Below, in pieces: positions 1 to 43,612 of a stretch of 43,612 nucleotides of DNA (positions are counted from its first letter, which is position 1; each line of letters starts with the position of its first letter). The notes beneath the pieces are model-generated. The model saw only the letters and a program-made list of their open reading frames with translations. It was not told the DNA's origin and searched no databases. The DNA comes from a virus: the IMG/VR virus record IMGVR_UViG_3300044838_000064, positions 1 through 43,612 of that record. One strand, written 5' to 3'. The position numbers and the translations under genes were made by a program.

Positions 1-10
1 GGTTCCGAAG
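1..10. repeat. Terminal direct repeat, left copy
   Basis: The first ten bases, GGTTCCGAAG, are identical to the last ten bases of the window (43603-43612). This is either a short assembly overlap of a circular genome or a copy of a cohesive end. It lies upstream of the small terminase gene, where lambda-type phages keep their cos site. The HNH reading frame open at the right edge closes at positions 17-19 if the two copies are merged, which favours true continuity. Confidence 0.7.
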
Positions 11-58
11 TTCGACTAAATTGTAGTCAGTTAAAAACGTAACAAGTGAGGAAAAATT

Positions 59-730
59 ATGGAAACAAGAACTTGGACTTGGATAAAAGGAGAGAACGGC
101 AACCGATGCTCAGTTGAGCGATGGGGTAGTGAAGCCGAAGCCAAAAGAGTTTTAGCGACTCTCAAAAACTGCTCCGACTGCTCCGACTGCTCCGGCTGCT
201 CCGACTGCTCCCGCTGCTCCGACTGCTCCGACTGCTCCGGCTGCTCCGACTGCTCCGGCTGCTCCGGCTGCTCCGGCTGCTCCGGCTGCTCCCGCTGCTC
301 CGACTGCTCCGACTGCTCCGACTGCTCCGGCTGCTCCGGCTGCTCCGGCTGCTCCGGCTGCTCCCGCTTAAGAAACGCTAAACCAGTTGCCTCAGAAGAA
401 CCTCAACCCTTCGTTCCAATTATTCCGAATATCCACCAACGAGTTTACGAGGCGGCTTCAGCGCCAGGCGCGTTTAAAATGGATCAATGGCACACCTGCG
501 AGAAAAAACACTGCCGCGCTGGATGGGTCGTGACGCTAGCTGGTGAAGCTGGAAAAAAGTTAGAAGCGTTCTTCGATATGCCACTGGCCGCGATGAAGAT
601 TTATGACGCGAGTTCTACGCTTGAAAAAGTGTCTCCGGCTAGGTTCTTCGAGAATGACGACGTGGCGCTGGCCGATATGAAACGGATGGCTGAATTAGAG
701 AAGGCCGAGAATGAAAAAACGGCGATGTAA
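59..730 (+). CDS. Cys-Ser-X repeat protein with C-terminal HCRAGW domain
   Basis: A 223-residue protein in three parts. Residues 1-37 are an ordinary N-terminus. Residues 38-103 are 22 perfect Cys-Ser-X tripeptides in which X is only Asp, Gly or Arg. Residues 104-223 carry a compact domain with the signature WHTCEKKHCRAGW followed by a helical tail. From memory, similar HTC...HCRAGW domains occur in phage proteins next to pentapeptide-like repeats, but their function is unknown. The start is supported by GTGAGG about 6 bases upstream. The 3' end overlaps the small terminase gene by 20 bp, so the two are probably co-translated. Twenty-two regularly spaced cysteines could bind metal or form a rigid disulfide or solenoid-like rod; this is inference. 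Confidence 0.8.
   Translation: METRTWTWIKGENGNRCSVERWGSEAEAKRVLATLKNCSDCSDCSGCSDCSRCSDCSDCSGCSDCSGCSGCSGCSGCSRCSDCSDCSDCSGCSGCSGCSGCSRLRNAKPVASEEPQPFVPIIPNIHQRVYEAASAPGAFKMDQWHTCEKKHCRAGWVVTLAGEAGKKLEAFFDMPLAAMKIYDASSTLEKVSPARFFENDDVALADMKRMAELEKAENEKTAM
170..367 (+). repeat. 9-bp in-frame tandem repeat, 22 units
   Basis: Twenty-two consecutive units of TGC TCC NNC. Only the third codon varies, between GAC, GGC and CGC, giving Asp, Gly or Arg. The first two codons never change, even at synonymous positions, which points to recent slippage or recombination rather than old protein-level selection alone. Unit copy number can change without breaking the frame. Confidence 0.95.
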
Positions 731-1130
731 AAACGTTCCGTCGTCAAAAGTTGGACGCCGGCATCCACTTGATTTCGTGGCGGCAGAACTCGGAGTCGAT
801 CGACAGACACTGTTAAGAAGGTGTCAAGACGCGGGGCTTTCTTGTAATGGGAGCGGACTCAAATTCTCGGAGGCTTACGATGCCCTGAGTTTGAAATCCG
901 TCTCCGAAGCCGCTCGGCGCCGCAAAACTCTTGCAGAAGCGGAATCCTCAGAGATCGACACGCTCCAAAAGAAAGGACTCCTCATGTATCGAAACGACCA
1001 CGCAATGACGGTCAAAGATATCGCGGTGCAAACTCGGGTCACGGTCGAGCGTGCCGACTACGTTCCCAAGGATTCCAGGAAACGATTGCTCAAGGAATTG
1101 GCCGAAATTAAACCGAGTGCCAGGCCATGA
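711..1130 (+). CDS. terS: Terminase small subunit (Nu1-like)
   Basis: A 139-residue protein. It begins with a basic tail and a winged-helix-like segment (LGVDRQTLLRRCQDAGL, residues about 28-44), which would recognise the packaging site. A long charged helix follows (AEAESSEIDTLQKKG) and then a C-terminal segment like the Nu1 family region that contacts the large subunit. Nu1-type small terminases bind cos DNA and direct the large subunit to it. Its place directly before the large terminase genes and near the genome end agrees. The start lies inside the preceding gene and the stop overlaps the next start by 4 bp. Family assignment is by motif layout, not alignment. Confidence 0.7.
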   Translation: MKKRRCKNVPSSKVGRRHPLDFVAAELGVDRQTLLRRCQDAGLSCNGSGLKFSEAYDALSLKSVSEAARRRKTLAEAESSEIDTLQKKGLLMYRNDHAMTVKDIAVQTRVTVERADYVPKDSRKRLLKELAEIKPSARP

Positions 1131-1339
1131 CCACCGAAGCAGACAGAGAGTTAGCGGAGGAGACGGCACGAGAATTTACAAACCGGCTCTTTTGGGCGCA
1201 ATCATCACAAGCGAAATACGCAATGATCTTGGATGACTTAGGTCGAGTTATTTACAACGCCTTCGCCAAACGTGACGCACTTAAGGCCGAAAAGTTAGAG
1301 GCAGAAGCGTTTCAACGGAAACTGGATAATGAGCCATGA
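1127..1339 (+). CDS. Small MTTEADREL-family protein, copy A1
   Basis: A 70-residue protein with no recognised function. It opens with MTTEADRELAEE and contains the motif NAFAKRDALKAEKLEAEA before its C-terminus. The N-terminal motif and the last 25 residues match copy A2 (4391-4591) almost base for base, while the central 30 residues share nothing obvious. It overlaps the small terminase by 4 bp and the next member of the same family by 4 bp. Constant ends with a variable core suggest gene conversion or segment exchange between copies. Probably cytoplasmic and helical. Confidence 0.75.
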   Translation: MTTEADRELAEETAREFTNRLFWAQSSQAKYAMILDDLGRVIYNAFAKRDALKAEKLEAEAFQRKLDNEP

Positions 1340-1557
1340 CCACAGAAAACGATAGAGAGTTGGCAGAGGAAGTGGCAACTGAAATGGCCCGTGACCCTAA
1401 CGTTCGAGGCGTTGATGCCGTAGCTGCGATTGCTTCATATATTCTCGCCGCATTCGCCAAACGTGACGCAGGTAAACAAGACCCGATGGAGGCAAGCGTG
1501 CAAGACTCTCCAGACAAACCGAAACCAGAGGCTCAATATGAGGGCGACGTGATATGA
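1336..1557 (+). CDS. Small MTTEADREL-family protein, copy B1
   Basis: A 73-residue protein. It starts MTTENDRELAEE and has the family motif ILAAFAKRDAGK at residues about 47-58, followed by an acidic, proline-containing tail unlike that of A1. It is paired with A1 exactly as B2 is paired with A2 at 4391-4911. The start overlaps the stop of A1 by 4 bp. Function unknown; the context suggests accessory cargo inserted between terminase genes. Confidence 0.75.
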   Translation: MTTENDRELAEEVATEMARDPNVRGVDAVAAIASYILAAFAKRDAGKQDPMEASVQDSPDKPKPEAQYEGDVI

Positions 1558-1605
1558 AAACATTCAAGGACGAAACTCCATGGCGGAGCAGTGGGGAAAT
1601 CTGCC

Positions 1606-1722
1606 ATGAAGGAGACCGGCTTAATTTTCAGCTCCTCGATGGTCAAGGCTTTACTGGCCGGAACCAAGATGCGCAAGCGTGGCACGGGGTCGGCCAAGAG
1701 CGTCAATGTGAATAACTTGTGA
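1606..1722 (+). pseudogene. Truncated 5' copy of the ASCH-like gene
   Basis: From the ATG at 1606 the frame reads KETGLIFSSSMVKALLAGTK, which matches residues about 78-98 of the intact ASCH-like protein at 4922-5737, with near-identical DNA over about 65 bp. The match ends at the point where the intact gene continues QTRRVIRN. Here the frame runs into the DnaA-box repeats and stops. The remnant therefore marks a second, decayed copy of the A-B-ASCH cassette. Another frame (1554-1715, 53 codons, ATGA overlap with B1) is also open and reads the remnant out of register; it may or may not be translated. Confidence 0.75.
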
Positions 1723-1846
1723 ATAACAGTGAATAAGTGCGAACAACTCAAAACAGCGGCGCGAGACGATAAGTTATTGATGCCTGGCAGGCAGGTTATT
1801 CACAGTAGTGGCGGGGTTATTCACTGTTATTCACAAGTTATTCACA
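1707..1846. repeat. Perfect 30-bp inverted repeat
   Basis: Left arm 1707-1736 and right arm 1817-1846 are exact reverse complements over 30 bp, separated by 80 bp. Each arm holds three TTATTCAC[A/T] boxes. A second, shorter inverted pair has GGTTATTCACAGT at 1794-1806 and its complement at 1934-1946. The arms could extrude as a cruciform or act as mirrored protein-loading arrays. Confidence 0.95.
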
Positions 1847-1860
1847 GGGGCTACGCCCCT
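1846..1860. other. Small perfect hairpin
   Basis: AGGGGC TAC GCCCCT forms a 6-bp G+C-rich stem with a 3-base loop directly after the right arm of the inverted repeat. No T-tract follows, so it is not a standard terminator; it may be part of the origin or a protein site. Confidence 0.6.
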
Positions 1861-1964
1861 CGTATGAGGCCCAGTTTTTGCGCGCCCTCTGAGAAGAAGA
1901 ATATGTTTTCGTTAAAAAATCTCTTCACAGAGCACTGTGAATAACCCGGTCTTGAGTGACGACA

Positions 1965-2792
1965 ATGAAACGGATCAATAATTTTTCGGGAGGGCTTTGC
2001 TCGTTTTGGAGCGCATGGCGCGACGTGCAGGAGTTCGGCTCAGCTAATGTTGTTTTACTATTTGCTGACACGCTGATTGAATCGCCGGGGTTATACCAAT
2101 TCCTAGCCGACGCATCCAATTTGCTTGGGGTTCCCGTAACGCGCGTCTCGCGTGAACTGACCCCTTGGCAGTTGTTCCGCCAGCAGAAGATGATCGGGAA
2201 CAACCGCTTCCCGATCTGCTCAGTTTATCTCAAAAGGGAACTTTTGGATGCATGGATGGTGGGGAATTTTGAAATGGATCGCTTCCAGGAGAGCTTTCTG
2301 GAAAAAGCATCGCTGTCGGTGGGCTTCGATTGGTCAGAAGAACACCGGACCAACAATCTGCGCGCTGTGCATCCCACTTGGGAGATACGCGCGCCGATGC
2401 AGCTGGCTCCCATTTGGGACAAATGCAAAATGCAGGTTGAAGCCGAGAAACTTGGCTTGCGATTGTCAGACGCTTACAAAAAAGATGGACTTCCACACGA
2501 CAACTACGGCGGCGGTTGCGTCCGCGCGGGAATCGCCCACTGGGCGCACATCTTGCGCGTGAGGCCAAAAGTCTTTACTGAATGGGAGACAGAAGAGTGG
2601 GAGACCGCTGAGTATTTACGACGCGAAGGCATCGAACCTCTTTCAATGCTGAAAGATCGCCGAGGCGGCGAGACAAAAAACCTTTACCTGCGCGATCTGC
2701 GCGAGCGCATAGAGGCTGGAGAGGCGTTCGACAAACATGATTGGGGCGGATGTGGATGCGGTGGCGCAACCATTGGAAATCCACGTCAATGA
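1965..2792 (+). CDS. PAPS-reductase-like / adenine nucleotide alpha-hydrolase family protein
   Basis: About 275 residues. The N-terminus reads NNFSGGLCSFWSA, a variant of the PP-loop SGGxDS that binds ATP in PAPS reductases, ATP sulfurylases and tRNA-thiolation enzymes. This is followed by a Rossmann-like stretch (NVVLLFADTLIESPGLYQFL) and later GGGCVRAGIAHWAHI. The C-terminus is rich in Cys and Gly (DWGGCGCGG). The Asp of the classical PP-loop is not present at its usual place, so the exact reaction is uncertain. Phages often carry such genes, possibly for sulfur or nucleotide modification. ATG at 1965 was chosen; a GTG nine bases earlier is possible. The stop overlaps the next gene by 4 bp. 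Its place between small and large terminase is unusual. Confidence 0.7.
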   Translation: MKRINNFSGGLCSFWSAWRDVQEFGSANVVLLFADTLIESPGLYQFLADASNLLGVPVTRVSRELTPWQLFRQQKMIGNNRFPICSVYLKRELLDAWMVGNFEMDRFQESFLEKASLSVGFDWSEEHRTNNLRAVHPTWEIRAPMQLAPIWDKCKMQVEAEKLGLRLSDAYKKDGLPHDNYGGGCVRAGIAHWAHILRVRPKVFTEWETEEWETAEYLRREGIEPLSMLKDRRGGETKNLYLRDLRERIEAGEAFDKHDWGGCGCGGATIGNPRQ

Positions 2793-3979
2793 TCCTCCGA
2801 GAAGAATACACCCGCGAAGCCGAAGAGATTGCGGCTCGATCCTGGCGCGAAGGGTTGCAGCAACGCGAGGAACTCAACCCCGCACAGTGGGCCAAGAAAG
2901 AGCGGTGGATTGCTCAAGGGGCCAGTCCACTGAGCGAGACGGGGGCGATTCGATACGACGTTTCCCGGATGCCATTTTGCGAAGAGCCGATGGTGGAATC
3001 AATTAATCCTGAAGTTCAAGTCATGGTTCTCATGTGGGCGAGCGGCATGGCGAAAACAGAAGTTTGCGTCAACATCATCGGATTCAAGATTGAACATTCG
3101 CCGACAAATATCTTCGTCGTTTACCCAAAGGATGAAAGCGGACGGAAGTTCTCGCGCGACGTGTTGCAGAGATCATTGATTGACGCAACGCCATCGATTC
3201 GCCGAGTTACCGTCGAAGCAAAAAGCCGGGACATCGGAAACACGATTGGCTACAAGCGTTATTTCGGAGGCTCAATTTACATAACCTCGGCTCGATCGGC
3301 ATCGAACTTCCGTGGTCCCCGCGCTGGGGTGGTCTACTGCGACGAGATCGACGGGTTCCCATCCAGCGCCGGAGAGGAAGGAGATCCGATCATGCTCGCG
3401 TTCAAACGAGCGGAGGGATTTCCTGATTCAATCAAACTCCTCTCTGGCACTCCTACGCTCAAAAACCATTCAAATATCGAGAACTGGCTGAATCGTTCCG
3501 ACAAGAGGATGTGGTTAGTCCCATGCCGCCAGTGCGATTACGAGCAGGTGCTGATGTGGCGCAAGCGCGGAGACATTACGGAACTTCAAGCGACGATCGA
3601 TTGGCCGAAACTTGGGCGCAACCGGCATGAAAAAGCGGTCATCCTTTGTGGCCGATGCGCGGCCTCCCATAATGACTCTCAACGGCTTCAAATGATTTTC
3701 GACGGGCACTGGAAACCAACTGCACGTTTTAGCGGCATTCGTGGTTACTGGCTAAATGGGATCAACTCAACCCTTCCAGCCGAAAAAGGCTTCAAGTCAA
3801 AACTTCATCAGTTCGCGGTCAACGCTCACGATGCGAGCCATTCACATAACCGGCGGGAAACTATCAAGGTTTGGACAAATACATTTCTAGCGGAGACGTT
3901 CCAGGAAGAACAGGACGTGAAAATGGCCTGGATTTCAATGTATGAACGCCGCGAAGAATATTCTACAATCAGGGCGTAA
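2789..3979 (+). CDS. terL: Terminase large subunit, ATPase half (GpA family)
   Basis: A 396-residue protein corresponding to the N-terminal motor of lambda GpA-type terminases, which powers DNA translocation into the prohead. It has a GpA-like P-loop (MWASGMAKTE), a Walker B segment (GVVYCDEIDGF), a coupling-like motif (KLLSGTPTLKN), and a Cys pair region (PCRQCDYEQ ... CGRCAAS) typical of GpA proteins. The end (VWTNTFLAETFQEE ... YERREEY) matches the stretch that normally precedes the nuclease domain. The protein stops there. The nuclease domain is a separate gene 2.2 kb downstream (6209-7015). Start chosen at 2789 because it gives an ATGA overlap. Confidence 0.88.
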   Translation: MILREEYTREAEEIAARSWREGLQQREELNPAQWAKKERWIAQGASPLSETGAIRYDVSRMPFCEEPMVESINPEVQVMVLMWASGMAKTEVCVNIIGFKIEHSPTNIFVVYPKDESGRKFSRDVLQRSLIDATPSIRRVTVEAKSRDIGNTIGYKRYFGGSIYITSARSASNFRGPRAGVVYCDEIDGFPSSAGEEGDPIMLAFKRAEGFPDSIKLLSGTPTLKNHSNIENWLNRSDKRMWLVPCRQCDYEQVLMWRKRGDITELQATIDWPKLGRNRHEKAVILCGRCAASHNDSQRLQMIFDGHWKPTARFSGIRGYWLNGINSTLPAEKGFKSKLHQFAVNAHDASHSHNRRETIKVWTNTFLAETFQEEQDVKMAWISMYERREEYSTIRA

Positions 3980-4182
3980 TGAAATTACAGGCCGTGACCA
4001 CAGAAGAATTACGGATAAAGGTGACGGAACCTAAGTGGCCGCATTGGTTTGATAAACGGACCATGCTAGAGGCTAACAACCTGAAGTTTACCATTGCAAT
4101 CCTACTTGGTTGGGAAGATGACCCTATGCACGGGCCGCTAGACGATCAATGGTTTCATCGAGCAACGCATCAACCGACCTGA
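3979..4182 (+). CDS. Small hypothetical protein in the terminase insertion
   Basis: A 67-residue protein starting at a TAATG overlap with the terminase ATPase gene. No family recognised. An internal GTG at 3994 would give MTTEELRIKV, resembling the start of the MTTEADREL family, so this may be a fifth, diverged member starting there with AGG a few bases upstream. Confidence 0.55.
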   Translation: MKLQAVTTEELRIKVTEPKWPHWFDKRTMLEANNLKFTIAILLGWEDDPMHGPLDDQWFHRATHQPT

Positions 4183-4394
4183 ACGCCTGTGCGGAGTTTG
4201 AGAAGACGCTAACCGACATGAGTGATTATTACGAATATTTGCAACAACTTCTTTTTATAACAGGGAGTTTTGAGAAGGCCGTATTTGCCACCGCCGAACA
4301 ACGCTGCCGCGCTTTCGTGAAGGTGAAGGAGAATTGGCTACCAGATATCACAGGGGCTTTACACGGAAACCTTAATCGACCTGAGATTCTATGA
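4149..4394 (+). CDS. Small hypothetical protein
   Basis: Eighty-one residues from the first ATG. An alternative ATG at 4218 gives 58 residues and avoids the 34-bp overlap with the preceding frame. It contains FATAEQRCRAFVKVKENW, a helical pattern I associate with small phage proteins of unknown role. The stop overlaps the start of A2 by 4 bp. Part of the cargo between the terminase halves. Confidence 0.6.
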   Translation: MVSSSNASTDLNACAEFEKTLTDMSDYYEYLQQLLFITGSFEKAVFATAEQRCRAFVKVKENWLPDITGALHGNLNRPEIL

Positions 4395-4591
4395 CCACCG
4401 AAGCAGACAGAGAGTTGGCGAGAGAGACCGCACGAAATATTCTTCATGCTCCAATACTGAGACTGATACCGGAAGAGAAGATTGACTGCTTGTCAAAAAT
4501 AGTCTTAGCCACATTCGCCAAACGTGACGCACTTAAGGCCGAAAAGTTAGAGGCAGAAGCGTTTCAACGGAAACTGGATAACGAGCCATGA
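4391..4591 (+). CDS. Small MTTEADREL-family protein, copy A2
   Basis: Sixty-six residues. The N-terminus (MTTEADRELARETAR) and the last 27 residues (FAKRDALKAEKLEAEA onwards) match A1 at 1127-1339 nearly exactly at DNA level, differing by about one base over the last 75 bp. The central 25 residues differ. It overlaps both neighbours by 4 bp. Function unknown. Confidence 0.75.
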   Translation: MTTEADRELARETARNILHAPILRLIPEEKIDCLSKIVLATFAKRDALKAEKLEAEAFQRKLDNEP

Positions 4592-4911
4592 CCACCACCG
4601 AAGCAGATAGAGAGTTAGCCAAAGACCTTAGAATAGATATCGAGGAAGAGATCGAAGGAATTACAGAATTCCTCCCTAAAGAAAAGCGAGCAGTTGAAAA
4701 CAAAATTCTTGCAGCCTTCGCAAAACGTGACTCAGGCAAAATGACGGACACGGAGAGGCTGGATTGGTTAGACGTGAATGAGAGGTTAAATAGCGCGGAA
4801 AAAGGAGACCAATTTCAGCATTGCATTCTTAACGCGCAAAGTAACCCGACATCCATATCGTTCGGCAAAACTCTCCGAGAGTGTATTGACAGAGCCATGT
4901 CCCAGCCATGA
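4588..4911 (+). CDS. MTTEADREL-family protein with extra C-terminal domain, copy B2
   Basis: A 107-residue protein. The N-terminal half follows the family pattern (MTTTEADRELAKD, then ILAAFAKRDSGK). From residue 52 it continues with MTDTERLDWLDVNERL ... GKTLRECIDRAMSQ, a layout that also exists as stand-alone small phage proteins. B2 therefore looks like a fusion of a family core with a second common phage module. Its partner B1 has a different tail. Function unknown. Confidence 0.75.
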   Translation: MTTTEADRELAKDLRIDIEEEIEGITEFLPKEKRAVENKILAAFAKRDSGKMTDTERLDWLDVNERLNSAEKGDQFQHCILNAQSNPTSISFGKTLRECIDRAMSQP

Positions 4912-4921
4912 AAGAAAACCC

Positions 4922-5737
4922 ATGAACCAGCCCGAAACCAAGCCAAGTGAGAGAAACTTCGGAGGAATCCAGTGGATCGCGGAAGGCTACCCGCTCTCGA
5001 AGATCAGAGAGAAGGCTGAGGAAATATTTTCGAAGAGAGTGACTGCCGTCTGCAAGTTAATAAACGACGCTAGGCAGACCGATCTTTTCCAAGATGCGCT
5101 TGATGAAGATGGACATTGCCGGAACGTCTTGCGGACTGCTCTGCGGAAAATGAAATCGACCGGCCTGATTTTCAGCTCCTCGATGGTCAAGGCTTTGCTG
5201 GCCGGAACCAAGACGCAGACGCGCAGAGTTATTCGTAACGTCCCGGATGATACAATAGAGATTTTGCCAGTTCCGGATAAACGCTGGCGACCTTATGATC
5301 GCCAGTTTTTGTCCACTGGTCACGGCTTTCGTTGTCCCTACGGAGTAGCTGGCGATCAGATTTGGGTGAGAGAGACATGGCAGAATGATCCCGCCGGAAA
5401 ATGGGGTACGTGCTATCGCGCTAGCGGACATAACCAGCTTTGTAAGTTTCACGGGCACCTGTGGCGACCATCAATTTTCATGCCACGATGGGCGTCCCGT
5501 ATCACGCTTGAGCTGACGCGCGTCAGAGTCGAGAAACTTCAAAGCATCAGCGAGGAAGATGCCGTTGCGGAAGGGTGTGTTGGAGGGATGGGTCAGGCGA
5601 CAATAAAGAGCGAGCGGTTCGGCTGCTGTATGCCAGGCGCAGTTTATCAATACGCCGTCCTTTGGGACTCACTCCACGGCGAGGGAAACTGGGCTGAAAA
5701 TCCGTGGGTGTGGGTGCTGGAATTTCGCAAGCTGTGA
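4922..5737 (+). CDS. ASCH-domain-like phage protein
   Basis: A 271-residue protein. Residues about 78-271 carry the conserved phage pattern LIFSSSMVKALLAGTKTQTRRV, then CPYGVAGDQIWVRETW, PSIFMPRWASRITLEL and ISEEDAVAEG, ending in WVWVLEFRKL. This fits the ASCH/PUA-like fold, thought to bind RNA or modified nucleotides. The first 77 residues are a separate helical segment, so this may be a fusion; the decayed copy at 1606 starts only at the ASCH part, and a second start at 5151 would give the ASCH part alone. It sits between the terminase halves. Function in phages is not established. Confidence 0.75.
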   Translation: MNQPETKPSERNFGGIQWIAEGYPLSKIREKAEEIFSKRVTAVCKLINDARQTDLFQDALDEDGHCRNVLRTALRKMKSTGLIFSSSMVKALLAGTKTQTRRVIRNVPDDTIEILPVPDKRWRPYDRQFLSTGHGFRCPYGVAGDQIWVRETWQNDPAGKWGTCYRASGHNQLCKFHGHLWRPSIFMPRWASRITLELTRVRVEKLQSISEEDAVAEGCVGGMGQATIKSERFGCCMPGAVYQYAVLWDSLHGEGNWAENPWVWVLEFRKL

Positions 5738-5739
5738 CA

Positions 5740-5994
5740 ATGAAATTCTGGGAGTGTGTCGCGGTCTTAATTGCGGTCGAGAGCGGGCATTACAGGAGAA
5801 GTTATCCCCTTTTTGAATCAGAGGCGCGGCATTCACTTCGACTCTGCCAGGCGCGCCGTGACGAGATTGACGAGGAATTGGGAATTGCCGGGGATATCAT
5901 CCTTTCTGAAGGATTGGAGTTACTCAAAACTGATCGGCGAAAGTTCATGCGGGAAACTGCCATCGCATTGCAAGAAAGGTATTCGAGAAATTGA
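5740..5994 (+). CDS. Small hypothetical protein
   Basis: Eighty-four residues starting two bases after the ASCH stop. An N-terminal hydrophobic stretch (FWECVAVLIAV) is too short for a sure membrane span. The rest is charged and helical. No family recognised. It continues the tightly packed cargo operon. Confidence 0.6.
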   Translation: MKFWECVAVLIAVESGHYRRSYPLFESEARHSLRLCQARRDEIDEELGIAGDIILSEGLELLKTDRRKFMRETAIALQERYSRN

Positions 5995-6212
5995 GCACGG
6001 AAACCATTCACATTTTCACCGCCCGTAATCAGCCCGCGACTAAATATATCGATAAATGTTCTGGGCATTCAATGCGATTCAAGAATAATCCTCGCCGGCA
6101 AATCTTCTCATGGTGTTGCCGGAAACGTCGCTATGCGCGTCATCTGAGTGTTCAAGTATTTTATGACTCGATTCGGTTTTTTTGTCTGCCAGGGGAAGGT
6201 TGCAAAAGATGA
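5991..6212 (+). CDS. Small basic Cys-containing protein upstream of terminase nuclease
   Basis: Seventy-three residues from a TTG start that overlaps the preceding stop. It is basic and has several Cys and His (CSGHSMRF, SWCCRKRRYARH, CLPGEGCKR), possibly a small metal-binding protein. The stop overlaps the start of the nuclease half of the terminase (ATGA, 6209-6212), so its translation could be coupled to the nuclease. It might instead be a decayed leader; confidence is moderate. Confidence 0.5.
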   Translation: MSTETIHIFTARNQPATKYIDKCSGHSMRFKNNPRRQIFSWCCRKRRYARHLSVQVFYDSIRFFCLPGEGCKR

Positions 6213-7015
6213 TCGCGTTCGACTTCGCGGTCCCGCAACCGGTTAAATTAATTAGCGCAGGGGTAGATTTTCAGATTGATCGTTGCGAACTTGAATTCGT
6301 CGGTTGGGGAGAAGGCGAAGAAACATGGGGCTTGGGTTATGTTGTCCTTCCTGGGGATTTCTCGCAGATGCAACAGAAGGGTCGTCCTTGGGCCTACGAC
6401 CAGCTTGAAGCGACGTTACTGCGACAATTCATCCGGGAAGACGGAGCGAGGATGCAAGCAGTCTGTGGAGCTTTTGATACCGGCTTTGCTGGAACGCAGC
6501 GGGCACTTTACCAATATCTTCGACCTCGATACGCAAGAAGATATTTTGCAACCAAAGGCGCGAGCGCGAAATGGGCGCCGATGATTGCGCAGGGCCGGCG
6601 AGATGAGCGCATCCGACTTTTCATCATCGGGACCAATCGTGCCAAAGCCCTCTGGTATCGTCGGGCGACAATCAGTGTCCACGGTCCCGGATTCATGCAC
6701 ATCCCAAAGACTGATGATTACGGCGAGGAATGGTTCAAGCAGTTTTTATCGGAAGATTCGCACACGGAACGAGACAAGGGCGTTGAGATGCAGATTTTCA
6801 ACCTGCCCGCGACTCCAGCCGAGGGCGGATCATCGCATAACGAGGCTCTTGATGTTCGAGTTGAAGCCTTGGCTGCACTTTACATTCGCGGGCCGGTCTC
6901 GTGGGACCAAGAGGAAAAAAGAAATCTCGCGACAATCCCTGTCATTGGTAAAAAAGAGGCGTCGGAACGGGGCGCGCCTCGACCACGGAAGCAGTCTAAT
7001 TGGCTGCGATGGTAG
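6209..7015 (+). CDS. Terminase large subunit, nuclease half (GpA family)
   Basis: A 268-residue protein that matches the C-terminal endonuclease domain of GpA-type terminases: ISAGVDFQIDRCELEFVGWGEGEETW, then WAYDQLEATL, FDTGFAG, RYFATKGAS and a C-terminal SHNEALDVRVEALAAL. Asp in AGVDFQ and the later acidic residues are candidates for metal binding. The domain normally follows the ATPase in one chain. Here an in-frame TGA at 6164 and the ATG at 6209 make it a separate gene, with AGGGGAAGG about 8 bases upstream as a good ribosome binding site. It presumably assembles with the ATPase half (2789-3979) into a two-chain large terminase. Confidence 0.85.
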   Translation: MIAFDFAVPQPVKLISAGVDFQIDRCELEFVGWGEGEETWGLGYVVLPGDFSQMQQKGRPWAYDQLEATLLRQFIREDGARMQAVCGAFDTGFAGTQRALYQYLRPRYARRYFATKGASAKWAPMIAQGRRDERIRLFIIGTNRAKALWYRRATISVHGPGFMHIPKTDDYGEEWFKQFLSEDSHTERDKGVEMQIFNLPATPAEGGSSHNEALDVRVEALAALYIRGPVSWDQEEKRNLATIPVIGKKEASERGAPRPRKQSNWLRW

Positions 7016-7090
7016 CGATTCATTTCAGAAAACACTCGGCTTTGAGTTAATTCTTGCCAGAATTAGCCCAGACTTTATGCTGCGAGTCAA

Positions 7091-7642
7091 ATGTCGGTCG
7101 CCGCAGTCACTCAATTTCCGAATTCCTTTATCGCTGGCGATGCAGTCCGGGTGACAATCGCGAACCCAAATTATCCGTCCTCGCTCTGGACGCTCAAGGT
7201 CTGGTTCCAAAATGGGATTACGGTTCAAAGTTTTACCGCTCCCGCCGGTTCCGCGGATGCATACGATCTATTTATCACTCCAGAAGAATCCGCCGCGATT
7301 CCAGCCGGCCAATATTTAATCGCCTACATTTTCACAGAGATCGCGTCGCCGAACGACAGGAAAAGCCTCGATTGGAAATCGACTGTCGCAGTTTACGCCA
7401 ATCCCGCGGTTGCGACTGCGAAAACAGTCGCGCGGCAAACCCTGGAAGCGATGGAGGCCGCATATCTGTCTCTCTCCAGCGGAGGGTTAATGCAATCTGT
7501 GAATTTCAACGGGCAATCGTTCACGAACCATAATTTATCGGACTTCGCCACCGCAATCGAACGGCAACGCGCGATTGTGGCGGGAGAAGATGCGGCCCGG
7601 CTCGGCCATCGGAGAATTTCCAGTATCTTTCATCCGTTATGA
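7091..7642 (+). CDS. Head-joining protein with gpW-like C-terminus (putative)
   Basis: A 183-residue protein. Residues 1-105 are beta-rich and immunoglobulin-like. Residues 110-175 (ARQTLEAMEAAYLSLS ... VNFNGQSFTNHNLSDFATAIERQRA) follow the gpW-type pattern of helix, short beta hairpin and helix. In lambda, gpW sits between terminase and portal genes and closes the head for tail joining; the gene is in exactly that position. The added N-terminal domain is unusual. The stop overlaps the portal start by 4 bp. Confidence 0.55.
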   Translation: MSVAAVTQFPNSFIAGDAVRVTIANPNYPSSLWTLKVWFQNGITVQSFTAPAGSADAYDLFITPEESAAIPAGQYLIAYIFTEIASPNDRKSLDWKSTVAVYANPAVATAKTVARQTLEAMEAAYLSLSSGGLMQSVNFNGQSFTNHNLSDFATAIERQRAIVAGEDAARLGHRRISSIFHPL

Positions 7643-9663
7643 GTAAACCAGTGAAAAACTCCAAGAATCGTCCGAGAAAAAAACGCGCGTTCAGTTCTGG
7701 TCTAACGGGCGGACAGGTGAGCGGAGGTTATTCTGGCGGTCAAGCTAATCGGCAAAATAACTGGTTGATCTCCGGACTTTCGGCGGACGCGGAAATTCGC
7801 ACTCATCTTTTCCTCCTGCGCAATCGTTGCCGCGACCTTGAGCGCAATAATGACTACGCACGAGCCTTCGGGGAGGATGTCGAATCAAACACTCTCGGAA
7901 GCGAAGGCGTCCTCGTTCAAATGAAAGTGAAAGAGGAATCCGACCGGATCATTCACACTTCGGAAGAAAAACAGTTCATTAAATATTTTGAAGGGGCCAC
8001 CAATGATCGCCGCAAAAAACTAAGAGATAGCCTGAAACGTCGCGGCGTGGACGCGGGGCTGCTCAATGAGATGTTCCCAGAAATCAAACTCCTCCATCAA
8101 AATGGCAATCGCGCAGCGAAAGTTTTGAAAGGTCAACCGGACGTTTTCGCAAACGACCAGATTGAAAAGGCATGGAGAACATTCGGCCTGAAAGAAAATT
8201 TCACCGTCACGCGCGAGATTACCCGGCACGAAGGCGAGAGGATGTGGTTGCGTTCGACCTGGCGCGATGGCTCATGTCTCGTCCGAAAAGTCAAAGGCTT
8301 TGGTAACGAGTTCGGATTCGCTCTCCAGTTTATCGACATGGACTGGCTCGACCTCAATTACAACGTTCGCCGGCTCGAAAACGGCAACGAAGTGCGGATG
8401 GGCAAGGAATACAATTCGTGGAAAGAATGCGTCGCGTATTACATCATTGTCCGAAGTCCCGGAGATTGGATGTGGTCAACCGGAGTCTCTGGGTATTCGA
8501 CCGGCGCGGCAGGGAGATTTGCGCGAACCCGAATCGACGCGAGCGAAATTGTTCACGGTTATTTACGGGAACGAATCGACCAATCGCGCGAGGTTCCCTG
8601 GCTCGTTTCGGCGATCACACGGCTGCACATGCTCGGAAAATATGAAGAGGCTGAACTTGTCGCCAGCCTGCTCTCGGCCAGAAAAACCGGGACGTGGTAT
8701 TCAGACCTCTTTTCCGATAATGCTACACTAACAAAAGATTTCTCCATGACAGAGAGGGGAGAGTTCGAGGAAGCGACTGAGCCTGGTCAGGACACGATCG
8801 CGCCCTTTGGCTGGAAATATCAAGTCAATGACCCGAAACATCCCAACACAAACGTTGAACAATTTCGCAAGGTGATGCTCCAAGGAATTTCGGCGGCACT
8901 CCCCGGGGCTAGCTATCACCGAATTTCCCAGGACCCTTCCGGTTTAAGTTTCTCGAACCTCCGCGGAATCGAGCTTCAATCGCGGGAAAGTTGGATGATG
9001 ATTCAACGTTTCATGCAAGACAATTTCCACACCGAGATTTTCGAGCCATTCCTGGAAGCCGGACTGATGAGCGGGAAAATCCCTCTCCCTGTTTCAAAAT
9101 TCGACAAGTTCAACGCGCCTTATTGGATTTTCCGGAGATGGAAGGGAATCGATCCAATCAAAGAAGCGGAGGCAAACAAATTAAATCTTCTCCTTTGCAA
9201 CACAACACGAACAAAGATTGCGGCCGAGAGCGGGCACGATTTTGAAGAGATCATCGAGCAACTCGTGCTTGAAGAGGAAATGCTAGAGGTAGCCGGACTG
9301 CAATCCCTCTCATTAGGTGCTCTTGGCGGCACCGCCCCAAGTGACGGAAATTCCGCGAGCGACGAGCCTGATCTGAAGGAGGAAGATGGAACTAATCCGA
9401 AGCAGAAAGCAGAAGCCTACGAATCGGGCGCTCGTTCGGGGCTAATAACTCCACAGGAGGAAGACGAGACGAGTTTTCGTCAAAGACTTGGACTGCCGGA
9501 ACTTTCCCCAGAAGCAAAAGCAAAACGCGCCGAGAAATCCAGAAACCCAAGACCGCAAAAGAAGAGGGTTAAATTCCTTCACGATTCAAGCGGGAAATTA
9601 GTGGGAGCCGAGGCGGAAACCCTTAGCGTCAATGGCTCTAAAAAGATGGAGTTCTCCCAATGA
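7639..9663 (+). CDS. Portal protein (lambda gpB family)
   Basis: A 674-residue protein, slightly longer than lambda gpB. It has the lambda-portal order: N-terminal LLRNRCRDLERNNDYARAF, then ESNTLGSEGVLVQ, FTVTREITRHEGERMWLRS, FIDMDWLD, IVHGYLRERIDQSREVPWL, the long stem helix region, and LPGASYHRISQDPSGLSFSN. The last 120 residues are acidic and lysine-rich and probably disordered. It forms the twelve-subunit ring at the head vertex through which the terminase pumps DNA. ATGA overlaps link it to both neighbours. Confidence 0.9.
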   Translation: MSKPVKNSKNRPRKKRAFSSGLTGGQVSGGYSGGQANRQNNWLISGLSADAEIRTHLFLLRNRCRDLERNNDYARAFGEDVESNTLGSEGVLVQMKVKEESDRIIHTSEEKQFIKYFEGATNDRRKKLRDSLKRRGVDAGLLNEMFPEIKLLHQNGNRAAKVLKGQPDVFANDQIEKAWRTFGLKENFTVTREITRHEGERMWLRSTWRDGSCLVRKVKGFGNEFGFALQFIDMDWLDLNYNVRRLENGNEVRMGKEYNSWKECVAYYIIVRSPGDWMWSTGVSGYSTGAAGRFARTRIDASEIVHGYLRERIDQSREVPWLVSAITRLHMLGKYEEAELVASLLSARKTGTWYSDLFSDNATLTKDFSMTERGEFEEATEPGQDTIAPFGWKYQVNDPKHPNTNVEQFRKVMLQGISAALPGASYHRISQDPSGLSFSNLRGIELQSRESWMMIQRFMQDNFHTEIFEPFLEAGLMSGKIPLPVSKFDKFNAPYWIFRRWKGIDPIKEAEANKLNLLLCNTTRTKIAAESGHDFEEIIEQLVLEEEMLEVAGLQSLSLGALGGTAPSDGNSASDEPDLKEEDGTNPKQKAEAYESGARSGLITPQEEDETSFRQRLGLPELSPEAKAKRAEKSRNPRPQKKRVKFLHDSSGKLVGAEAETLSVNGSKKMEFSQ

Positions 9664-10064
9664 TCCAGAGCGCCATCTGCGATTCAGCGAAAGAAGATTT
9701 CCTGCGTGGCATTCATCTCCCCGGAGATAAATACAAGATCGCTCTCTACCTGGAGGGCGCTGAACTGAATGCAAAAACGAAGGAATACACTCCAAAAAAC
9801 GAAGCGAGCGGTGAGGGATATTCAGCGGGAGGCCAAAATCTTTCTGATCCAATTATCGGAATAAAAAACGGCTCCGCTGTCTTGACTTTCAAGAGCCCGG
9901 TTAAATGGGAAAACGCTTCAATCGAGGCGCGCGGAGCGATGGTTTACAACGCGACTAAATCCAATAAAGCCGTGGCAGTTTTCTTGTTCGAGAAAAACGC
10001 GGTTTCAAGCAACGGCCCTTTTTCTGTGAATATCCCGAATGAGGGTGCGATAATTCTCTCCTAA
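9660..10064 (+). CDS. Phage structural protein of unknown class
   Basis: A 134-residue protein with the pattern DFLRGIHLPGDKYKIALYLEGAEL, then GEGYSAGGQNL and IEARGAMVYNATKSNKAVAVFLF. I recognise this as a widespread small phage structural protein, usually beside tail or fibre genes, with no assigned role. It overlaps the portal gene by 4 bp and opens the fibre-like block that separates portal and capsid here. Confidence 0.65.
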   Translation: MIQSAICDSAKEDFLRGIHLPGDKYKIALYLEGAELNAKTKEYTPKNEASGEGYSAGGQNLSDPIIGIKNGSAVLTFKSPVKWENASIEARGAMVYNATKSNKAVAVFLFEKNAVSSNGPFSVNIPNEGAIILS

Positions 10065-10067
10065 CCA

Positions 10068-11783
10068 ATGGCCGCATCTTTTATTCAAGTCGCTCCCGAC
10101 TCAAACGGGAAGAAGATGCAGACGTGGGATAATTTGATTTCCGGTAATCAAGTTCACTCCGAGGCGGTCGTTCTTGTCGATGAGTTCGGCGTTCCGATTT
10201 CCGGCCTTCCCGTCAGTGGGACTGTAGAACTAGGCGCTGCGACTTTGGCAGCACTCGAAAACGTTACCGTCACAGTTTCTTCTGAGGTCGAAATAAAGAA
10301 CGACGCTGGTAATCCAATTCCAATCAGCGCAGCGTCCCTTCCGCTCCCGACTGGAGCGGCTCAAGATGGAACCGACATTACTACGCCAGTTCCGGCCATG
10401 CCCGCAGGCGGAGTTGGGATACGCGGCTGGCTCTCAGCCATTTGGACGAAGCTAAACGCCACCTTAGCGGTCACTGGCACAGTCGAAATCGGAGCGACAA
10501 GCCTTGCCGCTCTGGAGGACATCAACGTCACAGTCAGTTCCGAGGTTGAGATCAAGAACGACAGCGGCAATCCGGTGCCGGTTAGCGCGGCATCACTTCC
10601 TCTTCCCTCGGGCGCCGCCACGGAAGCCTCTCTTGCAGCTCAATCGCTTGTCGATAATGCTGGCTTTACGGATGGAACCTCTAGGGTTGTGCCATCAGGC
10701 CACATCTTCGATGAAGTAGCAGGCACCGCGCTGACCGAAAATGACATTGGCGCATCACGTATAGACAGTAAGCGCGCGCAGGTAGCTGTTTTCGAAGATG
10801 CCGTCACACGTGGAACGCGAGCCACGATCAAAGCTGCGTCTACAGTTCCAACTCCTCTCGACACAGCTCTGGTTGTCACCAGTCGCGATAAAGTTGCCAT
10901 CACTGCCATTGACGGGGATATTGCGACTCTCGGCAGCACGAGTGGTGCAGCGGTCGTGACGGATGCCGCAGGCACACTGCAACAGTATCTTCGCGGACTC
11001 GTAAAACTGATCGCGGCCAAGATCGGTATCACTATCGCTGACGGCGACAACGCGACTCAGGGAATCACGACTGGGGCGGCGGTCGTTACAGACGCGACGG
11101 GGACTCTTCAGCAATACCTCCGGGGTCTCGTCAAGATGTTCGGAGCGACGTATCTCGGGCAGAAAACCAAGGCCGGATCATTGGCTGTGACGATCGCCTC
11201 AGATCAGGACTCGCTCAATGTGACAACTGGCGGACTTAGCGACACACAGCTAAGGGCCAGCGCCGTGCCCGTGTCGCTCGCTTCTGTCCCCTCTCATGCG
11301 GTTACAAACGCTGGGACATTCGCTGTGCAATCAACGGTCGTTGACGGCGGCAATGCTGTAGAGGGCACGACAACTGGCGCCGCAGTTACGACTAATGCAG
11401 CCGGGACGCTCCAGCAATATCTCAGAGGTATAGTAACCCTGCTTGCGGGGTTTATTACCGTCAAGATCGATCAAACTACTCCGGGCACGACAAATGCGGT
11501 TGCCGTGACAAGACAGCAAGGGGCGGCAAACCTCTCATGCAGTCAGGTAACGACTTCTACGACTTCTGGAACGCTCGCCATTGCGAGGGCTACCCGAAGA
11601 TCAATTCTTATAAGAAATTTGGACGCGGCTATTACAGTTTACGTTGGAACCGGGACGGTTACTTCATCTAACGGTTTCCCATTGCTCGCGGGAGAATCCT
11701 GTCCATTTAGCTGGGTGGGGGCAATAAACGTGATCGCTGCCTCGGGCACTCCGGTTGTGGCAATCGCGGATGAATTTGATTAG
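10068..11783 (+). CDS. Fibre-like structural protein with internal repeats
   Basis: A 571-residue protein, low in aromatic and charged residues, made mostly of beta-type repeats. One repeat of about 55 residues occurs twice near residues 45-100 and 130-185 (core VTVSSEVEIKNDxGNP then SAASLPLP). A second of about 35 residues occurs three times at about 285-465 (core TGAAVxTxAxGTLQQYLRG). The C-terminal 90 residues form a jelly-roll-like end (RSILIRNLDAAITVYVGTGTV). This fits a tail-fibre or virion spike shaft. No signal peptide. It is probably assembled onto the virion; the target is unknown. Confidence 0.65.
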   Translation: MAASFIQVAPDSNGKKMQTWDNLISGNQVHSEAVVLVDEFGVPISGLPVSGTVELGAATLAALENVTVTVSSEVEIKNDAGNPIPISAASLPLPTGAAQDGTDITTPVPAMPAGGVGIRGWLSAIWTKLNATLAVTGTVEIGATSLAALEDINVTVSSEVEIKNDSGNPVPVSAASLPLPSGAATEASLAAQSLVDNAGFTDGTSRVVPSGHIFDEVAGTALTENDIGASRIDSKRAQVAVFEDAVTRGTRATIKAASTVPTPLDTALVVTSRDKVAITAIDGDIATLGSTSGAAVVTDAAGTLQQYLRGLVKLIAAKIGITIADGDNATQGITTGAAVVTDATGTLQQYLRGLVKMFGATYLGQKTKAGSLAVTIASDQDSLNVTTGGLSDTQLRASAVPVSLASVPSHAVTNAGTFAVQSTVVDGGNAVEGTTTGAAVTTNAAGTLQQYLRGIVTLLAGFITVKIDQTTPGTTNAVAVTRQQGAANLSCSQVTTSTTSGTLAIARATRRSILIRNLDAAITVYVGTGTVTSSNGFPLLAGESCPFSWVGAINVIAASGTPVVAIADEFD

Positions 11784-11786
11784 GCT

Positions 11787-12143
11787 ATGCCAGGTCCAAT
11801 CTCTCAAACGCGAGCACCGGCGTTTATAGACCATTTCGGCCTTATCGGGAGCGCCTTTTTCGATGCTGGTTCAGCCGCTATCACGAACCTGGTTAAGACC
11901 GGTGTCGTGACCTCGGTAACTTACAGCGGCAAAGGCCAATACACCTTTGTAATATCCTCACAAGCCGACACGAAATATCTCATCATCGCAACCTGCGGAG
12001 ATAACTCGGATAAACTCGGCTACTTCGTTTCAGTCTTGGAAGGGAGTAAATCCGCTACCGGTTTCGTTCTGCAATCCCAGCAAGATTTCCGTTCCCCGGC
12101 AAACGTAAACGGGATCAGCATTTTAATCTGCCGACCAACTTAA
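11787..12143 (+). CDS. Small structural protein, fibre block
   Basis: A 118-residue protein with alternating beta patterns (VTSVTYSGKGQYTFVISSQADTKYLIIATC broken by polar turns). No family recognised. It lies between two fibre-like genes with very short gaps (3 and 6 bp) and shares their composition, so it is probably a virion component or fibre tip/adaptor. Confidence 0.55.
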   Translation: MPGPISQTRAPAFIDHFGLIGSAFFDAGSAAITNLVKTGVVTSVTYSGKGQYTFVISSQADTKYLIIATCGDNSDKLGYFVSVLEGSKSATGFVLQSQQDFRSPANVNGISILICRPT

Positions 12144-12149
12144 ACCTTT

Positions 12150-13637
12150 ATGCCACTCGCAAACTACACGACGATAGTCACCAGCGGAGGGACTACCACT
12201 CTGGATGTCGACAGCCCGCGCAATATCCTATTCACCGGGACAGGTGGAACCATCGTTCTTCCGGTGGTCAGCACCTTGGAAGAAGGACTTGACTGGCAGT
12301 TTTTCAATAATACTTCAGGGATACTCACCGTAAACTCAAGCGGAGGATCGTTAGTCTCCCCGCTTGATCCCGGGACCGCGCTAGTGTTCACCTGCATCGC
12401 GATAACTGGAACGGATGAGACCTCATGGCAAACGTCCAACTCAGGCACGTTTGGAAACATCTTCATGCGGAATGGGTCAAATATTGGCTGGAGCAGAAAT
12501 GATGGAAGCTGGAATTTGGGATACAGCAACGGGCTGGCTAGTTATTTTCAGTTTGGTTATGGAGGGGACCCGGCACTGATTAGCGCCGATGGCACTGGCG
12601 TAGTCATTCTTAAAGTTCCCAATGGCGTAGGAGGAGGAACGCTCCAATTCCCACTAGTTCCCACTTCTACCACTAAGGTAATAGCCACGCTTGATGATGT
12701 AGCGGAAGCAATTCAAGACTTCGACATCAAAGACCCGGTAAATGCTGCTACGACAGCCGCGCTTCCCTTTTCCCCTACCTACGCTAACGGTTCAAGTGGA
12801 GTAGGAGCGACGCTTACAGGCACAGTCGGCATTCTGGCTTTCGACGGTTACACTCCAGCCCTCAACGACCGCATCCTCATTAAGAATCAGGCCAGCACCT
12901 TCCAGAATGGCATCTACAAAGTAACGACAGTCGGAACGGCGCTCGTCGGCTACGTCTTGACCCGCGCTACTGATTTTAATCAAACTGCGAACATCATCTA
13001 CGGCGACACCGTGGGAGTGCTCAACGGAACTGTGAACGCCAACCAGCAGTTCACGATGAACAACAATAACGCCATTACGGTTGGCACGACGGCGATTACG
13101 TTCGCGCAGACAAGCGGCGGGTCGCAGTTGGTAGCGGGCACGGGAATGTCTATCGTAGGCAACACGCTCGCCGTGACGGGAGCGCCGGTTCTTCTCACGC
13201 CGCGCACAATTAACGGGGTAAGCTTTGACGGAAGCGGGAACATAACGACGACTCATCCATTGACAGTCTATGCTGCGGGAACGGAGGCCATATTGAGTGG
13301 GACTCCAGCAGTGTTAAACTTTGGGACTACTGACCCCATTCTCGTATTGGATAATGCGGGAACGTATTTAATCCAAGCCAGGGTTGCATACTATGGTGAT
13401 TCCGGTTCTTCCTCACCTACATTCAAGCTACGTAGGACTAACAATACCGCCGCCGATATCAACAATTCTAGCACAAGCCTTGACATCGTGGACCCAATTA
13501 ACTCGCCCGGAGTTGCAACCGTGCTTCCTCCTGTCATTTACACTACTGCAAATACTGACGATAGTATATCTATTTTCGGTTCCGGTAACGCCACCACCGT
13601 AAGCGAAGCCTCAATCGTCGCGATCAGGCTTTCTTAG
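12150..13637 (+). CDS. Tail-fibre-like protein
   Basis: A 495-residue protein. The middle (residues about 190-320) holds a common phage fibre module: VNAATTAALPFSPTY, then GYTPALNDRILIKNQ and NGIYKVT. It is followed by the fibre linker motif TPRTINGVSFDGSGNIT and a C-terminal 120-residue beta domain (GTYLIQARVAYYG ... IVAIRLS) resembling C1q/TNF-like receptor-binding tips. It probably recognises the host surface. It lies between portal and capsid genes, away from the distal-tail genes at 24678-29266, which is unusual for such a protein. Confidence 0.75.
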   Translation: MPLANYTTIVTSGGTTTLDVDSPRNILFTGTGGTIVLPVVSTLEEGLDWQFFNNTSGILTVNSSGGSLVSPLDPGTALVFTCIAITGTDETSWQTSNSGTFGNIFMRNGSNIGWSRNDGSWNLGYSNGLASYFQFGYGGDPALISADGTGVVILKVPNGVGGGTLQFPLVPTSTTKVIATLDDVAEAIQDFDIKDPVNAATTAALPFSPTYANGSSGVGATLTGTVGILAFDGYTPALNDRILIKNQASTFQNGIYKVTTVGTALVGYVLTRATDFNQTANIIYGDTVGVLNGTVNANQQFTMNNNNAITVGTTAITFAQTSGGSQLVAGTGMSIVGNTLAVTGAPVLLTPRTINGVSFDGSGNITTTHPLTVYAAGTEAILSGTPAVLNFGTTDPILVLDNAGTYLIQARVAYYGDSGSSSPTFKLRRTNNTAADINNSSTSLDIVDPINSPGVATVLPPVIYTTANTDDSISIFGSGNATTVSEASIVAIRLS

Positions 13638-13640
13638 CCC

Positions 13641-14021
13641 ATGAAAATTCTCAGCCCGCTCTTTTTCGGACTCTTATTGGCGTCCTGCGTGTCTCCCATA
13701 GCGATCAAGACGAAACCGAAGCCAGCAGTCATTGCGAAGCCTGCGATCGCCACGCGGCAAAGTTCATCCATCGCAGCGACCAATTCGACCAAGCAACTGA
13801 TGTGGAATACCAATTCGCCGACTGAACTCGTCCTGGCCTACAAGGTTTACGAGGTAATGCCGCGAATCGGGACAACGCCTGCCTATTGGCGGAACATCGG
13901 CAGCGCAAACGTCCCAGGATTTTCGGTGACTGGTCTGACCGGCAGTATTCATATCTATGCCGTTACCGCATTCAATGCTGTCGAAAGCCCGAAGTCGGTG
14001 CCACTGATTGTGAGGCTGTAA
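13641..14021 (+). CDS. FN3-like lipoprotein, copy 1
   Basis: A 126-residue predicted lipoprotein. The N-terminus MKILSPLFFGLLLASC is a lipoprotein signal with the modified Cys at 16. Residues about 53-126 look like one fibronectin type III domain (LAYKVYEVMP ... [22 protein letters not shown]). It would be exported and anchored in a membrane of the infected cell. It is a close paralogue of the lipoprotein at 29263-29637. In both places it follows fibre-like genes and precedes the J-domain/NUMOD3-like gene. A role in superinfection exclusion or lysis is possible but unproven. Confidence 0.75.
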   Translation: MKILSPLFFGLLLASCVSPIAIKTKPKPAVIAKPAIATRQSSSIAATNSTKQLMWNTNSPTELVLAYKVYEVMPRIGTTPAYWRNIGSANVPGFSVTGLTGSIHIYAVTAFNAVESPKSVPLIVRL

Positions 14022-14776
14022 TGACCGAACTGGTCAAATCGCGGTGGCAGTATGGCAATCGATCACAGCGAGTAGATGGCCTGCTCGATTCTCTTGGGAT
14101 TCGATACCGCCAAATGGCGGGTCAAGATTTCTGGCAGGCAAACAAAGAGCATTTGGCTGTCCTCTATCATGAACTCCAAGTTGAAGCTCGGAATCGGATA
14201 CGAGAGCTCCACCCGGACAACGGTGGCGATGGGTACGCTTTTAGTGATTTCGTGAGCACCTACAAAAAGGTTTTACGGCAATTCGTCCGCTACGGAGCGA
14301 CGAGCCTGCTTCAATCGCAAATAGACGAGGGCGCAGAAGTCTTGACTGTGCGCTCGGGCCAGTTCCGTAATCCAGGCAGGGCAATCGAGATGATGAAATT
14401 GATTCTAACTGGCGTCACCGATTCAGAGGTGGTGAGACGTTTCAGTAGTTCACTTGCAACGGCCGCCAAGGTGCGCCGAGCAATCGGGAGAGTCTGTTTT
14501 TGCGAATGCGGCCGGCCTGGTAATCATCGGGGCTGGTGCGAAGCTCGACCGCACCCAAACCGGCAGGGGTTCCAGAGGCTCGGGCGCAAACCAGGGTTCA
14601 AAATTGACGCGGAGACCAAAGCCAAGATGAGTCTCGCACGCACAGGCAAGCATCACACCGCGCAGTCCCGGCGACGAATTGGAGATGCGAACCGTCTTCA
14701 TCACGCTCGCAACCCACAGCCGCGTATTGGAAGTAGATGGACAACGTGGGATAAGGAACTCGAAATAACAGCATGA
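14021..14776 (+). CDS. J-domain-like / NUMOD3-like DNA-binding protein, copy 1
   Basis: A 251-residue protein that shows four parts. Residues about 42-88 resemble a J-domain: a helix, the HPD motif at 64-66 (RELHPDNGGDG), and a second helix (AFSDFVSTYKKVL). Residues 130-155 look like a helix-turn-helix (GVTDSEVVRRF). Residues 159-173 hold a Cys cluster (CFCECGRPGNHRGWC), a possible zinc ribbon. Residues 192-226 match the NUMOD3 pattern of homing-endonuclease DNA-binding modules (DAETKAKMSLARTGKHHTAQ). J-domains recruit Hsp70; NUMOD3 binds DNA. No nuclease motif is visible. TAATG overlap with the lipoprotein gene. A close paralogue lies at 29637-30386. Confidence 0.6.
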   Translation: MTELVKSRWQYGNRSQRVDGLLDSLGIRYRQMAGQDFWQANKEHLAVLYHELQVEARNRIRELHPDNGGDGYAFSDFVSTYKKVLRQFVRYGATSLLQSQIDEGAEVLTVRSGQFRNPGRAIEMMKLILTGVTDSEVVRRFSSSLATAAKVRRAIGRVCFCECGRPGNHRGWCEARPHPNRQGFQRLGRKPGFKIDAETKAKMSLARTGKHHTAQSRRRIGDANRLHHARNPQPRIGSRWTTWDKELEITA

Positions 14777-15486
14777 TTCACTCGATTCTAGCGCACTGGA
14801 AAATCGAGGCAGCGGTTGTTGCGATCGTGAGCGGGATTGGAATTTTAATTCACGTCACCCTCCCGGACATGATGTTTGCCATGCAAGTGCTAGCGACCTG
14901 GGAGGAAGCTTTTGCTTATCGTATGATATTCTCCACAGTAATCGCGGCAGTATTTAGCATGGGCACTTGGTGGATTCAGAAAAAGGTATTGGCCAAACGG
15001 ACCACCGAATCGGAAAAGCGGTCGGCTGATCTGAAGAAGATCCTCGACCATGAAAAGGAAGATAAAGAGCGAATCGCGGCGACTGCCAAAGATCTAGCCG
15101 AGACGGTGGATCAGTTACGAATCGACTTCACTCTTGCCCAGCAAAAGCTGGCGATCATGAACCAGACCGTCATGCCAATGTATGAGGCCATGAAATTGAA
15201 AATGGTCGAGATTCTGACTCATCCGCACGCCGAGTTCAAAGTGCCAGACGAACTCTTGGCAAAAGTGACTGAAGGACATCTTACAACAGAGGAAACCAAG
15301 GAGCTGGAAAGTTTACTGTTAAAACGCGCGACAGATCCGCACGAAGATATTACGCCACAGGAAAGACTGGCCGCGGTCGCGCTTCCGATTATCATTAAGC
15401 TTGCCGAGATTGAGAAGGAGTCGGATGATCCCATCTCGTCAGTTCAGTTAGTCTCGAATACCGTGAAATCCAAAGAAGAAAAGTAA
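14773..15486 (+). CDS. Membrane-anchored coiled-coil protein
   Basis: A 237-residue protein. Two hydrophobic segments (about residues 11-32 and 47-67) would place it in the inner membrane. Residues 73-140 are a strongly charged coiled coil, followed by an acidic helical tail. No family recognised. It starts inside the stop of the J-domain-like gene (ATGA). In the second cassette the corresponding gene (30383-30895) also encodes a coiled coil plus a membrane span, though in the opposite order, so a membrane partner seems a constant of the cassette. Confidence 0.65.
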   Translation: MIHSILAHWKIEAAVVAIVSGIGILIHVTLPDMMFAMQVLATWEEAFAYRMIFSTVIAAVFSMGTWWIQKKVLAKRTTESEKRSADLKKILDHEKEDKERIAATAKDLAETVDQLRIDFTLAQQKLAIMNQTVMPMYEAMKLKMVEILTHPHAEFKVPDELLAKVTEGHLTTEETKELESLLLKRATDPHEDITPQERLAAVALPIIIKLAEIEKESDDPISSVQLVSNTVKSKEEK

Positions 15487-15498
15487 TGAGCAACCACG

Positions 15499-15888
15499 AT
15501 GCTTCTCGCTCTCCGCTCACTCTTTGAGCCCACTGCGGTAATCCCACCTCCGTCGCACACGCATGGCGGTGGAACCGGAACATTCAGAGGACCGAGACCA
15601 GATTTCATCCCGTGGATTCCACCGGCAAAACCGCTTTCAATTCCGGCAAGCGTCGAACTTGAGTCCGCGCGCGCAACTTTCCGAGCCGGAGAAGTAGAGG
15701 CAACTGGCGGTGCGATTACTCAAATTAATTCAGCGACTGCAACGTTCACTGTCGGAACACTGACTGCGACCGGCGCGGCGAACGCGACTTTTGCAACCGC
15801 AAAATCCAAATCTCGAACCGGGAATGTTGGCGCAACCGGGATTGAAAACGACGAAACAATCGCCGCCGCAATATGGGAGCTGTTGTGA
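15499..15888 (+). CDS. Hypothetical protein with short ATF repeats
   Basis: A 129-residue protein. It has a proline-rich N-terminal part (residues 10-50) and then a run of similar beta-like units around SARATFRAGEVEATG, SATATFTVGTLTATG and NATFATAKSKSRTG. This suggests a small structural or adaptor protein. No family recognised. The stop overlaps the GTG of the next gene. Confidence 0.55.
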   Translation: MLLALRSLFEPTAVIPPPSHTHGGGTGTFRGPRPDFIPWIPPAKPLSIPASVELESARATFRAGEVEATGGAITQINSATATFTVGTLTATGAANATFATAKSKSRTGNVGATGIENDETIAAAIWELL

Positions 15889-16040
15889 ACGAGATTGATC
15901 CGAGGCCGATAAACCGCGATCCGTCGCCAACTTCCGAGGATCGAAAAGAACGAATGCGGGAAAAAGAGCGTGACCGGCTGCGAAAACTTAAGCGTGATCG
16001 CAAATTTGAGAAAGTCGTTGCGCCCGACTCGCAACAGTGA
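15885..16040 (+). CDS. Small highly charged protein before the capsid gene
   Basis: Fifty-one residues from a GTG that overlaps the preceding stop (GTGA). It is almost entirely Arg, Lys, Glu and Asp (for example SEDRKERMREKERDRLRKL), a single amphipathic helix. The stop directly abuts the first codon of the protease-capsid frame. It could be a small scaffold or DNA-binding peptide, or a spacer that couples translation. Confidence 0.55.
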   Translation: MNEIDPRPINRDPSPTSEDRKERMREKERDRLRKLKRDRKFEKVVAPDSQQ

Positions 16041-16058
16041 TTGAATTGCGGCAGTTCG

Positions 16059-18098
16059 ATGCCAGCGCGCAAGCTCAATCTTCATTCAGGCGACAAACTC
16101 CCGGTGCAACACCGGGAATATAAGATCGACAAATCGAAGATCGATGAAGAGAGCCGGACCTGCGAAATTCTTTTTTCCACTGACGATCCCGCCGAGCGGT
16201 GGTTTGGGGATGAGATTCTCGATCATTCGCCGGGTGCCTGCGATCTCTCTCGTTTGAATGATGGCGGAGCGTTCCTGAAAGATCACGACCCGCGCCAGCA
16301 AATTGGCGTGCACGAAAGTGCGAGCATTTCCATCACCGCAATGGGAAGTAAACAGCGGGGAGAAGGCCGCGCCACAGTGAGATTCGCACCTCCAACCAAT
16401 CCTCTCGCGGAGCAGGAATTTCGCGACATGCTCGCCGGCGTCCGCACAAAAATCAGCGTTGGCTACATCGCCCGCGAAATGAAATTAGTCGAAGAGGATG
16501 AGGACGGAAACGAAACCTGGCTTGTGACCAAATGGCAACCGTTAGAAAACAGCCTCGTTTCCATTCCACTCGATCCGGCCTGCGCCGCGGGCCGCGCTGC
16601 CGACACGGACGAAAAATACTCAATCTTAATTGATGACAGCTTTCGCAAGCGTGAGAATGGCCCAAAAGATTCTCAAAAAAGATTTGACCGCAACGGGAAA
16701 GAGTCGCATAAACGAGAAAACCAACCAACCTCTATGACACCTGAAGAGCAAAAAGCCGCTGACGCAAAAAAAGATCGCGAAGAGAAAGCAGCTCGGGAGG
16801 AGCGTGAAGCGGAAGTCAGAGAGGGAATGAAACTCGCCCGCGAGCGCGAGAAAGAAATCCGAGCGATTGCGGCCAAAGCCAATTCGAATCTTCCCCCGTC
16901 CGAACTCGAACGGGCTATCGACAATTCAGTGAGCGACGCGGGCGCGGTTGATGCATTCCGTAAATTAGTGTTCGAGAAATATTTCGGCGACGCAAAACCA
17001 ATCGACACGCCAAGCGGTCAAGGCGATATCAAAGTTGTCGGAGAACGCGAGAGCAAAATGAGCATGGGCTCGCGCTTCGTGAATTCAGAACAGTTCAAGC
17101 GTGCCGTTGCAGCGCGCGGTCAAGGTCAACGAGTCGCCGCGCTTGACATTCCATTTTCCACACTCGGCATTCGTGGCAAAGTCGCGATGGCTCAGCGCGC
17201 TGGATTCAGTTCTGGCGATCTGACCGCGATCAACGTCGCGCCGCAACAGACTCTCGTTGCGCTCGGAGTGCAGCGGTTGACGATCATGGATTTGATCGCG
17301 CCCGGAACAACCTCCGCCGCTGCGATCCCGTATCCTCGCGAAAATACTTACGGGACAATTGATGGAGTTGCGGTCGCAGCGGGGGCGAGTCCTCGCGCGA
17401 AGAGCGTCGGGGAACGTGGACTCAAACCAACCTGGGAACCCGATCTCACGACCGCCGTGGCGAACGTCAAAAAGATCGCCATTGTTTCGAAAGTTCCCGA
17501 GGAATTCATGGCCGATTTTCCGGGAATGCAGAGCTACCTGGATGAGCGCATGCCATTCATGGTGGACATGGAAACCGAGGCCGAGATTCTCTACGGCGAC
17601 GGACTGGGAACAAATCTTCAGGGAATCACCTCAGCACCCGGGATTCAGACTCGTGCTTATGCTACGGCCTGGGGCGACACGATCTACAAATGTCTGACCG
17701 ATATCCGAGTCAACTCATTCTTCGAGCCGGACGGAATTGCGATGCATCCCTACGATTGGGAAGTCGCGCGACTCGAAAAAGATTTGAACGGTCAATATCT
17801 GGCCGGCGGTCCCTACTATATCCCCTACGGCAACGGAGTGTTTATGGAGATGAGCACGTTCTGGGGCAAGCCGGTCGTGATTTCGACCAGCGTCACTATC
17901 GGGAAACCGATCGTGGGTTGCTGGAAATTGGGCGCCCAATATTTCATCCGCGAAGGGATGCGGTTGGAAACGACCAACGCCAATGAAGATGATTTCCGGC
18001 GCAACCTTATTGCGATCCGCGCCGAGCATCGTCTGGCGCTGGCTGTCTATCGTCCCGTTTCGTTCGAGGAAGTGACTGGCGGTCCGGCAAGAACGTAA
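16059..18098 (+). CDS. Fused prohead protease and HK97-type major capsid protein
   Basis: A 679-residue fusion. Residues 1-190 form an HK97-family (S78) prohead protease with candidate catalytic His76 (LKDHDPRQQIG) and Ser133 (RTKISVGYIARE). Residues about 215-300 are a charged coiled coil (MTPEEQKAADAKKDREEKAA) like the scaffolding delta domain. Residues about 335-679 are an HK97-fold capsid protein with the usual landmarks: QQTLVALGVQRLTIMDLI, VSKVPEEFMADF, EAEILYGDGLGTNLQGI and IREGMRLETTN. After assembly the protease would cut itself and the delta region away. Start is ATG at 16059; a TTG 18 bases earlier directly abuts the preceding stop. Confidence 0.9.
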   Translation: MPARKLNLHSGDKLPVQHREYKIDKSKIDEESRTCEILFSTDDPAERWFGDEILDHSPGACDLSRLNDGGAFLKDHDPRQQIGVHESASISITAMGSKQRGEGRATVRFAPPTNPLAEQEFRDMLAGVRTKISVGYIAREMKLVEEDEDGNETWLVTKWQPLENSLVSIPLDPACAAGRAADTDEKYSILIDDSFRKRENGPKDSQKRFDRNGKESHKRENQPTSMTPEEQKAADAKKDREEKAAREEREAEVREGMKLAREREKEIRAIAAKANSNLPPSELERAIDNSVSDAGAVDAFRKLVFEKYFGDAKPIDTPSGQGDIKVVGERESKMSMGSRFVNSEQFKRAVAARGQGQRVAALDIPFSTLGIRGKVAMAQRAGFSSGDLTAINVAPQQTLVALGVQRLTIMDLIAPGTTSAAAIPYPRENTYGTIDGVAVAAGASPRAKSVGERGLKPTWEPDLTTAVANVKKIAIVSKVPEEFMADFPGMQSYLDERMPFMVDMETEAEILYGDGLGTNLQGITSAPGIQTRAYATAWGDTIYKCLTDIRVNSFFEPDGIAMHPYDWEVARLEKDLNGQYLAGGPYYIPYGNGVFMEMSTFWGKPVVISTSVTIGKPIVGCWKLGAQYFIREGMRLETTNANEDDFRRNLIAIRAEHRLALAVYRPVSFEEVTGGPART

Positions 18099-18122
18099 GA
18101 GAGTCAACACACCGAAAAACCT

Positions 18123-18710
18123 ATGAAATCAATTCTCGCATTTAGCGCGGCAATCGCGCTGGCATTCGCAATCCCGGTTTACGCTCAGGACGCTACGACC
18201 AGCGATATGCAGGTTTATCAATTCGCCGGGGTTCCTTCGAACGGAACAAGCGAGATTGACACCTTAACAATTGCAACTGGTGTAACGGCAGGGACGTTCA
18301 CGATTGCAGTTACGGGCGGTCGCACGACGAACGCGATTACCTGGAGCGCCACAAATGCCACCCTAGTTGCGAACGTGGATGCTGCCTTGGAAAATTTGAA
18401 TGTTGTAGGAGTGGGCGGCGTCACAACGGCAGTCGGAACGATGACCGCTGGCATCGGGACGATCACGCTCACGTTTACAGGGAAAAATGCGAAGATGGAT
18501 TTTCCAGCGCTCACGATTGCATCAAATAATTTAACGGGCGCGGGAACTCCTCCGCCTTCCGCTGTTACGTTGACGACCACGACTCCCGGAGTTGACGCAA
18601 CATGCCGGACTTGCAAAACCGGTCAACTTCTCGTCGATAACGTCACGCCATCGCTCTATATCAACACGGGCACGCAGGGAAACCCTACCTGGACAAAGGC
18701 CCCGAACTAA
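18123..18710 (+). CDS. Signal-peptide-bearing structural-like protein beside the capsid gene
   Basis: A 195-residue protein. It has a clear Sec signal peptide (MKSILAFSAAIALAFAIPVYA, likely cut after Ala21). The middle has the beta pattern TLTIATGVTAGTFTIAVTGG ... LVANVDAALENL seen in repeat domains of virion proteins. The C-terminal 40 residues (CRTCKTGQLLVDNVTPSLYI) look like a small fibre-tip motif. Its position right after the capsid suggests a decoration protein, but export would keep it away from head assembly in the cytoplasm. Either the signal is not used, or the protein acts outside. Confidence 0.65.
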   Translation: MKSILAFSAAIALAFAIPVYAQDATTSDMQVYQFAGVPSNGTSEIDTLTIATGVTAGTFTIAVTGGRTTNAITWSATNATLVANVDAALENLNVVGVGGVTTAVGTMTAGIGTITLTFTGKNAKMDFPALTIASNNLTGAGTPPPSAVTLTTTTPGVDATCRTCKTGQLLVDNVTPSLYINTGTQGNPTWTKAPN

Positions 18711-18714
18711 GAAT

Positions 18715-18909
18715 ATGATCGCACCGAAAACTTACTTTCTCACAGCGGATCGATCCAAAGCAGTTCCCGAAGGCCACAAGTCCGCGCAGTTTCTTCTGGT
18801 CCGCGCCGGGCAGGAGATTTCCGAAGCGGACTGGGAAAAATACGGACTGAACGTTGCATCTGGCGACGACCAAGCGGATTCGAAAAAGCCCGCGCCCATT
18901 AAGAAATAA
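18715..18909 (+). CDS. Small protein after the capsid gene
   Basis: A 64-residue protein, soluble, with a globular N-terminal part (KTYFLTADRSKAVPEGHKSA) and a lysine-rich tail. No family recognised. Similar small genes commonly lie between capsid and connector genes. A rho-independent terminator follows 22 bp after the stop. Confidence 0.65.
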   Translation: MIAPKTYFLTADRSKAVPEGHKSAQFLLVRAGQEISEADWEKYGLNVASGDDQADSKKPAPIKK

Positions 18910-18931
18910 TTTCTTTTGCTGCTGCGCAGTT

Positions 18932-18972
18932 GAACGCCCGGACCTTCATTAAGTCCGGGCGTTCCGTTTTTT
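18932..18972 (+). terminator. Rho-independent terminator after the head genes
   Basis: A perfect 12-bp stem (GAACGCCCGGAC at 18932-18943, complement at 18953-18964) with a 9-base loop is followed after two bases by six T (18967-18972). This is the clearest terminator in the window and separates the head module from the connector/tail module. Confidence 0.95.
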
Positions 18973-19017
18973 AAAGGCTTGCCACGAAAGCAAAGTCAGG
19001 ATAGGAAACAATTCTTG

Positions 19018-19209
19018 ATGAACCAGGTGCGAATCCTCTATCCCAAATTCGATCTTGGGCGAATCGCAAGAAGTCCGCATTTTCTTGGGACTTCATCGAG
19101 AGTCTACGCGACGATCGATCGACCGGGTGCCAGGACGTGCCGGATGATTCGCGCTCAATCGGTTTTTCCATCTGAGCGGCCCATTTCCAGGCAACATTTC
19201 CGGCCATGA
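19018..19209 (+). CDS. Possible small protein upstream of the connector genes
   Basis: Sixty-three residues, basic, with no recognised motif. It is supported mainly by its 4-bp ATGA overlap with the next gene and by AGGA 12 bases before the start. Its composition is not very protein-like. An antisense frame over the same bases (18971-19207) is equally open, so this call is tentative. If it is not a gene, 18973-19205 is a leader region that should contain the promoter needed after the terminator. Confidence 0.35.
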   Translation: MNQVRILYPKFDLGRIARSPHFLGTSSRVYATIDRPGARTCRMIRAQSVFPSERPISRQHFRP

Positions 19210-19529
19210 ATCAGTTTCGAAGTGCGCGGGATCGCTTACTTAATGTCAATGATGCGGTGTCAGGTTCTCCGCAAACAGCGAAAATCTCCGGTAAAACCGT
19301 TCGTTGCATCATCGAGGAAATAACTTCCGAAGAGATTGAGATTTCCGGCGGGCGCGCCGAGAGCGGCGGATTCAGATTGTCCTGCATCCCAAAAGAATCA
19401 CTCGCTCCTAAACCGGAAAAAGGCGATTCAGTTGAGGCACGCGATCAGGATTTGGAACAACTCACTATTGTTGAATTTAACGACGCCACTTTCACGATTG
19501 TTGCGGGTAGTTTGAACCGAGGCGAATAG
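19206..19529 (+). CDS. Putative head-tail joining protein
   Basis: A 107-residue beta-rich protein (KTVRCIIEEITSEEIEISGG ... LEQLTIVEFNDATFTIVAG). The size, fold type and place after the capsid genes fit the gpFII/connector class, but no signature residue settles this. The next gene follows after one base. Confidence 0.45.
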   Translation: MNQFRSARDRLLNVNDAVSGSPQTAKISGKTVRCIIEEITSEEIEISGGRAESGGFRLSCIPKESLAPKPEKGDSVEARDQDLEQLTIVEFNDATFTIVAGSLNRGE

Positions 19530-19530
19530 G

Positions 19531-19674
19531 ATGATTGCAGCAGTTCAGGATGTTTGGATGACGCTCTGGAACGGTAAGGTTGAAAAAATCATTCTTTTCA
19601 CTCCATTAGTCGATGAAATCAGGCTATCGATCTGCAAAAAGATTGTAATTACAGCGGAACCTAAATCGGAATGA
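19531..19674 (+). CDS. Small connector-region protein
   Basis: A 47-residue protein (MIAAVQDVWMTLWNGKVEKI followed by a mixed helical tail). It starts one base after the preceding stop and its TGA overlaps the next ATG (ATGA at 19671). The precise fit between two genes supports it. No family recognised. Confidence 0.6.
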   Translation: MIAAVQDVWMTLWNGKVEKIILFTPLVDEIRLSICKKIVITAEPKSE

Positions 19675-20096
19675 GTAACTCTCTTGAATTCAGCTGTGAG
19701 GACTTCTTCATTCGACTTTTCAAAGCTGATGCTCGTTCCGCCGGGAAAGAACTTGTCCATTTCGACGAGGAAACAGTCGGGAAATCTAATGCGATAGTTT
19801 TTCAAGCGAAGCAGACCGCGAAAAACTTGGCCGGGTTCGGCGGCTACGATGTCGAAATGACAATCGAATACCGCTCTCCCATCGGAACCAGTCAGGCCGA
19901 GAGAGATAAAGGGGCTGCGCTGATCCATGAAATCGTTTACGAGAGCACGTTAAACCCCGCAGTGCGGGCCGCGATGGCGACAGCGGCGGGGTTATCTGAT
20001 CTGGTTATCAAGGATGAATCGGGCGGCGACCGGCAAAATACTTCGGATTTGCGCAAGAGGACCGTGACGCTTCCATTGCAGGCGAAATCGGCGTAA
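19671..20096 (+). CDS. Putative tail completion/terminator protein
   Basis: A 141-residue protein with a mixed alpha-beta pattern (FGGYDVEMTIEYRSPIGTS, then an ALIHEIVYES helix and a beta C-terminus, TVTLPLQAK). Position, size and the strand-rich tail fit proteins of the gpU/gpZ class that cap the tail tube, but the match is by context only. Confidence 0.45.
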   Translation: MSNSLEFSCEDFFIRLFKADARSAGKELVHFDEETVGKSNAIVFQAKQTAKNLAGFGGYDVEMTIEYRSPIGTSQAERDKGAALIHEIVYESTLNPAVRAAMATAAGLSDLVIKDESGGDRQNTSDLRKRTVTLPLQAKSA

Positions 20097-20142
20097 AATT
20101 ATCATTGACGCGAAACCGTGACGACCTATTCTCATTTTTGAA

Positions 20143-20499
20143 ATGAGCGCTGAATTGCAAATCCAAGCCTCCCTCAAATTTTCCAAAGGCGGGGCGAACA
20201 TTGAGACGAATTTCCCGAGCAGTTATTTCGACGTTTCGGGGACCGTGGGAGATAAGGAAGTGCAGGCAATCGGAACAGCCGATGAAGTCCTAAATCTCGG
20301 CGACATCGCCACAATCGGATATGTAATGTTGCGCAATTTGGATGCGACCAATTACATCTCGATCGGCAGCGACGGCACTCTCTACCCCATCAAATTGAAA
20401 CCCGGAGAGGTCGCTCTTGTCCGGTGGAACGCTGCGGCCATCCACGCGAAAGCGAATGTCGCCGTTTGCAATCTCGAATACACTCTGATCTCCGATTAA
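20143..20499 (+). CDS. Small virion protein, tail region
   Basis: A 118-residue beta-rich protein (SYFDVSGTVGDKEVQAIG ... NYISIGSDGTLYPIKLKPG). Similar small proteins with a YISIG...L.PGE pattern occur in tail or fibre regions of environmental phages. The exact role is unknown. Confidence 0.55.
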   Translation: MSAELQIQASLKFSKGGANIETNFPSSYFDVSGTVGDKEVQAIGTADEVLNLGDIATIGYVMLRNLDATNYISIGSDGTLYPIKLKPGEVALVRWNAAAIHAKANVAVCNLEYTLISD

Positions 20500-20501
20500 T
20501 T

Positions 20502-20738
20502 ATGGCTGACGGAAAAACTGTTCCAGGTGGGACCGCGAACCTTCCCGATAATCCCGAACTCGCGAATTTGAAAGAGCGCGAGGCGACTATTGTGACGGAA
20601 ATCGAACGGCTCGAAAAGATGGATGCCAACAAAATGTCGCATTCTGGCCATGATTTTAACGAGGTCAAAAATCGCGAGATTAAACACCTGGCAGAAATTC
20701 GCGCCGCAATCGCGGAACTAGAGGGAGCGGCGAACTGA
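20502..20738 (+). CDS. Small coiled-coil protein, tail region
   Basis: A 78-residue protein. The first 20 residues are Gly/Pro/Asn-rich and the rest is a charged helix (LKEREATIVTEIERLEKM). It starts two bases after the previous stop and ends one base before the next start. No family recognised. Confidence 0.6.
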   Translation: MADGKTVPGGTANLPDNPELANLKEREATIVTEIERLEKMDANKMSHSGHDFNEVKNREIKHLAEIRAAIAELEGAAN

Positions 20739-20739
20739 T

Positions 20740-21117
20740 ATGGCCGTCGCAGTTCTAGGCAGTGGCAACGCTCAATACGGAGTTCCGCTGCCCGAAGTCG
20801 GAATCTCCGTCAAGACGGTCACGACCGTTTACAAACTTGAGATCAACGTTCCGATTCTCGACAATGTTGGGGAAGTCCGTGGCAAGGTTAAGTCCACGAA
20901 AGTTTCGCGAGACATTACAGTGGACGGTGAAGTGACTGGCGCGACCGGAGTCATGGCCTGGGGATTCTTGACTGCGTGCGTCCCGGCTAACAATATTTCC
21001 CGATTCGGCGACGGCACCGGCACTCCGCTACTTGATGAAGTGACGATCACAGATCAAAGGGCGGAGTGGGAAATGTTCTCTGCGAAACTTTCCAGCAATC
21101 CTGGACTCGTGCTTTAA
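20740..21117 (+). CDS. Putative tail tube protein
   Basis: A 125-residue protein, strand-rich, with Gly turns (TVYKLEINVPILDNVGEVRG ... DITVDGEVTGATGV). It lies shortly before the frameshifted chaperone pair, where siphophages encode the tail tube (gpV class). It is shorter than typical tube proteins, and the assignment is inference from position and fold pattern. Confidence 0.4.
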   Translation: MAVAVLGSGNAQYGVPLPEVGISVKTVTTVYKLEINVPILDNVGEVRGKVKSTKVSRDITVDGEVTGATGVMAWGFLTACVPANNISRFGDGTGTPLLDEVTITDQRAEWEMFSAKLSSNPGLVL

Positions 21118-21170
21118 GAAAAAACAAAAACAGGCAGCGATCAGCCTGAACCAAAATCGCGTTGTTATTT

Positions 21171-21827
21171 ATGGAACCATACACGGGCGACATGCCCTTT
21201 GAGACAAATGAAGCGCTTCTAGCTTTTTGTCTTTTCACCTCCGGCTGCGATCCATGCGACGAGCGAACGCCCTGCATAAATCTTTATGATGAAGAGATCC
21301 TTTTCAGGATCGGCGGCGGCGAAAAAGATCACATTGGAAAAACAATCCGCCCATCGAAATTCGCCGGGATGTCGCTATGGGATGCGGCGCAACGGGCCTG
21401 GAAAGATGAAGCCAAGGGCGATGTTAAGTTTTGCCTGAGGCTGACAGCGCGATGCTCCGAACTCATCAGGGCGTATCGAGAGCAGTGCAAGCAGATCGAC
21501 CAATCGGAAGAAAAAGCTTCGACTCTTCTTCTTGGAATCGCGGAGCAGTTCAAAAATGGAGCAATCCAGGCTGACGAATTTATCCTGCGAACGGCCTGCG
21601 TTAATTTAAAAACCCGGCGCGATTTCATGAATCATTGGAAGAAAACGGTTCCGATGTTGAGAGTGCCACGAAAAGGAAAATCAACGATGGTCGATTCGAC
21701 GGTATCAGTTTACAACAAAGGCGGCGGGACTAAGAGCGTTCCCGCAAAAGTCGTCACGAGCCCTGGATTTGATGTCATTGGACTCAACGCCTCGGACAGT
21801 ATCAAAAAGGAGATGGGACTATTGTGA
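21171..21827 (+). CDS. Hypothetical tail-region protein
   Basis: A 218-residue protein. It has an N-terminal Cys-containing segment (FTSGCDPCDERTPCINL), a long helical middle, and a basic C-terminus. No family recognised. ATG at 21171 was preferred to a TTG nine bases earlier. The stop overlaps the GTG of the next gene. Confidence 0.55.
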   Translation: MEPYTGDMPFETNEALLAFCLFTSGCDPCDERTPCINLYDEEILFRIGGGEKDHIGKTIRPSKFAGMSLWDAAQRAWKDEAKGDVKFCLRLTARCSELIRAYREQCKQIDQSEEKASTLLLGIAEQFKNGAIQADEFILRTACVNLKTRRDFMNHWKKTVPMLRVPRKGKSTMVDSTVSVYNKGGGTKSVPAKVVTSPGFDVIGLNASDSIKKEMGLL

Positions 21828-22105
21828 GCGTGATGATATTCGGACCTAAGATAATCTACGGGTCATCGCCAAAGGAGCCTGATTTGCCGCAGGGATGGAA
21901 GCGAATTCATAATCAGAAAAGTTGGTTGAAATTTGAATCTCCGTGCGGGAAGCATTGGTTCGTTCAGGAGAATGGCAAACTCCTGAGATGTAAATATGCC
22001 AATGCTTGGGATGTGATTCGAACGCTTCCGAATTTACTGAGAGGATTCCGGCCGCTCAGATTCGGGCAACAATATTGCGATGAGCGCCAAGTCATACAAC
22101 TATGA
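21824..22105 (+). CDS. Small hypothetical tail-region protein
   Basis: A 93-residue basic protein from a GTG start, with an aromatic-rich centre (QKSWLKFESPCGKHWFVQ). The stop overlaps the start of the chaperone gene by 4 bp. No family recognised. Confidence 0.55.
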   Translation: MSVMIFGPKIIYGSSPKEPDLPQGWKRIHNQKSWLKFESPCGKHWFVQENGKLLRCKYANAWDVIRTLPNLLRGFRPLRFGQQYCDERQVIQL

Positions 22106-22548
22106 GCGCGAAACCGAAACCAAAATCTGACGCTTTCGTAAAGAGCGAGCGACATACTCTCAATGGCATCAAATTAGAGCCATGGACGGCTGACAGGAGC
22201 ATCGCGGCGCAGTCATTAGGGATGATCTTCCCGGCGCTTGGAACGGAAGGCTGGGCGTCCGTCAAGCGGAGTGGCATCTATCCCGGCGCCGTCCGTGACG
22301 TGGCGCTGGCTCTCTGGCTGTGCTCCTTGACTCCTGAGCAAGTTCTGGAAGCCGAATGTGCCGGGGAAAAAGAAGCCAAGAAGCGTTCGACGGAATGGGC
22401 GGGACGTCAAGGCATCCACGACACCAATAAACAAGCCTTTTGGGACGCCCTTGGGCTTTTCATGGAAATGCAGCGCGAGGTCAATGACTCAGTGACGGTG
22501 CCTGAAAAATCCGCCGGGACAGAGGATGACGACTCGGGAAACGGCTAA
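22102..22548 (+). CDS. Tail assembly chaperone, short form (gpG-like)
   Basis: A 148-residue, mainly helical protein with an acidic tail (GTEDDDSGNG). It lies directly before the tape-measure region, as lambda gene G does. The slippery heptamer G GGA AAC ends two codons before its stop, so a fraction of ribosomes would continue into the T-like frame. The identification rests on this layout rather than on sequence similarity. Confidence 0.7.
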   Translation: MSAKPKPKSDAFVKSERHTLNGIKLEPWTADRSIAAQSLGMIFPALGTEGWASVKRSGIYPGAVRDVALALWLCSLTPEQVLEAECAGEKEAKKRSTEWAGRQGIHDTNKQAFWDALGLFMEMQREVNDSVTVPEKSAGTEDDDSGNG

Positions 22549-22739
22549 GGCCATTATCGCACTTCGCGAATCTCTGCGCGATAGTGGCCGAGGTAAGTGG
22601 GCATGATGCAGAATTTATCATGCGGAAAATGCCACTGGCGCGGTGCTACCAGTTTCGATCGATCTGGTATGACAAACACGCAATCGAGTGGAAAGTTCTC
22701 GGCGTGAATTCCAATTCTCTGAACAAAATTATCCAATGA
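22102..22739 (+). CDS. Tail assembly chaperone, frameshifted long form (gpGT-like)
   Basis: A -1 shift at GGGAAAC (22536-22542) joins bases 22102-22542 to 22542-22739. The long product has about 212 residues. The added 65 residues include NLCAIVAEVSGHDAEFIMRK and WYDKHAIEWKVLG, a compact helical pattern that looks coding and has no start codon of its own in a suitable place. In lambda, G and GT made this way chaperone the tape-measure protein during tail assembly. The T-frame stop overlaps the next start by 4 bp. Confidence 0.8.
22536..22542 (+). promoter_or_regulatory. Programmed -1 ribosomal frameshift site (GGGAAAC)
   Basis: The heptamer G GGA AAC fits X XXY YYZ in the frame of the chaperone gene. 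After slipping by one base the tRNAs pair with GGG AAA and translation continues to 22739. Lambda uses the near-identical GGGAAAG. The zero-frame stop is only 3 bases downstream of the heptamer. Confidence 0.85.
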
Positions 22740-23407
22740 GAGTCGCAGTCGATACCAGTAAATTCAACGCAATGGTGCGGGAGATCGCACGCAAGGCTGG
22801 TGTTCCCAATGAGGAAGTCTTAACTCACGAAGTCGGGAAGATTCTGGAAAAGACGATCACGAACACGAAAGCGGCGACCGTTTCAAGTATTCGCGCCACT
22901 TCCGAGAAATCTCAATTCTCCATGCAACCGGAGAGCCTTTATTCTCCGAAGGGCGGCCGCGCTGGAGTAAACGTTACGAAAAACGGATTCATCGCCTACT
23001 TTTTGCGCAACCGTTACCCGGATAATCTCTGGGCGTTGATGTCGGCGCGGCGGAAAGTTTCACTCGCGGCAAAGTTGAAAGCTCGCGGGCTCGCACGCAA
23101 GAGCTGGCTGGACATCGCCAATCGCCTCGGACTCTCAATTAATTATCCCGGCTACGTCGCTTCTGCCGTGCCGAGCAGCGGGAAGGAGCATCCAGAAAAT
23201 ACCCGCGTGCGGCTTGCGAGACAGAACGGCAAATTGCAGATCGCTTTTCAGAACTCTCAACCAACCGTCAACCGGATCGGTGGAAGTCGAGCATTGCAAG
23301 CGGCCATTGATGGACGGTATAAATTCTTCATAACGCAGATGGCAAAAGGAACTTTTGACGACATCGCGAAGATTGCGAAGAAATATCCCGGGATAAGGAT
23401 TTTATGA
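22736..23407 (+). CDS. Tail protein of unknown class
   Basis: A 223-residue basic protein with an N-terminal helical region (FNAMVREIARKAGV), a middle that might fold onto a ring protein, and a C-terminal helix. The ATG at 22736 overlaps the T-frame stop. It stands between chaperones and tape measure; some phages keep an HK97 gp10-like protein there or elsewhere. No family recognised with confidence. Confidence 0.5.
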   Translation: MRVAVDTSKFNAMVREIARKAGVPNEEVLTHEVGKILEKTITNTKAATVSSIRATSEKSQFSMQPESLYSPKGGRAGVNVTKNGFIAYFLRNRYPDNLWALMSARRKVSLAAKLKARGLARKSWLDIANRLGLSINYPGYVASAVPSSGKEHPENTRVRLARQNGKLQIAFQNSQPTVNRIGGSRALQAAIDGRYKFFITQMAKGTFDDIAKIAKKYPGIRIL

Positions 23408-24681
23408 ACGCAGGCACGATCCAAGGTGAATTCGGCTGGTCAAACTCTCCTCTTATTGCCGGGATGCGTGACGCAGAGAATATCGCGTCGAAAGGCGCGG
23501 CAAACGTTCAGAATAAATTTGCTTCCATCTTCAAACGAAGCCCGAACATGCGAGCGGAAAGAGCGATCAGCGGATCACTCCAAGCTTTCGCGAGTGGTGA
23601 TATTGCAGGCGGGATTCAGGATATCACGAGCCGGATGACCGGACTTGGACTGGCGGCTGGTGTCGCGATTGGAGCCGGGGTTGCGATCTTCGAGAAATTC
23701 CGGGAGCAGATCGTCGCCACCCGCAAAGCACACGAGGCGTTAGAGGAGGAGATGATTAAACGCCCGGTTTCGGGAGTAGTTGGTCTGTCTGAATCGGGTA
23801 TGAGTCAAGCCCTGGAGAGGCGTCAAAAACTCGCAGCGGATTTAACAGAGCAATCACAGCATCGTTTCGGGAGCGAACTTAAAGAGACGTTTGAATCGCT
23901 AATGAATGCTCCCGGAGTAGCGAATTTTTCAAAAACTACCGGCAAGGAAAGACTCGGCGTTGAAACCGATCTCAGCAAAGCCTCCTCTGAAAATAAAGAG
24001 ATTATGAAATCTCGGGCGCAATTAGCCCAGAAGCTTGTTGACCTAAAATCTCAGGAACTTTTCGGAGACGAACATGCTGCAAGAATTGGAATGATAATGG
24101 CCGAGACGGAGCAAAAGAGGGCCGAACTGAAACAACAAGGGTTAACTCACGTTGCTTTTCAAATTGCAGATAAGGCCGCACAGACTCAAGGCGGTGTCGC
24201 GCTGGCAGTGGAGAATAAACGTGAGGAATCAAAGGAGCGTTCACTGGCCATAGAAGAGAAGATGACGCGGCTAACCCGGCTCGGATTGAAACCCGAAGAT
24301 CAAAGAAAGGTCAGAGCAGGCCTAGAACTGAAAGACCTCGATCAACAAATTGCTGGGGAAACAGATCCGATGCGGAAAAGAATCCTCGTAGAAAAAAGGG
24401 GAGAAAAAGAAAACGAGATTCGAGCCGCGAATCCGCAAGAAGCCGGAAATCCTTTCGCTTTTGGAACAACCGCAGCGCGAAACTGGGAGTCTGACCAAGG
24501 CGGATTTGGGACCATCGCAGAGCGATCAAAGGAGACCGAGAACGCCGGAAGTTTTGGAAGCCTTGCGCAATCCGCAGCCCTACGCGGCGAGTCTCCAATG
24601 GGGAAAGCAACAGATCCGGCAGTCGTGAAAGTCCTTAACGAGATAAAGACCATCGTCAGTCAAGCTTGGTTAACTCCATGA
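23404..24681 (+). CDS. Putative tape-measure protein (short)
   Basis: A 425-residue protein. A Gly/Ala-rich hydrophobic segment (GLGLAAGVAIGAGVAIF, about residues 77-93) is of the kind tape measures use at membrane entry. It is followed by about 250 residues of charged helix (ALERRQKLAADLTEQ ... KEENEI-type repeats) and a Gly/Ser-rich end. The position after the chaperone pair fits. Tape measures set tail length by their own length, so this would imply a short siphovirus tail. ATGA overlaps on both sides. Confidence 0.6.
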   Translation: MNAGTIQGEFGWSNSPLIAGMRDAENIASKGAANVQNKFASIFKRSPNMRAERAISGSLQAFASGDIAGGIQDITSRMTGLGLAAGVAIGAGVAIFEKFREQIVATRKAHEALEEEMIKRPVSGVVGLSESGMSQALERRQKLAADLTEQSQHRFGSELKETFESLMNAPGVANFSKTTGKERLGVETDLSKASSENKEIMKSRAQLAQKLVDLKSQELFGDEHAARIGMIMAETEQKRAELKQQGLTHVAFQIADKAAQTQGGVALAVENKREESKERSLAIEEKMTRLTRLGLKPEDQRKVRAGLELKDLDQQIAGETDPMRKRILVEKRGEKENEIRAANPQEAGNPFAFGTTAARNWESDQGGFGTIAERSKETENAGSFGSLAQSAALRGESPMGKATDPAVVKVLNEIKTIVSQAWLTP

Positions 24682-25418
24682 GTCTCGCAATTCTAGGACG
24701 CGCAACATTTGAGGATCTCTACGAGCCCGCCAAAGGGAAGAGCGAATGGGGCATGGACACGCTCACCCGGAAAATGTCAGGCGCACGGAGTTTATTGGAC
24801 GCTTTCATTGCGACACTCGCGCAAGGACAAATATTCGAAGGCTACTATTTGCAGACCTGGGAGCCGGATGACAACCCGGACATTGCAACAGTCACGCTTA
24901 ACTACAAAGGTCTGCTAACTAATGGCACTCCAGTTCCCGATGCGCAGACTGAAATCGTCCTCTCAAAAGGCGTCCGTTCCGCCGATTATTCATCTGAGAA
25001 TGACGGGAAAGGCAGGCTTTACGCAACGGGTGTGCTGGGCCAGTTCGGAACCGCTACGCCTGGTCCGGGAGAATACGGAACGATGGTGCAATGGACTTTC
25101 CAGAAGTTCTGCACCAGCGCCGTTATGGAGTTCACCTATCGGACCGCTCAAACGCGATATCGTTACATCTCTATCGGACGGTCATCCGCCCCTCGATATT
25201 CGACTGTGAATTTTCCCTTTGATCCGCAGATTATAAATCGGCGTATTGTTACTTCTGATGGCTCGACATTCGGGGCGGATTTTGAAGTCAGATTCGGCCT
25301 CACCCCGGTAGAAAACGAACAAGTAGTTTCCTATTCATCAAGACAGGTCATCGGGACGCCTTTTTTTGAGTGCGAGGACACCGTGCGTATTGAGTTAGGT
25401 AATCCGCTTACACCATAA
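24678..25418 (+). CDS. Distal tail protein, unassigned
   Basis: A 246-residue beta-rich protein (DIATVTLNYKGLLTNGTPVP ... YRYISIGRSSAPRY). Follows the tape measure with an ATGA overlap; distal tail or baseplate proteins normally lie here. No specific family recognised. Confidence 0.55.
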   Translation: MSLAILGRATFEDLYEPAKGKSEWGMDTLTRKMSGARSLLDAFIATLAQGQIFEGYYLQTWEPDDNPDIATVTLNYKGLLTNGTPVPDAQTEIVLSKGVRSADYSSENDGKGRLYATGVLGQFGTATPGPGEYGTMVQWTFQKFCTSAVMEFTYRTAQTRYRYISIGRSSAPRYSTVNFPFDPQIINRRIVTSDGSTFGADFEVRFGLTPVENEQVVSYSSRQVIGTPFFECEDTVRIELGNPLTP

Positions 25419-25425
25419 CACTTCT

Positions 25426-25728
25426 ATGTCTCTTCCAAAATTCGTTACAGAAGGAAAAAAATGGGGACCGAAAAAGCTTCGCGATATTTTTAAAGAAGTT
25501 GAAGAGGCGATTAATTTACGTTGTCCACGGGCTGATTGTGGAATTACCGTTACAGAGGATCCGGATGGCTTGCTGATCGGTGCTGATACATCCGCTAATT
25601 CTAGCTCTACTCAGTCCGGCGGCGGCGGCAGCGCCGCGGGCACGAGCGCTGATATCTATGGCGCTTTGAATGGACAGGGCGCGCTCTATCATCTTGTCCA
25701 AAGCGCGCCACCAACAGTTCTACCGTGA
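25426..25728 (+). CDS. Small tail-region protein
   Basis: One hundred residues: a basic helical N-terminus (EGKKWGPKKLRDIFKEVEEA), a Cys pair (CPRADCGI), then a Ser/Gly-rich linker. No family recognised. The stop overlaps the GTG of the next gene. Confidence 0.55.
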   Translation: MSLPKFVTEGKKWGPKKLRDIFKEVEEAINLRCPRADCGITVTEDPDGLLIGADTSANSSSTQSGGGGSAAGTSADIYGALNGQGALYHLVQSAPPTVLP

Positions 25729-26396
25729 GCGATCGCGTCGCGGCGATCACGGGGAACCGAAAAGGCATTGATCACGCCTGGGCGTTTGTTTCCGATAAAG
25801 CACTCCTCGACCCGCCTGTTTATCGGTGGAATCCGGTCGAAATTCCACTGGACACTTACATGCGCTGGATGTGGCTTGTAAGGCAATGGCAGGTCGATTG
25901 GCCGGATTTCCACACAGATCCAACCTTTATAACCAGAAAAGATGGACTAGGAAACGATATAGAAGACGAGCACCTGATTCACCAAAAAACGGACATTCCA
26001 CTGTCTTTCGGGCCAGGCATTTTTGCAGACATATTCGGCTCCGGTGTGGCAATCCTGCGCCGGCAACAGGATCAAGGGGTGCATCTCTACAATTTCGCTA
26101 CCACGAAATTTCTCCCGCCCTTGGAAATCACCCTGGAATTTCTGCACGATTCTTTTAGCACCGATAGCGGGCATCATCTCGCCAGTCCTGGATGGACAGT
26201 AGAATCAAGCGGGTCTTCTTTTATCGTTGATGGCTTCGCTATCCCGATGTTCTGGGCGCACAACACAGCCCATACTATGCCCACGTTCACTTCTTTCACC
26301 GTCACGCCGATTGAGTTTTATCCATTCAAGAATTTAGCCGGACAACCAGTCTGGGATACTGCGACCGGCCTGCGGACCGCGAACGATAACACCTAA
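25725..26396 (+). CDS. Distal tail protein, unassigned
   Basis: A 223-residue protein from a GTG start with an aromatic-rich N-terminal half (YMRWMWLVRQWQVDWPDFH) and a beta-rich C-terminal half. No family recognised. Its end overlaps the end of the leftward gene 26393-26587 by 4 bp, tail to tail. Confidence 0.55.
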   Translation: MSDRVAAITGNRKGIDHAWAFVSDKALLDPPVYRWNPVEIPLDTYMRWMWLVRQWQVDWPDFHTDPTFITRKDGLGNDIEDEHLIHQKTDIPLSFGPGIFADIFGSGVAILRRQQDQGVHLYNFATTKFLPPLEITLEFLHDSFSTDSGHHLASPGWTVESSGSSFIVDGFAIPMFWAHNTAHTMPTFTSFTVTPIEFYPFKNLAGQPVWDTATGLRTANDNT

Positions 26397-26587
26397 GAAC
26401 GTGCCGCGGAGGCAAACTGAATCCGTTTTTCTTCCCGGCGTTTCGCCACCGCAACCGGATCGAGTGTATCAAGGTAGAACGAAGCTCCGTAACTCGCGAC
26501 TGATGGATCGATTTCTGTGAACTGGTGCAATCCCAGCATTATTCCGTCGTAACGCAGTGGGATTGGATTTAAGGTTGCGTCTTGCAT
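26393..26587 (-). CDS. Leftward cassette, gene 3: small soluble protein
   Basis: A 64-residue protein on the reverse strand with a well-mixed composition (RYDGIMLGLHQFTEIDPSVA) and a basic helical tail. It starts 2 bases after the stop of the upstream leftward gene, so the two are probably cotranscribed. No family recognised. Confidence 0.6.
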   Translation of the reverse strand: MQDATLNPIPLRYDGIMLGLHQFTEIDPSVASYGASFYLDTLDPVAVAKRREEKRIQFASAARS

Positions 26588-26589
26588 GA

Positions 26590-26676
26590 TTACAGCCCGA
26601 GCGAATTAACGAGAAACGAAAGGACGCAATATAGCGCCGTTGCGAGGGTGATTCCGATTATCCATGTTGTTTTCAT
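26590..26676 (-). CDS. Leftward cassette, gene 2: single-span membrane peptide
   Basis: A 28-residue peptide, MKTTWIIGITLATALYCVLS followed by FLVNSLGL: a short basic start and one continuous hydrophobic span. It lies between two leftward genes with a 2-base gap to the next. Tiny membrane peptides of this kind occur as holin partners, superinfection-exclusion factors or toxins; which applies here is unknown. Confidence 0.55.
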   Translation of the reverse strand: MKTTWIIGITLATALYCVLSFLVNSLGL

Positions 26677-26713
26677 AGGTATTGTATTAGCGAGTTGCGT
26701 GCCAAATTATTCC

Positions 26714-26905
26714 CTAGGGTTTAATAGTGCTAGCCATTCGCATAATCGCGCTTTTCAATTCGCTCGCCTGACTGATTTTATTCAGCAGGAGAATTTCCGC
26801 CATTCCATCTCCGTCATTTATTGCATCGCGATGAGCGGAAACTAAGTCATTAAGGAGTGCCCCGGCTGATTGTAACGCCCTATTCATATTTTCAGATGTT
26901 TTCAT
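26714..26905 (-). CDS. Leftward cassette, gene 1: small helical protein
   Basis: A 63-residue helical protein (MNRALQSAGALLNDLVSAHR ... ASELKSAIMRMASTIKP). ATG at 26905 is preferred, with GGGA just upstream. An ATG at 26914 is close, and the frame stays open to 27049 but would then run into the start of the rightward gene at 27030. No family recognised. The promoter of the cassette should lie between 26905 and about 27030. Confidence 0.55.
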   Translation of the reverse strand: MKTSENMNRALQSAGALLNDLVSAHRDAINDGDGMAEILLLNKISQASELKSAIMRMASTIKP

Positions 26906-27029
26906 GTATCCCATTACAGCACAACCGATGCCGCGCAGTCCACGGAAACCGCTTCCTTCGAGGCCGAAAATGCGGATTGCCTTTTCCTCTCGAAAGTGAG
27001 ACTCATTAGCGCGAAATGAGAATCGAGCT

Positions 27030-27986
27030 GTGAGGTTATTTTTCGACATTGATCTGCAAAAGTTCGTGCTCGGGCCCGGGACAACGCAGGAACTTCTCTC
27101 GATAGAGCAAAAACGCTCGCCGAACTCGGAGATTGAGATTCAGTTCCTGAGAGGGGTAACGCCACAGGAACTCGTCGCAGGAGCCAGCGGGATTTTTGAA
27201 GTCAAAGAAACCGGAAAATACGACGCGAACGCTATCTTCCGGGCTGCATCGTGGGTGAAAACCGGGACCGGCGTTGACACGATTTACACTTTCACCCTCG
27301 ACCTCCAAAATGCTTCCGGGGATTTACTTCTCGGGGTCGACAATCCAATCACAGTCACGGCGACGAACGCGAGTGATACTTTTAATGCCACGGCGCACGG
27401 GCTATCCGATACCAACAAGGTTCAATTTTCCACCGACGGGACGTTGCCCGCGGGACTCCTGGAGAATCAGGATTATTTCGTCATCAACTCGACGGCAAAT
27501 ACGTTCAAAGTTTCTCTCACCTCTGGAGGATCAGCCGTCAACATCACAACCGACGGAAGCGGCACGCATAAAGTTCGCCGAATCGATAATGATGGATCGT
27601 CCGTGAATTTGATGGCGGCGATGCAATATGTCGCCGGCGGGAAAACAATAGAGAGCCAGACGTTCGTTTTCGAATACGTCAACGATGTCGTCAGAGACGG
27701 AGACACGAGCCCGGTTGCCGTTCCGGAAGATATCGTTCTGAACGTCCGCTCTGGAAAACAAGCAATCACCAACGGGACTGATACCGGCTCGGTTGTTTTC
27801 GGAACTGCGTTTACGGCTGGCGCGAACGTTGACGTTGTGGCAGTTGTCGCAAAACCAGCGGGCGGAGATAATATTTTCGCCACAGTCAAAGACGACGCCG
27901 TGACAGAGACAGGATTCGATTACGAACTCAGCGCGGAAGTTCCCGCTACCGGATACAAGCTTAACTGGATGGCCGTTGCGATATGA
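27030..27986 (+). CDS. Fibre-like / receptor-binding protein
   Basis: A 318-residue protein from a GTG start. Residues about 105-185 carry a common virion module ([20 protein letters not shown] ... [20 protein letters not shown]). The C-terminal 70 residues form a beta sandwich ([19 protein letters not shown] ... [13 protein letters not shown]) resembling small lectin-like fibre tips. It probably contacts the host. It opens the second fibre block, which ends with the duplicated lipoprotein/J-domain pair. Confidence 0.65.
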
Positions 27987-29266
27987 AAAAACTTCTCTTT
28001 CTCTTTCTCTTTTTTGTCGCAGTCGGTCCGCTTCATTCGGCGGATTCGCGGATCGACAATCTGTTTGTCAAAAAAACCGCGAGTTTTCAGACCACGTTCG
28101 CGATTCCTGCGCTTGACGTAGATTGGTCCAAGTCGCACGTCTATTCCAAAACGCTTTCAGCAAACAGCACGTTCACTTTCTCTCAGACGAGCGACACCAA
28201 GCTCCTGATTCATGTTTATCTCACAAACACGGCGAGCAATTTCACTGTAACCTGGCCGGCGGGAATCATCTGGCCTGGAGGAGTTCAGCCAGTGCAAACA
28301 ACGGGCGCTAAAACCGATCTCTGGATATTCGAAAAATTCGGCTCAATTATCAGCGGACGCGTTATCGCGAATTTGTCAGTCGCAGTCGCGGGTCCAACCC
28401 CGACTCCTACTGGAACTCCAGGGCCAACCGGAACGCCGACACCCACGCCAACCGTGAGCCCGACGCCGACGCCGACACCGACCGTGAGCCCGACGCCAAC
28501 TGTGAGCCCGACGCCGACGGCCAGCCCGACGCCGACGCCGAGTGCAACTCCAACTCCAACTCCGACTCCAACTCCTTCTCCAACTCCATTTTCACCTTCA
28601 AGTCTATCTGGATTAGAGCTATGGCTTAAAGCCGACAGTTTGGGACTAAGTAACACTGATCCGGTGGCAACCTGGACGGACAACAGCGGCACGTCTAACG
28701 ACGCGACGCAGGGCACGACCGGGAAACGGCCAACGTTCAGAACATCTCAAGTCAACGGATTACCGGTCGTCAGATTTGATGGCTCTGATGACATATTACA
28801 GATAACCAACACTCTCTCTGAAACAGCAGGCAGTGCCTTCGTGGTGATAGCGACTAAATCCACTCCGGGAGAGCAGACGATCGTTATCTGCAGTCAAGGT
28901 GGTGCAACCGGAGGACTTCTTCTTTGGGCCGACACAAACCACAGTTCAAGTTGGGGGTCACTGGACATCGTTTTCAGCTCCTCCCTGGATTCTGGAGAGA
29001 ACTTGGTTACGGATACATTTAACCTGCTTGAACTCACCAGTTCCACGGCAGACGGTGCCAAGATTTATCGCAACGGAGTCCTTAAAGGCTCAAGCGCGAG
29101 CAAAGGTTATGGCGGACCGCCGACCTTCAGCGCCATTGGGGGGCAAGGCGACAACACTTCATTCCTGAACGCCGACTTTGCTGAAGTAATTGTTTACGAC
29201 AGCGTTCTTTCCCCGACAAATCGTGCGCTTGTTGAAGGATATTTGATGTCAAAATACAGCCTGTGA
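27983..29266 (+). CDS. Secreted LamG-lectin protein with Thr-Pro linker
   Basis: A 427-residue protein in four parts: a signal peptide (residues 1-20, [18 protein letters not shown]), a 115-residue beta domain, a Thr-Pro/Ser-Pro linker (about 138-203), and a concanavalin-like LamG domain ([19 protein letters not shown] ... [20 protein letters not shown]). LamG domains bind glycans. With its signal peptide it resembles a bacterial surface adhesin more than a fibre, but it sits in the fibre block. It may be taken from a host or may modify the infected cell surface. ATGA and GTGA overlaps tie it to its neighbours. Confidence 0.75.
28394..28591 (+). repeat. Thr-Pro coding low-complexity repeat
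   Basis: Irregular repeats of ACNCCN-type codon pairs encode (TP)n and VSPTP units. The left part uses mostly CCG ACG, the right part CCA ACT, so the tract seems to have expanded at least twice from different seeds. The reverse strand is open here (GVGVG) but is only a shadow. Confidence 0.9.
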
Positions 29267-29637
29267 GAATTTTCGGAGCATTAATCTGCTCACTTTTATT
29301 AGCGTCTTGCGCGTCTCCGGTAGGGATTAAAAACAAGCCCGTGGCTACCTCGAAGCCTGCGATTGCCACGCGCCAGAGTAGGTCCATCGCGGCGACCAAT
29401 TCGACGAAGCAATTGACGTGGAACGCCAACCCGCCGGCTGAACACATTACGGCATACCGGGTTTACGAGGTGATGCCGCGAATCGGGACAACGCCTGCCT
29501 ATTGGCGGAACATCGGCAGCGCGGCCGTCCCAGGCTTTTCGGTGACTGGCCTGAGCGGCAGTATTCACGTCTATGCCGTTACTGCGTTCAACGCTGTCGA
29601 GAGCCCGAAGTCGGTTCCGATAATCGTAAAGATGTGA
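29263..29637 (+). CDS. FN3-like lipoprotein, copy 2
   Basis: A 124-residue paralogue of 13641-14021. It keeps the lipobox (LLLASC, Cys16) and the FN3-like domain; the stretch from [11 protein letters not shown] to the end is almost unchanged. The start is a GTG overlapping the previous stop. The N-terminal signal sequence has diverged more than the mature domain, which suggests selection on the exported part. Confidence 0.75.
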
Positions 29638-30386
29638 TGAACGAACTGGTGAAATCACGGTGGCACTACGGCAACCGATCACAGCGAGTAAGCGCATTGC
29701 TCGACTCTCTTGGGATTCCATATCGACAAATGGCGGGCCAGGATTTTTGGCAAGCAAACAAGGAGCATCTGGCTGTCCTCTACCGCGAACTCCAGAGTGA
29801 AGCACGGGACCGGATACGAGAACTCCACCCGGACAATGGTGGTGACGGGCACGCTTTCGGTGATTTCGTGAGCACCTACAAAAAAGTTCTGCGACAATTC
29901 GTCCGCTACGGAGCGATGAACGTGGTCCGATCGCAAGTAGAAGAGGGCGCAGAAGTCTTGACCGTGCGCTCGGGCCAATTCCGTAATCCTGGCAGGGCAA
30001 TCGAGATGATGAAATTGATTCTGACCGGTGTCACCGACTCGGAGGTGGTCAGACGTTTCCGTAGTTCTCTTGCAACGGCCGCCAAGGTGCGCCGAGCAAT
30101 CGAGAAAGTTTGTCTTTGCGAGTGCGGCCGGCCCGGTAATCATCGAGGCTGGTGCGAAAGTCGACCGCATCCAAATCGGCAGGCGCTCGGGCGCAAACCG
30201 GGGTTCAGGATTGACGCAGAGACCAAACGGAAAATGAGTCTCGCGCGCATAGGCAAGCATCACACCGCGCAGTCCAGGCGACGAATTGGAGATGCGAACC
30301 GTCTTCATCAGGCGCGCAATCCGCAGCCGCGGATTGGAAGTAGATGGACAACCTGGAATAAGGAACCGTTAAAGATCGCCGCATGA
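29637..30386 (+). CDS. J-domain-like / NUMOD3-like DNA-binding protein, copy 2
   Basis: A 249-residue paralogue of 14021-14776, roughly 85 percent identical by eye. The HPD motif (RELHPDNGGDG), the Cys cluster (CLCECGRPGNHRGWC) and the NUMOD3-like segment (DAETKRKMSLARIGKHHTAQ) are all kept. A 3-residue stretch is missing before LGRKPG. Conservation of all parts in both copies argues that the whole protein is under selection. It starts at a TGATG overlap with the lipoprotein. Confidence 0.6.
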   Translation: MNELVKSRWHYGNRSQRVSALLDSLGIPYRQMAGQDFWQANKEHLAVLYRELQSEARDRIRELHPDNGGDGHAFGDFVSTYKKVLRQFVRYGAMNVVRSQVEEGAEVLTVRSGQFRNPGRAIEMMKLILTGVTDSEVVRRFRSSLATAAKVRRAIEKVCLCECGRPGNHRGWCESRPHPNRQALGRKPGFRIDAETKRKMSLARIGKHHTAQSRRRIGDANRLHQARNPQPRIGSRWTTWNKEPLKIAA

Positions 30387-30895
30387 GTGGCGAAGGCAGT
30401 CAGACCAGTAAACCGGGACGCGTTTGCGGTTCAAGCAATATCGACATTGCAGCGTACTTTACGCTATGGCTGGATAGACTGGAAGCGTTTCTCGAGGAGC
30501 GTGACCGGCGTTATGAGGATCGCTTCAAAGCGCAGGACGAAAAGACGACATTAGCTCTGACTGCGAGCAAGGAAGCTATTACCAAGGCAGAGACGGCGAC
30601 TGAGAAAAGGTTCGACGCCGTTAACGAATTCCGCGGCACATTGAGTGACCAAGCCGCTACACTTCTCCCAAGGCTTGAAGCTGTCACGAAATTCGAAGCC
30701 TACGACGAAAAAATCGAAAGTCTGAAAAAGGAAATCGGAATGTTGCGTGAGGACCGAAGCAAAAGCGGCGGACGCCAGGAGGTTGTTGTCGAACGCCGAG
30801 CCAGGAGTGAATGGATCATCGGGCTTTTCATTATGGCCGGGCTGGCGCTTTTCGGTTTAATTCTTGCACTCGCGGAGCTATTTGTGAAAAAATGA
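30383..30895 (+). CDS. Coiled-coil protein with C-terminal membrane span
   Basis: A 170-residue protein. Residues 30-125 are a charged coiled coil (KEAITKAETATEKRFDAVNE). Residues about 142-164 are hydrophobic (IIGLFIMAGLALFGLILALA). From memory the segment EKRFDAVNEFRGTLSDQ recurs in small phage membrane proteins near lysis genes. It overlaps the J-domain-like gene by 4 bp and would be the membrane partner of the second cassette. Confidence 0.65.
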   Translation: MSGEGSQTSKPGRVCGSSNIDIAAYFTLWLDRLEAFLEERDRRYEDRFKAQDEKTTLALTASKEAITKAETATEKRFDAVNEFRGTLSDQAATLLPRLEAVTKFEAYDEKIESLKKEIGMLREDRSKSGGRQEVVVERRARSEWIIGLFIMAGLALFGLILALAELFVKK

Positions 30896-30975
30896 TGACA
30901 TGCCCAACAGTTTTCGACGGGAGAACCGTCAACCGAAGCAGCGGAATCTGCGTAGTTAAGAACCCAATAAAACCA

Positions 30976-31206
30976 ATGAACAGAAAACTCGTCATCGCAT
31001 TCCTTTTTGGAATCGCACTTACATTACAGGCAGTGAACAGCTACGGAGCTCAACGCAAGGAAGGGCCGACCTCAGCTCCAGTCAGCGTCTCGGCTGACGC
31101 CCAACGCAAGGAGGCACCCACCATCCGTCCGATCACCACGGTCGTGATTGATTGGTTAAGTCGCATCCGCGCGACCATCCTTCCCGGGTCACAGCACAAA
31201 GAATAG
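30976..31206 (+). CDS. Small secreted peptide
   Basis: A 76-residue protein with a signal peptide (MNRKLVIAFLFGIALTLQAV, likely cut near NSYG-A). The mature part has two copies of AQRKE[G/A]PT and a hydrophobic helix. Whether the region 30896-30975 holds an earlier start is unclear. Probably periplasmic; no family recognised. Confidence 0.55.
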   Translation: MNRKLVIAFLFGIALTLQAVNSYGAQRKEGPTSAPVSVSADAQRKEAPTIRPITTVVIDWLSRIRATILPGSQHKE

Positions 31207-31213
31207 TTTGGTT

Positions 31214-31232
31214 TTGGACGCCATCCGTCCAA
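31214..31232. other. Hairpin in the 31207-31368 gap
   Basis: TTGGACG and CGTCCAA form a 7-bp stem around a 5-base loop. No T-tract follows. The rest of the 160-base gap before the holin-like gene shows no clear gene; it could hold a promoter for the lysis genes. Confidence 0.5.
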
Positions 31233-31368
31233 CCCGAATGGAGTCCAAAGAGCAGAATAAATGAACAAGATCCCTCATCGGAGTCGCGCTCGACTAAAAT
31301 CAGTCCAATAGTAAAATTTCGTGCTTGCTTTTTCTCATTCTCGTTATTAACTGAAAGGTCAAAGCGCA

Positions 31369-31725
31369 ATGAAACTCCCAGCCAATTGGAAAACTTCGGT
31401 TTCTGGAATCGGCGGCGTCGTGATGGCATTCATCGCCTGGCTCTCCACTCTCTCTTACGATCAAGGCGGGATCGCTTTAATCATTCCCTTGGCGTATAAG
31501 CCTTGGGTTTCAAAAATTGCGGCAATTGCTTCCCTTGCACTTCTCGGCTGGAACGCGATCCGCCAGAAAGATAAAAGCGTCACTGGCGGAATGGTGCAAC
31601 AGACTTCAAGCGGTGCCGTTGCTGATCCTGGCACGCAGAGCTTAGTCGATGCGACCGTCAAGGCTTCCGTTCAATCGGGCGACGCTTCGGTGACTCCCGA
31701 GCAGAGAAAGCAGGCAAATTCATGA
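31369..31725 (+). CDS. Holin-like membrane protein
   Basis: A 118-residue protein with hydrophobic segments at about 13-29, 34-44 and 49-62, then a soluble tail. Upstream, GAAAGG gives a ribosome site. Size, topology and place before a lipoprotein and the endolysin suit a holin that permeabilises the inner membrane at lysis. The stop overlaps the next start (ATGA). Function inferred from context. Confidence 0.55.
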   Translation: MKLPANWKTSVSGIGGVVMAFIAWLSTLSYDQGGIALIIPLAYKPWVSKIAAIASLALLGWNAIRQKDKSVTGGMVQQTSSGAVADPGTQSLVDATVKASVQSGDASVTPEQRKQANS

Positions 31726-32168
31726 AAACACTTCGCATCAGCATTCTTCCGCTTCTCATCGCATCCGGGTTTTTCTTTCAGGGCTGCGGCACGACCGAAG
31801 TCGCCAAAGCCCAACAGGTGACGCACGCCGCCGCGGTTGATTTCAACGCCTTTATTCAATTTGAAAAGGCGAACCGGGACCAACTCTGGAAAATCAATCA
31901 TGGCATCAAGCAAACGGCTGATAAGCTCAGACATAAAACATGCGACACTTGCGAGCCCAACGCCGCGAAATGGGTTAATAGCGCAATCGCCATGATCGAC
32001 GCTTACAAAAATGCCCGCACTCCGGAAAACAAAGCGAACATGGCAACTGCGATCGCCGTCTTGCAAGAGTTAGCCAATCAAATCACGCAATATTTTCTCG
32101 ACCCGCAAGTCAGATCAATCGACCCAGCAATCTCGGTCAAATACGGACAGACAAAAATCGTCCCTTAA
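31722..32168 (+). CDS. Lipoprotein in the lysis region (possible spanin)
   Basis: A 148-residue protein with a lipoprotein signal (MKTLRISILPLLIASGFFFQ then GC, Cys22). The mature part is helical with a Cys pair (CDTCEPNAAKW). It would be anchored to the outer membrane. Its neighbours make a spanin role possible, though Rz1-type subunits are usually shorter. Its 3' end overlaps the reverse-strand HNH gene by 32 bp. Confidence 0.55.
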   Translation: MKTLRISILPLLIASGFFFQGCGTTEVAKAQQVTHAAAVDFNAFIQFEKANRDQLWKINHGIKQTADKLRHKTCDTCEPNAAKWVNSAIAMIDAYKNARTPENKANMATAIAVLQELANQITQYFLDPQVRSIDPAISVKYGQTKIVP

Positions 32169-32613
32169 CGTGACGCCAGTGCTTATTAAGAATAATAGCT
32201 CTAATGGTTGTCGGTGCGACCATGTAGTGACGCGCCAGGGCAGCCAACGATTCCCCGCCAGCGTGCTGCTCGCGTATGTTTCGTATTTTATCGTCGTTCA
32301 ACTTGGCGTTTCCATGGGCTTGCCCGCGCAAAAAACGAGCACGCCCTTTGGCCATCATATCGTGAGTGTTGTCCCCGTTTGTGCCGAGAAAGAAATGATC
32401 CGGGCGCACGCAAAAAATGTTGTCGCAGGTGTGGCAAACGTTTTGTCCGATTGGAATTTCCCCAATATAGATCATATAGCTGACTCGATGCGCCAGCCTA
32501 TTTTTTCCCAGATAACTGAACGTCCCGTATCCATTTTCGTTCGTGCAGCCAATCCATTTCCAGCAGCGGTCTGTTATATGAACATATTTCAAGAATCGCA
32601 ACTTCACGTCCAT
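32137..32613 (-). CDS. HNH homing-type endonuclease
   Basis: A 158-residue protein on the reverse strand. It starts with the HNH_3-type lead-in CWKWIGCTNENGYGTFSY, then RLAHRVSYMIYIGEIP, and the nuclease core VCHTCDNIFCVRPDHFFLGT with NGDNTHDMM. The C-terminal 50 residues form a helix-turn-helix typical of these free-standing homing enzymes (DKIRNIREQHAGGESLAALA). Such genes spread by cutting alleles that lack them. It is inserted in the lysis region against the direction of all neighbours, which is a sign of mobility. Confidence 0.88.
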   Translation of the reverse strand: MDVKLRFLKYVHITDRCWKWIGCTNENGYGTFSYLGKNRLAHRVSYMIYIGEIPIGQNVCHTCDNIFCVRPDHFFLGTNGDNTHDMMAKGRARFLRGQAHGNAKLNDDKIRNIREQHAGGESLAALARHYMVAPTTIRAIILNKHWRHVKGRFLSVRI

Positions 32614-32659
32614 AAATCAAATAGTAGCCATTCCATAAACATTTAACAGGAGGAAAATT

Positions 32660-32848
32660 TTGGACCCAGCAACAGCATTACTAATTTTGAAGGGGCTTCT
32701 CGACCTTCTCCCACTGGCCGCGCAACAGGTCTCAATCTTTCGCGAAAGAGGCGAATACACAGAGGAGGAATGGGCGGCAGTCAAGGCGCAAGTAGCTGCC
32801 TGGAAAACTGATCCGGCGTGGCAGGAAGAGCCTGACCCGGCGCCGTGA
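32660..32848 (+). CDS. Small protein with strong RBS and TTG start
   Basis: A 62-residue protein. The perfect ribosome site AGGAGG at 32648-32653, six bases before TTG, fixes the start. It has a hydrophobic N-terminal helix (ATALLILKGLLDLLPLAA) and an acidic C-terminus (EEEWAAVKAQVAAW). It may be a small membrane-associated lysis or holin-like protein. No family recognised. Confidence 0.65.
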   Translation: MDPATALLILKGLLDLLPLAAQQVSIFRERGEYTEEEWAAVKAQVAAWKTDPAWQEEPDPAP

Positions 32849-33336
32849 AAGAGCAACCGGAACAACCAGTCATCAGCAGCAGCTTTCAGCAATTGCTGTG
32901 GCAGATAATTAAACTGGCTCTAACGATTTTGGGACAGCCGGCCGGCAATAGGTTCGAGAGATTCCAATTTACGATCGGGCCAACAACCAACAAAGGAAGG
33001 AAAACAAACACAGTGATTCTTAACTTCACTAGTACGCAAAAAGTAAAAGTCCATCTCGCTCCAATTGATGACGAGGTGCCACCGCAGCCCGCGCCAGTTG
33101 ACGGTGTTCCCGTGTGGACTGTCATCGATGGCGACGTGACATTGGATGTCGCGGCTGACGGTCTCTCGGCTAACGTTATCAGCGGCGCACCTGACGTGGT
33201 CAGCCACGTTGGTCTCTCCGCCGACGCGGACCCAGGGACGGGCGTCCAGACCATCACCGACACGATCGAGTGCCACGTCAGTCATCCGCTGGCGACGAAT
33301 CTCGGCTTGACGGCGGATGCGCCAGTGCCGAAATAA
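32845..33336 (+). CDS. Ig-like domain protein
   Basis: A 163-residue protein from a GTG that overlaps the preceding stop. Residues 1-45 contain a hydrophobic helix (LLWQIIKLALTILGQ). Residues 55-163 look like an immunoglobulin-like domain (VWTVIDGDVTLDVAADGLSA ... VSHVGLSADADPG). Similar domains occur in phage structural and secreted proteins. Its role near the lysis genes is unknown. Confidence 0.6.
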   Translation: MKEQPEQPVISSSFQQLLWQIIKLALTILGQPAGNRFERFQFTIGPTTNKGRKTNTVILNFTSTQKVKVHLAPIDDEVPPQPAPVDGVPVWTVIDGDVTLDVAADGLSANVISGAPDVVSHVGLSADADPGTGVQTITDTIECHVSHPLATNLGLTADAPVPK

Positions 33337-33461
33337 CCGCGTATAAACGCTTTCTCCTTGAGCCGTGCCGAAGCGGTAACGTCCGGCAAGGTTGGCGCGC
33401 GTTGAATTAAGGCCTCAACGCACGCAGTCCTTTCTAGCGGCTCAGGGAGAGCTTTTCGGCA

Positions 33462-34064
33462 ATGACTGAAACAAAGTATGACGCTCTCAAAGCTGCCGTC
33501 TACACCCGCGGCATCCCGCCCGATTCATTTCTCGATGAGCTGATCGAGTGGGGACGGCAGGCGCCCGATGAAATCTTCGCGCCGAACGACAAGGCCGACA
33601 TTTACGGAAGCGTGAAAAACCAGCTCGGTCCTTGGACTGGAATCTTTCATCGGAAGGCCGCGATGTTGGAAGTTCTGCGCGTCTTGGCGGGCTTTGAGAG
33701 TAGCTGGCATTGGAATGAGGGCCGGGATATCACTAATTCGACCAGCGGCACGCCGTGGACCGAGGAGACGGGCATTTTCCAGGTATCAGCAAACGCCACA
33801 GATTTTGACAAAAGCCTTTCGCAGTTTGTTGTCGCAACAATCGGCAAATTCGCTGGGCCGTTCGCCTCCCGATATCATAATGGTTTCGACTGCCGAAAAT
33901 TCATCGTCGAGATGAAAGCGAACCACAAATTTGCAATCGAGTTCGCGGCCAGGCTTCTCCGGTTCACTACCAAACACAATGGCCCCGTGGCGAGGCGTGA
34001 AATCAACCCGTGGCTCTCGCGGGACGCGGTGGAGGAATTTGAAGGGTTTCTAGCAGCTTTCTAG
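33462..34064 (+). CDS. Lysozyme/transglycosylase-like endolysin (putative)
   Basis: A 200-residue protein without a signal peptide. It has a lytic-transglycosylase-like catalytic region: LAGFESSWHWNEGRD with Glu79 of the ES motif as candidate catalytic residue, followed by EETGIFQVSANA. It would cleave the peptidoglycan glycan strand at the end of infection. GGGAGAG upstream supports the start. The 125-base gap before it holds a 7-bp hairpin (33399-33421). Confidence 0.65.
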   Translation: MTETKYDALKAAVYTRGIPPDSFLDELIEWGRQAPDEIFAPNDKADIYGSVKNQLGPWTGIFHRKAAMLEVLRVLAGFESSWHWNEGRDITNSTSGTPWTEETGIFQVSANATDFDKSLSQFVVATIGKFAGPFASRYHNGFDCRKFIVEMKANHKFAIEFAARLLRFTTKHNGPVARREINPWLSRDAVEEFEGFLAAF

Positions 34065-34094
34065 CAATTAAGTTTTCGCTTTAAGCATTGTGAA

Positions 34095-34544
34095 ATGGGT
34101 TCGCGCGTTCGCTCTCCGCTGTCTCCGAGCGATCATCAATTACTTGCGCGAGATTTATCGTCCGAGTCGCCTCAACGACCGCACAATCGGAAGCGAACCT
34201 TTCGATTACTGAAACGCTCTCCGCTCAAAAGTAAGAGCAAGGGACTGAAAGCTGAACAGGCAAAATACCGGAAGCTGTCGGCGGTATTTCTGGCGCTGCC
34301 TGAAAATAAATGGTGCGCTTGTTGCACGGCGAGGCGCGAAGCGGGCGAAAACATCCTGCGCAACCAATCCGTAGAGATTCATCATATTTTCGGACGCATC
34401 GGACGACTCCTTTGTTATGTTCGATTCTGGAAAGGTTTCTGTCGTCCTTGCCGATCCTGGCCGCACGATCACCCAACGCGAGCTCGCGCCTTGGGACTTC
34501 TCGCTCCCGCTCACCTCTGGAATATCTTCCCTGGTGATTATTAG
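34095..34544 (+). CDS. HNH-like phage nuclease (Ref-like pattern)
   Basis: A 149-residue protein. After a basic start (LLKRSPLKSKSKGLKAEQAK) it shows CACCTARREAG, then EIHHIFGRIGRLLCY, FCRPCRSWPHDHPTRARALG. The HH dipeptide, Cys pairs and final His are the layout of a phage HNH group related to NinX/Ref-type nucleases. The usual CHxWIH is read here as CRSWPHD, so one metal ligand may be lost. It begins the recombination/replication region. Confidence 0.6.
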   Translation: MGSRVRSPLSPSDHQLLARDLSSESPQRPHNRKRTFRLLKRSPLKSKSKGLKAEQAKYRKLSAVFLALPENKWCACCTARREAGENILRNQSVEIHHIFGRIGRLLCYVRFWKGFCRPCRSWPHDHPTRARALGLLAPAHLWNIFPGDY

Positions 34545-34603
34545 CTAAAATTAGCGAAGATTCTTCTTGTCGGGTCCGGTGTGATTGTGAGAGGATTCAA
34601 GGA

Positions 34604-34681
34604 ATGGAAGACCTTAAAACCCGATTCGTGGCCGCATTAAAAAGCGGGCGCAAGAGAGGTAACGAAAGGGAGAAATCATAA
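34604..34681 (+). CDS. Tiny basic peptide (possible)
   Basis: Twenty-five residues (MEDLKTRFVAALKSGRKRGN plus a short tail), ending in a TAATG overlap with the next frame. AAGGA lies very close to the start. The overlap is the main support. Confidence 0.35.
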   Translation: MEDLKTRFVAALKSGRKRGNEREKS

Positions 34682-34917
34682 TGACGCCGGAGCAATTCGC
34701 TTTCTTCAAATGGCTGACCTTAGCCTTTCTGGTTAATCACGCGTCGCGCTCAATGCCTTCTTTGACGATACTGATTGCGACTATCCCGCTTCCTACGACG
34801 GAAGCTCTACGACTCTCCGGGTTATCGCAGAAAATGACCTGCCAGAAAATGCACAGTATGTTAACACTCCCGATGTTTCCGGCACGGAGGGGAAATAGAA
34901 CGCGATATGAGCGGTAA
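34681..34917 (+). CDS. Small protein, possibly frameshifted
   Basis: The frame gives 78 residues with a plausible start (MTPEQFAFFKWLTLAFLVNH) and GGGAG 8-12 bases upstream. After about residue 20 the composition becomes odd. The -1 frame from 34737 to its stop at 34896-34898 reads much more like protein (VALNAFFDDTDCDYPASYDG, then VIAENDLPENAQYV). A single indel near 34740-34760 would join the two into one acidic protein of about 72 residues. Either a damaged gene, a base error, or two overlapping frames. Confidence 0.45.
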   Translation: MTPEQFAFFKWLTLAFLVNHASRSMPSLTILIATIPLPTTEALRLSGLSQKMTCQKMHSMLTLPMFPARRGNRTRYER

Positions 34918-35716
34918 CGCTTCCCCGTTAGTCCTTCGCAATTTCTCCGGCTCGCCGGAGATTACGCCAGAAGCTTTTGCTTTAAGGAAGCTGGCTCTGG
35001 AGCGGTCCATCCCAATCAAGAAAGTCGAGACCGAGCAGGAACAATTCCTGGCCGTCATGATTCTCCGTGACCTTAAAGCCATCCGCAACGGCATGGAGAC
35101 AACGCGAAAATCAGTCAAAGCTCCCGTTCTTGAACTCGGGAAAAAGATCGATGCAATCGCCGCCGATTTTCTCCAAGAAATAGACCGTGAAGAAATGAGA
35201 TTGCAGGGTCACATTAATCACCATCAGAAAACGCAACTTAGATTGAAACGCGAAGAGGAAGAAAAAGTAATTCGCGATCAAGCGGAAGCCGAACGGCTTA
35301 AACTTGAAGCCGAGAAACTCCGCGAAGAAGCTCAGCGCACAAGCGATCCTGCGTTAAAAGAGCAAGCCTCCGAACTTGAGGCGGTCGCTTTGGATAAAAC
35401 CTTATCTAGCGAGCTTTCCGCTTCGATCACAATTTCAAAACCCAAAGGATTGGTCGTTCGCGAGCGGCTGAATTTTCAAATTGAGGATGCGATTATTTTC
35501 TGCCAGGCGTATCCGCAATTCTTTTCGTGGAACCCGGAGACTGAAACATTGAAGCTTAAACGCCGCGAGATTCTTGAAGAACTGAACAAGCCTGACGCAA
35601 AGGGAATTTTCCACCTAGCGCAATTCCCGGAAGAGTTGCCGGACGAAAAAGGATCGAGAATAGCTAAGCCTCCTGGGATGCGAATTTTTGAGGATTTACG
35701 AAGTCATGTCCGATAA
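34907..35716 (+). CDS. Coiled-coil protein next to annealing protein
   Basis: A 269-residue protein. Residues 60-165 are a long charged coiled coil (ETTRKSVKAPVLELGKKIDA, then KREEEEKVIRDQAEAE), followed by a C-terminal globular part (IEDAIIFCQAYPQFFSWNPE). Similar coiled-coil genes often precede RecT/Erf-type genes in phages; a helper role in recombination is inference. Confidence 0.6.
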   Translation: MSGNASPLVLRNFSGSPEITPEAFALRKLALERSIPIKKVETEQEQFLAVMILRDLKAIRNGMETTRKSVKAPVLELGKKIDAIAADFLQEIDREEMRLQGHINHHQKTQLRLKREEEEKVIRDQAEAERLKLEAEKLREEAQRTSDPALKEQASELEAVALDKTLSSELSASITISKPKGLVVRERLNFQIEDAIIFCQAYPQFFSWNPETETLKLKRREILEELNKPDAKGIFHLAQFPEELPDEKGSRIAKPPGMRIFEDLRSHVR

Positions 35717-35906
35717 AATTATAACTCCATACGGTTTTCGCGTGACGGTAGAACGGATAATCCGCGGAGCGATCGTCGAGACTCACACGTTCCGAGCGAA
35801 GACACCGGCCCGCGCGCAGGCAATGAAGGCCGGGGAATACAAGCAAGGTTTCGTGCGCCTTATATCGGTGCAACCGCTTACGCGAGAAGAATGGTTCGAT
35901 GAATAA
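35706..35906 (+). CDS. Small hypothetical protein
   Basis: A 66-residue basic protein with a strand-helix pattern (YGFRVTVERIIRGAIVETHT, then ARAQAMKAG). It overlaps both neighbours by about 8-11 bp. A TTG at 35688 would add six residues. No family recognised. Confidence 0.6.
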   Translation: MSDKIITPYGFRVTVERIIRGAIVETHTFRAKTPARAQAMKAGEYKQGFVRLISVQPLTREEWFDE

Positions 35907-36786
35907 AACGATGAAAAAAAACTGGCTCGCACGACTTCTCATTCCTGACGATGAACTTACCGGCGGTTCATTGCTGTCGACGAGCATTCGTCCTCCCTTA
36001 TATCAACCGCCCTCGCCGGAGGTGATGGAAAAGGTTCTGTTGACTGGCGATCTTGCTTCACTCACGCCTCCGCAACGATTGAGCTATTACGAATCAGTTT
36101 GCAAAGCACTCAATCTCAATCCGCTGACCAAGCCTTTTGAATACATTATGCTTAATGGGAAACTAACGCTCTATGCTCGCAAGGATTGCACCGATCAACT
36201 GAGACGGATCTACGGGATTTCCATTCGCGTGATGAGCCGGGAGACTATCGATGGCGTTTTCACGGTTGTAGCTCGGGCGGAAATGGCAAGTGGCCGAGAT
36301 GACGAATCGATCGGGGCGGTATTTCTCCCGTCGTCCGGCGAAGCTCGTGCTAACGCCATAATGAAAGCTGAGACCAAAGCCAAGAGGCGCGTGACGTTAA
36401 GTATCTGCGGGCTCGGTATGTTTGATGAGACTGAAATTGAAGGCGCTGGTTTTAACGACGCGATGACTCCCGAGGATCGGGTTCGTCAAGTTACCGAAAA
36501 CCGAACCGCTAAGATCATTGAAGCAAATGCAATCCTGCCTCCCGATGAGGATATATCTGTTGCGACAGGTCCAGTCACGGAAGAAAACTTCAATGAAGTC
36601 ATCTGTCATATCGGAAAAGCAGAAGGTGAGATGTTCGAGAAAAAAGTAGGCGAGATTCATCCCAAAATCCTAGCCTGGCTGAAAAATCACTTCGGAGATG
36701 GTGAGGGAACGCGCTGGGGAAATCCTCCGAGTAAAAAAGATGAGCGGCTTTTCAAGGCAGTGACTTTAGCGCTCGCGAAATTATAA
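35899..36786 (+). CDS. RecT/Erf-like ssDNA-annealing protein (putative)
   Basis: A 295-residue protein. Residues about 65-175 hold the pattern YYESVCKALNLNPLTKPFEY, GKLTLYARKDCTDQLRRIYG, and ANAIMKAETKAKRRVTLSIC with GLGMFDETEIE. The lead NPLT...Y..L.GKL and the KAETKAKRR...GL..DE.E end match the Redbeta/RecT/Erf group layout. Such proteins pair complementary strands for phage recombination. The gene precedes a helicase and a methyltransferase. Family membership needs a profile search. Confidence 0.6.
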   Translation: MNKTMKKNWLARLLIPDDELTGGSLLSTSIRPPLYQPPSPEVMEKVLLTGDLASLTPPQRLSYYESVCKALNLNPLTKPFEYIMLNGKLTLYARKDCTDQLRRIYGISIRVMSRETIDGVFTVVARAEMASGRDDESIGAVFLPSSGEARANAIMKAETKAKRRVTLSICGLGMFDETEIEGAGFNDAMTPEDRVRQVTENRTAKIIEANAILPPDEDISVATGPVTEENFNEVICHIGKAEGEMFEKKVGEIHPKILAWLKNHFGDGEGTRWGNPPSKKDERLFKAVTLALAKL

Positions 36787-36823
36787 GGTTGCGAGAGTGG
36801 GGTTCCTCGGATTCAGGGATAAA

Positions 36824-38227
36824 ATGGAGTATCACAATTTTCTTAAAAACAAAACGCAACTAAGCGGGCAATTCGGATTCAAGCCCACGTTCATTCCTGA
36901 TCGTGTTTTTGATTTCCAGAAGGCTCTTATTGAGTGGTCGGTCGAGAAAGGTAGGGGCGCGATCTTCGCTGATTGCGGTCTTGGAAAAACTCTCATCCAA
37001 CTTGCCTGGGCGGAGAATGTTATTCGTAAGGAAAATGGGCCAGTCTTGGTAATCACTCCGCTAGCGGTGGGTCATCAGACAGTGACGGAAGGAGAGAAAT
37101 TCGGCATTGAAGCGATCAAGAGTTCAAATGGAAAGTTTCCATCAGGAGCAAAAATCATCGTTACGAATTACGAGCGTCTACATTACTTCGATGCGCGGCA
37201 TTTCGTTGGAGTTGTTTGTGATGAATCCTCGATCTTAAAAAACTTTGACGGGGCGACACGCGCCGCGATCACGGAGTTTATGCGGACTCAGAAATACAGA
37301 CTCCTTTGCACGGCGACCGCGGCCCCTAACGATTACATTGAATTAGGGACGTCCAGTGAAGCAGTTGGAGAGCTCGGACATATAGAAATGTTACAGAGGT
37401 TCTTCAAAGCGAATGATGATTCTTATGCTCAGGGCGGCGGCGCAAGTGGTCGCACGCGATTCAGTGGCCCGGAATCATTCGTAGGAAAGTTCCGGTTCCG
37501 GGGACACGCCGAGAGGGATTTTTGGCGCTGGATTTGCAGCTGGTCGCGCGCCCTGCGTAAACCCTCTGACATGGGGTTTAATGACGGGGATTTTCAACTT
37601 CCACCCCTAGAGACACGGCAGCACGTTGTGAAAACAGAGACGCCTCCTGACGAGTATTTATTCACGCTTCCGGCTTGCGGATTGGCGGAGCAGAGATCTG
37701 AACGGCGCCGCACATTAAACGAGCGATGCGAACTTACTGCTGAGATCCATAACACTTGCGGCGAATCATCACTTGCTTGGTGCCACTTGAATTCAGAAGG
37801 AGATCTCCTCGCGAAACTCATTCCTGATTCAGAACAACTATCAGGCGACGATTCAGACGAAAGAAAAGAGGAAGTATTCGCCGCATTTCAGGCAGGCAAA
37901 TTGCGCGTCCTAATAACTAAGCCAACGATCGCCGGATTTGGGTTGAACTTCCAGCATTGTGCGCGGCAAACATTTTTTCCGTCACATAGTTTCGAGCAAT
38001 GGTATCAAGCCGTGCGCAGGTCGTGGCGGTTCGGACAGAAAAAGAAAGTGGTAGTTGATGTCATTAGTTCCGATGGCGAAGCAAGTGTGCTGGCGAACCT
38101 CGAAAGAAAATCAGAAGCAGCCTCGAAAATGTTCGATCAAATCGTTTCGCTTATGGGCCAGGAGTTGAACATCAAGGCGATCAACAATCACGTTAAGAAA
38201 CAGAAAATCCCTACATGGCTGTCATAG
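36824..38227 (+). CDS. SF2 DEAD/SNF2-like helicase
   Basis: About 467 residues. Motif I is FADCGLGKTLIQLAWAE, motif II is VVCDESSILKN (DExx variant), motif III-like LLCTATAAPND, and C-terminal motifs include LITKPTIAGFGLNFQHC and QAVRRSWRFGQ (motif VI). This order fits SNF2-type translocases found in phages. AGGGA five bases before ATG 36824 favours that start over GTG 36797. Its 3' end overlaps the next gene, a DNA methyltransferase, by 13 bp, so the two probably act together. It may help methylation, replication or escape from restriction. Confidence 0.85.
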   Translation: MEYHNFLKNKTQLSGQFGFKPTFIPDRVFDFQKALIEWSVEKGRGAIFADCGLGKTLIQLAWAENVIRKENGPVLVITPLAVGHQTVTEGEKFGIEAIKSSNGKFPSGAKIIVTNYERLHYFDARHFVGVVCDESSILKNFDGATRAAITEFMRTQKYRLLCTATAAPNDYIELGTSSEAVGELGHIEMLQRFFKANDDSYAQGGGASGRTRFSGPESFVGKFRFRGHAERDFWRWICSWSRALRKPSDMGFNDGDFQLPPLETRQHVVKTETPPDEYLFTLPACGLAEQRSERRRTLNERCELTAEIHNTCGESSLAWCHLNSEGDLLAKLIPDSEQLSGDDSDERKEEVFAAFQAGKLRVLITKPTIAGFGLNFQHCARQTFFPSHSFEQWYQAVRRSWRFGQKKKVVVDVISSDGEASVLANLERKSEAASKMFDQIVSLMGQELNIKAINNHVKKQKIPTWLS

Positions 38228-39174
38228 ATCAACTCATCCACGATCAATTCGCACTCTACAATGGAGACTGTCTTGAGGTTTTGCCAACGCTTCCTAAAGA
38301 CTCAATCGACCTCAGTATTTATTCGCCGCCATTTTGCGGGCTCTACAATTATTCCAGTTCAGAGCGCGACATGTCGAATTGCCGGGATTACAAAGAGTTT
38401 TTCCAGCACTACGGATTTCTCTTAAAAGAGATTTTGCGACTGACTAAGCCGGGTCGATGCACGGCGGTTCATTGCATGGACATTCCAAGGGCGGGCGCGA
38501 ATCTGGCCGGAGGACTAACGGATTTTCCAGGAGACATAATCCGCGCCCATGAAAAACTTGGTTTCACTTACTGCGCCCGATATCACGTCTGGAAAGAACC
38601 TCTCGGCGTGCGAAACCGAACAATGGCGAAAGGATTAGCTCATCGACAAATCGTAGAAGATTCAAGTCTGTGTGATTGCGCGAGCGCCGATTACCTTTTG
38701 TTGTTCAGAAAAAAAGGGACCAACGCTGCCCCTGTCACTCACGAACAAGGGTTATCGGAATATGTCGGGGAACGTCAGATCCCGAACGATCTCGTTGCCT
38801 ACCGAGGGTGGACTGGAAAGCAAACCGAAAACCGCCTTTCTCATTGGATTTGGCGACAATACGCGAGTGCATTCTGGGATGACGTTCGAATTGGTCGAGT
38901 GCTGCCATATAAAGAAGCTGGCGACCCGGATGACGAGCGTCATGTGCATCCCCTTCAACTCGATGTAATTGAGCGCACAATAATCCTTCGTTCTAATCCG
39001 GGCGAAGTCATCCTCACGCCGTTCGCAGGAGTAGGTTCGGAAGTTTACGGTGCGCTAATTAATCAACGAAGGGCGATTGGAGTTGAGTTGAAATCTTCCT
39101 ATTACCGGCAAGCGATAGCGAATTGCCGGGATGCGCTTACGAATGCGCCGCAAATCACCCTAGATGACGTGTGA
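38215..39174 (+). CDS. Beta-class DNA methyltransferase (N6-A or N4-C)
   Basis: A 319-residue protein. The catalytic motif IV, DLSIYSPPFCGLYNYSSSE, comes first and the AdoMet-binding motif I, LTPFAGVGSEVYGA, comes near the C-terminus, the beta-class order. SPPF leaves the target base open: N4-cytosine or N6-adenine. A HIWRQYASAFW-like middle may form the target recognition region. It overlaps the SF2 helicase upstream, a common phage pair. No restriction endonuclease of the same system is visible. Confidence 0.88.
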   Translation: MAVIDQLIHDQFALYNGDCLEVLPTLPKDSIDLSIYSPPFCGLYNYSSSERDMSNCRDYKEFFQHYGFLLKEILRLTKPGRCTAVHCMDIPRAGANLAGGLTDFPGDIIRAHEKLGFTYCARYHVWKEPLGVRNRTMAKGLAHRQIVEDSSLCDCASADYLLLFRKKGTNAAPVTHEQGLSEYVGERQIPNDLVAYRGWTGKQTENRLSHWIWRQYASAFWDDVRIGRVLPYKEAGDPDDERHVHPLQLDVIERTIILRSNPGEVILTPFAGVGSEVYGALINQRRAIGVELKSSYYRQAIANCRDALTNAPQITLDDV

Positions 39175-39566
39175 AAAATGGACCGCCCGAACTCTGCTGC
39201 GAACCAAGATGTAAAAATGCGAGACGTAAAGATCGCCGTCGATGCTACAAGTGCGATGCAAGACGCAAACGCGCAGCAAATCCGATGTGGGCTGCATGGC
39301 GGGCACTCAAGGACCACGCCAAGAGCCGGGGTATTCGATTTACTCTCAGTCTTCGCGCGTTCCGTTTCTTCGCGATTGCGACTTCGTATCTCAACCGAAC
39401 TGGAAACAGCCGGGACTGTCTTACGGTCGATAGGATCGACAACAAAAAAGGATACACACCCAAAAATATCCAAGCGCTGACGCGAGCAGAAAACTCAATG
39501 AAAAGAGCCCGGCAAGATGCCATCCGATTCAAGGCGGGATTCGCCTGGAAAGAAAAATACAAATGA
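39171..39566 (+). CDS. HNH-like protein with N-terminal zinc-finger pattern
   Basis: A 131-residue protein from a GTG overlapping the methyltransferase stop. The N-terminus has a Cys pattern (CCEPRCKNARRKDRRRCYKC). The C-terminus reads LTVDRIDNKKGYTPKNIQAL with TRAENSMKR, the ending of a common phage HNH family. The first His of HNH is replaced by Asp (VDRID), as in many members. Possibly a homing or packaging-related nuclease. It overlaps the clamp gene by 4 bp. Confidence 0.65.
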   Translation: MKNGPPELCCEPRCKNARRKDRRRCYKCDARRKRAANPMWAAWRALKDHAKSRGIRFTLSLRAFRFFAIATSYLNRTGNSRDCLTVDRIDNKKGYTPKNIQALTRAENSMKRARQDAIRFKAGFAWKEKYK

Positions 39567-40624
39567 AATTCACAATCGAAACAAAAACGTTGGACGCGGC
39601 CTTACGAATTGCCGGATCCGCGACGATGGGCGCCAAAATAAGCTTGCCGATTCTCGGCAACATCAAGATCGAAGCCAAGGGACAAGGGATCACTCTTTCG
39701 ACTACCAATCTTGATATTTACGTCACCCAAAAGCTTCCCGCGAAAGTAAAAAAAGAGGGAGCTACGACGGCGCCCTTCTCGCTTCTCTCGCAACTTGTCG
39801 GAAGAATGCAGGCGGCCACAATCTCGATCGAGCAGCAAAAGGGAGTTATCGAATTTAAGTCAGGCGAAGTCGTGGCGGAATTAGAGACTCTTCCCGCCGA
39901 AGAATTCCCTCCACCTTTAGAAAAGCATGGCGAGGCAGTCGAATGCGAGGCCGAAGATATTTTGAAACCATTCAGGATGGTTAGCCACGCGATTTGCGTC
40001 GATAGTTCGCGTTATGCGCTCATGGGAATCAATATCAACGGAGGTGATTTCAGCGCAACGGACGCGCGGCGATTTGCGGTCTATGCCGGAACGAAAATAT
40101 CGAACGAAAACGTCATAATCTCCGATCTCTTCGTTAAGGCGCTTTTAAAAATTGAGCCGGAGGGCATGGTTAAAGTTTTCGTCGCCGGAGGTTCGATTAC
40201 TCTCGTCTCGGAAGAGATTGAAATCTGCGGAAAACTGATCGAAGCGACTTTCCCTGCGGGACCGAAAGACATTCTAAATAGATTCGACGCAAAGAATGCT
40301 TTTTCCTGCGGCCGCAAATCATTAATCAATGCGTTGCAGACATGCTCGATATTCTCGGCTGTCAATAATCCCGGACTTACCCTCGCCGGCAGCGGCAAAG
40401 AGATCGAAGTCAGTTGCCCAGGCAAAGCAATGGAGCGAGTGCTTGGAACGGAATTAAGTGGACAGCCGAAACTCTCAATCAAAATCAACGAAAACTTTCT
40501 TCTCGATGTGCTTGGAGTTTTACAGGACGACAACGTTCGCATCCGGCTTTCCGACGAAGTGTCCCCGGTCTTGATCGAGGAGGGAAAATTCAAGGCAGTC
40601 ATCATGCCGATGCGCACTGCATGA
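39563..40624 (+). CDS. dnaN: DNA polymerase III sliding clamp (beta subunit)
   Basis: A 353-residue DnaN-like protein, near the usual 365. It shows the three-domain clamp layout: an N-terminal domain (SLPILGNIKIEAKGQGITLS), a middle domain with SSRYALMGININGGDFSATD and ARRFAVY, a third domain (CGKLIEATFPAGPKDIL-like), and the typical end AVIMPMRTA. Clamps encircle DNA and tether polymerase III. A phage-encoded copy suggests the phage brings its own clamp to the host replisome. It overlaps both neighbours by 4 bp. Confidence 0.9.
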   Translation: MKFTIETKTLDAALRIAGSATMGAKISLPILGNIKIEAKGQGITLSTTNLDIYVTQKLPAKVKKEGATTAPFSLLSQLVGRMQAATISIEQQKGVIEFKSGEVVAELETLPAEEFPPPLEKHGEAVECEAEDILKPFRMVSHAICVDSSRYALMGININGGDFSATDARRFAVYAGTKISNENVIISDLFVKALLKIEPEGMVKVFVAGGSITLVSEEIEICGKLIEATFPAGPKDILNRFDAKNAFSCGRKSLINALQTCSIFSAVNNPGLTLAGSGKEIEVSCPGKAMERVLGTELSGQPKLSIKINENFLLDVLGVLQDDNVRIRLSDEVSPVLIEEGKFKAVIMPMRTA

Positions 40625-40860
40625 ATCGAACAATTCAAGAACAAGCAGCCTCACTGCGTCACGTAGAGCGTGAATACCAAAAGCTGACCGACCACGTCCT
40701 TGCTACGATGCCGCTCAAGGAAGGCGACTTCTCAATTTTAGTGAAACCGGAGCATGTCAGTATCCGGTGCAAGGAATACTCGACTTTCTTGCTGGCGAAA
40801 AAAGCAATCAAAGGACGGACGTCGCGGGAAATTGTCTGGGATCACGAAGGATTGAATTGA
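40621..40860 (+). CDS. Small hypothetical protein after the clamp
   Basis: A 79-residue protein, helical then strand-rich (LRHVEREYQKLTDHVLATMP ... SILVKPEHVSIRCKEY). It starts at an ATGA overlap with dnaN. No family recognised; a clamp partner is possible from position only. Confidence 0.6.
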   Translation: MNRTIQEQAASLRHVEREYQKLTDHVLATMPLKEGDFSILVKPEHVSIRCKEYSTFLLAKKAIKGRTSREIVWDHEGLN

Positions 40861-40890
40861 CCATTTCTCAGATTTAGCGGAATCTAGCTA

Positions 40891-41100
40891 ATGCCGATGA
40901 AATTGCAGACCGGAAGCGCCAAGCATGTCGATCACATTGCCACCGGGCTTACAGCCAGGGCCGCTCGGATGAAATCTGGCCGAACGCTGACCTTCGTGGC
41001 TCGCAGACTTGGATTTTCTGTCGTCTATCTCAGCGATCTTGAGCTGGGGAAACGGTCCTGGTCTGAAAATCTTTTGCGGAAATACGAGAAGGCGTTATGA
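40891..41100 (+). CDS. XRE-family helix-turn-helix regulator
   Basis: A 69-residue protein. The HTH is RMKSGRTLTFVARRLGFSVV followed by YLSDLELGKRSWSENLLRKY, the standard XRE layout with recognition helix near VVYLSDLE. It is a one-domain Cro-like protein. A perfect 18-bp palindrome at 41201-41218, before the next large gene, is a likely target. No integrase was found, so its role need not be lysogeny. Confidence 0.75.
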   Translation: MPMKLQTGSAKHVDHIATGLTARAARMKSGRTLTFVARRLGFSVVYLSDLELGKRSWSENLLRKYEKAL

Positions 41101-41222
41101 CCAGAGTCAGCGGAATTTCGCGCGCAACTATTTCAGGCAGGTTGAAGAGCAAGTGGTTGCCGCCCAATGCGATATTCCAGCGCGGCAGAGTTAGCGGAGG
41201 TTTCCCGTTAACGGGAAAGTAA
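41097..41222 (+). CDS. Small basic protein (possible)
   Basis: Forty-one residues (MTRVSGISRATISGRLKSKW and a basic tail), starting inside the regulator stop (ATGA). Its last codons lie in the 18-bp palindrome. GISRATISGRLK could be a short HTH-like helix pair. Otherwise this stretch is simply the regulated leader of the next gene. Confidence 0.4.
   Translation: MTRVSGISRATISGRLKSKWLPPNAIFQRGRVSGGFPLTGK
41201..41218. promoter_or_regulatory. Perfect 18-bp palindrome, candidate operator
   Basis: TTTCCCGTTAACGGGAAA is a perfect palindrome 8 bases before the ATG at 41227 and about 100 bp after the XRE gene. Size and symmetry fit a dimeric HTH regulator. It also overlaps the ribosome binding region, so it could block translation as an RNA hairpin. 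Confidence 0.65.
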
Positions 41223-41226
41223 GGAA

Positions 41227-41883
41227 ATGAGCGGACTTCGCCCGAACATTTTAACGCCTGGAAAATTCCTTTTTTATTCGGTATCTCACCAAGGAATCGC
41301 ATTCACGGATGAAACGCCAAAAGATGAATGGCTCGATGCCATGCGTCGGCTTTCTGCAATGTATGACGGCGCAATAATGACACAAGAGCGTTGTCTACGC
41401 ATGATGGCTGACGCGTTGAATTGGGGCGAAGACAAATTCGGCGAGGATTTCGCGCAAGCAGTTGATGGCGCGCGGCAAGCCCTGGGCCTCAAACCGCGGA
41501 CTCTCGCGAACGCAATGTGGGCGTATAAACGCATCGACGCTCCGCGCAGAAAAGATGGACTCAGACTCGGGCATTACATCGTATTGGCGGCGCTCGAACC
41601 GGCAGAGCAGGACAAACTCATCGACGAAGCGCTAAAAAACCGGATGACGGTTGAGGTTTTGAAAGATCACGTCGCAGAAGCCTTCCCGAAAACCAAGCAC
41701 GGCAAGACCAGAAAAGCAGCCAAGATCGACGACGAGAAAACCGCACTCCAGAAACTTATCGACGCTAATCAATATCTCCTGAGCGTCCCATCCGCCGACA
41801 TTGGCAACGCCTGGAAGTCCCACGTTGAGGCGCAGTATAAGATTTATAGACGAAGATGGTTAACAAAAAGGAAGGACAAGTAA
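41227..41883 (+). CDS. Hypothetical protein downstream of the operator
   Basis: A 218-residue, mostly helical protein (WLDAMRRLSAMYDGAIMTQE, ALEPAEQDKLIDEALKNRMT). The C-terminal half is basic. AAGGAA just upstream supports the start. It may bind DNA, but no family is recognised. It lies in the replication region under the presumed control of the XRE protein. Confidence 0.6.
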   Translation: MSGLRPNILTPGKFLFYSVSHQGIAFTDETPKDEWLDAMRRLSAMYDGAIMTQERCLRMMADALNWGEDKFGEDFAQAVDGARQALGLKPRTLANAMWAYKRIDAPRRKDGLRLGHYIVLAALEPAEQDKLIDEALKNRMTVEVLKDHVAEAFPKTKHGKTRKAAKIDDEKTALQKLIDANQYLLSVPSADIGNAWKSHVEAQYKIYRRRWLTKRKDK

Positions 41884-41886
41884 ACA

Positions 41887-42075
41887 ATGAGGATACAATT
41901 AGGCAGCAAATATCGGGACAAAATCACGAAACGGGAAGGCATTGCAACATCTCGCACGGAATACCTTACCGGTGCGCCAAACATAGGGCTTGAACGAGAG
42001 GGCGATGCTCACATTCATTATTTCAAGGAGGATCGCTTGGAGTTAATTCAACCGCAATCGGCACCGACTCAGTAA
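41887..42075 (+). CDS. Small phage protein (LGSKYRDKITKREGIAT type)
   Basis: A 62-residue protein of a type I recognise as common in phages (LGSKYRDKITKREGIATSRT, then EYLTGAPNIGLEREG), likely a small beta-barrel (SH3-like). Function unknown. Confidence 0.65.
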   Translation: MRIQLGSKYRDKITKREGIATSRTEYLTGAPNIGLEREGDAHIHYFKEDRLELIQPQSAPTQ

Positions 42076-42100
42076 AGCAGCAGCAGCGCAAACGCGTGTA

Positions 42101-43064
42101 ATGCTGAATGAGCACCTCGACATTTTCTCTGGGATCGGCGGATTCGCGCTCGCTGCGCAATGGGCTGGATTCAAAACCGTCGCGTTCTGCGAGTCAGACG
42201 CAAGATGCCGAGCATTTCTCGAAAAGCGATGGGCATTGCCCGTCCATCCCGACATCCGAAAGCTGGACGGACGAAATTATACAGGAATCTCTCTTGTCAC
42301 CGGCGGACCGCCATGCCAGCCCACCAGCCGCGCCGGGAAACAAGGAGGCGAGGGAGATGACCGCTGGCTCTGGCCGGAAGCTCTGCGCGTGCTTGGTGAA
42401 GCAAAGCCGGATTGCGTCGTTTTCGAAAACCCTCCTGGCATCCTCGAACGTGGGGATCGACGGAATACTTTCTGAGATGGGAAGGCTCGGCTACGAAGCG
42501 CAATGCTTCGATATTCCGGCTTGTGCCGTGGACTCGCCGCAACTGCGACATCGAATCTGGATTGTCGGGTTACTGGCCCACTCCAAGAGCAGAGGACTCG
42601 GAGCAGACGGGCGCTCATCAGGGAGTAGCGGACACGCTGACGAGTGCGGCGAAAACAGTTCCGTGGCCGACACCTCAGAGCCGGGACGAGAAGGGCGAGA
42701 CGCAGAACGCGCACCGGATGGATGCGGTTCCGAACGTGCTCAAAGCCTCGTGGCCGGCGCCGCAGGAGCACGACAAGACCGGGAAACGGGGCAAGAACAA
42801 CACGTTCAGCGACGGGCATTACTATCCGCACGATCTGGCGACGGTGAGCGAACAGCTTGGCAAAACGCAATATGGCTGCCTTGCGCGGACGGAAAGCTTC
42901 GTCGTGCGCCTGACGACTCTTTCATGCTGGTTGATGGGGTATTCTCCGAGGTATCTGGCATTGTGGGAAGCCGCCCGCACCGTTCGCTCCTCGGCGCGCT
43001 CGGCAATTCCATCGTCCCGCAAGTCGCAGTCGAAATCCTCAAAGCCGTAAAATCCAGCCTGTGA
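42101..43064 (+). pseudogene. C5-cytosine DNA methyltransferase with +1 frameshift
   Basis: Motif I (LDIFSGIGGF), motif IV (GGPPCQPTS) and motif VI (VVFENPPGIL) lie in the frame starting at 42101, which ends at 42475. Motif VIII (SPQLRHRIWIVG) and the end (LGALGNSIVPQVAVEIL) lie in the +1 frame, open to 43064. Dropping one G of the GGGG run at 42452-42455 joins them (42101-42454 plus 42456-43064) into a 320-residue protein with all core motifs. Either the gene is newly broken, expressed by frameshifting, or the extra G is a sequence error. In the stretch 42570-42890 a third frame is also motif-like (WPTPRAEDSEQTGAH). The enzyme would methylate cytosine at C5. Confidence 0.8.
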
Positions 43065-43612
43065 AGCTCACGCCCAGAATCATCGCCTTATTCTGGAGTC
43101 ACGTCCTCGTCTCTGATAACGGATGCTGGCTCTGGACTGGGGCTATATCCAACGGCTACGGAATAATGCGGATATCGGGCAACGGCGTTTTAGCTCACCG
43201 CATCGCATTCGCGATAGGAGTCAATTCACGATCCCTAGAGAATCGGCGGATTCTACATCAGCCAGGTTGCCCTCGGAGCTGCGTCAGACCAGATCATCTC
43301 ATTGCCGGTCACGCAATTGCCATACACGATCAATTCACTACATTACCCGTATGCCGTGAACGCCGGCGGCAACTCAGGAAGCGGGCCAAGGGTGTCTGCA
43401 TAAAGTCCGCCTGCCCTGAACCTGCGGTGATGCACGGTCGCTGCGCTCTACATGCGGTTGCATTCCGAGAGGCGCAACGAATCAGGTGCGGTTCAGTCCG
43501 TCGCAACAACTCACTTAGTTACAGGGTATGCGAGCTCAAGCCAGCGCGTATTGATGATGCTATTACGCGCACGGGTCCTTCCCAGGATCAACGGACAACG
43601 GAGGTTCCGAAG
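43061..43612 (+). CDS. HNH endonuclease-like protein, open at the window edge
   Basis: The GTG at 43061 overlaps the methyltransferase stop, and 184 codons stay open to the last base. The protein shows the HNH_3 lead-in CWLWTGAISNGYGIMRIS, then VLAHRIAFAI, and a core LHQPGCPRSCVRPDHLIAGH. A later Cys/His cluster (CIKSACPEPAVMHGRCALH) looks like a small zinc ribbon. If the two 10-base ends are merged, the frame continues TTC GAC TAA and stops at position 19 of the window. It is another homing-type nuclease or a partial one. Confidence 0.75.
   Translation, partial: MKLTPRIIALFWSHVLVSDNGCWLWTGAISNGYGIMRISGNGVLAHRIAFAIGVNSRSLENRRILHQPGCPRSCVRPDHLIAGHAIAIHDQFTTLPVCRERRRQLRKRAKGVCIKSACPEPAVMHGRCALHAVAFREAQRIRCGSVRRNNSLSYRVCELKPARIDDAITRTGPSQDQRTTEVPK
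43603..43612. repeat. Terminal direct repeat, right copy
   Basis: GGTTCCGAAG, identical to positions 1-10. See the left copy for the two explanations (circular overlap or cohesive end). Confidence 0.7.

Follow-up and report, generated by a model that had tools for sequence, protein, structure and literature searches.

A phage GpA-type large terminase encoded by separate ATPase and nuclease genes on either side of a cargo gap

The terminase locus

The window (the whole stretch of viral DNA analysed here, 43,612 nt, IMG/VR record IMGVR_UViG_3300044838_000064) carries the following genes in and around its packaging region:

711-1130, + strand: putative small terminase (HTH-like protein), so named by position only, with no family match above noise
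1127-1557, + strand: two small ORFs (1127-1339 and 1336-1557), paralogues of cargo ORFs 4391-4591 and 4588-4911
1606-1679, + strand: 5' end fragment of a phrog_874-type gene, counterpart of cargo positions 5150-5223 (86% identity over 74 nt)
1956-2792, + strand: phosphoadenosine-phosphosulfate reductase-like gene (phrog_424, E=3.3e-18), its stop overlapping the ATPase ATG
2789-3979, + strand: terminase large subunit, ATPase half, 396 aa (GpA_ATPase and GpA_nuclease positions 1-70)
3979-4182, + strand: cargo ORF 1, in TAATG overlap with the ATPase stop; no family
4149-4394, + strand: cargo ORF 2; no family
4391-4591, + strand: cargo ORF 3, paralogue of ORF 1127-1339
4588-4911, + strand: cargo ORF 4, paralogue of ORF 1336-1557
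4886-5737, + strand: cargo ORF 5, phrog_874 family (function unknown; E=1.3e-66); the frame opens at TTG 4886 and the real start may lie more 3'
5704-5994, + strand: cargo ORF 6; no family
5991-6212, + strand: cargo ORF 7, Cys-rich, its stop overlapping the nuclease ATG (ATGA)
6209-7015, + strand: terminase large subunit, nuclease half, 268 aa (GpA_nuclease positions 71-289)
7639-9663, + strand: lambda-type portal protein, the packaging gene expected to follow (PF05136, E=4.7e-66)

The large terminase of the window is split. Profile search finds GpA_ATPase (PF05876) in the ORF at 2789-3979 (E=3.8e-56, 190.9 bits against a cut-off of 25.6), which also carries positions 1-70 of the GpA_nuclease profile (PF20454); the remaining positions, 71-289, fall in the ORF that begins at ATG 6209 (E=9e-39, 133.8 bits, cut-off 22.5). 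The nuclease profile is divided at 70/71 with neither overlap nor gap, and against intact GpA proteins, which are continuous across the junction, the two halves abut with 0 residues missing; a conserved gene is broken into two coding regions without loss of residues, as in a gene in pieces. The break lies in an interdomain linker of variable length, directly before the first catalytic nuclease motif (GVD). The ATPase stop at 3979 is separated from the nuclease ATG at 6209 by 2229 bp, which hold seven ORFs. The nuclease ORF can be extended to TTG 6182, but the conserved start in all five relatives is ATG 6209, preceded at about 9 nt by the SD-like GGGGAAGG.

The first-pass annotation had proposed this split, with a nuclease starting at its own ATG and ribosome site 2.2 kb downstream and seven small genes in between, several of them repeated near the small terminase. 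It had named a complete GpA gene elsewhere, or a failure of either half to match GpA domains, as evidence against it; both halves match, and profile search of the 43.6-kb record finds no second GpA gene. The repeats are likewise borne out: positions 1262-1343 and 4514-4595 are 99% identical over 82 nt, ORFs 1127 and 1336 match cargo ORFs 4391 and 4588 (82 nt at 99%, 45 nt at 89%), and to these is added the 74-nt repeat at 86%. Family profile searches recognise no endonuclease in the window's own cargo, and promoter and terminator scans of the block give no excess over shuffles.

Relatives that share the split

Four further IMG/VR contigs (L004, L005, L008, and L031) have a separate nuclease gene that begins at this same point; L004 and L005 show both halves, with the ATPase ending where it does in the window, while L008 and L031 begin downstream of the ATPase end and show the nuclease half only. 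The search for the split in related contigs, suggested with the original observation, thus yields a set of five contigs including the window, from four metagenomes and consisting of metagenomic sequences only. Each of the five has its nuclease start codon in an ATGA overlap with the stop codon just upstream. In trees the split members group together as a single clade (support 100/99 for the nuclease, 100/100 for the ATPase), whose sister, L036, is intact; the outgroups examined have one-chain GpA. A relaxed DNA pattern for DFQIDRxEL retrieves no additional members from IMG/VR, and no prophage relatives are confirmed among 84,980 genomes. The group of split-terminase phages is small and previously unrecognised.

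The cargo differs among the four relatives: it is either just an HNH gene, or a DNA methylase, or else the end of a C5-methylase and a lipoprotein-like ORF, accompanied or not by an HNH gene. In L004 a single HNH ORF (phrog_374, E=1.1e-35) takes up the entire gap and overlaps the two halves; in L005 an HNH gene is nested antisense in the cargo, and L008 has one as well (PF13392, E=1.4e-13), so that three of the five contigs carry HNH genes. At this site no endonuclease is recognisable in the cargo of L031 or of the window.

The near-identical contigs L008 (HNH-plus) and L031 (HNH-minus) come from one metagenome. The HNH gene of L008 sits directly 5' of the catalytic GVD codons; its ORF opens with what in L031 is the 5' end of the nuclease gene (53/54 identical), and the nuclease restarts with a recoded 54-bp 5' end (34/54, or 63%, DNA identity and pS 0.81 to L031), rejoining the L031 sequence at the catalytic codons, with pS 0.07 downstream. 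These endonuclease-plus and -minus alleles at a shared site are present in L008 and L031, not in the window itself. They suggest, from sequence comparison, that a selfish gene of putative HNH activity can enter exactly at this site without destroying the enzyme. Remnants of a duplicated 5' end of the nuclease gene or 3' end of the ATPase gene were sought in the cargo; the window, L004, and L005 yield nothing above shuffled background, and L008 alone is positive. As neither an endonuclease nor such relics are found in the window's cargo, the homing link rests on the relatives.

The link to homing endonucleases was absent from the first-pass annotation and is derived from the relatives.

A probable two-chain motor and the possible origin of the gap

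By their substitution patterns both halves are under purifying selection (pN/pS 0.17-0.33 in each, at saturated synonymous divergence), and the catalytic residues D20, D90, and D215 are invariant in an alignment of 20 split and intact nucleases. AlphaFold2 predicts that each half folds by itself (pTM 0.82 and 0.84). In fold searches, the ATPase-half model matches solved TerL ATPase domains; PDB matches of the nuclease-half model are weak (best E=1.6e-3) and are to RNase-H-like folds (RuvC, Ydc2, with HK97 TerL at rank 50), and the nuclease profile finds no match among PDB sequences. That the terminase might be a broken, decaying one of defective prophages, or an assembly artefact, is suggested by the contigs being all metagenomic, four of them beginning near or inside the locus; it is nevertheless very improbable, given a nuclease separated at one common site in five contigs (four metagenomes), the saturated synonymous change at low pN/pS in both halves, the invariant aspartates, and the intact portal and head genes.

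Two explanations had been offered at the outset: either the motor has two chains, or an RNA element between the halves is removed. In the second, the halves would be rejoined at the RNA level and the 2.2-kb block would be all or part of a self-splicing intron with cargo; terminase genes of other phages do carry group I introns with endonucleases (ICP1 terL is spliced; PMC10448857), and, like intron sites, the break is close to a conserved motif. Against it, covariance models find no Rfam family at E<=1 in positions 3700-6500 of the window or in L004, L005, L008, and L031, and an Rfam search of the window as a whole likewise gives no intron; the single HNH ORF of L004, overlapping both halves, leaves hardly any space for a ribozyme; in all five contigs the nuclease gene retains its ATG in the ATGA overlap; and the ATPase frame is closed by a stop in every member where it is visible, as had been remarked for the window. 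An intron is thus improbable.

Rejoining at the protein level, by a split intein, is scarcely credible: the ATPase half stops 2-8 residues past the last alignable position and the nuclease half begins about 6 residues before the first, which leaves no room for N- and C-intein domains, and profile searches find no intein family, in agreement with the earlier reading that intein motifs are lacking. The arrangement would be a 'fractured gene', in which a free-standing endonuclease lies between the two parts of a split intein, as Dassa and colleagues reportedly described in 2009. Such genes are known, and are cited for MIJ3 polB in PMC6892783.

The two-chain reading is favoured because five contigs share the nuclease start with unrelated cargo, both halves are under selection and predicted to fold separately, and no intron is found. 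With a probability of about 0.78, the locus encodes a GpA-type terminase in two pieces that form a two-chain motor, with the gap as an insertion port and the split most likely made by an endonuclease. A single operon of tightly overlapping genes would yield an ATPase motor (2789-3979) and an RNase-H-like nuclease (6209-7015) as two distinct proteins, the nuclease keeping its own start codon and being translated by stop-start (ATGA) coupling; by analogy with the halves of a split enzyme, the two chains most likely assemble and function in trans on the portal. The gap would be a recurrent port where small genes, DNA methylases, and HNH endonuclease genes of the homing type take one another's place. 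The split most likely arose by insertion of an endonuclease gene at the conserved GVD codons, which would bring a recoded nuclease 5' end with a start codon; we infer HNH activity, its cleavage site, and its role as the original cause.

Ordinary gene fission unrelated to endonucleases, leaving a gap that later became a safe place for morons including HNH genes, is possible though doubtful. It would suit the endonuclease-free cargo of L031 and the window, and the window cargo genes duplicated from near the small terminase, which show ordinary recombination; since L031 was already split before HNH entry into L008, HNH colonisation of an older gap is possible. It fits less well with HNH genes at the site in three contigs, as the sole cargo in L004, and with the L008/L031 pair, in which an HNH gene sits at conserved catalytic codons together with a recoded host end. 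We tentatively propose, at somewhat less than even odds, a lineage of two-chain terminases whose nuclease is a separate, exchangeable subunit, and whose inherited port is kept open by HNH genes that insert at GVD and supply the recoded 5' end and start codon. If true, this would be a one-step mechanism for making two genes from one essential gene without loss of function.

Large terminases are regarded as single polypeptides whose motor and nuclease are joined covalently. A version found in nature with separate motor and nuclease subunits would make it possible to test directly whether switching between translocation and cutting depends on that covalent link. The HNH-plus/HNH-minus pair with its recoded end would be a sequence snapshot of a selfish endonuclease breaking an essential gene while keeping its function, and of how a break of this kind can turn into a port where methylases and further accessory genes insert.

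Comparison with known systems

Lambda gpA, AcaML1, and L036 have homologous domains in the same order and with the same junction residues, but in one ORF of about 600-720 aa rather than two. A literature search found introns and inteins in terminases as well as split nrdA, polymerase, and topoisomerase genes, and did not find an unspliced two-gene terminase, a result that does not prove absence. Mobile endonucleases also target the interrupted terminase genes of ICP1 (terL; PMC10448857), Campylobacter phage IBB_35 (PMC3322345), and Mic1 (PMC7156551); those are rejoined by RNA or protein splicing, whereas no splicing element is found here.

Mobile LAGLIDADG and GIY-YIG ORFs in the mitochondrial atp6, atp9, cox2, and nad3 genes of Allomyces and Glomus (PMC3630166) resemble L008 in that the inserted endonuclease supplies a recoded copy of the gene end, with DNA identity of 63.5% in Glomus atp6 and 63% in L008. 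The fungal elements replace the C-terminus and leave the host gene one chain; that of L008 supplies the N-terminal end of a downstream half-gene.

Phage enzymes in two chains associated with homing endonucleases are also seen in the T4 gene 39/60 topoisomerase with mobA and in the split gene 43 DNA polymerases of Aeromonas phages (PMC2988022), which are other enzymes, and where the cause of the gene 43 split is likewise undecided. A further parallel is the gene-in-pieces ribonucleotide reductase of phage Aeh1, nrdA-a / mobE / nrdA-b (Friedrich et al., 2007, reviewed in PMC2988022): an essential gene in two coding regions with no intron and with an HNH homing endonuclease gene at the break, whose stop-start overlaps suggest coupling, as do the ATGA overlaps of the present clade. 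For Aeh1, the two chains form the enzyme by experiment, while the present case is known from sequence; here the gene is a terminase, the gap swaps many kinds of cargo, and the endonuclease of L008 brings with it a recoded 5' end of the host gene.

Division of the terminase gene

The domains of a GpA-type large terminase are divided in the window between two genes:

2789-3979: ATPase half, 396 aa counted from the ATG; PF05876 and the first 70 positions of PF20454
ATG 6209, to 7015: nuclease half, 268 aa; PF20454 positions 71-289

In the profile search, the first ORF contains the GpA ATPase domain (PF05876, E=3.8e-56), with PF20454 (GpA_nuclease) positions 1-70 C-terminal to it; PHROG phrog_15 shows the same partition (336-705, then 708-978). 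The split described in the first-pass annotation is thus confirmed, and no second GpA domain is found elsewhere in the 43,612-base IMG/VR virus record. The ATPase-half ATG overlaps the stop of a PAPS-reductase-like gene just upstream. Equally in line with that annotation, the gap (2,229 bp) is occupied by seven ORFs, two of which, and part of a third, are duplicated beside the putative small terminase (99% over 82 nt in one stretch). The ORF at 4886-5737 belongs to phrog_874, and its second copy survives as a 5' fragment at 1606-1679. Family searches recognise no endonuclease in the window's gap, nor is there any remnant in it of a previously duplicated end; the present cargo is therefore best seen as a later replacement, probably formed in part by duplication of genes beside the small terminase.

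Further features of the window are:

59-730: protein with a simple Cys/Ser-rich repeat, in which a 9-nt unit encoding Cys-Ser-Asp/Gly/Arg (CSDCSG...) occurs about 22 times
1707-1944: all six window sites of the DnaA-box consensus TTATNCACA, lying in either orientation (against 0.61 expected over the entire window); the cluster directly precedes the packaging genes and may be a replication origin or a DnaA-binding array
13886-14776 and 29502-30386: a pair of related proteins of roughly 295 aa, separated by 15.6 kb and matching no PHROG family; one includes LAEHRQRKRPRIFGDW
38215-40624: genes for a DNA methylase, an HNH/endonuclease VII-like protein and a DnaN-like sliding clamp, in that order, each overlapping the next

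Relatives and the position of the break

IMG/VR scans yielded four further contigs with a separate nuclease gene that starts at the same place:

L004: ATPase to 830; HNH endonuclease ORF 814-1365 (phrog_374, E=1.1e-35); nuclease from 1362
L005: ATPase to 877; N6/N4 DNA methylase 909-2593 (PF01555), interrupted by two Ns only; nuclease from 2590
L031: putative C5-methylase end (read from translation); lipoprotein-like ORF; nuclease from 203
L008: the same two genes as L031; HNH ORF 203-802; nuclease from 799

L008 and L031 start downstream of the expected ATPase position, so that only the nuclease half is visible. In L005, an HNH ORF (1240-1713) is nested antisense in the methylase, and the methylase frame remains open across it. 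All five contigs, window included, show the nuclease ATG and the stop codon of the preceding gene overlapping as ATGA. Homologues at 27-58% identity form an intact single ORF in every contig covering both domains, and large matches in a spread sample (60 of 718 phage records) span both unbroken. Split members form one clade in the nuclease tree (26 rows; 100/99) and the ATPase tree (23 rows; 100/100), adjoined by an intact relative, L036 (99/95 and 97/96); the simplest reading is that the split arose once.

In alignments of intact GpA proteins, 'RREeY' and 'lP..v..lTagvDvQ' lie 0-10 residues apart; in split members 'RREEY' lies just before the end of the ATPase half, and 6 residues precede 'VP..VKLIsAGVDFQ' in the nuclease half, with zero residues missing at the junction. 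Since intact relatives also differ in the length of this linker, the break site is a tolerant place, at most about 20 residues ahead of the first invariant catalytic Asp (D20, nuclease-half numbering; D20, D90 and D215 are invariant in 20 aligned nucleases, split and intact).

Intervening elements and the HNH insertion

Removal of an intervening RNA element, the alternative raised in the first-pass annotation, fares poorly: even at a cut-off of E<=1, no Rfam family, group I/II introns included, matches the window's gap or any of the four relatives, and in L004 a single HNH ORF takes up the entire gap and overlaps each half, strong evidence against an intron. A split intein is likewise rejected, as neither half carries surplus sequence to serve as one; none had been visible on first reading.

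L008 and L031 come from one metagenome and are 98% identical over their first 255 bases. At L031 nuclease codon 18 (…LITAG/TDFQIDR), L008 passes into the HNH frame (…LITAG/CSVSGC…), and its nuclease restarts at the HNH gene end with a recoded copy of the first 18 codons (34/54 bases identical, 63%; 14/18 residues kept); in this way the original start codon passed to the HNH gene, and the nuclease gained a new, recoded one. From the catalytic codons onward identity returns to 97%; synonymous difference is 0.81 in the recoded copy and 0.07 in the following 180 bases. On both flanks identity is high; some hundreds of bases further downstream it drops to 66-82%, a pattern that, in this single case, is as expected after co-conversion. 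The recoded 5' end would conceal the site from the presumed HNH endonuclease. The same logic is known from fungal mitochondrial genes, where mobile ORFs for endonucleases bring with them a recoded end of the gene (in Glomus atp6, at 63.5% DNA identity; PMC3630166).

A probable two-chain terminase

A decaying gene or an assembly artefact is unlikely, because both halves are under selection (pN/pS 0.17-0.33 in each between split-family members, with synonymous sites near saturation) and are predicted by AlphaFold2, from 18-20 homologues per half, to fold confidently and independently (pTM 0.84 for the ATPase, 0.82 for the nuclease; low confidence is limited to termini and a few loops). In fold searches the ATPase model matches the ATPase domains of T4 gp17 and P74-26 terminases (E to 1.8e-6); the nuclease model weakly resembles the RNase-H-like folds RuvC and Ydc2, with HK97 terminase at rank 50.

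With intron and intein set aside and both halves maintained, the two-chain motor suggested at first reading is the most likely model, with a probability of about 0.85, from sequence and predicted structures, that two chains are in use. They would be made by translational coupling along a single operon and would re-associate via the native interdomain surface. An endonuclease as the cause of the original split is favoured less firmly, given that the split already existed in L031 by the time the HNH gene entered L008.

No unspliced two-gene terminase was found in the literature searched, which covered a minority of subscription journals. The nearest precedent is Aeh1 nrdA/mobE/nrdA, whose split protein is active; T4 topoisomerase and gene 43 polymerases are further precedents (PMC2988022).
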